Positions 1 to 38,628 of a stretch of 38,628 nt of DNA are shown piece by piece. A model generated the notes under the pieces. That model searched no databases. It was not told the origin of the DNA and saw only the letters and a program-made list of their open reading frames with translations. The stretch covers positions 1-38,628 of IMG/VR virus record IMGVR_UViG_3300042868_004422. The stretch is one strand, 5' to 3'. The position numbers were made by a program, and so were the translations under genes. Source of the DNA: a virus. Numbering within the stretch: the first letter of the stretch is position 1; each line of letters starts with the position of its first letter.

Positions 1-21
1 TTTCAATACAATTGCAGTCAT
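1..21 (-). CDS. Duplicated 5' tip of the DUF2815 ssDNA-binding protein gene
   Basis: These bases hold the ATG (19-21) and the first seven codons of the gene found complete at 37992-38522. The fragment exists only because of the terminal overlap. On the circle the ssDNA-binding protein gene lies directly downstream of the DUF2800 gene in the same leftward operon. Confidence 0.9.
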
Positions 22-127
22 GACTTTTTCCTTAGTTAAATAGATCAACGGCGGCTGCACCAAACGCAGGCCGAGGATCGTGTTCTGGGGCCAGCGATGG
101 CTTGCCCCGTGGCTTGATGACGAAATC
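1..127. repeat. Left copy of 127-bp terminal direct repeat
   Basis: Bases 1-127 are identical to 38502-38628. The repeat starts inside the first codons of the DUF2815 gene and ends inside the DUF2800 gene, so it has no boundary of its own. An exact length of 127 equals a common maximum assembly k-mer, so this most likely marks a circular assembly and not a biological terminal repeat. The unit genome is then 38,501 bp. Confidence 0.95.
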
Positions 128-1198
128 GGCGATCTCGTCAGCTTTCGCCCGACCCAGTGCCTTTTCGGCCTGTGTCGGTGAAATTAGTTTTACGGTGTAG
201 GCGGCTTCGCCCAGCAGTGTCTCCAGCGCCTCCGTGGCTGCGTCTTCGTTGCGCCACTGGCGGACGCTGCGGCCCTCGACCAGCTTGTAGCCAGGCAGGA
301 CACCACCATTGGCCAGTACGCTAGTAGCGTATTCTTCGACGTCGCCGGCCCACGTCTTGAGCATGGACATCTTCGGCAGGAGCTTTGCGATCTCATCGAC
401 CGACAACAGGTTCGGCGACACCGGCTGCACGTCGGCATCCAGATCGTCGAACTTGCCCAGCGCCAGTTCGTAGTTGTGCTTGGCGAGTGCCTTACACGTC
501 GCACGGGCCTTGCAGAAGCGACACGCCTTGTCGCCAGGGGCGAATGTCAAGTCGCCGTCATTGGCCTTGCCGGCAGCAGGGCGCACAACCTCGTCGGCCC
601 ACTTGAGAAGATCGGAGACAGAGATGCTGTACTCGCTGACATAGTCGAGGCGCGGCATGTGGATGTGCAGCACGAACGTGTCGATCTCGTACAAGGCGCC
701 GAACGTCTGCCACACGCCAAGCGCGTAGAGCATGGCCTGTTCGTTACGGTGGGCGCTGACCTTCACGCCTTGGCCGAACTTCAGGTCGATGACGTGGCAC
801 AGGCCATCGCCGACGACGATGGCGTCGGATGTGCCAAAGCCGGCTGGCACCCACTGCGTGAACTCGACACGCTGTTCGACCAGGAGGACAGAGCCGGCGG
901 TCGTCGCGTGGACGTTGCGGACATAGTCCACATAGTCGGCGACGTGGTTGGCCATGTCGGTCGTGACCTTCCAACCCTCAAGCTCGTCGCCCACCATCTC
1001 CTGCGGGTCGATCTCTTCACGCAGGCACCACTCGGCCAGTGCGTGTGCGGCAGTGCCTTCAGCAGCGAAGACGCTGCCTTCGTCGGGCATACCGGCTTCC
1101 AGCGTCACGCTGCCGTGGCAGTGAAGCCAACGGTGTGCTGACGATGGGGACAGCTTGGCGTGTGCCGGTGCTGCCTCTTCGAACATCTCAATCTGCAT
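32..1198 (-). CDS. DUF2800 family PD-(D/E)XK (Cas4/RecB-like) nuclease
   Basis: This is a 388-aa phage recombination or repair nuclease of the DUF2800 family, related to the RecB/Cas4 fold. The fold's signatures are visible: the helix motif AAEGTAAH (E47, H52), GTSD (D125), the core VIDLK (D138, K140) and NEQAMLYA (Q154, Y158). An early Cys (C27) and a late C-X2-C-X5-C cluster (C226, C229, C235) could hold an iron-sulfur cluster as in Cas4 and AddB; that is inference. The start follows GGAAGG and lies 11 bp inside the upstream methyltransferase gene, implying translational coupling. Its neighbours are the ssDNA-binding protein and polymerase genes, so it probably processes DNA ends during replication or recombination. 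Confidence 0.88.
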
Positions 1199-1805
1199 TC
1201 TTCATTCCTTCCAATTGGCCCCACTGGGCAGTCATTGCTTCAGCGATGCCGGTGTAGGTTTCGCTCCTGATCTTCCAGCGGTCGGCGCTGGGCGGCAGGC
1301 GGTTCTGACCACTGTCGGTCTGGTTCGCCCACCGCTTTTTGCCGTCCACGATGCGCGGCTCCACGATGGTTGTCGGTACAAGAAGCGGTAGATTCTTGAG
1401 CCAAAGACAAGTCGCTTTGCTGGCGTCATGCCCGAACTGCCACGGCTGGATCGTCTGGTCGGCCTTACGGATGCGAGTACCGATGCAGCCGATAGGGTTC
1501 TCCAGTGCGATACGCGGGACAGGGGCGTCAAGCAGAAACTGCACGAAGGCCAGTGCTTCTTCCGTTTGTTCGGCTCGGCCAGGAACGCGCTTGTTCCAGT
1601 GAAGGCCGGAGGAACACAGGTATGTGCAGGGCGGGTGAGCCACCATCAAATCCCAACCGTCATTGATGATGTCGCGCACGTCGCCTTGGTAGTGCGGTCC
1701 CTCGACATCGGTCGGCAGCAGATCGCATGACAGTGCGTCGTGGCCGGTGGCTAGGAACGCATCGCGCACAGTGCCGCTGTATTCACAGGCAACAAGAACC
1801 CTCAT
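1188..1805 (-). CDS. Phage DNA cytosine methyltransferase-like protein
   Basis: A 205-aa protein with the C5-cytosine methyltransferase layout in miniature: the SAM-binding start [17 protein letters not shown], the acidic SCDLLPTD turn (about 27-33), the catalytic PPC loop (58-60; C60 nucleophile) and ENP (102-104). It is much shorter than bacterial Dcm-type enzymes (over 300 aa) and has no obvious target recognition domain, as in many phage relatives. The ATG at 1805 has AAAGGGA upstream; a longer frame to 1868 overlaps the small membrane gene and is unlikely. Possible role: self-modification against host restriction or regulatory methylation. No cognate nuclease is adjacent, so it is probably an orphan. 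Confidence 0.75.
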
Positions 1806-1816
1806 CGAAATCCCTT

Positions 1817-1924
1817 TCAAGTGAATAGAAATATAGCGAACAGCACCAGCCAGAACGCCCCGCACCACGACAGTGCGGTGATGCAGCCCCGCGCTGGGCG
1901 CAGTGCGTCGTCTTCGTCACGCAT
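1817..1924 (-). CDS. 35-aa single-pass membrane peptide
   Basis: This small frame encodes a charged N-terminus (MRDEDDALRPARG) followed by a hydrophobic segment of about 20 residues ending FWLVLFAIFLFT, a clear transmembrane helix. Its ATG overlaps the end of the upstream 58-aa gene by 8 bp, and its stop is 12 bp before the methyltransferase ATG. It fits exactly into a gap that would otherwise be empty in a tightly packed operon. No family is recognised. The predicted topology has the charged end in the cytoplasm. A role in superinfection exclusion or membrane signalling is speculative. Confidence 0.6.
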   Translation of the reverse strand: MRDEDDALRPARGCITALSWCGAFWLVLFAIFLFT

Positions 1925-2093
1925 TGGTCCGCTCCAGTTCTCGCAACACCTGTTCAGGCGTGAGCTTGACGAGGTAGCCATTCGCACGGCTCCATTCGCC
2001 AGTGGCTTTGGATAGCTCGGCGTCGATGACCCGAAACTTAGCGCGCATCTTGTTGCGCTTCTTAATGAGCGTTTTGACCAAGGCGTCAGTCAT
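1917..2093 (-). CDS. 58-aa hypothetical early protein, basic and helical
   Basis: This frame starts MTDALVKTLIKKRNKMRAKF and ends LVKLTPEQVLRELERTNA. It looks like a two-helix protein, with a basic first helix and an acidic amphipathic last helix. Its ATG overlaps the stop of the upstream gene by 8 bp (ATGACTGA, 2086-2093), and the next gene overlaps its stop by 8 bp. This chain of couplings supports it as real despite its size. I do not recognise a family. Its position at the head of the early leftward operon suggests a host takeover or regulatory role, without direct evidence. Confidence 0.65.
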   Translation of the reverse strand: MTDALVKTLIKKRNKMRAKFRVIDAELSKATGEWSRANGYLVKLTPEQVLRELERTNA

Positions 2094-2400
2094 TGATCAT
2101 CTCCGCTTTGGCGATGAGCGCGGCCCATTCGGCGGGTGGGACGTCGGACAGCTTCTTGTGCGGTGCCAGCAGTTGTTTGACGGTGCCAGCGCCGTGCTTG
2201 CCGCTGACCTTGGTCAGAACAGCGCGGACGTCTTCAAGGGTGACGACGGCGCCTGGTTCGATCTGCGGTGTGGGTTCAGCAACTGGCGCGGGCTGCTTCT
2301 TATTTTCAGCGGCCTCTAAAAAACCAAGGATCACACCTAGGTCATCGTGAAACTCGGCCACTGCGCTGTGCAGTGCCTTCAATAGTTCTTCGTTAGTCAT
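2086..2400 (-). CDS. 104-aa hypothetical early protein, first gene of leftward operon
   Basis: The ATG at 2400 is preceded by AGGAGA with an 8-base spacer; the upstream GTG at 2421 would place that ribosome site inside the gene. The N-terminal half is an acidic helix, then a Pro/Ala linker (about 38-48). The C-terminal domain (about 52-104) contains VTLEDVRAVLTKVSG and LSDVPPAEWAALIAKAE. A similar C-terminal pattern occurs in small phage replication-region proteins sometimes labelled rRNA biogenesis protein; I treat that label as unreliable. It is the promoter-proximal gene of the operon that continues through the methyltransferase to the DNA polymerase. Function unknown. Confidence 0.75.
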   Translation of the reverse strand: MTNEELLKALHSAVAEFHDDLGVILGFLEAAENKKQPAPVAEPTPQIEPGAVVTLEDVRAVLTKVSGKHGAGTVKQLLAPHKKLSDVPPAEWAALIAKAEMIND

Positions 2401-2496
2401 TTTGAATTCTCCTGTTGACACTTTGTATCGGCGCTGTAAATGTGCGGCGACAACCCCTAGTTAGCAACTCACAATTATGTGTCAAGGAGAAAAATG
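2401..2496. promoter_or_regulatory. Divergent early control region with inverted TTGACAC boxes
   Basis: This gap separates the leftward operon (start 2400) from the rightward HTH gene (start 2497). It holds TTGACAC at 2415-2421 on the plus strand and its exact inverted copy GTGTCAA at 2479-2485. Each reads as a consensus -35 box pointing inward, so the two promoters would face each other and overlap. The -10 matches at normal spacing are poor (around 2437-2443 on plus, around 2457-2463 on minus). The pair could therefore also be an operator read by the adjacent HTH protein. Either reading makes this the early genetic switch. Confidence 0.55.
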
Positions 2497-2757
2497 ATGA
2501 TTAAAGACGAAGAAAAGAAAATTCGTGCAGCGGTCGAGCGAGTGGCCCAGATCGCGACCGGCGGCAACATGCGTCGGCTGTGCGGCGTTCTCGGCGTGTC
2601 CACGCAGGCTCTATACAAGTGGGTCGTCGATGGTGTGCCAGTGAAGCGCGCACTTCAGATGTCCATGCTCACCAAGGGTGAAGTGCAGTGGCACGAACTC
2701 TGCCCACACGTTGCCGAAGAGCTTCGCCTGAGCTTGCTGGCGGCGGTGTCGAAGTGA
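2497..2757 (+). CDS. Cro/YdaS-like HTH regulator
   Basis: An 86-aa helix-turn-helix protein. The motif MRRLCGVLGVSTQALYKW (about 25-42) followed by VPVKRAL and a tryptophan-containing tail resembles the YdaS/Cro group of small phage repressors. Two adjacent ATGs occur (2494 and 2497); the AAGGAG at 2484-2489 is better spaced (7 bases) to 2497. It is the first gene of the rightward early arm, directly beside the divergent boxes, and the next gene overlaps its end by 4 bp. It probably binds that control region to shape the lytic/lysogenic choice, opposing the XRE repressor at 5898-6179. Function by family, target by inference. Confidence 0.75.
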   Translation: MIKDEEKKIRAAVERVAQIATGGNMRRLCGVLGVSTQALYKWVVDGVPVKRALQMSMLTKGEVQWHELCPHVAEELRLSLLAAVSK

Positions 2758-3023
2758 AGACGCTTGACGATTTTCTCGCGATGCAGGAGCAGCTGGCGGA
2801 ACAGGATTTGCTGAAGAGCGGCGACCTCGTCAATCACCCGCCTCACTACAAGCAGGGCGGCATCGAATGTATCGACGCCATCGAATCGGCATTGACACCG
2901 GAAGAGTTTCGCGGGCATTGCAAGGCGAATGCGCTTAAGTACATCTGGCGTGAGAAGCACAAAGGCCAAGACGAGAGCCTGAGAAAGGCCATTTGGTATT
3001 TGAACCGCGCCCTTGGCGAATAA
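2754..3023 (+). CDS. DUF3310 (SaV-like) nucleotide kinase-type phage protein
   Basis: An 89-aa protein starting with GTG in a GTGA overlap with the HTH gene. The diagnostic DUF3310 pattern is present: VNHPPHYKQGGIECIDAIE (about 26-44), then FRGHCKANALKYIWREK and LRKAIWYLNRAL at the end. The family is widespread in phages and often sits with replication genes. It is frequently annotated as a nucleotide kinase, but its activity is not established. An in-frame ATG at 2781 lacks a ribosome site, so the GTG is preferred. It lies just before the primase-helicase, consistent with a replication-associated role. Confidence 0.85.
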   Translation: MKTLDDFLAMQEQLAEQDLLKSGDLVNHPPHYKQGGIECIDAIESALTPEEFRGHCKANALKYIWREKHKGQDESLRKAIWYLNRALGE

Positions 3024-3051
3024 AAAAAAGGGCCGTCCCGAAAGACGACCC
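3022..3051 (-). terminator. Minus-strand hairpin followed by eight U residues
   Basis: Read leftward, an imperfect stem (GGG plus CGTC pairing with GACG plus CCC, one mismatch, six-base loop; 3030-3051) runs straight into eight T residues (3029-3022). This is a factor-independent terminator for leftward transcription. The only local genes run rightward, so it would stop antisense transcripts reading back through the primase gene, for example from the repressor at 5898-6179. On the plus strand the U tract is missing, so the early rightward message should pass. Confidence 0.5.
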
Positions 3052-3073
3052 AGTTCGGAGGAAAGGAATTAGA

Positions 3074-5311
3074 GTGTCTTACCTGAAATTACACGGCGCG
3101 CAACTGATAGCAGCAGGGTATTCCCCACTGCCTATTAGGGCAGGGTTCAAAGCGCCGGCCATCAGCGACTGGCAGAATTGCCACGCTGACGCAGACAAGA
3201 TGGATCAGTGGTTAAGCGATCCACGCATGGCGAACTGCGGTGTCGGCATCTTGACCGAGAACACGCCAGCCATCGACATCGACTGCCTCGACAAGGACGT
3301 CAGCTACAAGCTGGTGAAGTGGGTCGAGAACAACATCGGCAAAGCACCGCTGCGGATCGGCAAGAAGCCGAAGGCGCTGATGGTGTTCCGCTGCGACGAG
3401 CCGTTCGGCAAGATTCGGTCGAACGAATATGTGGACATCCTGGGCAACAAGAACGCGGTCGAGGTGCTGGCCAAGGGGCAGCAGTTCGTCGCCTACGCCG
3501 TCCACCCTGATACGCAGCAGCCATACGCTTGGCCGAAGAAGTCGCTGATCGACGTCCCGCACGACGATCTGCCGACGCTGACCAAAGAACAGGCACAAGA
3601 GTTCGTCGCCTATTTCGAAAGCATCATCCCCGAAGACTGGGAACTGTCGCGTAAGGGAGTTAGCACATTTGCGAACTCGGACGACGACGATCTACTGACA
3701 TTGCGGCCAAAGTTGGGCAAAAGTGTGGCCGACCTTGAGGCGTGGATGGAGAGCCTCGACCCCGACTGTGGCCACGATGAGTGGGTGAAGGTCGGCATGG
3801 CGCTGCACCACGAAACAGACGGCGAACCAGAGGGTCTGCGCCTGTGGGATGACTGGTCGAGCCAGAGCGGCAAATATGTCCACGGTGAGTGCGCCAAGCG
3901 GTGGCGCTCGTTCGGTCGCAACACCACCGCCCAGCCGGTGACCGCGGCTTACATCGAAGGCAAGGCCAAGAAGGTCGTGCGTGAAGAGAAGAAGCGCGGC
4001 CTGGTTGACCAGCTGGTCAAGGACTTGGTGTTCGTTCAGGTGTCGGGCAGTGCGCGGGTTATCCGCGAAGACGACATGCAGGACGGCCTGGAGCTTTACG
4101 GCGTCGAGGATTTAACCAAGGAGTTCGCCAACCAGTCGATCCCCGTCAAGTCCGAGAACAAGAAGGGCGAAGAGGTCGTTGACATGGTCAACCCGATCAA
4201 GCTCTGGCTAACCCACCCCGAACGGCGCACAGCGCGTGGACTGGTGTTCCTGCCAGAGGGCCAGAAGATCGGCGCGTACAACCTGTGGCGCGGCTGGTCG
4301 TGTGAGCCAGAAGAGGGTGACGTGTCGATGTTCACCGACTGGATGTTTGACATCATCGCCGACCGCGACGAGACGAACTACAAGTGGATCATGGGCTGGG
4401 CTGCACAGATGGTGCAGGAGCCAATGACCAAGATCGGCGTGGCCTGTGTGCTGCGTGGCCTTAAAGGCACCGGCAAGTCGAAGCTGGGTGAACTGCTGGG
4501 CGGATTGTTCCCGCAGCACCACAAGGTCATCGCGCGCCAAGAGCAGCTGGTCGGCAACTTCAACCGCCATCTGGAAGACTGCCTGCTGCTGCAAGCGGAA
4601 GAGGCGTTCTGGGCCGGCAGCAAGTCTGCTGAAGGCGCACTGAAAGACCTCGTCACCAACCCTCGCATCATGATTGAGCGTAAGGGCGTCGATAGCTACA
4701 TGGCACCGAATTTCACCCGCATCCTGTTCACGTCGAACGAGGAGTGGGTCGTGCCAGCCACGGCAGACGAGCGCCGCTGGGCCGTGTTCGACATCTCCGC
4801 ACGGCGTAAGCAGGACTATGACTTCTACCAGGGGCTACAGAACTGGTACGACCGTGGCGGCAAGAAGCATTTGCTGCACCACCTCAAGACGTTCGATCTG
4901 GCGACGGTCAACGTCCGCACTGCCCCGCAGACGAAGGCGTTGCAGGATCAGCAGATGCGTGGTGGTGACTGCGTCCAGCGTTGGCTGTTCGACTGCCTGA
5001 TGGAAGGCGAGATCAAGGACAGCAAGAGCGGTGCCGTGGTGCAGTTCGGCGAGGTCGAGGCCAACAAGGCCACGATCTACGAGAGCTACCGCAATTCGCT
5101 GCAACGCCACTGGGAAATCAAGAGCGCCAATGCGTTCTGGACGATGGCTGCGCGCTATGACGACGTGTTCGCCAACAGCAGGGGCAAATACGCGGCGGGT
5201 GCGCGATACAAGATATGCACCGTGGCGTCACTGACCGAGGCGCGTCGTCTTTTTTCCAAGAAGCATCAATATCAGGTTGACTGGCCCGATCCTCTCGCTA
5301 TTGAGGACTGA
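3074..5311 (+). CDS. Bifunctional primase-polymerase / SF3-type helicase
   Basis: A 745-aa replication protein. The N-terminal PrimPol domain (about 1-190) has an aspartate pair in AIDIDCLD (about 68-70). A PriCT_2-like segment follows (about 220-285, WMESLDPDCGHDEWVKVGMA). The C-terminal half is a D5/SF3-type ATPase: Walker A GLKGTGKS (462-469), Walker B LLLQAEEAFW (about 504-513), sensor FTSNEEW (about 552-558) and DERRW (about 565). It should open the origin and lay primers for the family A polymerase. The GTG start at 3074 follows GGAGGAAAGGA; a longer frame reaches back to 2993 but ignores that site. The closest idea is the NrS-1/DUF5906 type of phage primase-helicase. Confidence 0.9.
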   Translation: MSYLKLHGAQLIAAGYSPLPIRAGFKAPAISDWQNCHADADKMDQWLSDPRMANCGVGILTENTPAIDIDCLDKDVSYKLVKWVENNIGKAPLRIGKKPKALMVFRCDEPFGKIRSNEYVDILGNKNAVEVLAKGQQFVAYAVHPDTQQPYAWPKKSLIDVPHDDLPTLTKEQAQEFVAYFESIIPEDWELSRKGVSTFANSDDDDLLTLRPKLGKSVADLEAWMESLDPDCGHDEWVKVGMALHHETDGEPEGLRLWDDWSSQSGKYVHGECAKRWRSFGRNTTAQPVTAAYIEGKAKKVVREEKKRGLVDQLVKDLVFVQVSGSARVIREDDMQDGLELYGVEDLTKEFANQSIPVKSENKKGEEVVDMVNPIKLWLTHPERRTARGLVFLPEGQKIGAYNLWRGWSCEPEEGDVSMFTDWMFDIIADRDETNYKWIMGWAAQMVQEPMTKIGVACVLRGLKGTGKSKLGELLGGLFPQHHKVIARQEQLVGNFNRHLEDCLLLQAEEAFWAGSKSAEGALKDLVTNPRIMIERKGVDSYMAPNFTRILFTSNEEWVVPATADERRWAVFDISARRKQDYDFYQGLQNWYDRGGKKHLLHHLKTFDLATVNVRTAPQTKALQDQQMRGGDCVQRWLFDCLMEGEIKDSKSGAVVQFGEVEANKATIYESYRNSLQRHWEIKSANAFWTMAARYDDVFANSRGKYAAGARYKICTVASLTEARRLFSKKHQYQVDWPDPLAIED

Positions 5312-5337
5312 CAATAAGAAGAAAGGAAAAGTGAAAA

Positions 5338-5808
5338 GTGAAAGACGTCAATCTAACCGAAGACACGCTCAACCACATGCCGGCCATTGTCCGCATTGCT
5401 GGTGAGTACAAGATCACCATCATGGAACTGCTGGGGCCAAGCAAGCAGGAGAAGCTGGTCGCGGCGCGTACCGCCTTGTGCCGCTTGCTTCACGGCGCGG
5501 GTGTGCCAATCGCTACCGTCGCCAGGGTGGTCGGTCGTGACCGCAGTTCGGTGCGGAACCTGTTAGAGCGCAGGGTCAACCCGACGCCAGCGTTCTTTGA
5601 GAGGCGTGAAGTCGCCGATCCACCGCCGCGTGAACACACGGCACAACGCTACAAACATGCTTGCAAGCGCGGGTCGAAGGCTCTGGCCGATGCGATCTTC
5701 GCCAGCGGCAAGACACACGGCCCGATGTCCGAGAAACAACAGATCGACGCCCTGATTTGGTGCCGCGACGGACTGAAGAATCTTCATGCGACGGGGTGGA
5801 TGGTGTGA
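5338..5808 (+). CDS. DnaA domain IV-like DNA-binding protein
   Basis: A 156-aa protein with a GTG start after AAAGGA. Residues about 20-78 resemble the C-terminal, double-stranded DNA-binding domain of the bacterial initiator DnaA: YKITIMELLGPSKQEKLV, then a basic helix (AARTALCRLL) and the helix-turn-helix IATVARVVGRDRSSVRNLL. The histidine-threonine pair of the DnaA signature (DHTTV) is RSSV here, so the recognised box may differ. No AAA+ domain is present. The remainder (80-156) is not recognised and has a late helix (EKQQIDALIWCRDGLKNL). Being next to the primase-helicase, it could be the origin-recognition partner; the mirror array at 9604-10057 is one possible target. Confidence 0.7.
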   Translation: MKDVNLTEDTLNHMPAIVRIAGEYKITIMELLGPSKQEKLVAARTALCRLLHGAGVPIATVARVVGRDRSSVRNLLERRVNPTPAFFERREVADPPPREHTAQRYKHACKRGSKALADAIFASGKTHGPMSEKQQIDALIWCRDGLKNLHATGWMV

Positions 5809-5882
5809 CCCTGCGCCAGTTCCTTTGGGAGAACTTCGGCTGGGACATCTACGAATGGGGCGACGAGGACATCAGGTTCTAG
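5805..5882 (+). CDS. Possible 25-aa acidic-aromatic peptide
   Basis: A GTG at 5805 overlaps the DnaA-like gene stop as GTGA. It opens a short frame starting VTLRQFLWENFGWDIYEW and ending DEDIRF before TAG. The overlap matches the style of neighbouring junctions, and the composition (five aromatics, strong net acidity) is not typical of random frames here. Upstream purines (GGGGTGGATG) could act as a weak ribosome site. No family recognised; it could equally be a non-coding tail of the operon. Confidence 0.35.
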   Translation: MTLRQFLWENFGWDIYEWGDEDIRF

Positions 5883-5891
5883 GTCGCCCCA
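5856..5891. terminator. Inverted repeat between convergent genes, possible terminator
   Basis: TGGGGCGAC (5856-5864) pairs perfectly with GTCGCCCCA (5883-5891) across an 18-base loop. It lies exactly where the rightward early operon meets the leftward repressor gene. There is no U tract, so it may be factor-dependent or simply an mRNA 3'-end stabiliser. Confidence 0.4.
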
Positions 5892-5897
5892 GGCGCG

Positions 5898-6179
5898 TCA
5901 GAATATCGACGTGTCGAACGGCTGGCCAAGGAAGTCCAGCATATCTTTCCGCTTGCCGGCCATGATCGACTCGCGCTTGGCTGCGAGGATTTGCAGCACC
6001 GTGATCGCGGCCTTGGGTGCAGCGATGGTGCCACGCTCCCAGCATTTATATGTGAAGTAGCAGACGCCGATTGCTTTGGCGGCTGTCCTCTGCGTCAACC
6101 CCCCGCGCTTGCGGATAGCGCGAAGCTCTTGATGAGTGATCAGGAAGGGGCGTTTTTGTGGTCCGAATGTGCCAGGCAT
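5898..6179 (-). CDS. XRE-family HTH repressor candidate
   Basis: A 93-aa protein with a central helix-turn-helix, RGGLTQRTAAKAIGVCYFTY (about 26-44) followed by KCWERG, typical of Cro/C1 XRE domains. It lacks a LexA/S24 peptidase domain, so induction would not use RecA-driven self-cleavage of this protein. The start ATG at 6179 has AAAGGG touching it with no spacer, too close for a normal ribosome site. A -35/-10 pair placed so that transcription begins at or near the ATG suggests a leaderless message. It stands alone, convergent with the primase operon. It is the best candidate for the lysogeny repressor; an antitoxin is an alternative, but no toxin gene is next to it. Confidence 0.7.
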   Translation of the reverse strand: MPGTFGPQKRPFLITHQELRAIRKRGGLTQRTAAKAIGVCYFTYKCWERGTIAAPKAAITVLQILAAKRESIMAGKRKDMLDFLGQPFDTSIF

Positions 6180-6184
6180 CCCTT

Positions 6185-6213
6185 TGTTTAGCGTGAGGGG
6201 GTGAGTAATGCAA
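6185..6213 (-). promoter_or_regulatory. Candidate repressor promoter giving a leaderless mRNA
   Basis: On the minus strand TTGCAT (6213-6208) is followed after exactly 17 bases by TAAACA (6190-6185). The repressor ATG begins only five bases downstream, so the predicted start site falls in or beside the start codon. This resembles lambda PRM, whose cI message is leaderless. It would explain the missing ribosome-binding site. Confidence 0.45.
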
Positions 6214-6367
6214 CCTTTATGGGGGTATCCCCGCGGCGCCAGGGTTCCAATTCATTTGTAAATTCTGATCGAATTGAAATTTGCCCACGCCAACCGGTTT
6301 TGTATCTCCATATATTTTGGCGAATGGATTGCAATTTTCCCGACGCATTTCTGCGGTTTCTGGTCGT

Positions 6368-6442
6368 GGGCGCATGGCGCTAGGGCGCATGGCGCTAGGG
6401 CGCATGGCGCTAGGGCGCATGGCGATAGGGCGCATGGCGATA
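6368..6442. repeat. Five tandem 15-bp repeats (iteron-like)
   Basis: Unit GGGCGCATGGCGCTA occurs three times in perfect tandem (6368-6412), then twice as GGGCGCATGGCGATA (6413-6442). Frames crossing it give only pentapeptide-repeat nonsense. The 333-base gap 6214-6546 that holds it has no convincing gene; it also has an AT-rich stretch around 6245-6355 and the GC-rich repeats at 6454-6522. Tandem arrays of this kind act as initiator or regulator binding sites in other replicons; the role here is unknown. Confidence 0.7.
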
Positions 6443-6453
6443 GGGCGCGATTA

Positions 6454-6522
6454 GGCGGGCCGCGAATAGGCGCGCGGATAGTTGCCGCCATAGGCGGGCC
6501 GCGATTGGGCGGGCCGCGATTG
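6454..6522. repeat. GC-rich repeats GGCGGGCCGCGA
   Basis: Three copies of GGCGGGCCGCGA lie at 6454-6465, 6493-6504 and 6508-6519. The last two are in register with the same 15-bp period as the neighbouring iteron-like array (6493 to 6508). The two repeat types together make a 150-bp block of short-period repeats at the left edge of the accessory island. Confidence 0.6.
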
Positions 6523-6546
6523 GGCGATTGATTAGGGCGCATGGGC

Positions 6547-6804
6547 TTAGACTTTAAAACGCCTTGCCGCCGCTATGGCGCCCGCTTCGTTCCATATGTC
6601 TATTGCATCGTCTAAGACGGCGTCGTCTGCGTCGTTCCATAGCGGAACGCCTAGCCGCTTAAACGCGGACTCCATTGCCATATTAGTGTCGCAATAATCG
6701 TCCGGCCAAGCTTGGCCGCTTGTGACGCTTTGCAATTGCTTTTCGTCAAGCCAAGCGGCCAACGTTTCGCAATAGGCGTCTGCGATCCTTTCGGATTGTG
6801 TCAT
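6547..6804 (-). CDS. 85-aa hypothetical cargo protein, acidic
   Basis: The ATG at 6804 follows AAGGAAAG with about eight bases of spacing; the longer frame to 6942 runs through a terminator and is rejected. The protein starts MTQSERIADAYCETLAAW and ends AIAAARRFKV. It is acidic and helical, with a DDAVLDDAIDIW run near residues 61-72. I recognise no family. It is the last gene of the leftward accessory series and is separated from its upstream neighbour by a strong bidirectional hairpin (6852-6885), so it may have its own transcript. Codon use (ATA, CTA, AGG) differs from the phage core. Confidence 0.6.
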   Translation of the reverse strand: MTQSERIADAYCETLAAWLDEKQLQSVTSGQAWPDDYCDTNMAMESAFKRLGVPLWNDADDAVLDDAIDIWNEAGAIAAARRFKV

Positions 6805-6851
6805 TGTGTTGCTTTCCTTACTGGCCAAGGCTTGATTGCCTAGCGCCATGA

Positions 6852-6885
6852 AAAGCCCGCCTAGCGTGATTGCTAGGCGGGCTTT
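6852..6885. terminator. Bidirectional hairpin terminator, copy 1
   Basis: AAAGCCCGCCTAGC (6852-6865) pairs with GCTAGGCGGGCTTT (6872-6885) across a six-base loop: a 14-bp perfect stem with A and T tails on both sides. It lies just after the leftward gene ending at 6900. The flanking bases (about 6829-6860 and 6877-6900) are closely repeated around a second terminator near 7270-7301. Confidence 0.8.
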
Positions 6886-6899
6886 GCGGGCGTTAGGCG

Positions 6900-7223
6900 T
6901 TAGCAGCAATCGCAATTGGCAATCGGCTTGCCGTTTCGACATAGCAGGCCCGCGCTTTCGAATTCGCGCGCTATCCGCAAGGCTTGTTCCGCCGCTTGTT
7001 CAAGCGATAGGCCGTTTGGGTCGAAACTATTGGCCTCAAAAATAATGTCGTCTATGTCGTCTCCATAGGCGCAGACAAGCCAGTCGCTTTGTTCGGGCAG
7101 AAAGCCGCCTAGTCTATCGGTTGCCCATACAAAGCCGCCGCCGTCTATATATCGCGAAAGCAATTGAGAGCCGCCGCCGCCTATTTCACGTTCAAAGCCT
7201 TGCGCTTCTAAAATGTTGTTCAT
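6900..7223 (-). CDS. 107-aa hypothetical cargo protein
   Basis: Starts MNNILEAQGFEREIGGGGSQ and ends GKPIANCDCC. The Gly-rich turn near the N-terminus is followed by alternating strands (GGFVWATDRLGG, DWLVCAYGDD), an acidic DDIDDIIFEA and a helix (LEQAAEQALRIAREFE). The end CRNGKPIANCDCC has three cysteines that might bind metal. No family recognised. Its GGGA ribosome site is weak. It is bracketed by near-identical terminators, making it look like a self-contained cassette. It shares the lower GC and unusual codons of the island. Confidence 0.65.
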   Translation of the reverse strand: MNNILEAQGFEREIGGGGSQLLSRYIDGGGFVWATDRLGGFLPEQSDWLVCAYGDDIDDIIFEANSFDPNGLSLEQAAEQALRIAREFESAGLLCRNGKPIANCDCC

Positions 7224-7269
7224 GTTGTTTTTCCCGTTTCGGGCTTGGCTTGATTGCCTAGCGCCATGA

Positions 7270-7301
7270 AAAGCCCGCTAGCGTTGAAACTAGCGGGCTT
7301 T
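7270..7301. terminator. Bidirectional hairpin terminator, copy 2
   Basis: AAAGCCCGCTAG (7270-7281) pairs with CTAGCGGGCTTT (7290-7301) over an eight-base loop. It follows the leftward gene ending at 7309. Stem sequence and flanks (from about 7247, and to about 7312) closely match copy 1 at 6852-6885, so the two terminators and adjoining bases are duplicates. Confidence 0.8.
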
Positions 7302-7308
7302 GCGGGCG

Positions 7309-7485
7309 TTAGGCGTCAAGCCCTATGTTATAACCGCATTTTCTAACTTCAACGCCGCGCCACAACATGCCGCGCCTAATGAATTCAAAGCGCCATTTGG
7401 CTTGCGCCCGCCTAAGCTTAGGCCAAGCGATTTGCTGGCCGTCTGCCAATATCGCCCATGCTGTCCAATTGCTTTCGTTTGTCAT
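7309..7485 (-). CDS. 58-aa hypothetical cargo protein, basic and Trp-rich
   Basis: The ATG at 7485 overlaps the stop of the upstream gene as ATGA, indicating translational coupling; AAAGGT lies upstream. The sequence starts MTNESNWTAWAILADGQQ and continues with a basic stretch (KLRRAQAKWRFEFIRRG) and GVEVRKCGYNI. Its four tryptophans and high positive charge suggest nucleic acid contact, but no family is recognised. A longer frame to 7560 overlaps the upstream gene too deeply. Confidence 0.6.
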   Translation of the reverse strand: MTNESNWTAWAILADGQQIAWPKLRRAQAKWRFEFIRRGMLWRGVEVRKCGYNIGLDA

Positions 7486-7658
7486 TTGCTGGCTAACCTT
7501 TCGTGAATTATTGTTTCGATTGCTTGCGCTCTTGCTTGCTCTTGCGTTGTGTTGCCCCATGCATGTAAGGCCAAGGCAAGACGGACGTTTCGCAATTCAC
7601 GCAACGGCGCATTGCGATATGCTTTGCGCTCTTGCGCGATTAGTTGTGAAAAATTCAT
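7482..7658 (-). CDS. 58-aa hypothetical cargo protein, helical
   Basis: Starts MNFSQLIAQERKAYRNAP and continues as an Arg/Ala-rich helix pair ending IIHERLASK. Two in-frame ATGs exist, at 7664 and 7658; AGGA is nine bases before 7658 but only three before 7664, so I use 7658. It follows the GP88-family gene almost without a gap and overlaps the next gene by four bases. No family recognised. It probably belongs to one transcript with the GP88-family gene. Confidence 0.6.
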   Translation of the reverse strand: MNFSQLIAQERKAYRNAPLRELRNVRLALALHAWGNTTQEQARAQAIETIIHERLASK

Positions 7659-7664
7659 TGCCAT

Positions 7665-8513
7665 TTATCCTACAACGAAACCGCTTGTATCTTTGCGGGC
7701 CTTGCCTTTCGCGTATAGCGCCACAATCGCGCCGCGCGGATCAAGGTGACGTATGTCGCTATCGTCCCCGTCAACTAGGGGAAGGCCTAAAAACGTTTCG
7801 CCATTGGCCAGCATTGTTTCAACGATTGCGCGATTGCGAAAAACAACGGCGATCCTTTCGCCATTGGCAACGGCCTTAGCGACATAGGGCGCATAGGCTG
7901 GAACGCCGCTATAGCTAAAGGTTAAATCATAGTTGGCTGGAACGTTTTTGCGGTTCGCAAGCTTTGTATAATCATAAAATTGGATATCGGGGAAAGCCGC
8001 AAAGATATTTGCATAGGCATTAAAATTTAGGCGCGGGTGAGGCACGGCGATATTCTCAAAGCGAATATCGCTAGTGCCATTTAGCCGAACAACAAGCTTG
8101 AAACCTTCCCGCTTGGCTTTGTCCGCATATGCCGCTATTTCTTTATGCAATTGCGCCATGAATTGATCGCGGTACTGATTAAAGAATAGCGTTTTACGCA
8201 AGCGCGAAAGCATAACGTTAGACATAGCGCCGCGGCCTGCCGTGAATAGGCAAGGGCCGTCGCATTTGGCGATAGCCGCCATAGCGCATAGGTTAACGCC
8301 CGATCCCATTGCTGGCATTAGGTAAAGGATCGCGGTTTTAATGCCGTATCGTTCGCCCTTGATCGTTTTCGCGTTTGTATCAAGGCCTAAGAGCTTGTCG
8401 GGCAATCTGGAGAAAAGCGATCTGTTTTTGGGATCGCTTAAAATTTGCGCTTGGATTGCCAGCGATAGGCCCGATATGTCATAGGCTAGTGTCGTTTGTG
8501 TCTGCATTAGCAT
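7665..8513 (-). CDS. GP88-family (gene product 88) protein
   Basis: A 282-aa protein matching the phage/plasmid GP88 family (named for mycobacteriophage gene 88). Family landmarks are GIKTAILYLMPAMGSGVNLC (57-76), a Cys cluster C76, C84 and C88, TAGRGAMSNVMLSRLRKT (91-108), VVRLNGTSDI (about 141-150), then FPDIQFYDYTK and LTFSYSG. The three spaced cysteines hint at a metal or Fe-S site; that is inference. Biochemical function is unknown to me. It has a good ribosome site (AAAGGAA, eight bases before the ATG). It is the largest gene of the accessory island and probably its functional centre. Confidence 0.8.
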   Translation of the reverse strand: MLMQTQTTLAYDISGLSLAIQAQILSDPKNRSLFSRLPDKLLGLDTNAKTIKGERYGIKTAILYLMPAMGSGVNLCAMAAIAKCDGPCLFTAGRGAMSNVMLSRLRKTLFFNQYRDQFMAQLHKEIAAYADKAKREGFKLVVRLNGTSDIRFENIAVPHPRLNFNAYANIFAAFPDIQFYDYTKLANRKNVPANYDLTFSYSGVPAYAPYVAKAVANGERIAVVFRNRAIVETMLANGETFLGLPLVDGDDSDIRHLDPRGAIVALYAKGKARKDTSGFVVG

Positions 8514-8531
8514 TGGTTAGGTTCCTTTCGA

Positions 8532-8762
8532 TTAAACGATACCGCGCATGGCGGCTTTGATTGACGTAACGCTATATCGCGCGCCGTCGGGCGTTTTTGT
8601 TTCGCCCATATTTGCCAGCCATTGGATGAAAAGCCGCGCGGCTAGGTCGCGCCCGAATTCGGCGGCTAGGTCGCGGGCATGTCGGTAAAGCATTTCGTCA
8701 TTGTTGATCCAGAGGCTCACATTCCAATGCGTCCAATTTTTGTGTCCGTTATATGTTGCCAT
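8532..8762 (-). CDS. DUF7249-like small phage protein
   Basis: A 76-aa protein starting MATYNGHKNWTHWNVSLWIN. The NGHKNW-HWNVSLWINND pattern is a recurrent signature of small phage and plasmid proteins (I believe DUF7249). The middle has ALA-type helices (ARDLAAEFGRDLAARLF) and the end is SVTSIKAAMRGIV. Function unknown. Its leader (CGAAAGGAAACCTAACCA before ATG) is nearly identical to that of the GP88-family gene next downstream, suggesting the cassettes share expression signals by duplication. Confidence 0.7.
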   Translation of the reverse strand: MATYNGHKNWTHWNVSLWINNDEMLYRHARDLAAEFGRDLAARLFIQWLANMGETKTPDGARYSVTSIKAAMRGIV

Positions 8763-8784
8763 TGGTTAGGTTTCCTTTCGTTTA

Positions 8785-8877
8785 TTAATGTGTCGGGCCG
8801 AATAGGGCCGCGTCTAAGGCTAGGGCCGCGAATATGACGGCCAGCAATAGGGCGTTATGGATTAGGGCTTGTTTCAT
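8785..8877 (-). CDS. 30-aa membrane peptide
   Basis: This short frame starts MKQALIHNALLLAVIFAALA and ends ALFGPTH. A single hydrophobic helix covers about residues 7-26. The start lies at the end of a 30-bp leader (8875-8904) that is repeated exactly before the 75-aa gene at 8904-9131, including the AAAGGA ribosome site ten bases from the ATG. This shared leader makes it more than a chance frame. Function unknown. Confidence 0.6.
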   Translation of the reverse strand: MKQALIHNALLLAVIFAALALDAALFGPTH

Positions 8878-8904
8878 TGGCTTGTTGTCCTTTCGTTTGT
8901 TTGT
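8875..8904 (-). repeat. 30-bp cassette leader, copy 1
   Basis: Identical over 30 bases to 9129-9158. It contains the ribosome site (CGAAAGGA on the minus strand) and start codon of the 30-aa membrane peptide, and touches the stop codon of the preceding gene. Confidence 0.9.
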
Positions 8905-9131
8905 CATGCCCAATAGCCAAGCTTGCGGGCATTAGCCTTTAGGCGGGCGACGTCGCCAGTCTTAACGCGGCGCGATGTTACCTTGCGCCCATTGTGGCCG
9001 TAGTAAGTTATGACGCTATCAAACGTCCAATGGGTAACGCGGACATGCTTGCGTGATCGCGGCATGTTGGCAGGGCGCGGCGCGGGCTTGCGCGATAGTG
9101 AAGCGATTGCTTTAGCTATTAGGTTAAGCAT
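8904..9131 (-). CDS. 75-aa hypothetical cargo protein, strongly basic
   Basis: The first gene of the leftward accessory series. A short hydrophobic/amphipathic N-terminus (MLNLIAKAIASLSRK) leads into a Pro/Arg linker and a basic domain with HVRVTHWTFDSVITYYGHNG and RRVKTGDVARLKANARKLGY. The strand-rich, Arg/Lys-rich core suggests nucleic acid binding, but no family is recognised. Its start is set by the 30-bp repeated leader (9129-9158). A candidate promoter motif lies about 55 bases upstream. Confidence 0.65.
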   Translation of the reverse strand: MLNLIAKAIASLSRKPAPRPANMPRSRKHVRVTHWTFDSVITYYGHNGRKVTSRRVKTGDVARLKANARKLGYWA

Positions 9132-9158
9132 TGGCTTGTTGTCCTTTCGTTTGTTTGT
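9129..9158 (-). repeat. 30-bp cassette leader, copy 2
   Basis: Exact copy of 8875-8904, here serving the 75-aa basic protein. Shorter related leaders precede the genes starting at 8513 and 8762. Confidence 0.9.
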
Positions 9159-9162
9159 GAGT

Positions 9163-9193
9163 CCGCCCTATCGCCCGCTTGCTATAGTGTCAA
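9163..9193 (-). promoter_or_regulatory. Candidate promoter motif for the accessory operon
   Basis: On the minus strand TTGACA (9193-9188) matches the -35 consensus, in the context GTTGACAC also seen in the early control region at 2414-2421. The -10 at 17-base spacing is poor (TAGGGC). Position just upstream of the first accessory gene supports it; the missing -10 weakens it. Confidence 0.3.
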
Positions 9194-9355
9194 CTGTTAG
9201 TTGTATACCAGGCAAATAAAATGCGCCGCCGGTTTCGCTATCTGCGATTGTGGCGATAGGGATTAGGCGATCTGCGATTAGTCCGCGGGCGCAATGCGAC
9301 GCGCCCTTTAAAACGCGCGAAGCAATCGGCGTCCATCGGCTGGCAATCGCTGGCC

Positions 9356-9376
9356 GGTGTACCAATTGGTGTACCA
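9356..9376. repeat. Direct repeat GGTGTACCA with central palindrome
   Basis: GGTGTACCA occurs at 9356-9364 and again at 9368-9376; the overlap forms the perfect palindrome ACCAATTGGT (9361-9370). The GTACCA core recurs upstream of the integrase (32923-32940 and 33056-33129). It may be an integrase or excisionase site, or an operator. Confidence 0.5.
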
Positions 9377-9393
9377 AATGCCCGCAAAGCCTA

Positions 9394-9455
9394 GGAAATC
9401 CGCCAGTCTCCGCCCCATGCCCTATGGGGCAGACGCCCAAAAACGGCGGATTTCC
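9394..9455. other. Nested inverted repeat (structured element)
   Basis: The outer arms GGAAATCCGCC (9394-9404) and GGCGGATTTCC (9445-9455) are perfect. Inside, GTCT (9406-9409) faces AGAC (9431-9434), and GCCCCAT (9412-9418) pairs with ATGGGGC (9424-9430) over a five-base loop. The element could fold as a long hairpin in RNA or extrude as a cruciform. The 967-base gap 9132-10098 that holds it has no convincing gene. Confidence 0.7.
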
Positions 9456-9603
9456 GCGGGTTTCGCGCGAACGGGGGCGGGGGGAGGGGGTCTCCGCACC
9501 CCCGCGTCCCGTGATGGGCATATAGGCCGTTCCGCGAAAATTCCCCAGATACTGTCAACCTTCAGTTGCAGGGGGAGAAGATCGCCAGGGAGGCCAGTGG
9601 AAA

Positions 9604-10057
9604 ATTACACACCCTTGGAGCCTTGTGTCTAGGGTGTGTAATAGGGTGTGTAATGAAAACCCAAGTAGTTCTGCGCCTTTCCGGCGCCATTACACACCCT
9701 TGAAATTTTGTGTCTAGGGTGTGTAATCGCGGAACGCTTAGAAAAGCCTGAAGTTTTCGGCCCGATTACACACCCTAGACATTTTTCTTCTACTTTCTTA
9801 GGAAAAATATATAAATATATAGATAAAAGGGGGAGGGGGTGTGCCGCTGCACCACCCACTGGCAGATCGACACCCGAAAATGTCTAGGGTGTGTAATGAA
9901 AGCAGAAACCCCAACATTCTCTAGGCTCTCCCGCATTACACACCCTTAGACACTTTTTCCAAGGGTGTGTAATCGCCTCGCAAACCCGCAGAAATGCTGG
10001 GGTGAAAATTACACACCCTTTTACACACCCTAGACACTTGCCAAAAGGGTGTGTAAT
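9604..10057. repeat. Mirror-symmetric array of twelve ATTACACACCCT sites
   Basis: Twelve copies of the 12-mer ATTACACACCCT (eleven exact, one with one change) lie at 9604, 9631, 9643, 9689, 9716, 9765, 9886, 9935, 9962, 10008, 10020 and 10046. Orientations are F R R F R F / R F R F F R. Gaps are 15, 0, 34, 15, 37, [109], 37, 15, 34, 0 and 14 bases, so positions and orientations mirror about base 9831. Four F-R pairs can form hairpins with 14-15-base loops. Several copies extend to TGTCTAGGGTGTGTAAT. Candidate roles: replication origin, partition site or multi-site operator. Confidence 0.95.
9777..9829. other. AT-rich tract in the array's central spacer
   Basis: The left half of the central spacer is almost pure A/T around 9781-9826 (for example AAAATATATAAATATATAG), next to a G-rich right half beginning GGGGGAGGGGG. 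In a GC-rich genome such a tract flanked by repeated binding sites resembles a DNA unwinding element of a replication origin. Confidence 0.55.
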
Positions 10058-10066
10058 GACTATGGA
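10038..10066 (+). promoter_or_regulatory. Candidate late-operon promoter overlapping array site 12
   Basis: TTGCCA (10038-10043) and TATGGA (10061-10066) are separated by exactly 17 bases. The spacer contains array site 12 (10046-10057). The first late gene starts at 10099. Anything binding the array would sit on this promoter. Confidence 0.5.
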
Positions 10067-10098
10067 CTAGACACGTTAGACAGAAAGGGCCGACACAG

Positions 10099-10374
10099 AT
10101 GAGCGACGAACGGACGTGCAAGAGGTGCGATGAGCAAAAGCCGCTCGGCTTCTTCAAGGAGTACGCCCCTGGTAAGCACCGCTATGTGTGCAAGGCGTGT
10201 CAGGAAACAGACCAACGCAAGTACCAGAAGCGGCACGACGAGAAGAAGCTGCTGAAGAAAATTATCGGCCAAGGGACACCCGACACCAACGCCCGCATCA
10301 CCGCCTTAGAAGAACAAGTGCAATCACTTCTTGCTTTCGCCAAACTTCATGGCTACAACACCACCGAAACTTGA
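10099..10374 (+). CDS. Small zinc-finger protein before terminase
   Basis: A 91-aa protein with a four-cysteine finger: C7-X2-C10 and C31-X2-C34 (TCKRCDEQKPLGFF...YVCKACQ). It is followed by a very basic stretch (RKYQKRHDEKKLLKKI) and a short C-terminal coiled coil (ITALEEQVQSLLAFAK, about 67-82). Similar treble-clef fingers occur in HNH endonucleases, but the HNH histidines are not evident, so I do not call it a nuclease. It starts 41 bases after the candidate promoter, with AAAGGG as ribosome site. First in the packaging operon, it may help DNA recognition or late control. Confidence 0.65.
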   Translation: MSDERTCKRCDEQKPLGFFKEYAPGKHRYVCKACQETDQRKYQKRHDEKKLLKKIIGQGTPDTNARITALEEQVQSLLAFAKLHGYNTTET

Positions 10375-10388
10375 CAGGACAACGCGCA

Positions 10389-10973
10389 GTGAGCGATCCG
10401 TTTGACAGTATTGTGCTACCAGACCTGGCGATGGACTCCCCACCGCCGGCTCCCGCTGCCAAACGGAAACCCGTCGCGAAGCCGAAAGCCAAACCTGTAC
10501 AGATTTCTGTACAGGAGGATGAAGAACTTCCCGAAGTGGAGATTCTGCCCCCGCTCCCGAAACGCATCCACGAAGCCCGCGACATCACCGACGACGCCGG
10601 TCGCACCTATAAGCAGCCGAAGGTCGATCTCTCTGAGGTCGAGGCGATGGCTAGTGTGGGGATGACCACCAAGCAGATCGCCGATGCGCTGAAGTTACCC
10701 CCGTCCGTTTTTGGCAAGCTCATAAAGAACGATCCGACTGTGCAGGAGGCCATCGACCAAGGGACTTCCCGTGGCATCAAGATGGTGACCGACAGCCTTT
10801 TCGGCATGGCGCTCAAGGGGAATGTCGCCGCGGCGATCTTCTTCCTGAAGAACAAGGGCGGCTGGGCTGATAAGCAGGAATTGGATCAGCGTTTACAGGT
10901 GGAAACGAAAATGTCGTTTGACGACGCCGTCGAAGCCCTTAAAGCAGCGGGCATAGACCCGTCGAAAATATAG
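10389..10973 (+). CDS. Terminase small subunit-like DNA-binding protein
   Basis: A 194-aa protein with a GTG start preceded by AGGAC. The N-terminal third is a Pro/Lys-rich disordered linker (PPPAPAAKRKPVAKPKAKP). Then comes a helix-turn-helix segment (VEAMASVGMTTKQIADAL followed by LPPSVFGKLIKNDP, about 90-125) and a helical C-terminal half containing MALKGNVAAAIFFLKNKGGW. This last pattern (small terminase-like NVAAAIFFLKN-GW) is typical of phage small terminases. It would recognise viral DNA and load the large subunit encoded two genes downstream. Call rests on motif and position. Confidence 0.75.
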   Translation: MSDPFDSIVLPDLAMDSPPPAPAAKRKPVAKPKAKPVQISVQEDEELPEVEILPPLPKRIHEARDITDDAGRTYKQPKVDLSEVEAMASVGMTTKQIADALKLPPSVFGKLIKNDPTVQEAIDQGTSRGIKMVTDSLFGMALKGNVAAAIFFLKNKGGWADKQELDQRLQVETKMSFDDAVEALKAAGIDPSKI

Positions 10974-10983
10974 AAAGAAGCAC

Positions 10984-11262
10984 ATGGCCGACAACGACGA
11001 CGACAAAGTAGTTCCCTTCACCCGCCCAGTCGCCCCCAAAGGCGACGACATACAGGCGCTGAACATGAACGGCGATGCGCTCATCGCGCTACTGGCGCGG
11101 TACGACACCATCGCCATTGTCGCCTGGAGCGACGAGATGGAGGTTCTTGACGTCATCTCGCAGGAACGCGACAGGGCCGTGCTGTACGAACTTATTCAGC
11201 AGGCGGCGTCGAATATCGCGTTTGAAGCACTGGACAACGCCAACGCCAGCACGTTTCACTGA
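10984..11262 (+). CDS. 92-aa hypothetical protein between terminase genes
   Basis: The N-terminus is very acidic (MADNDDDKVVPFTRP). The body is a compact alpha/beta segment (DALIALLARYDTIAIVAWSD, EVLDVISQERDRAVLYELIQ) ending in a helix. Its stop overlaps the terminase large subunit start as TGATG, so expression is coupled. No family recognised. The position suggests a packaging accessory, although small non-virion proteins also occupy this slot in related phages. Confidence 0.7.
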   Translation: MADNDDDKVVPFTRPVAPKGDDIQALNMNGDALIALLARYDTIAIVAWSDEMEVLDVISQERDRAVLYELIQQAASNIAFEALDNANASTFH

Positions 11263-12782
11263 TGGCCGACACGCACGACGAGAACTTCAAACCGGACTTG
11301 ACGGCAATCGCCAACGAGGACGCTGTCGCGCAGGCGCAGATCGCGGCTGCTGCGGACGAGGAGAAGGCCGTCGCGCTGGCTGAAGCCATTCGCGTAATCC
11401 GCGATCACAAAAAGAAGAACAAGCTGGAGTTCTTCACGGCGTACAAATGGCAGATGCAGTTCTACGAGGCCGGCACCCGCTCCAAACAGCGGGCGCTGAT
11501 GGCCGCGAACCGCGTCGGCAAATCATACAGCGCCGCATACGAGATGGCCTGCCACCTTACTGGCAAATATCCCGACTGGTGGCCAGGCATAAAGTTTTTC
11601 AGGCCGATCAACGCATGGGCGATGGGGGTCACGGGCGAACAGATGCGTGACGTGATCCAGCGTGAGTTGTTCGGATCGCTGAACGGGCGCATCTTCGACG
11701 GCGGGTTCATTTTGCCCAACGAAGTACGCAGCATCGTTCCAGCCGCAGGGACGCCACGTCTGGCGAAGGACGTCTACATCTGGCACCAGAGCGGCGGGTA
11801 CAGCTGTCTGAGCCATAAATCGTACTCACAGGGCCAAGCGCCGCTGATGGGATCGTCCATCGACATCGCGTGGATTGACGAAGAGCCGACCGACCCTGAA
11901 ATCTACCCACAGGTGCTGACCCGTACCGCCACCGGCAACGACGGCAAGGGCGGATATGTGCTGCTGACGTTCACGCCGGAAAACGGCATGACCGAACTCG
12001 TTGGCCAGTTCATGGAGAGCCTCAAAGAAGGCCAATATCTCCAGAACGTGACGTGGGAAGAGGCAGAACACCTCGACGACGACACAAAACGCCAACTTTT
12101 AGCTGCCATCCCCGAATACCAACGCGAAATGCGCTCGAAAGGCATCCCCGTGCTGGGCGAGGGCATGGTCTTTCCGGTCGCGGAAGAGGCGATCAAGGTC
12201 GATCCGTTCGAAATACCGCAGCACTTCCGCATTTGTGCCGCCATCGACTTCGGTATCAGTCACCCCACCGCAGTCGCGTGGATGGCATACGACGCAGATC
12301 GCGACATCATCTACCTGTACGACAGCTACAAGCGCGCTGGAGAGATACCAGCCGTCCACAGCGCCATGATCAGGGCCAAAGGGCCGGCGATCCCTCTGCT
12401 GTACCCACACGACGGCGACAACCGCGAGAAAGGCAGTGGCAACACGATGGCCGACCTCTATCGCGAAGCTGGGTTGAACGTCGTCGGGCGTTTCACCAAT
12501 CCTGACGGGTCGAACTTCGTCGAGCCAGGGATCATGGAGATTCTTGAGCGGATGCGGACTGGCCGGTTCAAGGTTTTCGCCGATCAGAAGGATTTCTTCG
12601 ACGAATTCCGCCGTTATCACCGCAAGCAGGGCAAGATCGTTAAGGAACATGACGATTTGATCGACGCGGTGCGCTATGCAGCCTTGTCAGTGCAGCGTTT
12701 TGGGGTTAGTAAGGCGGAACTTAAGATGCCAGAGGTGTATGGACGCCACGGCGTGTCGTTAACCGAGGATTGGGACATTTAA
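11262..12782 (+). CDS. Terminase large subunit
   Basis: A 506-aa packaging motor: ATPase plus headful or site-specific nuclease. Walker A is AANRVGKS (81-88), the degenerate P-loop common in phage terminases. Walker B with catalytic carboxylate is IDIAWIDEE (200-208), and the coupling motif is LLTFTPENG (about 234-242). The RNase H-fold nuclease has CAAIDFGISHPTAV (D329) and the C-terminal HDDLIDAVRYA (463-473). The gene joins the portal gene by TAATG. It packages DNA through the portal into preformed proheads. Confidence 0.95.
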   Translation: MADTHDENFKPDLTAIANEDAVAQAQIAAAADEEKAVALAEAIRVIRDHKKKNKLEFFTAYKWQMQFYEAGTRSKQRALMAANRVGKSYSAAYEMACHLTGKYPDWWPGIKFFRPINAWAMGVTGEQMRDVIQRELFGSLNGRIFDGGFILPNEVRSIVPAAGTPRLAKDVYIWHQSGGYSCLSHKSYSQGQAPLMGSSIDIAWIDEEPTDPEIYPQVLTRTATGNDGKGGYVLLTFTPENGMTELVGQFMESLKEGQYLQNVTWEEAEHLDDDTKRQLLAAIPEYQREMRSKGIPVLGEGMVFPVAEEAIKVDPFEIPQHFRICAAIDFGISHPTAVAWMAYDADRDIIYLYDSYKRAGEIPAVHSAMIRAKGPAIPLLYPHDGDNREKGSGNTMADLYREAGLNVVGRFTNPDGSNFVEPGIMEILERMRTGRFKVFADQKDFFDEFRRYHRKQGKIVKEHDDLIDAVRYAALSVQRFGVSKAELKMPEVYGRHGVSLTEDWDI

Positions 12783-14929
12783 TGCCTGAAATCAAAGATA
12801 CTCCGCTTGAAGAAAGCGAATTGCTGTCGCTATTGGAGCGGAACCTCGACGCCGCGGACACTTACACCGAAAGTCTGGTCGGCGAACAGCGCGATAAGAG
12901 CCATCGGTACTATTTCGGTGAGCCGCTGGGCAACGAGAAGCCTGGCCGCAGCCAGCACGTCTCCCGCGACGTCTTTGACGCCGTAGAGTCCACCAAGGCA
13001 TTGCTGCTCGACACCTTCACCGCCGACCGGCGCGTGGTCGAGTTCACACCAGAGACGAACGAAGACATTGAAGCCGCACGGCAGGCCACCGAGTTCGTTA
13101 ACTATCTGTTTTACCGCCAGAATAATGGCTTCAAAGTCCTGCAAGACACCCTCCATGACGGTTTGGTGAGCAAGCTGGGCGTCGTCAAGCGTTGGTACGA
13201 CAAACGCTACTCTTACATCCAAGAAGACTTTGCCGATCTGGACGAAGCGCAGTTCGTGATGCTGGCATCGGACCCCGAAGTCGAAATTACGACGCTTGAC
13301 CAGACGATTGTTCAAGCGGAGATGGTTGATCCGATGACCGGCATGGTCGTCATGCCCGCGGTTACAACCTACACTGGTGAACTCAAGCGTCGGATAGACA
13401 AGAGCCAAGTTCGTGTTGACAATTTGGAGCCAGAAAAACTTTACATCAGTCCTCGCGCCAAGACGCTTGAGGATGCGGACTTCGTCTCGTACCGTTACGA
13501 GAAAGAGATCGGCGAACTGTTGGAAGACGGCTACGACCCCGAAAAGGTCGAAGAGCTTGACGAAGAATTGGATACTTACCGCGACTCGACCCTGGGCCGC
13601 GACAGTTACGACGAGTTCTCCGCCGAGACAAGTATGCGGGACGACCACCCGAACCGCACATATGTGACTATCTACGAAAGCTACATCCGCATCTACGACC
13701 CAGAGGTCGAGTCGCGCTGCACCTACAAGGTGGTTCACTCACGTCGCGCCCTGCTGGACATGGAGAAGGTCGAAAGCCACCCGTTCCGCGGTTGGTGTCC
13801 GTTCCCTGTACCACACAAGGCCATCGGCCTGTCGCTTGCCGACGTCACGATGGACCTTCAGAAGTCGCAGTCAACGCTGAAGCGCAGCGTCATTGACAAT
13901 GCGTTCTTGACCAACACCTCACGCTGGGTGGCGAACCTGTCGCTGGTCCGCAATCCGCGTGACCTGATCGACAACAAACTTGGCGCCGTCATCGACGTCA
14001 ACGCGATGGACCCGTCATCGGTCGTCCAGCCGCTGAACACCCCGCAGATCAGCCCTAACGTCTTCACGACGATGGAGTTGCTGGAGCAGGAGAAGGAAGC
14101 GCGTTCGGGCTCTAGCCGCATGTCCAAGGGCTTGGACAGCGACGTTGTGTCGAAGCAGAACAGCAACGACATGGTCACGCGGTACATGAACGCCAGCAAC
14201 CGTCGCACGATGGTCATGGCGCGCAACTTCGCAGAGAGCTTCCTGAAGCCGCTGATGTTCGACCTCTACCGCCTGGCGATTGAGAACGACACCCAGACCC
14301 GCATGGTGCAATTGAGCGGCAAGTTTGTGCCAATCGACCCCAAGCAGCTGCGCGAACGCACAGAGATGGACGTCGCCGTGGCGCTGACGCCAGACGCCCG
14401 CGCCGCTGAAGCGCGGACGCTGACCATGCTTGACCAGATGTGGACTGCGAACCCGCAAGACCCAACGCTGAACGGCATGTACCAAGCGCAGCAGCGGTTT
14501 GCGCTGTTGGCGCGCGCTGTAGACCTCATGGGCCTCAAGGGTGGGGATAAGTACCTCCTGTCGCCAATGTCGCCTGAATACCAACAGGGCCAGCAGCAGA
14601 ACGCACAACAGGCCGAGCAGCAGAAGCAGATGGCCCAGCAGATCGAATTCAAGAAGCTTGAGCTTGACGAGCGCAAGGTCATGGTTGACGAGCGCGGTGC
14701 AGCAGTGGCCGAAGAGAAGCTGGTGCTGGAAGCCGAGAAGATTGGCGTTGAGCTATCAACCAAGGCGCAAGAGATGATCTCCAAGCAGGAGAAGGACTCC
14801 GCCGACCTCATTATGAAGGCCGCAGAGTTCCGCCACGAGCAAACGACTGATTTGGCCTACATCGGCATTGAGTCGAAAAACGCGGCCATGCAGAACCAGA
14901 ACGGCAACCGCGGAGACGAGAATGACTGA
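12782..14929 (+). CDS. Portal protein
   Basis: A 715-aa head-tail connector, directly after the terminase and starting in a TAATG overlap. Motifs consistent with podovirus-type portals include a helical N-terminus, SQHVSRDVFDAVESTKALLLDTF (stem/clip), RIYDPEVESRCTYKVVHSRR, PFPVPHKAIGLSLADVTMDLQ and the long helix RNFAESFLKPLMFDLYRL. The C-terminus is a Gln-rich coiled coil (from about 605: QQGQQQNAQQAEQQKQ, then KKLELDERKVMVDERGAA) resembling portal barrel extensions. It forms the dodecameric vertex for DNA entry and exit. Recognition rests on length, position and pattern. Confidence 0.88.
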   Translation: MPEIKDTPLEESELLSLLERNLDAADTYTESLVGEQRDKSHRYYFGEPLGNEKPGRSQHVSRDVFDAVESTKALLLDTFTADRRVVEFTPETNEDIEAARQATEFVNYLFYRQNNGFKVLQDTLHDGLVSKLGVVKRWYDKRYSYIQEDFADLDEAQFVMLASDPEVEITTLDQTIVQAEMVDPMTGMVVMPAVTTYTGELKRRIDKSQVRVDNLEPEKLYISPRAKTLEDADFVSYRYEKEIGELLEDGYDPEKVEELDEELDTYRDSTLGRDSYDEFSAETSMRDDHPNRTYVTIYESYIRIYDPEVESRCTYKVVHSRRALLDMEKVESHPFRGWCPFPVPHKAIGLSLADVTMDLQKSQSTLKRSVIDNAFLTNTSRWVANLSLVRNPRDLIDNKLGAVIDVNAMDPSSVVQPLNTPQISPNVFTTMELLEQEKEARSGSSRMSKGLDSDVVSKQNSNDMVTRYMNASNRRTMVMARNFAESFLKPLMFDLYRLAIENDTQTRMVQLSGKFVPIDPKQLRERTEMDVAVALTPDARAAEARTLTMLDQMWTANPQDPTLNGMYQAQQRFALLARAVDLMGLKGGDKYLLSPMSPEYQQGQQQNAQQAEQQKQMAQQIEFKKLELDERKVMVDERGAAVAEEKLVLEAEKIGVELSTKAQEMISKQEKDSADLIMKAAEFRHEQTTDLAYIGIESKNAAMQNQNGNRGDEND

Positions 14930-15176
14930 TTTCGAAAACGCCGTAGCGGCGTTCCAGAAGAAAAAGAACCCCCGCACCGAGGCTGAGGCCAAGCGCGAGG
15001 CGTACAAGAAGATGGTCAAAGAGTACGTCAAGCTCAAGTACGGCTACAACAGCGCGGGGGAGCGCGTGGAGCGCCCTATCACGGAAAAACGCATAGCGAC
15101 CGCCGAAGCAGCCAAGACCCGCGTCATCGAAGACGCATCGGTCGGCTTGGCTGACTTCTTCAAGGAAGAAAAATAA
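14922..15176 (+). CDS. 84-aa hypothetical protein after portal
   Basis: Starts at an ATG inside the portal stop region (8-bp overlap), so it is translated by coupling. Highly charged and helical: AVAAFQKKKNPRTEAEAKRE, KMVKEYVKLKYGYNSAG, then RIATAEAAKTRVIEDASVGL. It ends in TAATG overlap with the next gene. Short charged proteins at this site often accompany capsid assembly. No family recognised. Confidence 0.7.
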   Translation: MTDFENAVAAFQKKKNPRTEAEAKREAYKKMVKEYVKLKYGYNSAGERVERPITEKRIATAEAAKTRVIEDASVGLADFFKEEK

Positions 15177-15445
15177 TGGACATCGATTTCGAAACGAACG
15201 GCGCGGAACACGCAGCCGACGAAGCCAGCCGCCTACTGGCCAACGATGCGTTCAACGACGCATACACGTCGTTACTGGCGGACATCGAACAAAAACTATT
15301 CATGTCGGACATGGGCGCGCAGGCCGAACGTGAAACCTTATTTCATCTGCATCGCGCCGCGCAGATGTTCGTCAACAATATCGCATCTCGCATCAACCAT
15401 TTTCAGTTGAAACAAATGCAAGATTCGATTACACAGGAGACTTGA
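15176..15445 (+). CDS. 89-aa hypothetical protein before scaffold
   Basis: Starts in a TAATG overlap. Acidic N-terminus (MDIDFETNGAEHAADEASRL) followed by helices FNDAYTSLLADIEQKLFMSD and ETLFHLHRAAQMFVNNIASR. The pattern of two helices around a TLFHLHRA core recurs in small structural-region proteins of podoviruses. Function unknown; plausible capsid assembly factor. Confidence 0.65.
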   Translation: MDIDFETNGAEHAADEASRLLANDAFNDAYTSLLADIEQKLFMSDMGAQAERETLFHLHRAAQMFVNNIASRINHFQLKQMQDSITQET

Positions 15446-15446
15446 A

Positions 15447-16430
15447 GTGACAGAGCAAACCGCAACGGACTCTGCACCGAGTGCTGAAGAGCGTTTGGCT
15501 GCGTTGTACACCGCCCCCGATGAGGACACGGCGAGTACCAAAGCCGATTTACAGCCCGAAGATGAAGATGAGGGCGAAGTTGAAGTAGTCGAGGACGAGG
15601 TTGAAGCAGACACCGACGATTCCGAGGAAGCCGAAGACGGCCAAACCGAGGACGAAGAGGACGAAGCCGATACCGAAGAGGAGTCAGATGAATCTGACGA
15701 TGACGACAAAGCTGAACAGCTAGTCGAGATCGAAGGTGAAACACTGACGCTTGAAGAGGTCAAACTCGGATACCTCCGCCAGTCGGACTACACCAAGAAG
15801 ACGCAAGCAGTTGCGGAACAACGTAAGGCTGTCGAAGAAGACAGCCAGTATTACGCCTCCACACTGAACAGTCTCTTGACCGCCGTGGGTGCTGACGTTC
15901 AACGCTTTCAAAGCGTTGATTGGGAGCGCGCAGCGGTGGAAAACCCTGAACAGTACCGCCAAGCCAAGACAGCATACGAACACTCTCTCCAGACGTTCAA
16001 CGGAATCCGTGGACAGGCGGAAGACTTCGTACAGCGGACCAAACAGACACAGGAAGCCGCGTTGAAGGCGCAAGCCAAAGAAGCGGTGGCCGTACTAAAA
16101 ACGACCATTCCTGGGTGGAATAACGAGTTGTACGCTCAGATCGGTGAGTTTGCCCATAAAGAGTTGGGTTTCGCGCCAGAAGAGTTCAACAACATCGCTG
16201 ACCACCGCGCTATTCGGTCCATCTGGAGTGCTATGCAGTACCACAGGGGTCGCAAGGTCGTGACTGAGAAGAAAGTCAAAGTCGCGCCTACCAAAACTTT
16301 GTCTGACAAGAGGGCAACGGAATCTAAGGTCGTTCATGGCCGTAAACAGATGAATAAGCAGCGCGAAGTGCTGCGGAACTCTGGGAAGGTAGACGACGCT
16401 GTTGCACTCTTGGCTAATCGCTTAAGGTAA
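15447..16430 (+). CDS. Capsid scaffolding protein
   Basis: A 327-aa protein with a GTG start after AGGAG, immediately before the capsid gene. Residues about 25-90 are an extreme acidic tract of Asp/Glu (EDEVEADTDDSEEAEDGQTE). Then come helices (YLRQSDYTKKTQAVAEQRKA, FVQRTKQTQEAALKAQAKEA) and a basic C-terminus (KKVKVAPTKTLSDKR to LANRLR) suited to contact the capsid shell. This composition and order (acidic disordered, coiled, basic tail) match phage scaffolds. It would shape the prohead and be lost on maturation. Confidence 0.85.
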   Translation: MTEQTATDSAPSAEERLAALYTAPDEDTASTKADLQPEDEDEGEVEVVEDEVEADTDDSEEAEDGQTEDEEDEADTEEESDESDDDDKAEQLVEIEGETLTLEEVKLGYLRQSDYTKKTQAVAEQRKAVEEDSQYYASTLNSLLTAVGADVQRFQSVDWERAAVENPEQYRQAKTAYEHSLQTFNGIRGQAEDFVQRTKQTQEAALKAQAKEAVAVLKTTIPGWNNELYAQIGEFAHKELGFAPEEFNNIADHRAIRSIWSAMQYHRGRKVVTEKKVKVAPTKTLSDKRATESKVVHGRKQMNKQREVLRNSGKVDDAVALLANRLR

Positions 16431-16436
16431 ATCAAA

Positions 16437-17336
16437 ATGGCTACAATTTCTGGCGTTGCAAAAACTTATGACTTGGTCGGCAAGCAAGAAGATGTCGAAG
16501 ACATCATCTATGACATCTCGCCTACCGACACTCCATTCCTTTCGTCCATCGGCACGTCCAAGGCGAAAGCAACCAACCACCAGTGGCAGCAGGACAAGCT
16601 GGCCTCACCCGCAGCCAACAAGGCTGTTGAAGGTGCGGCTGCTGGTGCTGCAACCGCGTCTGACACCACGCTGAAGTCTGCCAACACGCAGATTTTCAAG
16701 GGCGTTGTCGAAGTCTCCGGTACTGCCCGTGCAATCGGCCTTTACGGTCGTGCGGACGAACTGGCCCGCCTCGTTGCCAAGAAAGGCAAGGAAATCAAGC
16801 GCGACATCGAGTTCGCGATGGTGGGTAACGCACAGGCTGGTACTGCTGGCAACGGCACGACTGCCCGTGAACTGACTTCGGCTCAGAACCAGATCGCTGC
16901 TGGCACGACCAACACGAACGGTACGAACCGTGCGTTTTCTGAAACGATCCTCTTGGACGTTATGCAGAAGGTCTTCACCGCAGGCGGTATGCCTAACCAG
17001 CTTCAGGTAACACCATCGCACTCGCTGATCGTTGCCGGCTTCGCAGCCGCTTCGGGACGCACTCGCGATTTTGGTGTGCAGAAGAAGCTCGTAAACGCAG
17101 TCGATCTGTACGTCTCGCCATTTGGTGAAGTTGCAGTGGTTCCTAACCGCTTCCTCAACGCCAACACTGCCCTGGTTCTCGACACCGAGTACTGGAGCCG
17201 TGCAGTTCTCCGCCCAATGGCCACCACGGTCTTGGCGAAGGACGGCGACAGCGAGAAGCGCATGATGCTCACCGAACTGACGCTCGTTTGCGAAAACGAC
17301 GAAGCATCGGGTCTGGCAAGCGCACTGACCGCGTAA
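16437..17336 (+). CDS. Major capsid protein (DUF5309/SU10-like HK97 fold)
   Basis: A 299-aa protein with the DUF5309/SU10 capsid family hallmarks: KTYDLVGKQEDVEDIIYDIS near the N-terminus, TPFLSSIG (about 32-39), HQWQQD (48-53), QIFKGVVEVSGTARAIGLYG, the spine helix ELARLVAKKGKEIKRDIEFA, and the C-terminal strands VLDTEYWSRAVLRP and KRMMLTELTLVCENDEAS. It follows the scaffold gene and is followed by a strong hairpin, suiting the most abundant virion protein. Codon use is more regular than in neighbours, consistent with high expression. Confidence 0.93.
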   Translation: MATISGVAKTYDLVGKQEDVEDIIYDISPTDTPFLSSIGTSKAKATNHQWQQDKLASPAANKAVEGAAAGAATASDTTLKSANTQIFKGVVEVSGTARAIGLYGRADELARLVAKKGKEIKRDIEFAMVGNAQAGTAGNGTTARELTSAQNQIAAGTTNTNGTNRAFSETILLDVMQKVFTAGGMPNQLQVTPSHSLIVAGFAAASGRTRDFGVQKKLVNAVDLYVSPFGEVAVVPNRFLNANTALVLDTEYWSRAVLRPMATTVLAKDGDSEKRMMLTELTLVCENDEASGLASALTA

Positions 17337-17346
17337 GCAAATAGGG

Positions 17347-17380
17347 GGAGGGCGGCAGTTGGGTGCCGCTCTCCTCTTTA
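17347..17380 (+). terminator. Terminator or attenuator after capsid gene
   Basis: GGAGGGCGGCA (17347-17357) pairs with TGCCGCTCTCC (17364-17374; one G-U pair) over a six-base loop and runs into TCTTTACTCTT. It lies 11 bases after the capsid stop. It probably ends a share of transcripts here, raising capsid output over tail genes. Confidence 0.65.
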
Positions 17381-17400
17381 CTCTTGAATGAAAGCCTCTG

Positions 17401-17703
17401 ATGTCCGACGAACTTAAAACCACTCTTGAGTTTGACCGCAACACGGGGCTTCACACGCTGCGGCACACGCAGGACGTGACTTCGATCATCGACGCGAACA
17501 AGCGCGCCCAGATCGACAGCATCGGCACGAAATTCGGCGACTTTGCTAAGGTCGCCAGTATCCCGTACTCCGTAGTGCTTGAGTGGAAGCAGAAATACGG
17601 CATCAACGCGATGGCGCCGTCGCCTGAAGACAAGATTCGCATGGTTGCTTTGTTGAACGATCCAGACTATGCCTTCCTGCGTACACGCGGAGGTAAGTTG
17701 TGA
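17401..17703 (+). CDS. 100-aa hypothetical virion-region protein
   Basis: Starts MSDELKTTLEFDRNTGLHTL, right after the capsid hairpin, and ends in a GTGA overlap with the adaptor gene. A helix (DANKRAQIDSIGTKFGDFAK) is followed by IPYSVVLEWKQKYGINAM and a C-terminal stretch that ends RTRGGKL. Size and position (between capsid and adaptor) fit a minor head or head-tail joining protein. No firm family. Confidence 0.7.
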   Translation: MSDELKTTLEFDRNTGLHTLRHTQDVTSIIDANKRAQIDSIGTKFGDFAKVASIPYSVVLEWKQKYGINAMAPSPEDKIRMVALLNDPDYAFLRTRGGKL

Positions 17704-18308
17704 GCATAACCACCTACACCGAACTGAAAACCGCCATCGCCGACTGGCTGAACCGCGACGATCTTTCAGACGCCCGCCTTAGCGATTTCGTGCAGATGGC
17801 GGAGAACCGCATCTTCCACGTTCTACGCATCCCGCCGATGGAGCGGTACGCCAACATCACCACCGACAGCGAAGGCAAGGTGGCGATCCCTGGCGACTTC
17901 ATTGAAGCGAAAGACGTCATCTTCAACGGCAAGGCTCTGGATCGCATCTCCACGACAGAGTTCTACGCCCGCACAGCGGCGCAGGGCGAACCAACGTCGT
18001 TCATGCGTGAAACGGTGTATCTGCGCCTTTGGCCAACGCCAAGTGCAGACCTGACCGGCCTTAGCTTGGTGTATTACGCACTGCCGACCGCGCTGTCCGC
18101 GTCGAACGCGACGAACGCCGTCTTTGCGATGGCCCCCGAACTGTATTTGTATAGCGCGCTGGTCGCAGCCGGCGTCTACATCGGATCGCCTGCCGAGAAG
18201 ATACAGATATGGTCGGAATCGTTTAACGACACGATGCAACGGTTGATGGAGAACGCTCGTCAGAGTGAGGTTTCCGGCGCCACCAACACTGTTTTGAGCG
18301 GATATTAA
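17700..18308 (+). CDS. Head-to-tail adaptor protein (SU10 adaptor-like)
   Basis: A 202-aa protein with a GTG start in GTGA overlap. The N-terminal TYTELKTAIADWLNRDDLSD, FVQMAENRIFHVLRIPPME and VAIPGDFIEAKDVIFNG are the typical phage adaptor/tail-tube-A pattern (T7 gp11, SU10 adaptor). The middle is beta-rich (RLWPTPSADLTGLSLVYYAL), followed by APELYLYSALVAAGVYIG and a terminal helix. It would form the ring below the portal that binds the nozzle and fibres. Confidence 0.82.
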   Translation: MSITTYTELKTAIADWLNRDDLSDARLSDFVQMAENRIFHVLRIPPMERYANITTDSEGKVAIPGDFIEAKDVIFNGKALDRISTTEFYARTAAQGEPTSFMRETVYLRLWPTPSADLTGLSLVYYALPTALSASNATNAVFAMAPELYLYSALVAAGVYIGSPAEKIQIWSESFNDTMQRLMENARQSEVSGATNTVLSGY

Positions 18309-18311
18309 GAT

Positions 18312-20936
18312 ATGTCTACGTCGGGTTTCTTCACAGGCGGTGAGTCACCGCAGACAAACATTTACGAGGATGAAGCAAAGGCGTCGGCTCTAGCCGCTGC
18401 CGCCAGCGCCACAGCAGCTGCTGGCAGCGCAGGCGCTGCCAACACTGGTGCGGGACAGTCCGCGGCATCCGCAAACGCAGCCAGCGCCAGCGCAACGAAC
18501 GCTGCAACCAGCGCGTCCAACGCTGCGACCAGCGCCACCAGCGCAACAGGCAGCGCAACAACAGCCACAACCAAGGCTACAGAAGCGGGCGCCTCGGCCA
18601 GCGCGGCTGATAGCAGCGCGACAAACGCTGCGTCCAGCGCCGCCACGGCAAGCACAAGCGCATCGGAGGCGTTTACCAGCGCAACCAACGCTGCGACCAG
18701 CGCGTCCAACGCTGCGTCCAGCGCCACGGCAGCTGGCGGTAGTGCCACAGCGGCTAGCGGCAGCGCCTCTACGGCAACGACAAAAGCAGCTGAAGCATCA
18801 ACCAGCGCGACCGATGCAGCTGGCAGCGCCTCTACGGCAACGACAAAAGCAGCTGAAGCGTCAACCAGCGCCACCAACGCAGCTAACAGTGCGACCGCCG
18901 CTGGCACAAGCGCGACAGCAGCTGGCACAAGCGCGTCCAACGCTGCGACCAGCGCGTCCAACGCATCGACGAGTGCTACGGCAGCAGCGACAAGTGCCAC
19001 CGACGCCTCTGCAAGCGCCACCGCAGCATCTACAGCACAGGCAGCTTCCGAAGCGGCCCGTGACTCCGCCCTAGCTGCATACGACCAGTTTGACGACCGC
19101 TACTTGGGTGCGAAGACGTCTGACCCCACACTCGACAACGACGGAAACGCGCTTGGCGCGGGTGCGTTGTATTTCAGCAGCACACTTGGCGTAATGCGGC
19201 TCTACACCGGCAGCGCGTGGACGGCAGCGTATGTCTCCGGCGATGGCGTGTTGCTGCAAGCAAACAACCTATCAGACCTAACCAGCATCGCCACTGCGCG
19301 GACCAATCTTGGCTTGGCGACCGTAGCAACCTCCGGCGCGTATAGCGATCTTTCCGGCAAGCCGACAGTCCCGTCTTCGACGACAGACATCACCGAAGGC
19401 GCGAACCTATACTTCACGGACGCCCGTGCGCGGTCAGCGATCAGCGCCACTGGCTCGTTGTCATACAACTCAACGACAGGGGCCATCAGCTACACTGCAC
19501 CAACCCTGGCCACCGTGGCAACGACAGGCGCGTACAGCGACCTCACCGGCAAGCCTACCCTTGGGACTCTATCGTCGCAGAACGCCGACGCTGTCGCCAT
19601 CACGGGCGGCACAATAACTGGCGTGACGATGGACAGCATCACCAACCATGTTGGCGCTGACCACATCCACTATAAGGTGAAAGCCACCCAAACTCTTGCT
19701 AAAGGCGATGTGGTAAAGGTTGTTGGTTTTAATTCTGGTGAAGACGCCTTTGAAGTTGCTAAGGTTTCAGCTTCAACTGACATTGCTGTCGGTGTTATAT
19801 ACAGCGCGTTAGCCAATGGCGACTATGGTTCTATCATCAACACAGGATTACTGGAAGGTATCGACACTTCTGCCTTTGCAATCGGCACAACGCTATATCC
19901 AAACACATCAGGCGGGTTCACTAGCACAAAGCCGACCTCTGGTCGTTATCAGGCACTGGCGTTTGTCGTTCGCTCTCACGCAAGCCAAGGCACAATCCTA
20001 ATTGAAGCCAGTGAACCACAGCCAACTAGCCTAAGCCAATTTACAAATGACAGCGGCTACACAACGAACACAGGCACGGTAACGTCCGTTGGTGGCACAG
20101 GTACTGTAAATGGCATCACGCTTACAGGAACGGTAACCTCAAGTGGATCACTGACTCTTGGTGGTACGCTTTCTGGCGTTGACCTTACCTCACAAGTCAC
20201 AGGCACACTTCCTGTAGCTAACGGCGGTACGGGCGTCACCTCACTCACCTCTAACTATCTGGTCAAAGGTAACGGCACATCGGCGGTCAGCGCGTCTGTG
20301 GTGTACGACAATGGTACGAACGTCGGAATTGGAAACAGCGACCCTGGCTATCGGCTCGACATCAGTGCTGCGGACACGACATCCGGCCTTGGCTACGCTA
20401 TGCGCTTGCGGTCCAATGCCACCGCAGCCGCTGCAGCTATTCAATTCACCGACAGCTCTGTCACTGCCCAAAACGGCCTAATCTCCTGTACTGACAGTGG
20501 TATTCTCACACTTCAGGGTGGCGATGGTGGATCAGCCGCTATTGCATTCCGCACTGGTGGCGGTGAGCGTTTCAAGATTAACAACACAGGCGGCATCACC
20601 TCGTCCGACCTCGCTGACGCCGTGGGCTACAAAGGTCTGCCACAGAACAGCCAGACATCCTCGTACACGCTGGCGCTGGCCGACATCGGCAAGCACATCA
20701 GCATCACGACAGGCGGCGTGGTTATCCCCGCGAACGGCACCGTGGCGTTTCCTATCGGCGCAACGATTGTGGTGTTCAACAACAGCGGTAGCAACCAGAC
20801 GATCAGCATTACGACTGACACGCTACGCCAAGCAGGCACAGCCAACACAGGCTCACGCACACTGGCCCAGTACGGCCTTGCAACGTGCGTAAAGGTTACC
20901 GCTACAACTTGGGTCGTCTCAGGCAACGTGACATGA
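18312..20936 (+). CDS. Long tail fibre with Ala/Ser/Thr-rich stalk
   Basis: An 874-aa fibre. Residues 1-20 (STSGFFTGGESPQTNIYEDE) look like the virion anchor. About 20-255 is a low-complexity Ala/Ser/Thr/Asn heptad-like stalk (repeats such as ASTSATNAA), probably a trimeric coiled coil. Shaft repeats follow: NLSDLTSIATARTNLGL, YSDLSGKPT and NLYFTDARARSAIS near 320-380, then a beta-rich mid-domain (AKGDVVKVVGFNSGEDAF) and a C-terminal domain ending in GNVT. The N-terminal part is similar to other fibre bases; the tip decides host range. Ribosome site weak (GGATAT). The gene ends in ATGA overlap with the Gly-rich tip protein. Confidence 0.88.
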   Translation: MSTSGFFTGGESPQTNIYEDEAKASALAAAASATAAAGSAGAANTGAGQSAASANAASASATNAATSASNAATSATSATGSATTATTKATEAGASASAADSSATNAASSAATASTSASEAFTSATNAATSASNAASSATAAGGSATAASGSASTATTKAAEASTSATDAAGSASTATTKAAEASTSATNAANSATAAGTSATAAGTSASNAATSASNASTSATAAATSATDASASATAASTAQAASEAARDSALAAYDQFDDRYLGAKTSDPTLDNDGNALGAGALYFSSTLGVMRLYTGSAWTAAYVSGDGVLLQANNLSDLTSIATARTNLGLATVATSGAYSDLSGKPTVPSSTTDITEGANLYFTDARARSAISATGSLSYNSTTGAISYTAPTLATVATTGAYSDLTGKPTLGTLSSQNADAVAITGGTITGVTMDSITNHVGADHIHYKVKATQTLAKGDVVKVVGFNSGEDAFEVAKVSASTDIAVGVIYSALANGDYGSIINTGLLEGIDTSAFAIGTTLYPNTSGGFTSTKPTSGRYQALAFVVRSHASQGTILIEASEPQPTSLSQFTNDSGYTTNTGTVTSVGGTGTVNGITLTGTVTSSGSLTLGGTLSGVDLTSQVTGTLPVANGGTGVTSLTSNYLVKGNGTSAVSASVVYDNGTNVGIGNSDPGYRLDISAADTTSGLGYAMRLRSNATAAAAAIQFTDSSVTAQNGLISCTDSGILTLQGGDGGSAAIAFRTGGGERFKINNTGGITSSDLADAVGYKGLPQNSQTSSYTLALADIGKHISITTGGVVIPANGTVAFPIGATIVVFNNSGSNQTISITTDTLRQAGTANTGSRTLAQYGLATCVKVTATTWVVSGNVT
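18759..18870. repeat. Imperfect 63-bp-period repeat inside the fibre stalk
   Basis: About 48 bases beginning at 18759 recur at 18822 with one difference (encoding SASTATTKAAEASTSAT twice, 21 codons apart). It is part of the low-complexity stalk coding region, where unequal recombination could change stalk length in whole-codon steps. Confidence 0.75.
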
Positions 20937-21697
20937 CAGGTATTCTCTGCGCTCTGGCTGGTGCGGGCGGTTCAGCGCCCCCTGTGTCGTTAACTAACAC
21001 GTTCACGATCCCTACACGATCCACCTATGTGCCTGGAGATACATTTACTTTTTCCAAATCAGCAGGAGGCTCAATACCATTTCCGGTAAGGAATGGGGCG
21101 ACGTTCAAGATCAGCATGTACGGCGCTGGCGGCGGTAACTTTTCGGGGGCAGGGTCAGGCGGAAACGCTAATGGCGGCATTTTAATAGTAAACATAAACT
21201 TATCGTCTTACCAAAACACCAACCTCTTCTTTTACAAAGGCGGCGGTGGCGGCAATAGTAGCAGCGGTATCGATGGGTGTGGTGGCGGTGGCAATGGAGG
21301 CTACAACGGCGGCGGCCAAGGTGCCGGTACTCGTGGTCCTGGGGGCGGAGGGCGCACAGATTTACGCATAGCAGAAAATAGCCCGAATACAGAATTGTTG
21401 GTAGCTGGCGGTGGAGGTGGTGGCTACGGCACTTTGTCTACTGGCGGAAGTAGGATTTATGGCGACAGCGGTTGCGGGGGTATGTTCGGCGACTATTGCG
21501 GTGACAACGGCGGCGGCGGTGGCGGTTACCAGGGCGGCAGCGCGTCTTGCGGTGACGACGATAGTAACGGCGGTCCTGGGTCTAACTTTAATAATGGTTC
21601 GCTAACAACCTTAGTGATTCAAAACACCACTATCACAGGTCAGACTGGCGGCAATTCAGGCGACGGCTATTTCATAGTCGAAGTACTAACGGTCTAA
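20933..21697 (+). CDS. Glycine-rich tip / receptor-recognition protein
   Basis: A 254-aa protein whose ATG overlaps the fibre stop (ATGA). After a beta-rich N-terminus (TFTIPTRSTYVPGDTFTFSK) come glycine-rich tracts (MYGAGGGNFSGAGSGG, GGGGNGGYNGGG, VAGGGGGGYG) interrupted by short variable loops, ending FIVEVLTV. This is the pattern of polyglycine-II-type Gly-rich domains used in phage adhesins and fibre tips (PF21722-like). Four or more cysteines in the loops are unusual and might form disulfides outside the cell. Coupling to the fibre gene suggests that it caps the fibre and contacts the receptor. Confidence 0.75.
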   Translation: MTGILCALAGAGGSAPPVSLTNTFTIPTRSTYVPGDTFTFSKSAGGSIPFPVRNGATFKISMYGAGGGNFSGAGSGGNANGGILIVNINLSSYQNTNLFFYKGGGGGNSSSGIDGCGGGGNGGYNGGGQGAGTRGPGGGGRTDLRIAENSPNTELLVAGGGGGGYGTLSTGGSRIYGDSGCGGMFGDYCGDNGGGGGGYQGGSASCGDDDSNGGPGSNFNNGSLTTLVIQNTTITGQTGGNSGDGYFIVEVLTV

Positions 21698-21714
21698 TCC
21701 TCAAGGAATTAACG

Positions 21715-21924
21715 ATGACAAGGGACGAGCTTATTTATCATTTGAACGAAAAGCTTAAATTAGCAGAGCAAAATAATTGGGAAAAGCAAAAGCAGGAAAT
21801 TTTAGACGTATTGAATCACCGTAATTTTCCGAACAATTTTGTGAATTGGCCGTTAAGTCCCCCAGAGGAGGCGAAATTGGCAGCTAAAGGGCCAAGCCAG
21901 ACGCCCATAGAGGACAAAATTTAA
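21715..21924 (+). CDS. 69-aa hypothetical tail-region protein
   Basis: Good ribosome site (AAGGA) and ATG 15 bases after the tip gene. Helical N-terminus (DELIYHLNEKLKLAEQNNWE), then HRNFPNNFVNWPLSPPEEAK. Locally lower GC than the flanking genes. No family; could be a fibre assembly chaperone or a recent gain. Confidence 0.6.
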   Translation: MTRDELIYHLNEKLKLAEQNNWEKQKQEILDVLNHRNFPNNFVNWPLSPPEEAKLAAKGPSQTPIEDKI

Positions 21925-21956
21925 GAACGCGCCGGTATCGACAAGGAGCATTTAGA

Positions 21957-22046
21957 ATGACGGTTACAAACACCGTTACCAATCTTGCTTGCTGGTTGGC
22001 GCGTTTTCCGCTATGTCGAAATGACTTTACGGGGGGTTCGGCGTGA
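21957..22046 (+). CDS. 29-aa peptide with strong ribosome site
   Basis: ATG at 21957 follows AAGGAG by eight bases. The frame starts MTVTNTVTNLACWLARFPLC and ends in GTGA overlap with the next structural gene. Proper signals at both ends argue that it is translated, perhaps as a leader that couples the downstream gene. No known family. Confidence 0.5.
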   Translation: MTVTNTVTNLACWLARFPLCRNDFTGGSA

Positions 22047-22531
22047 CACTTCAAACATCTGGCGCAATATCGTTAAGCCAAATCCAGACCGAGTTCGGGG
22101 GCGCGAACCCTATCGGCATGTCTGAGTATTACGCAGGCGGCGTCAACGTCCCTGGCAGCACCTCCGGCGTCAACGGCGCAGTGCCGGCATTCGGCACGAT
22201 CTCCATGTCTAAGTTTTTCGGCACGTCCGACGTGGCGTTCAACCCAAGCGGCGGCGCGTCAGCTGGCGCACCGCAGGCGTTGAGCGACTATGGCAGTTTG
22301 AACGCCAGCGTCACGATCACTTGCAACCAGTCTGCGGTGTGGACTTGGACAAAAACAGGAACCGGCGGCAGCGCCAGTGTTTCCAGTGGCGGCTCCGCTA
22401 CCAGCATCACGTTCAGCAACTCAACCACTTCTTTTGGCGGCTTTAAGGAAGCTGTGTACACGGTCAGCGCCACTGCCGCTGGCATCACGCGCTACTGGTC
22501 TGTCACCGTATCAGTAGAGGACTTGTCGTAA
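22043..22531 (+). CDS. Virion protein with SGAISLSQIQTEFGG motif
   Basis: A 162-aa protein. The N-terminal SGAISLSQIQTEFGG followed by NPIGMSEYYAGG is a frequent start in phage tail and baseplate-associated proteins. The rest is beta-rich and Ser/Thr/Gly-rich, like an Ig-like or decoration domain (VTITCNQSAVWTWTKTGTGG, YWSVTVSVEDLS). It starts with GTG overlapping the small peptide and ends in TAATG with the membrane protein gene. Probably a tail or fibre-associated structural protein. Confidence 0.72.
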   Translation: MTLQTSGAISLSQIQTEFGGANPIGMSEYYAGGVNVPGSTSGVNGAVPAFGTISMSKFFGTSDVAFNPSGGASAGAPQALSDYGSLNASVTITCNQSAVWTWTKTGTGGSASVSSGGSATSITFSNSTTSFGGFKEAVYTVSATAAGITRYWSVTVSVEDLS

Positions 22532-22746
22532 TGTCAGAACCCAGCCACGAAGTTCAGCAGGCTCTCCTGCAATCTGATGTTAATCAGATGAAGGAAGACC
22601 TCAAGGAACTGCGCCAAGAAGTGAAAGACCTGTTGGATGCTTGGAAAACAGCGACCAACGTGTTGGCGTTCGTGAAGTGGCTGGCCGGCATTGGCACCGC
22701 AGTGGCTTTCTTTTGGGCCGTAATCAAGGCAAAGTTGGGGAGCTAA
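22531..22746 (+). CDS. Holin-like protein with coiled coil and one TM helix
   Basis: A 71-aa protein: an N-terminal coiled coil (about 6-45, QSDVNQMKEDLKELRQEVKD) and a single C-terminal membrane segment (VLAFVKWLAGIGTAVAFFWA) with a positive end. This matches XhlA/hemolysin-type holin partners, and it sits directly before the endolysin. It might be a holin or an antiholin; the second candidate is at 23248. Confidence 0.75.
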   Translation: MSEPSHEVQQALLQSDVNQMKEDLKELRQEVKDLLDAWKTATNVLAFVKWLAGIGTAVAFFWAVIKAKLGS

Positions 22747-22750
22747 CCGG

Positions 22751-23236
22751 ATGGTGACTGACCCCAAATGGCTAACTGAGGCTCGTCGCAAGATCGGGCA
22801 GCGGGAGATCAAAGGCCCACGGCATAACCCGTGGATCGTTCGCGGCCTGGCCAAGCTCAAGGCTTGGTGGTCGGACGACGAGACGCCGTGGTGCGGTTTC
22901 TTCGTGGCGCATTGCATGGACGAGGCAGGACTGCCTTACCCCAAGCACTGGTATCGCGCGAAGGGGTGGGTCGAGTACGGCTCACGCCTGCGGCCTGATC
23001 GCATCGCGCCTGGCGCCATTCTGGTGTTCGACCGCGTAGGCGGTGGCCACGTTGGTTTCTACGTTGGTGAAAGTATTCGCCACTACTACGTTTTGGGGGG
23101 CAACCAAGGCAACCAAGTGAATATCGCCCCGATCTCAAAGGATCGGTGTGTTGCTATCCGCTGGCCCAAGGACGAAGCCGTCATCGGCACGATGGTCTAC
23201 ATGACCGGCGGCAAAGTTTCTACGAACGAAGCATAA
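22751..23236 (+). CDS. Endolysin, CHAP/NlpC-P60-type (TIGR02594-like)
   Basis: A 161-aa cell wall amidase or peptidase without signal peptide. It has PWCGFFVAHCMDEAG with the nucleophile C48, GGGHVGFYVGE with H100, and VLGGNQGNQVNI with N118 as the third residue. This is the complete TIGR02594 fold seen in many proteobacterial phages. The flanking holin candidates and spanins complete the lysis cassette. Without a signal peptide it needs a holin lesion to reach the peptidoglycan. Confidence 0.9.
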   Translation: MVTDPKWLTEARRKIGQREIKGPRHNPWIVRGLAKLKAWWSDDETPWCGFFVAHCMDEAGLPYPKHWYRAKGWVEYGSRLRPDRIAPGAILVFDRVGGGHVGFYVGESIRHYYVLGGNQGNQVNIAPISKDRCVAIRWPKDEAVIGTMVYMTGGKVSTNEA

Positions 23237-23247
23237 GGAGAATGACT

Positions 23248-23421
23248 ATGTTTAAAGGCTACAAAACGTACATCACGGCTGGCGTTGCAACCGTCACCGC
23301 TGTCGCTGCGTACCTCACTGGCGATGCTGATCTGATGCAGACCGCCAACTTGGTGTTCACCGCGCTGATGGCTGCGTTCATCCGCCACGGTGTCGAAGAC
23401 GCGGCGAACCCGTACAAGTGA
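23248..23421 (+). CDS. Second small holin candidate (57 aa, two TM)
   Basis: The ATG at 23248 is seven bases from AAGGAG; the earlier ATG at 23242 is only one base away. The protein has two hydrophobic segments, YITAGVATVTAVAAYLTG and MQTANLVFTALMAAFIR, with a short acidic loop, like class II holins. It lies between the endolysin and the spanins, overlapping the latter as GTGA. With the XhlA-like gene upstream it could form a holin pair. Confidence 0.75.
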   Translation: MFKGYKTYITAGVATVTAVAAYLTGDADLMQTANLVFTALMAAFIRHGVEDAANPYK

Positions 23422-23639
23422 TACAGGGCATCAAGCAGCTGCTGGGTCTATTGCAGGCGATCTTTCGCCTGTTTGGAGACAGGCAGCTGCTTGAGGCCGG
23501 TAAAGCGCAGCAGCGCGATGCAGACAAGACGGAGGTCGAAGAACGTGTTGAACAAGCTAAAGATGCTTTGGCCACTCCTGATCCTGTCCGCGACGAGCGG
23601 CTGCGTGACCGCTTCGACCGCTCCCGCCGTAGTCAGTGA
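23418..23639 (+). CDS. Inner-membrane spanin (Rz-like) candidate
   Basis: A 73-aa protein with a GTG start. A short hydrophobic N-terminus (IQGIKQLLGLLQAIFRLF) precedes a highly charged helix (DADKTEVEERVEQAKDAL) and a basic tail. The outer-membrane lipoprotein frame lies within its 3' half, the classical Rz/Rz1 nesting. The hydrophobic segment is shorter than usual, so membrane anchoring is inferred. Confidence 0.65.
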   Translation: MIQGIKQLLGLLQAIFRLFGDRQLLEAGKAQQRDADKTEVEERVEQAKDALATPDPVRDERLRDRFDRSRRSQ

Positions 23640-23778
23640 CTATTGCAGGATCGCAACGCCGATCAGTTATGACGCTAAAAGCGACACAGCAGAGACGGTT
23701 TTAGAGATTGAGGCCCACAACAGCAAGTGGGCATGTGTTTGTGAAAACGACTGTCCTAACAAAACGGTCGTCAACTAA
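23545..23778 (+). CDS. Outer-membrane spanin lipoprotein (Rz1/LysC-like)
   Basis: A GTG at 23545 is nine bases after GGAGG, inside the Rz-like gene in another frame. The 77-aa product has a lipoprotein signal (MLNKLKMLWPLLILSATSGC; lipidated C20, with a non-standard Thr at -3). The mature part has CRIATPISYDAKSDTAETVL and IEAHNSKWACVC, matching the LysC family pattern (AHN plus Cys). It would fuse inner and outer membranes with the Rz partner in the last lysis step. Confidence 0.8.
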   Translation: MLNKLKMLWPLLILSATSGCVTASTAPAVVSDYCRIATPISYDAKSDTAETVLEIEAHNSKWACVCENDCPNKTVVN

Positions 23779-23816
23779 CCGCTTCTGTGCTATCGCAGAT
23801 GTGAAAGGGTGTTTTT

Positions 23817-24899
23817 ATGGGTCTTGAAAGCGCGACATACATCAACGGATTGGTCGAGACGAATCCGACGTCGTCGGACAACGCCAACCAAGGCGACAAC
23901 CATCTGCGCCTTATCAAGGGCGCGATCAAGGCGACCTTCCCCAACATCACAGGGCCGGTGACGGCCACGCACACCGCACTTAGCGCAGCGTATCTGCCTC
24001 TCGCTGGCGGCACTGCGACCGGCGCCATCACAGCGCCAGGCTTCGTGGGCAACGCCTCGACCGCCACAACGCTCCAGACCGCCCGCACCATCAACGGCAA
24101 GTCGTTTAACGGCAGCGCCAACATCACCTTGGGGACCGACGACGTGCCTGAAGGCACTTACGTTTCGACCGGAATGCCCCCCATCCCAACCAACCTGTAT
24201 TTCACCGAGGCCCGTGCGCGGGCAGCAATCAGCGCGGCAGGCGATATTTCGTACAACCCAACCACTGGCGTCATCAGCTTCAGCGCCACGGGCGCCCCTG
24301 TCATCAGCGTGGCTGGTAAGACTGGCTCGGTAACACTGAACACCGCAGACGTCGCCGAAAGCACCAACCTTTACTTCACCAACGCCCGCGCCCGCACTGC
24401 GATCAGCGTGTCAGGCAATGGCTCGTACAACAGCGCGACCGGCGTCATCACGATAAACGCGGGTACGGTCAGCAGCGTGGCTGGCAAGACCGGCGCAGTC
24501 ACTCTCGCCACTTCCGACATTAGCGGCCTCGACAGCGCACTGTCAGGTAAGTTCTCAACGAGCGGCGGCACCATCTCCGGCAACGTGTCCGTATCCGGCA
24601 CTGTGACCGCCACTGGCGACATCACGGCGTTCTCTGACGAGCGGACCAAAATGAACATCGATACGATCACCGAGGCCATTTATAAGGTCAAGGCGATGCG
24701 TGGCGTCAGCTACGTCAGCAAGTTCGACATGGGTGAACACATCGGTGTCATCGCGCAAGAGGTTGAGCGCGTCGTGCCAGAGGTCGTCCACACTCACAGC
24801 AACGGCCTAAAGAGCGTTGCGTATCAGAACCTCGTCGGCCTGCTGATTGAGGCGATCAAAGACCTTGAAGTCCGCATTTCGGAGTTGGAACACCGCTAA
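23817..24899 (+). CDS. Tail fibre/spike with C-terminal S74 chaperone domain
   Basis: A 360-aa protein. The start GLESATYINGLVETNPTSSD and NHLRLIKGAIKATFPNI are common anchors. The middle has two shaft repeats, NLYFTEARARAAIS and NLYFTNARARTAIS, like the one in the 874-aa fibre. The end (272-360) is an intramolecular chaperone of the peptidase S74 type: FSDERTKMNI with S273-D274 and K278 (self-cleavage dyad), then HIGVIAQEVERVVPEVV and YQNLVGLLIEAIKDLE. The domain trimerises the shaft and then releases itself. Separate from the main fibre genes, it may be a second receptor-binding protein. Confidence 0.9.
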   Translation: MGLESATYINGLVETNPTSSDNANQGDNHLRLIKGAIKATFPNITGPVTATHTALSAAYLPLAGGTATGAITAPGFVGNASTATTLQTARTINGKSFNGSANITLGTDDVPEGTYVSTGMPPIPTNLYFTEARARAAISAAGDISYNPTTGVISFSATGAPVISVAGKTGSVTLNTADVAESTNLYFTNARARTAISVSGNGSYNSATGVITINAGTVSSVAGKTGAVTLATSDISGLDSALSGKFSTSGGTISGNVSVSGTVTATGDITAFSDERTKMNIDTITEAIYKVKAMRGVSYVSKFDMGEHIGVIAQEVERVVPEVVHTHSNGLKSVAYQNLVGLLIEAIKDLEVRISELEHR

Positions 24900-26470
24900 T
24901 GGTCATGGTTCCTCTACGGAACATCGGCGCTGGCGGGCTTGTCCCCGACCAGCAGCCGTATGACGTCGAACTGACCCAGTTCGCCGCAGGTAATAACGTG
25001 CAGATGTTCAACGGTCGTCTGGGCAAGTCTCTGGGCCACGTCGATGTGACCACCGTGCCTAACGCGCCGACGCACGTCGCGGGCTGGTTTGTTGACAGTG
25101 ACAACACTTTGGTCATCGGCACAGCCAATAACCTCTACCGCTACGCAGGCTCCAGCGTCGTCAACGTCACCGCAGCGGCCTACACCAGCGGCTACGCCAA
25201 CAGCCCCCGCTGGCAGACCAGCCAGATCGGCTTCGGCTTCTTGGCGAACAACGGCAGCGACAAACCGCAATATATGGCGCCAAGCGGCACCGCGTTTGCT
25301 GACATCGCTAACTGGCCAACGAATCTACGCACGAACTGCATCAAGCCTTTCGTCTCCTTCTTGGTGATGGTTGGCTATACAGACGGTTCGACCGAATACC
25401 CGTACACCGTGCGCTGGGGCGACGAGTTCGATCCGACATCGGTGCCAGGCAGCTACGACATCACCAGCACCACGAACTTGGCGGGCGAGAACATTCTGGG
25501 TGGCCGTCTCGGCAGGCTGATCGACAGCCTACCGCTGGCAGGCAACAACATCATCTACGCCGAACGTGGCGCGTACTCAATGGCCTTCATTGGCGCCCCG
25601 CTGGTGTTTGCGTTCCGCGAACTGTTCGACGACGGCGGCATCATCAACCGTGGCGCGGTCTGCGTGTTCAATAACCGCCACTTCGTGGTCGGGCGTGACG
25701 ACATATACATCCACGACGGCTCATCCAAAGACCCAGTGGCCACGAAGCGGGTCAAAGACACGTTCTACAGCAGCGTGGCTGACGCCCGCAGCGTGTTCGT
25801 CGCCCACGAACCTTCGACAAACGAGATATGGATCGCGTACGCAGACAAGAACGCTGCGAACGTCGAAACGGCCAACAAGGCGGCAGTGTGGAACTACGCC
25901 AACGATGCGTGGACTTTCCGCGATCTGCCGAACGTGCGTTCAATGTGCGTCGGCCCCGCCATCGGCGGTGGCGGTAGCGGCACAGGCGCGACATGGGACG
26001 ACCTCGACGTCGAGTGGGACAGCTGGTCGCTGTTGTGGACCGACCTTGGCGCCGACACCCAAGCGCGCAACACACGGATGTTTTCAGCCAATAACGGCGC
26101 GTCAAAGATACAAGCGCACAACGAGACGTTTGGTGCATCCGGCGTGTCGTACACATCATATGTCGAGACAACCAAGATCGACATGGATCAGGTGCTTCAG
26201 CGCCCGACAGAGCGTGTCCTTCAGATCAAGCGCATCCTGCCGCAGATAAAAGGCACTGGCACAGTGACTTTCCAAGTCGGCTCGTCGTCCAGCCCCCAAG
26301 GGCCGGTGACGTGGAAGACTGCCAAAGAATACAACGTCGAAACCGATTACAAGGTCGATACCCGTGTATCTGGCCGTTATCTTGCATTAAGGATTGAATC
26401 TTCATCCGTTGCAGGGTATTGGCAGTTGGGTGGATTTGATTTGGATGTGGAAGAGGTAGCAGAGCGGTGA
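24899..26470 (+). CDS. Tail nozzle-like (tail tubular protein B) candidate
   Basis: A 523-aa beta-rich protein in TAATG overlap with the S74 fibre gene. N-terminal VPLRNIGAGGLVPDQQPYDV and FAAGNNVQMFNGRLGKSLGH (about 4-50) match the opening of nozzle-like proteins. Repeated strand blocks with GWFVDSDNTLVIGTANNLYR, and late VSGRYLALRIESSS-type strands, suggest a propeller. T7 gp12 and SU10-like nozzles have similar placement after the adaptor. Two starts are possible (24899 or 24905). Confidence 0.68.
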   Translation: MVMVPLRNIGAGGLVPDQQPYDVELTQFAAGNNVQMFNGRLGKSLGHVDVTTVPNAPTHVAGWFVDSDNTLVIGTANNLYRYAGSSVVNVTAAAYTSGYANSPRWQTSQIGFGFLANNGSDKPQYMAPSGTAFADIANWPTNLRTNCIKPFVSFLVMVGYTDGSTEYPYTVRWGDEFDPTSVPGSYDITSTTNLAGENILGGRLGRLIDSLPLAGNNIIYAERGAYSMAFIGAPLVFAFRELFDDGGIINRGAVCVFNNRHFVVGRDDIYIHDGSSKDPVATKRVKDTFYSSVADARSVFVAHEPSTNEIWIAYADKNAANVETANKAAVWNYANDAWTFRDLPNVRSMCVGPAIGGGGSGTGATWDDLDVEWDSWSLLWTDLGADTQARNTRMFSANNGASKIQAHNETFGASGVSYTSYVETTKIDMDQVLQRPTERVLQIKRILPQIKGTGTVTFQVGSSSSPQGPVTWKTAKEYNVETDYKVDTRVSGRYLALRIESSSVAGYWQLGGFDLDVEEVAER

Positions 26471-26712
26471 GTTACACCCCTGCACCAACTCTCGCCAAAA
26501 CGGTCGAAGACTTGCGCCGCTGGGCGACACTTGAACTTCAACGTGTCTCCGACAGCTTCAGGGCCGCGCAAACACCAACGATCCCCGTTCTCTTTGAAGC
26601 TCCGGCAAAACCTGTCACCGGCCAGTTGGCCCTCGCAGACGGGACTTCATGGAATCCAGGCTCCGGTCGGGGGCTTTATTACTTCGATGGCTCTTGGACA
26701 TTCATTGCGTAG
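26467..26712 (+). CDS. 81-aa small virion protein
   Basis: GTG start in GTGA overlap with the nozzle-like gene. A helical N-terminus (LAKTVEDLRRWATLELQRVS) is followed by a short beta domain (GQLALADGTSWNPGSGRGLY then YFDGSWTFIA). Proteins of this shape often follow nozzle-type genes in podoviruses. Probably structural; function unknown. Confidence 0.65.
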   Translation: MSYTPAPTLAKTVEDLRRWATLELQRVSDSFRAAQTPTIPVLFEAPAKPVTGQLALADGTSWNPGSGRGLYYFDGSWTFIA

Positions 26713-26721
26713 GACATAAAT

Positions 26722-27867
26722 ATGGCGTTAGGTAGTCTTGGTTTTGGTAAATCGTCGAGCAACAACGTCTCGTCAGGCGCTACCGCTGGCTATGATCTGC
26801 AAGAGAACATCAGCCAGAGCGGATCGCAGCAGGGGTCGAACGCTGTCAGCAGCGGCCTCAACATCTCGCAGTCGGGCCAGAACATCTACGGCGCGCAGGA
26901 GCCTTACCTCCAGAACATCTACGCCAACGCGGGCAATCTGTACAACAACTACGGCCTGCCGGACAAGCAAGTTGCCGACATCAACCCAGTTCTGGCGCAG
27001 GGGCTAGCCCAGCAGTACGGCTTCAGCCAAGGCGCCGGCGACGACATCTTCCGCCAGCAGCTTGCACAGTCACTGGCCAACACCCAAGGCTTCAACACTG
27101 CGGGTAATGCAGCGGCGACAATGGCTGGCGGCAACGTCTACGGCGCCCCAATAAACCGCGGCATCGACATGCAGACGGCAGCACAGGCGTCGTACAACCC
27201 ATACCTAAACGGCCAGATCGACGCAGCCAGCCGCGACGTTACTCGTAACCTGTACGAGAACCAGCTGACCGGCAACGCAGGGATGGCAGCAGGCACTGGC
27301 AACAGCGGCTCCAGCCGCCGTGCGGTGATGGATGCTATCGCCATGCGTGGTGCCGGCGACCGCGTGGCCGACATTTCGTCCAACTTGCGCGGCCAGGCGT
27401 ACAACACCGGCCTCGGCATCGCAGCCCAGCAGGGACTGTCAAACCAGAGCGCCCAACTCGGCACCAACACTGTCAACGCCAACCTCATGGGTCAGGGCGC
27501 GAACCTTGCTTACAACATCGGCCAAGCCGGCCAGACAGGCATGAACCAAGCGTACAACACAGGCGTCAACAACGCACAGCTGGCGCAGGACACTGGTGGC
27601 CAGTTGCGTCAGTACCAGCAGCAGCTGCTCGACACGCAGTACAGCAACCAGATGAACCCGTACAACTCGTTGCAGATGTACAAGTCGCTCATCGGCGATC
27701 CGACTGTCCTGTCAAGTTCGAACAGCATCGGCCTCGACAACTCGACCAGCAACAGCTTCGGCAACAGCTTCAACAACAGCTACAGCTACGGCATGGGCGC
27801 GAACATGGGGTCGAACTCGGCCACAGGTAACTCCAAGTCGTTCAACGCAAACGTAGGATTTGGCTGA
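26722..27867 (+). CDS. Candidate ejection protein, Asn/Gln/Gly-rich
   Basis: A 381-aa protein rich in Asn, Gln, Gly, Ser and Ala (few charges). It has a helical centre with NPYLNGQIDAASRDVTRNLY, then TGNSGSSRRAVMDAIAMRGA and SNLRGQAYNTGLGIAAQQGL. This recurring short-period amphipathic helix pattern is seen in internal virion (ejection) proteins of podoviruses. The end is a low-complexity NS-rich tail (NSFGNSFNNSYSYG). It would leave the capsid with DNA and help form the trans-envelope channel. Confidence 0.6.
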   Translation: MALGSLGFGKSSSNNVSSGATAGYDLQENISQSGSQQGSNAVSSGLNISQSGQNIYGAQEPYLQNIYANAGNLYNNYGLPDKQVADINPVLAQGLAQQYGFSQGAGDDIFRQQLAQSLANTQGFNTAGNAAATMAGGNVYGAPINRGIDMQTAAQASYNPYLNGQIDAASRDVTRNLYENQLTGNAGMAAGTGNSGSSRRAVMDAIAMRGAGDRVADISSNLRGQAYNTGLGIAAQQGLSNQSAQLGTNTVNANLMGQGANLAYNIGQAGQTGMNQAYNTGVNNAQLAQDTGGQLRQYQQQLLDTQYSNQMNPYNSLQMYKSLIGDPTVLSSSNSIGLDNSTSNSFGNSFNNSYSYGMGANMGSNSATGNSKSFNANVGFG

Positions 27868-27868
27868 T

Positions 27869-28300
27869 ATGGCTAGTTTGTTCGACAAAATAATGCAAAG
27901 CATCAAGATGCCAACGTCGCGCCAAAGCTATGGCACGACCGCCGCGCCGCAAGCGATGCCGCAGAACGTACCGTCGATCTTCGACATGATACGGGCGCCG
28001 CAGCAGGCGCAGTTCAACGTGCAAGCAGCGCAGGGGACGAAGCCGAAGAACTACCAGCCGACCGCCATTTCAATGTCTGGCGTTCCAGTGGCGTCTGTGT
28101 TCGGCCTCCCTGGCGCGTCTGCCATGCCGCAAGACGTGTTCAACGTGACGCCGGCCAGTGGGACTAAAGCGAAGAACTACACGCCAACGCAGATTAGCAT
28201 GAACGCACCGTCTCCCGCTGGCCCAGCCGCGATGCAGCAGATGCTGGCGATGATGAAAAACACAAGCGCGACACCGTTCGCGCCTTACGGGCAGGGGTGA
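27869..28300 (+). CDS. Pro/Gln-rich protein with internal duplication
   Basis: A 143-aa protein. It contains an internal duplication: GTKPKNYQPTAISM (about 52-65) and GTKAKNYTPTQISM (about 94-107), each preceded by FNVxxAxx. The N-terminus MASLFDKIMQSIKMPTSRQS is a short amphipathic helix. Cysteine-free, Met/Pro/Gln-rich, probably disordered. Placed between two ejection-type proteins, it may be a small internal protein. Confidence 0.6.
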   Translation: MASLFDKIMQSIKMPTSRQSYGTTAAPQAMPQNVPSIFDMIRAPQQAQFNVQAAQGTKPKNYQPTAISMSGVPVASVFGLPGASAMPQDVFNVTPASGTKAKNYTPTQISMNAPSPAGPAAMQQMLAMMKNTSATPFAPYGQG

Positions 28301-28303
28301 CAG

Positions 28304-29449
28304 ATGGCTGTTAATTTCCAACGCAGGAATATTGGCGTCCTCGCCGACACGCCTAATTTTCAGGATGTCGGGCAGAGCGCCTATGTGGATTACGGAGCCG
28401 CGGCGCAGCAGCCCGCTCGGCCTGCCGCGATGCGCGAGGCGGTAGCCGAAGCAGACGCAGCGCCTGCCCCGATCAACCCTAGTGATTACGAGGCCCGCGC
28501 CCGTGCTGCGCTAGCGCAGATGGAAAACGCGGCGCTTCAACAGAAGAAAGCGGCTGGCAATCCACTGAATGTAGCGGGTTCCATTCTCGGTGGTGTCGTC
28601 GGCCTGCCGTTCAGCCTGCTGGAGAACGCCATAGGCGGTGGAAACAACGACCTGACCGCGCCGTTCCGCCCAAAGCAGAACGCCGAAACGCGCTACCAAA
28701 ACACATTGGCTTCAATCGGTGAGCGCCGTGCGGAGTTCGAAAAGGACTTGTCCAGTGTGCGTTCAAGCAACGCCACTGCGCTTAGGACCGCAACGGGATT
28801 GGGCCGCGACGAAGACCAAGCCGGCGTAAACCAAATAGGCCAATTGGCGTCATCCATGCTGTACATGGACGACAACGCGAAAGCACAGCGACTACCTGTC
28901 CTACAGTCCATCGCCAAGCGGTATCCGAACACCAAGGAGTACGTTCAGGACATCATCGACAACGGCTTCAACCCCGCTGTCTTGGCCACCTACGGCTCCA
29001 TGTCAACCGACGAAGGCGCTCGTCAGCGTTCTAACGAGTATCTGTACGGCAATAAGGTTGTCCCTACAGGAGATGGTACTTCGGCGCTTGTTGCTACCCG
29101 CCCAGGCGTACCGGCACAGGTTATAGACCGCAGTTCGCCAAACGCAGCAGACCGCACCATAACGGGCCTACCGTTGCTCACTGGAAGCGCCATGCGCCAA
29201 ACGGCGACTGCTACGCCTCCGGTGGCGACGATGGAAAACACGCCACGGCCAGAGCTTGGGCCAAACGGTGTGCCGCAATTCTTGACACCAGCGCAATACT
29301 CTATTTACAGCAAAGAACTCGGCAAAGAAAAAACCGATGCCTGGATGAAGCAGAACAACATTGTCATCGATCAGCCACAGGGCCAGCCCGCTGCACCGTC
29401 AATGGACGCAGTCGATGCTGAACTTCGCAAGCGGGGATTAATAAAGTAA
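28304..29449 (+). CDS. Candidate internal virion protein, 381 aa
   Basis: N-terminal disordered Ala/Pro-rich part, then AGNPLNVAGSILGGVVGLPF (about 84-103), a hydrophobic glycine-rich segment that could insert in membranes. A helical region follows (RYQNTLASIGERRAEFEKDL to LPVLQSIAKRYPNTKEYVQD) and a Pro/Thr-rich tail ending DAELRKRGLIK. The gene joins the 912-aa gene by TAATG. Size, helix content and location fit an ejection protein; no enzymatic motif seen. Confidence 0.6.
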   Translation: MAVNFQRRNIGVLADTPNFQDVGQSAYVDYGAAAQQPARPAAMREAVAEADAAPAPINPSDYEARARAALAQMENAALQQKKAAGNPLNVAGSILGGVVGLPFSLLENAIGGGNNDLTAPFRPKQNAETRYQNTLASIGERRAEFEKDLSSVRSSNATALRTATGLGRDEDQAGVNQIGQLASSMLYMDDNAKAQRLPVLQSIAKRYPNTKEYVQDIIDNGFNPAVLATYGSMSTDEGARQRSNEYLYGNKVVPTGDGTSALVATRPGVPAQVIDRSSPNAADRTITGLPLLTGSAMRQTATATPPVATMENTPRPELGPNGVPQFLTPAQYSIYSKELGKEKTDAWMKQNNIVIDQPQGQPAAPSMDAVDAELRKRGLIK

Positions 29450-32187
29450 TGCAAGACCTCTCACAACTGTCCGACGAAGAACTCCTCCGTATGAGTGGCC
29501 GCGCTCCGGCGGCTCCTGCGGCTCCCACATCTGTAACCCTCCCCCGTTCGCTGACGACGTCTATCCAGAACCAAGGGCGGTTAACGGATACCACTGGCAA
29601 GGAGATCAGCAACAAAGTGGACGCCGCCACGGCTCCGGCAGTTGTGGACACAGCTTTTGCCAAGGCATACAAGACAAAGCTTGAAGCGGGTGAGCTTGCA
29701 CGACGCGCAAGCCAAATGGGCTTGACGCCGGAAAAGTATGCTGAGTACCGCGACGGTATGCTTCAATTGCCTAAAATGCAGTCGATATTGGAAAACCTTC
29801 AAATCCGCAACAAGCGCGATTTCCAAGGTATGAATCCGCTTGAGTATCTACCTCTTTCGCCAAACACGTCTTTTGACGCTGTTTCTCAACGTCTTTACGG
29901 CCCTGTTAAAGCGTCCCAAGGTCTGACCGCTGGCGAAGTTAACGCAGCGGCAGAGCAGAAAACAAACATCGGCCTGTTGCTGCCGTCAGCAAGTGATTTG
30001 GACGCAACAAGGGCGTCAAAAATCCAAGGTTTGGAAACAGATTTACGCAACGGCGTTGCGCGAGGCCAGAACTATGGTTTCCGCTATCCTACGACACTGG
30101 CGTTTCAAATCGAAGACCCAGACAAAATGTTTTCGATTGAAAAAGAACAGCAAATGTCGGACGTTTTGTTCGATCCTAAACTTGACGCTCGTCAAGCCGC
30201 TCAGAAAATCTTAGAACTTACTGCGCCAGGCGCAAAGCCTACTGAAGCAGACATCGCAAACACCCTTGGCGACGTTACCCGCGTTCGTGAAGAGATGAGC
30301 AAAGATGGTGCCTTGTGGGGCGGCATCATTTACCGCGCGCCTGACGCGGTGAAGAACGACAAGCCCGCTCCGTCGATGACGGACAATTTCCTAAGCGGCG
30401 TCGGCGACATCGTTAAAGGACTTGCCGAGGTGCCAGGCATGGTCACCAACCCGCTCAACACTGCCGTCAACTCTGTGTTCGGCACCAACATTGGCACTGA
30501 TCTAGGTACGGCAGCGCGAGAAGCAACTGGCCTGCCTGACATCAGCAGCCCATACGCAAAGGCGATTAACGAAGGCGGCGCGGGCGCGTTGGCGTTTGGC
30601 GGCGCAGCCAAAACGGGCGCGAAATACGCCACTGGAGTGGTTAAAAACGGCTTGGAGACGCTGGCGGCTACCCCGCTAACCGACATGTTCACGGGAGCCG
30701 TGAGCAACACCGCGGCTGAAGTCGTCCGCCAAGAAGGCGGCGGCCCCGTGGCCCAGTTCATGGCTGCGCTTGCGGCTGGCCTTCCAGCCTACGCAGCTGG
30801 CCGCGCGACGAACAGTGTCGTAAACCCTGCCACGAAGACGGCTGCTGGGCAGGCCGCAGAGAATCAAGGTATTTTGATGATGCCAGCTGACGCTGGTGGC
30901 CCGATGACGCGGCGCGTAACAGGAGGCATGGCGCAGCTTCCGTTAAGCGCAAATCCCATCCTTGAAGGCGCAGACGCATCGATTAAATCAGCTAGGGACG
31001 CAGTCAACCGCAACGTCAACAATCTTGGTGGCGTGTTGAGCGAAGTTGAAGCAGGCAATCTCGTCACTAAAACTGGCGAAAACGTGCTGGCGGATAAAAT
31101 CGTCAAAGCGGATATGATGATCAATGACGTCAACAATAAAGCGCAAGGCGCAGCCATAGTGCCGACGAACGCGCTTAAGGTCGTTGACGCCGAAATTGAT
31201 CGGCTAAACCGCAACCCGAACACCAACGCCGCAGCTATTGCTGAGTTGGAGAGCTACCGCGCCGACATCACAGGTGGATCGATTTTGCAGGGCGTCCGCG
31301 ATCTCAAAACGAGCCTTAGCTCTAACAGCTTCGACGGAAAACTTCGCAGCACCACGGATAAAGCGCGCAACGGGCGTATCGCGGAGGCAATCGACGCAGA
31401 CATCGAAACGTCCCTCGCCGCGGCGCCGGACGCGCTGGATGCGTATCGCAAGTTCAACAGCTACTACAAAGAACGCGCTGGCGTCCTTGACCAGTTTGAC
31501 TCGCTCCTCGGCACCGGCAAGTCTGGCGAAGTGCTGTTGAAAGACATTGAGAGCCTTGGCCGTGGCAGCAAGGGCGGCGTGGAGATGCTGCGGACTGTGT
31601 TTGGTGAGATGAAGCCAGCAGAGGCCAACCAGCTGCGCGCCACGCTTGTGGATCGCCTTGGTCGCCAGCAGAACGGCAGTGACTTCAGCGCCTCCACTTT
31701 CTTCACCAATTACGGTGAAAAGATGACCAACGACACCAAGGACGCGATGTTTGGCACTTCCGGCCTTCGGCGCAACCTTGACGAGATTGCGACTGTTGCC
31801 AAGGAGATGCAGGCAGCTGGCCGGTTTGCCAACACCAGCAACAGCGGTGGTTCGGTTAACATGGGAACAAACATCGGCCTACTAGCAAGTATCCCCGCCT
31901 CGCTTTATCTTGGCGAAGTAGCAACAGCCATGCAGGCGTTTGTGGGCGTACTATCCCTCGGCGGCGCACAATACGCTGCCGGTAATTTGCTGGCCTCTCC
32001 AAAGTTCGCCAGTTGGCTGGCGCGGGCGCCGAAGTCGAACGACCCGCTGGCTATCCGTAATTACGCCAGTAAGCTGACCGCGATTGCGGCAGCGCAACCA
32101 GAGTTGGCGCCTGACATTGAGGCGTACCAGCAGTCGGTCTTGGACGCCACGGGGCAGATGAAGCCTAAAGGCGCACTTGCCCAGTAA
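29449..32187 (+). CDS. Large candidate ejection protein, 912 aa
   Basis: The largest structural-region protein. The N-terminus (MQDLSQLSDEELLRMSGRAP) shows the LSDEELL pattern typical of ejection-type phage proteins. A hydrophobic glycine-rich region (about 310-460, with GGAGALAFGGAAKTGAKYAT and AALAAGLPAYAAGR) could form membrane helices. A helical C-terminal half follows (LEGADASIKSARDAVNRNVN to ALDAYRKFNSYYKERAGVLD), plus late hydrophobic helices (LLASIPASLYLGEVATAMQA). No lytic transglycosylase motif found, unlike T7 gp16 relatives. Confidence 0.68.
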   Translation: MQDLSQLSDEELLRMSGRAPAAPAAPTSVTLPRSLTTSIQNQGRLTDTTGKEISNKVDAATAPAVVDTAFAKAYKTKLEAGELARRASQMGLTPEKYAEYRDGMLQLPKMQSILENLQIRNKRDFQGMNPLEYLPLSPNTSFDAVSQRLYGPVKASQGLTAGEVNAAAEQKTNIGLLLPSASDLDATRASKIQGLETDLRNGVARGQNYGFRYPTTLAFQIEDPDKMFSIEKEQQMSDVLFDPKLDARQAAQKILELTAPGAKPTEADIANTLGDVTRVREEMSKDGALWGGIIYRAPDAVKNDKPAPSMTDNFLSGVGDIVKGLAEVPGMVTNPLNTAVNSVFGTNIGTDLGTAAREATGLPDISSPYAKAINEGGAGALAFGGAAKTGAKYATGVVKNGLETLAATPLTDMFTGAVSNTAAEVVRQEGGGPVAQFMAALAAGLPAYAAGRATNSVVNPATKTAAGQAAENQGILMMPADAGGPMTRRVTGGMAQLPLSANPILEGADASIKSARDAVNRNVNNLGGVLSEVEAGNLVTKTGENVLADKIVKADMMINDVNNKAQGAAIVPTNALKVVDAEIDRLNRNPNTNAAAIAELESYRADITGGSILQGVRDLKTSLSSNSFDGKLRSTTDKARNGRIAEAIDADIETSLAAAPDALDAYRKFNSYYKERAGVLDQFDSLLGTGKSGEVLLKDIESLGRGSKGGVEMLRTVFGEMKPAEANQLRATLVDRLGRQQNGSDFSASTFFTNYGEKMTNDTKDAMFGTSGLRRNLDEIATVAKEMQAAGRFANTSNSGGSVNMGTNIGLLASIPASLYLGEVATAMQAFVGVLSLGGAQYAAGNLLASPKFASWLARAPKSNDPLAIRNYASKLTAIAAAQPELAPDIEAYQQSVLDATGQMKPKGALAQ

Positions 32188-32205
32188 CAGAGAAAGCCCT
32201 TATGC

Positions 32206-32916
32206 ATGGCGTCAAAGATTCTGTTTTTGGATATCGAAACGAAGCCCGCTGTTGTGGCGACGTTCGGTATCCGCGATCAACACATAGGCCATAAGCAAAT
32301 CCTAATAGACGGCGGTGTTATCTGCGTCGGGATGAAGTGGCTGGCCGACAAGAAGGCCACTGTCTACAGCGACTGGGAGCATGGCCACAAGGAGATGCTC
32401 CAGATCGTTCACGCGGCGCTTGAGGAGGCGGAAGCCGTGGCCACCTACAACGGGGCGTCATTCGATCTTCCGAAGTTGCAAGGCGAGTTCTTGCTGCACG
32501 GCCTCCCGCCGGCCCCGCAACTCACCCAGATCGACATCTACAGGTCGGTGCGGAAGCTGGGGTACATCTGCAACAAGCTCGACTACGTTGCCCAGATATT
32601 GGGCCTCGGCAGCAAGGTCAAGCACGAAGGCTTAGACCTATGGCTAAAGGTCATGGACGGCGACGAAGCAGCCCAACGCCGCATGACAAAATACTGCGCT
32701 GGCGATGTTATGCTGACCGAGAAGGTCTACAAGCACGTCAGGGCGTTCATCCACACCCACCCGCACATGGGGGCCACCAAGCCCTTGGACTGTGGCGCCT
32801 GCGGCTCCAGCCGCACCCAGGCGCGCGGTTGGCACCGGACGAAGGCCAGCATCCGCCAACGGTATCAGTGCCAAGCGTGTGGCACTTGGAGCTTGGGGAA
32901 CGCGAAGCGGGTCTGA
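32206..32916 (+). CDS. DnaQ-like 3'-5' exonuclease with C-terminal zinc ribbon
   Basis: A 236-aa protein of the RNase H fold. The DEDDy set is complete: LFLDIET (D9, E11), YNGASFDLP (N82, D87) and KYCAGDV (Y163, D167). A four-Cys ribbon follows (C196-X2-C199, C222-X2-C225). It is placed after the ejection proteins and before the integrase, outside the replication arm, although the phage's own polymerase already carries an exonuclease domain. The zinc ribbon might guide it to a specific nucleic acid. The role could be repair, recombination, or degradation of host nucleic acid after entry. Confidence 0.82.
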   Translation: MASKILFLDIETKPAVVATFGIRDQHIGHKQILIDGGVICVGMKWLADKKATVYSDWEHGHKEMLQIVHAALEEAEAVATYNGASFDLPKLQGEFLLHGLPPAPQLTQIDIYRSVRKLGYICNKLDYVAQILGLGSKVKHEGLDLWLKVMDGDEAAQRRMTKYCAGDVMLTEKVYKHVRAFIHTHPHMGATKPLDCGACGSSRTQARGWHRTKASIRQRYQCQACGTWSLGNAKRV

Positions 32917-32922
32917 CGCGCT

Positions 32923-33129
32923 GTACCAAATTCGTACCAACCCACTCGTAAGCCATTGATTATGAACAAATTAGGTTCCATGATGAATGGTGCCGAGGGG
33001 AGGTACATTTTCCCTCACGAATCATCAACTTAGGGGTTGCAACAGACACTTTATCTGGTACAGTGCCACTCAGCGTAAGTCATTGATTTACGGTAGTGCA
33101 ACACGCCAACACACGTTGGCACTGTACCA
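32923..33129. other. Repeat-rich region before integrase, candidate attP
   Basis: The 225-base gap 32917-33141 has no gene. It holds GTACCAA at 32923-32929 and 32934-32940; near-direct repeats CGTAAGCCATTGATTA (32947-32962) and CGTAAGTCATTGATTT (33074-33089), each after CCACTC; a perfect inverted pair TGGTACAGTGCCA (33056-33068) and TGGCACTGTACCA (33117-33129); and a small hairpin GCCAAC-ACAC-GTTGGC (33105-33120). This is the arrangement of core and arm sites expected for an attachment site next to a tyrosine integrase. Confidence 0.55.
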
Positions 33130-33141
33130 AGGAGTGTACCG

Positions 33142-34197
33142 ATGGCCGTTATTCAAAAGCGTGGCGACAGCTACAGAGTCCTGATCCGCAAGAAGGGCCA
33201 CGCCGCAGTCTCCAAGACGTTCAAGACGAAAGCCCTGGCCGAACGCTGGGCGCGAGACACCGAATACAAGATCGACGAAGGCAAGTTCGCGGTGGACAAA
33301 GCCACCGTGGCCGACACCGTCGAGGAATACCTCAAGCGCATGGCGCAGATCGGCAAGCCGGTCCCTTACAACAAGGCGATCATCGTTCGCCGTGCGGCCA
33401 CTGACCTTGGCGACAAGCGCCTCGACCAGCTGACGACCGAAGTTCTGGTCGATTGGATCAGCGGCAAGCGCGACATCCTGCCCAGCACTCGCCAGCAGTA
33501 CGTCATCTACTTCCGCACCGTCCTGACGACCGCAGAGACGCTGTGGGACGCACGGCCCGACATGGTGTCCTACGAACGTGCGGCGCGCTTCATGCGAACC
33601 CACGGCATTATCGCCGAGTCCAACGTGCGCGACCGGCGTGTCAGCGACGACGAGATCAGCACAATCGCCGATCACTTCACACACTCCCGCATCCCTTACG
33701 AGGACATCCTGCCGTTCCAACTGGCCAGTGCCTTCCGTATCGGCGAGACGTGCCGCCTTCGGTGGGACGACATCAACGAGCAGGACCGCACGATCCTGAT
33801 CCGCCAGCGGAAACACCCTCGCAAGAAGCGTGACGAGATCGCCCCGCTGCTGGGCGCCGCGTGGGACATCGTCCAGCGCCAGCCGCGTGGTGGTGAGTTC
33901 ATCTTCCCGTACAAGGCAGATTCGGTCAGCACAGGCGTCACGGTCGCCGTTGCAGCCACTGGCCTTGAAGACCTCCACCTTCACGACATCCGCCATGAGG
34001 CGATCAGCCGGCTGTTCGAACAGGGTTACGGCATCACCGAAGTGCAGCTTTGCTCTGGCCACAAAGACCTGAAGATGCTCCAGCGGTATCTGCACCTTCG
34101 CCCTGCCGATCTGCACGACGGCCCCGTGGCCATCCGCCGCTACAAGGAACAGATCGAAGCGGCGGGTAACGTCGTGCCGTTTACGCGCGCCGCGTGA
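33142..34197 (+). CDS. int: Tyrosine integrase
   Basis: A 351-aa site-specific recombinase. The N-terminal strand-rich arm-binding segment (MAVIQKRGDSYRVLIRKKGH) and SAM-like core-binding region (about 55-155) precede the catalytic domain. Catalytic residues: R199 in FRIGE, the lysine in KKRDE (about 228-229), H281-X2-R284 in HDIRH, H307 in SGHKD and Y316 in LQRYLHL. The ribosome site AAGGAG (33129-33134) begins at the last base of the perfect inverted repeat, so a protein bound to it would also compete with translation signals or transcription. It ends 17 bp inside the convergent helicase gene. It indicates lysogeny by integration. Confidence 0.95.
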   Translation: MAVIQKRGDSYRVLIRKKGHAAVSKTFKTKALAERWARDTEYKIDEGKFAVDKATVADTVEEYLKRMAQIGKPVPYNKAIIVRRAATDLGDKRLDQLTTEVLVDWISGKRDILPSTRQQYVIYFRTVLTTAETLWDARPDMVSYERAARFMRTHGIIAESNVRDRRVSDDEISTIADHFTHSRIPYEDILPFQLASAFRIGETCRLRWDDINEQDRTILIRQRKHPRKKRDEIAPLLGAAWDIVQRQPRGGEFIFPYKADSVSTGVTVAVAATGLEDLHLHDIRHEAISRLFEQGYGITEVQLCSGHKDLKMLQRYLHLRPADLHDGPVAIRRYKEQIEAAGNVVPFTRAA

Positions 34198-35539
34198 TCT
34201 GCAATCGTTTAATAGCTTCCAACAAGTCCTGCTGCGTTGCGTCCTTTTGCGTCAGCGTTGCATGGACTGCTTCATCCGCAGTGTCGCCAACCAAGATGTG
34301 ATAGACCAAGACCGGCTTGTCCTGCCCTTGGCGGTGTAGCCGGCCATTGAATTGAGCGTAAAGCTCAAGGCTCCACGGCAAGCCGAACCAGACAATTGTG
34401 CGCCCACCCTTCTGCAAATTAAGCCCGTGGCCCGCACTCGCTGGGTGCGCCAGTAATAGCGGGATTCCCCCGTCGTTCCAACGGTCGATCACTTCGGGGT
34501 CTTTGCCCAAGAAAGTGGCTTGCGGAAACCGCTCCCGCAACCTGGCGAGATCGGATTTGAACTGAAAAGCCACAAGCACCGGCTCGTCGGTTTGTTCTAA
34601 TATTTCGGCCAGCGCGTCGAGCTTGTCGTCGTGGACGACCTCCCAACCGCCTTCCTCCAAATACGCGGCGCCGTTGCACATTTGCAGCAGCTTGCCGGTC
34701 TGCACCGCAGCGTTGACCGCCGTGATCTCGCCTTGGTCCAGCGCGACCACGAAGTCTTTTTGGAGGGCGGCATATTGCTTACGCCACTTCGGCGCGGGGC
34801 TGACTTCGATCACAGAATCGATGCGATCCGGTACGTCGAGGTAATCTTCGGCCTTCATCCTGATAGTGATGTCTGCGAGAAGCGTGTACAGGGCGTCCTT
34901 CCGCTCTGGCTTGACTTCCCACTGGTTCCACTGCGGATTGCCGACAGAGCGGCAGAACTTCTCAAGGAACATGCCCTTGGTCTTGCCCAGCCGTTCGCCG
35001 CGATCCAGCAAATATATCTGCGGCCAGAGGTCGATCAGGTTGTTCGCGGCGGGGGTGGCAGTCAGCTGCACCATCCGTTTGATCTTCGGCAGCACTGACC
35101 TAAGTGCGCGCCAGCGTTTAGCTTGCGTACTTTTAAATGCGCTAGATTCGTCGATGATCACGGTGTCGTATGGCCAACGCTGGCCGTATGCCTCCACCAG
35201 CCACGGCACCAGTTCGCGATTGATGATGCTTATCTTGTACGGCGCCCCCAAGGCCCGTTGGCGCACAGCTGGCGACAGCCCCGCAAGCTGGTGTATGTAC
35301 AGGTCGGACAAATAGTCCCAACGCTTTACCTCGTTCGGCCAAGTGGACACGGCGACACGCAGCGGCGCGATGATCAGGACACGGCTGGCGTCCCCGCTTT
35401 CCAGCAAGTCCTTTATCGCCGACAGCGTCGAAATCGTTTTGCCAAGGCCCATGTCCAGCCACAGGGCGCACGACGGCGTGTCCTTTATGAACTGGATAGC
35501 TTGTAGCTGGTAGGGGTGGAGGTTATTCCGAGAGAGCAT
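34181..35539 (-). CDS. SNF2-family DNA helicase/translocase
   Basis: A 452-aa superfamily 2 enzyme. It begins with the HPYQLQAIQFI Q-motif, Walker A LWLDMGLGKT (27-35), DESSAF as motif II (130-135), QLTATPAAN as motif III (158-166), and motifs V and VI in GHGLNLQKGGRTIVWFG and YAQFNGRLHRQGQ. Phage members accompany family A polymerases and VRR-NUC nucleases. ATG 35539 overlaps the upstream nuclease end by 17 bp; a GTG at 35548 is also possible. Last gene of the leftward operon; converges with the integrase. It probably remodels forks or clears proteins. Confidence 0.92.
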   Translation of the reverse strand: MLSRNNLHPYQLQAIQFIKDTPSCALWLDMGLGKTISTLSAIKDLLESGDASRVLIIAPLRVAVSTWPNEVKRWDYLSDLYIHQLAGLSPAVRQRALGAPYKISIINRELVPWLVEAYGQRWPYDTVIIDESSAFKSTQAKRWRALRSVLPKIKRMVQLTATPAANNLIDLWPQIYLLDRGERLGKTKGMFLEKFCRSVGNPQWNQWEVKPERKDALYTLLADITIRMKAEDYLDVPDRIDSVIEVSPAPKWRKQYAALQKDFVVALDQGEITAVNAAVQTGKLLQMCNGAAYLEEGGWEVVHDDKLDALAEILEQTDEPVLVAFQFKSDLARLRERFPQATFLGKDPEVIDRWNDGGIPLLLAHPASAGHGLNLQKGGRTIVWFGLPWSLELYAQFNGRLHRQGQDKPVLVYHILVGDTADEAVHATLTQKDATQQDLLEAIKRLQITRRA

Positions 35540-35792
35540 CGATAGCACTTTCTGCGTTGTCGCAGACCCAGACTTCGCAGCCGGCGTCTTTCAGTTTGCG
35601 GATCGTCTGCGCCTGAAGCGGCGTTGGCTTCTTGCCAGGCGCTTTGAATTCGATGAACACGACGTGACCGCCCTTGATGAAGATGCGGTCAGGTACGCCA
35701 CGGTTCGACGGCGAGACAAATTTATAGGTCAGCCAGCCGTTCTTCTTGGCCCAGTCGGTCGCCTTCTTTTCGATGTCACGTTCGCGGATCAC
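35523..35792 (-). CDS. VRR-NUC domain nuclease
   Basis: An 89-aa minimal nuclease: IEKKATDWAKKNGW helix, SNRGVPDRIFI (D35), VVFIEFKAPG (E48, K50) and Q60. The full PD-(D/E)XK set of VRR-NUC is visible. The ATG overlaps the polymerase stop (ATGA), so it is coupled. In phages such stand-alone VRR-NUC proteins act as structure-specific endonucleases (for example on Holliday junctions), consistent with the neighbouring SNF2 helicase. Confidence 0.92.
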   Translation of the reverse strand: MIRERDIEKKATDWAKKNGWLTYKFVSPSNRGVPDRIFIKGGHVVFIEFKAPGKKPTPLQAQTIRKLKDAGCEVWVCDNAESAIDALSE

Positions 35793-37699
35793 TTGCGATA
35801 CCTTTCACATTCGAACCCTTCAACCGCCATCGGCAAGCCGGCGGCCCAGTCGGGCATCTGACAAATTAGTTCTTCGAACTGGGAGAGAGAGCCGAAGTCT
35901 TTCGGCACCTCAGAGACGATTTCATCGTGGACGTGCATCACGACCGGATAGCCGGCGGCTTCGACGCGCAGCATGGCGTCGGCCAGCAGATCGCGGGCGA
36001 CTGCCTGTGTGATGTTTTCCGCCAGCTTGCCGCCGTAGGTGTCGAGCTTGGCCCAGCGACCGCCAAGGCGGCTGTCCGTACCCCAGAACTCAAGGCCGTT
36101 GTTGCCGAGACGCGGCTGGTAATAGGCCAGCCTGCGGCCTGACGGCAGCTTGGCGAACAGGAAGTCGCCATGACATTTGAATGTGATCGGGCCTGCGTCG
36201 AACGCATGGCCACGGTGCTTTACCGCGTTGGTCGCTGCGGCTTCAAGGTCGTACCAGAACCGCACAATGTTCTTATTGGCCTTGCGCCACTTCACCTTGA
36301 TCTGGTCGGCCAGTTCGTCTTCGATCTCGACGCGATACGCCGCTGCCATTGTCTGGAACGCGCCGACGCCGCCTTGGTAGCCCAGCGCCAACACGGCGAC
36401 CTTGCCGATCTGACGCTCTGCCTGGTCGGCCTTGGTGATGGTGCGACCGTAGATGCTCGTCGCTGCGTGGCAGTATATGCACTGGCCACTGGCGAACACG
36501 TCCAGAGGCGCTTGCTCACCGGCCAGCCACGCCAACACACGCGCTTCGATGGCGTTAAAGTCAACGACCAGCAGGCGTTTGCCTTGGGCGGGGACGATCA
36601 TCGACCGCAGGGTCGAGGACAGCGCCACCATCGGATCGCCGTACAGCATCTCCAGCAGTTCAGGATCGCGCTGGTCGAACAGCTGCACACAAGTGTCAGC
36701 GTCTTTGAACGCAGGGCGGGGTAGGTTCTGCGGCTGGAATCCGCGACCGGCCCACCGGCCTGTCTGTGCGCCGTGATACGAGAAGACGCCGCGGGCGCGG
36801 TGGTCGGCGCCAGCGAGGTTCTGCATGGCCAGATACTTTGACGTGGACGCCTTGCCCAGCGTCTGCCGAACCTTCAACACGTCCCGCACGTTGGCGGGTA
36901 GCGCAGGGTCGGCCAGTGCAGTGAGGATGGCGTTCTTGTCATAGCCGCCCAGCCTGTAGCCTTGGTCGCGGCACCACGACATGACCTGTGCGCGAGAGCC
37001 GACACCGGACAGCGCGCCGTCAGTCAGATCGACCACACTGGCGTTCAGGCGCTCTGCGGTGGCGATGATCAGGTCGAGGGCGTTCTCGACGTTCGGCACA
37101 TCAATGCCGACACCGCGCCAGTTGATCTCTTGGTCAAGCAGCCACACGGCGCGTTCGTGTTCGCCCATCGGCTTGAATTTTTGTATATACGTTTTTATTG
37201 CCCGCTCTGTGACGACGTCCTGCTTGCAATAGGCATAAAGCTCGTCGAGCAAATGCTGGTCGGTGCGGCGCTCACCGCGATACGGCTTGCACAGGCGCTG
37301 GATCAGGTAGCGGCCACGGGTGTCCTTCTGATCGTCGAGTTCCAACACCTCCGCGCACTTGCCCAGAGCGCGGGGCAGGGCGAGGGTGGCTGCAAGCGCG
37401 GCGGTGTCGTTCCACTGCTTGGGGAAGATGTAGGGCATACCGTTGCGCGTCCCCCAGTGTTCCCACACGGCGCGTTCAAACGCTGCGTTCCAGGCCCAGA
37501 CTTCAGCGCCATCAAGGATGGCGTCACTAAGGCCTTCAGGGAACGGGTCGTCCGGTAGCCACAGCTGCGGCTCTTCGTCGTCGATGGCCCACGCCATGCA
37601 GATGACTTCGGTCGTAGGGTGCGCTGCGTAGTTGTAGCCGCCAGCGGTCTTGATGTCGCATTCGCTGTACGTTTCGAAGTCGATGGATATAGCTGTCAA
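35789..37699 (-). CDS. Family A DNA polymerase with 3'-5' exonuclease domain
   Basis: A 636-aa replicative polymerase. Exonuclease domain: SIDFET (D7, E9), WAWNAAFER (N71), YCKQDV (D161). Polymerase domain: TGRWAGRGFQPQNLPR (about 313-328), motif A LLVVDFNAIEARVLAW (D380), motif B DQAERQIGKVAVLALGYQG (about 425-443) and motif C VHDE (H591, D592). No 5' nuclease domain. The start is TTG at 37699, needed to keep the exonuclease DFET motif, with GAGAAAGA upstream. A weak TTG start may limit polymerase level. Works with the primase-helicase and DUF2815 protein. Confidence 0.95.
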   Translation of the reverse strand: MTAISIDFETYSECDIKTAGGYNYAAHPTTEVICMAWAIDDEEPQLWLPDDPFPEGLSDAILDGAEVWAWNAAFERAVWEHWGTRNGMPYIFPKQWNDTAALAATLALPRALGKCAEVLELDDQKDTRGRYLIQRLCKPYRGERRTDQHLLDELYAYCKQDVVTERAIKTYIQKFKPMGEHERAVWLLDQEINWRGVGIDVPNVENALDLIIATAERLNASVVDLTDGALSGVGSRAQVMSWCRDQGYRLGGYDKNAILTALADPALPANVRDVLKVRQTLGKASTSKYLAMQNLAGADHRARGVFSYHGAQTGRWAGRGFQPQNLPRPAFKDADTCVQLFDQRDPELLEMLYGDPMVALSSTLRSMIVPAQGKRLLVVDFNAIEARVLAWLAGEQAPLDVFASGQCIYCHAATSIYGRTITKADQAERQIGKVAVLALGYQGGVGAFQTMAAAYRVEIEDELADQIKVKWRKANKNIVRFWYDLEAAATNAVKHRGHAFDAGPITFKCHGDFLFAKLPSGRRLAYYQPRLGNNGLEFWGTDSRLGGRWAKLDTYGGKLAENITQAVARDLLADAMLRVEAAGYPVVMHVHDEIVSEVPKDFGSLSQFEELICQMPDWAAGLPMAVEGFECERYRK

Positions 37700-37702
37700 T
37701 TT

Positions 37703-37930
37703 TCAATCTTTCTCTGCGCCAAGTTCGCGAAGCACCTTGCGGAGATCGCCGATCTTGTTTTGGGTAGCTCTGTGGTCAGATGCCGTCAAGGACATCGCGA
37801 CGAACCGGCTTCCCTTCTTGGTTTCGATGACCAAGCGTGGATGCTTGTTACCTCTTTCAAAGTGGTGGCCAGTGACGCCAGACCAGCGGCCCAGTTCTTT
37901 TTCCAGTTCTTTTTTAACGCGACGGTCCAT
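37703..37930 (-). CDS. 75-aa HicA-like small basic protein
   Basis: Starts MDRRVKKELEKELGRWSGVT after AGGAG with seven bases spacing. The central HHFERGNKHPRLVIETKKGS resembles the beta-core of HicA-type (dsRBD-like) proteins, and the C-terminal helix is ATQNKIGDLRKVLRELGA. No HicB partner is near, so a toxin role is doubtful; RNA or DNA binding is more likely. It sits between the ssDNA-binding and polymerase genes, three bases before the polymerase TTG. Confidence 0.6.
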   Translation of the reverse strand: MDRRVKKELEKELGRWSGVTGHHFERGNKHPRLVIETKKGSRFVAMSLTASDHRATQNKIGDLRKVLRELGAEKD

Positions 37931-37950
37931 GTCTTGCTCCTAAAAGGTCA

Positions 37951-37983
37951 GGGCTGGGGGCGACTTCCAAACTCCCCCAGCCC
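37951..37983 (-). terminator. Hairpin between ssDNA-binding and polymerase genes
   Basis: GGGCTGGGGG (37951-37960) pairs perfectly with CCCCCAGCCC (37974-37983) over a 13-base loop. Leftward transcripts meet it after the DUF2815 gene; a short U run (four T) follows six bases later. Probably a partial terminator or RNA 3'-end stabiliser that raises ssDNA-binding protein over polymerase. Confidence 0.6.
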
Positions 37984-37991
37984 CTCATTGG

Positions 37992-38522
37992 TTAGTCGAG
38001 GAAAGAGTCGTTATCGTCTTCTTCGATTTCACCAAACACGTCAGCAGTGACCTTCTTGCCGCCGAACGCATCGCCGTCCTTGACGAACTGGATGGCGTCG
38101 AGGGTCGCGTTCACACGCTTGCCCCACTGGTTGTCCTGCGCCCACAGCGAGATCGCTGCGTTGACGTAGCAACCGGCGTAAGGCTTGCCGTCTTCTTCGG
38201 CCAGAGGGTTCTTCTTCTGGTCAACGATCACAGGGCGAACCTTGGTCGATGCAGAGACGAACATGGAGCCGTCGTAGCCGTCGTAATCCTTCTCTTCACC
38301 GTCGCCGATGCAGACCTTGAGCGACTTCGGCACGTCCTTGCCCCACTTCTCGGTGGCCACGGCCTTGACGGCTTCCTTGACCTTGGCGATCAGGTCGGCC
38401 TGGTCGCCCTTGTCGAGCAGGAAGTTCGCGTTGAAGCGTGGTTCCTGACCCTGCGCGAACGCCTTGGGGGTCCAGATTTGCGGGAACGAGAGGCGGACGT
38501 TTTTCAATACAATTGCAGTCAT
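37992..38522 (-). CDS. DUF2815 ssDNA-binding protein
   Basis: A 176-aa OB-fold-type single-stranded DNA-binding protein of the DUF2815 family (T7 gp2.5-like). It opens with TAIVLKNVRLSFPQIWTPKA; the middle has CIGDGEEKDYDGYDGSMFVS and VRPVIVDQKKNPL, then the conserved YAGCYVNAAISLWAQDNQWG; the acidic tail EIEEDDNDSFLD is typical for partner contact. ATG 38522 follows AAGGAAA; a longer upstream frame is unlikely. Position beside the nuclease and polymerase supports a role in replication and strand exchange. Confidence 0.9.
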   Translation of the reverse strand: MTAIVLKNVRLSFPQIWTPKAFAQGQEPRFNANFLLDKGDQADLIAKVKEAVKAVATEKWGKDVPKSLKVCIGDGEEKDYDGYDGSMFVSASTKVRPVIVDQKKNPLAEEDGKPYAGCYVNAAISLWAQDNQWGKRVNATLDAIQFVKDGDAFGGKKVTADVFGEIEEDDNDSFLD

Positions 38523-38628
38523 GACTTTTTCCTTAGTTAAATAGATCAACGGCGGCTGCACCAAACGCAGGCCGAGGATCGTGTTCTGGGGCCAGCGATG
38601 GCTTGCCCCGTGGCTTGATGACGAAATC
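38502..38628. repeat. Right copy of 127-bp terminal direct repeat
   Basis: Identical to bases 1-127. It links the end of the contig to its beginning; the operon genes on both sides continue across the joint without disruption. Confidence 0.95.
38533..38628 (-). CDS. Duplicated 3' end of the DUF2800 gene
   Basis: The last codons and stop of the DUF2800 gene (complete at 32-1198) occur again here because of the terminal overlap. It is truncated by the contig end and is not a second gene. Confidence 0.9.
   Translation of the reverse strand, partial: DFVIKPRGKPSLAPEHDPRPAFGAAAVDLFN

Follow-up and report, generated by a model that had tools for sequence, protein, structure and literature searches.

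The alpha protein of P4 reads the repeats of its origin with a winged helix (PMC4234260), and the Rep protein of SaPIs, which seems to act as two hexamers, recognizes iterons through the domain at its C-terminus (PMC7581432). For phage replicases that combine PrimPol, SF3, and winged-helix domains, stem-loop starts have been proposed, after no origin-like iterons had been found (PMC4234260). Here, we describe an array of short sites in a viral genome, which was analyzed as one stretch of 38,628 nucleotides (the window; IMG/VR record IMGVR_UViG_3300042868_004422), and compare it to these systems.

Genome context and geometry of the array

The ends of the window are identical over 127 bases (1-127 and 38502-38628), which indicates a closed, complete genome of about 38.5 kb. 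The record is classed as linear, yet the assembly is closed circular or terminally redundant. The array lies in a non-coding region and is flanked by leftward small genes on one side and by a rightward late block on the other. This block starts with an ORF of 91 aa, followed by the genes for the small terminase (terS, 10389-10973, + strand, PHROG), which adjoins the array, the large terminase (TerL, 11262-12782, + strand, PHROG), and the portal. The gene of a primase-helicase (2993-5311, + strand; PHROG DNA primase) ends 4.3 kb before the first site of the array at 9604. The families Prim-Pol, PriCT_2, DUF5906, and VapE-like were assigned to its product using Pfam and PHROGs, and its SF3 class is inferred from these families. 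Directly behind it lies a gene for a protein resembling domain IV of DnaA (5338-5808, + strand), for which the match to Bac_DnaA_C is weak and below the cut-off. The replication module also holds a family A polymerase, an SNF2 helicase, a VRR nuclease, an Enc34-type ssDNA-binding protein, and DUF2800, and a tyrosine integrase gene is present in the genome. Additionally, a 15-bp tandem repeat, GGGCGCATGGCGCTA, occupies 6368-6448 with 5.4 copies at 98%. A search of named phages with 8500-11300 returned a sole match of 60 nt outside the array (8694-8753, in a DUF7249 gene), with 83% identity to relatives of Escherichia phage phi92, which are otherwise unrelated. When host genomes were scanned with the primase-helicase, the only match was a weak fragment from Bartonella.

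The original prediction had placed twelve copies of a 12-mer at 9604-10057. Their place and number were correct; eleven of them are exact copies of ATTACACACCCT (word A), while site 11 (10020-10031, + strand) reads TTTACACACCCT and carries one mismatch. The left arm (sites 1-6, 9604-9776) comprises sites starting at 9604+, 9631-, 9643-, 9689+, 9716-, and 9765+, and the right arm (sites 7-12, 9886-10057) those at 9886-, 9935+, 9962-, 10008+, 10020+, and 10046-. The orientations (+ - - + - + / - + - + + -) and the edge-to-edge gaps (15, 0, 34, 15, 37, [109], 37, 15, 34, 0, 14) are exactly as predicted, as is the reflection about base 9831: the midpoints of all six mirror pairs fall at 9830.5-9831.0, and all 12 sites are mirrored in both orientation and spacing, which was equalled in none of 1500 layouts in which sites were placed at random and their strands shuffled. 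Allowing up to two mismatches, the genome contains 13 matches to the 12-mer compared to 1.5 expected (100 shuffles, maximum 6), the thirteenth being a weak stray at 6198 outside the array. When all 9-letter words were searched, 9604-10057 was the best array of the genome and the single one of its kind, and block-shuffled genome copies reached at most two mirrored sites.

The likeness between the arms extends to their spacers. In inverted orientation, 21 of 34 positions are identical in the 34-nt pair (as good in 0 of 2000 shuffles) and 18 of 37 in the 37-nt pair (7 of 2000), which reproduces the values given in the original prediction. The two halves of the central gap (15/55) and the outer flanks (14/60), in contrast, are not alike across the mirror. 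The arms therefore look like an old inverted duplication in which the geometry has been kept, as had been proposed; besides the spacer homology, relatives with the same geometry and a different word (see below) are in line with such a history. An AGACA extension 3' of the 12-mer, present at half of the sites, is mirrored as well: it occurs at the pairs 2/11, 5/8, and 6/7 and is missing at 1/12, 3/10, and 4/9. Between the arms, just left of the mirror centre and followed by a G-run, lies an AT-rich core (9777-9828, 83% A+T; 85% at 9781-9820), a putative unwinding element.

Arrays in close and distant phages

About 20 close relatives were obtained in a TerL search. Three of them (L012-L014, TerL 99%) also have word A, of which eight copies can still be recognised; the outer sites are kept and the inner ones decayed. 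In seven others (L015, L016, L017, L019, L020, L022, and L023; TerL 94-95%), we found a second word, GCACCCACCCTT (word B), or close variants of it, and an array of word B is also present in contig L140, which was found via the primase-helicase. The word-B arrays occupy the same place as the window array, around a similar AT-rich core. The six sites of L140 follow the order + - + / - + - with start-to-start steps of 36, 50, 119, 49, and 36, compared to + - + / - + - and steps of 27, 49, 121, 49, and 27 for sites 4-9 of the window, and in the mirror test the word-B array was equalled by 8 of 3000 random placements. A third word, CTCCAAGACACCC (word C), occurs in L027 (TerL 82%), where six of eight exact sites are mirrored (57 of 2000 random placements as good); scanning viral contigs with the motif-C pattern returned L027 only. 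CACCC is the 3' part common to words A, B, and C. Judged from these comparisons, the array geometry and the AT core are kept while the word changes across the whole array. Relatives lacking the geometry had been named as evidence against the original prediction; the motif-B relatives keep it, while in L012-L014, the closest relatives, this holds for the outer sites and the inner ones have decayed. The contigs L016, L020, and L023 start within the G-run immediately to the left of the array, at a position that marks either a break in the assembly or a physical end of the genome, and L015 begins with a 15-bp tandem array similar to the GGGCGCATGGCGCTA array of the window.

We also surveyed phages that share only the primase-helicase with the window, with identities of roughly 25-43% in the part that matches. 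Rhizobium phage RHph_X2_30, whose only common feature with the window is this protein (30% identity), has an array of the unrelated word CTTGGACC, in which all eight exact sites are mirrored; allowing one mismatch to CTTGGACCT, the number is 10 of 10 (0 of 1500 random). In this phage, AT-rich stretches lie inside the arms, and terS is 19 kb away from the array. Arrays of yet other words are present in RcRudolph (13 sites), RHph_I72, and phiVC8, with mirroring that is partial or not significant; the symmetry was not significant in RHph_I72, phiVC8, and P4. A stretch of about 550 bp in RcRudolph, which has a PrimPol helicase, holds fifteen copies of AGGTCGGAC with at most one mismatch, partly mirrored (L175:17746-18292). 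No mirrored array above background was detected in the PrimPol-SF3 phages PaMx74, PaMx28, M6, Ab18, K300, ZP6, and QDWS359. Likewise, TerL relatives outside the clade (PfAn1, L053, L054, L056, L066, L068, L069, and L083) showed no array above shuffles; about 20 kb near TerL were covered in all of these except PfAn1, with replication genes identified in part. In BPP-1, two mirrored pairs of GCCTCGTTT surround an AT-rich centre near terS (26607-26711 of the record, L177:6608-6712). These pairs, too few for significance, could represent a minimal mirrored array or possibly the stem-loop origin proposed for the near twin BIP-1.

Candidate readers and alternative functions

In order to identify the protein that reads the word, we compared the candidates in the four genomes with both an array and the candidate proteins, the window and G001 for word A and G002 and L140 for word B. 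Identity in the C-terminal part of the primase-helicase (4940-5308, + strand; aa 650-772), a predicted winged helix, is 100% for the word-A pair, 72-74% across the two words, and 95% for the word-B pair, compared to 100, 95, and 99% for the helicase core. The corresponding values (A-A / A-B / B-B) are 87 / 70 / 63% for the helix-turn-helix of the DnaA-like protein, 86 / 49-57 / 77% for an XRE protein, 98 / 70-72 / 91% for TerS, and 99 / 83 / 99% for a Cro-like protein. Among these candidates, the predicted winged helix appears from the alignments to be the one that tracks the word best in the four genomes, two for each word. For TerS and the Cro-like protein, both within-word comparisons likewise rank above A-B, and these two are compatible with the co-variation alone; the survey makes TerS less likely.

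Further observations point to the same domain as the proposed reader of the 12-mer. Between words A and B, dN is 0.16-0.17 in the C-terminus and 0.03 in the helicase core, which corresponds to a difference of about 5 times. In L132, a contig that ends outside its array, a motif-B-type C-terminal domain (L132:5758-6126) is joined to a window-type helicase, visible at the DNA level, and this primase-helicase appears to be a recombinant in which the C-terminal domain alone was swapped. AlphaFold predicted a winged helix for the C-terminus (pLDDT 84), and the recognition helix and wing of this prediction contain many of the A-B substitutions. Its fold matches are generic winged helices and weak (Z about 5); 1KA8, the origin-binding domain of P4, is among them and ranks 42nd (E 0.45). 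A sequence profile of the C-terminus had no match in the PDB, and nothing was found in a sequence comparison with P4 alpha.

The original prediction had instead proposed the DnaA-like and XRE proteins as binders, for both of which co-variation with the word is absent. An origin to which the DnaA-like protein would deliver the helicase seems improbable. Its gene neighbours that of the primase-helicase, the protein has the weak match to Bac_DnaA_C, and a similar one is present in RHph_I72. However, although both G002 and L140 carry motif B, their DnaA-like helix-turn-helices are less identical to each other than either is to that of the window, and their recognition helices differ (VRNLLER and VGSLLAH). 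Moreover, this protein is unmatched in the array-bearing RHph_X2_30, RcRudolph, and phiVC8. The likeness of TTACACACC to a DnaA box was also discarded, as it is absent from motifs B and C; the genome contains two DnaA boxes, which is chance level, without a cluster. The XRE protein was rejected as a reader because it varies inside each word class. This also weighs against an operator or looping array for the divergent gene blocks, read by an XRE or a Cro/YdaS-like regulator, a function that we regard as quite unlikely. It would suit the position of the array and the conservation pattern of the Cro-like protein. However, no sigma-70-like promoter, and no terminator, was detected in 9100-10150, in a test that was specific to this promoter type and not to phage or other types, and the array of RHph_X2_30 goes with the replication helicase.

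A packaging site (pac/cos) bound by the small terminase is similarly doubtful. The array is directly upstream of terS in the clade of the window and in RHph_I72, and TerS identity follows the word. By eye, however, the TerS helix-turn-helix of A hardly differs from that of B, and the array does not travel with the terminase: none above shuffles was detected in PfAn1 or, within about 20 kb near TerL, in the other TerL relatives outside the clade, and in RHph_X2_30 it is separated from terS by 19 kb. Repeat arrays are typical of parS/parC sites, and the array could in principle serve a plasmid prophage as a centromere-like site for partition. We judge this very unlikely for a phage that carries a tyrosine integrase and in which Pfam and PHROG searches of part of the ORFs detected no ParA, ParB, or TubZ-like family. 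The packaging, partition, and operator readings thus all fit less well than a replication origin, which is the best supported of the functions offered in the original prediction.

A proposed bidirectional origin compared with known systems

We consider the array probably to be the replication origin of this phage, of the P4-alpha/SaPI-Rep kind and read by the C-terminus of the primase-helicase; binding, a double hexamer, melting, and origin function are what we infer. The primase-helicase would bind the 12-mers via its winged helix, and each mirrored arm would nucleate one helicase hexamer, so that two hexamers in opposite orientations would flank the AT-rich core. The core would then melt, and the enzyme would prime bidirectional replication. 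Two mirrored arms around such a core are suited to two opposed hexamers. In favour of an origin, locus and AT core are kept though the word changes, and phages with nothing but the helicase in common with the window also carry arrays. Against it stand the several PrimPol-SF3 phages without a mirrored array above background, the distance of 4.3 kb from the primase-helicase gene, the weak fold matches of the C-terminus, and the cumulative GC skew, which the original prediction had suggested as a check: it shows no origin signature, as a turn with the expected sign is absent at 9831.

More tentatively, the mirror geometry might be under selection because it sets two hexamers head to head, with array word and winged helix switching as a specificity pair in PrimPol-SF3 phages. 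If true, such pairs would in effect be phage incompatibility groups. The locus may provide a natural experiment on how specificity shifts jointly in a dozen sites and in a domain that binds DNA, as well as a small model for double-hexamer loading and, for many phages yet to be studied, origin/initiator pairs that can be tested.

What is new is the mirror layout, plus the switching of the word across the whole array with the geometry kept. We found no description of a fully mirrored 12-site layout with coherent word switching in the literature searched, which left most subscription journals outside. The P4 origin resembles the window in that the element's own primase-helicase acts on short repeats in both orientations (ori/crr type I repeats) through a winged-helix reader (PMC4234260); the annotated repeats are visible in NC_001609. 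In contrast to the window array, these repeats lack mirror symmetry about one centre and P4 has two separate cis sites, and the primase domain of alpha is of the DnaG type (PMC4234260), whereas that of the window is archaeo-eukaryotic. In the accessible part of the report on SaPI Rep and SCCmec Cch2 (PMC7581432), iterons are read by the C-terminus and two hexamers are proposed, as we propose here, and neither a mirrored 12-site layout nor word switching is described. The SaPI origin is located directly downstream of rep, while the window array is remote from its primase-helicase gene and next to terS. The replicases of pRN1 and of the Bordetella phages BIP-1 and BPP-1 share PrimPol, PriCT_2, SF3, and winged-helix domains with that of the window, and their symmetric origins drift in sequence while keeping their structure, as does the window array (PMC4234260). 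For these, the origin proposed was one stem-loop located 3' of the gene, iterons having been rejected (PMC4234260), whereas the window has an array of 454 bp. Overall, arrays with different words and one geometry point to mirrored iteron arms for PrimPol-SF3-winged-helix replicases, and name the domain that is likely to read them.
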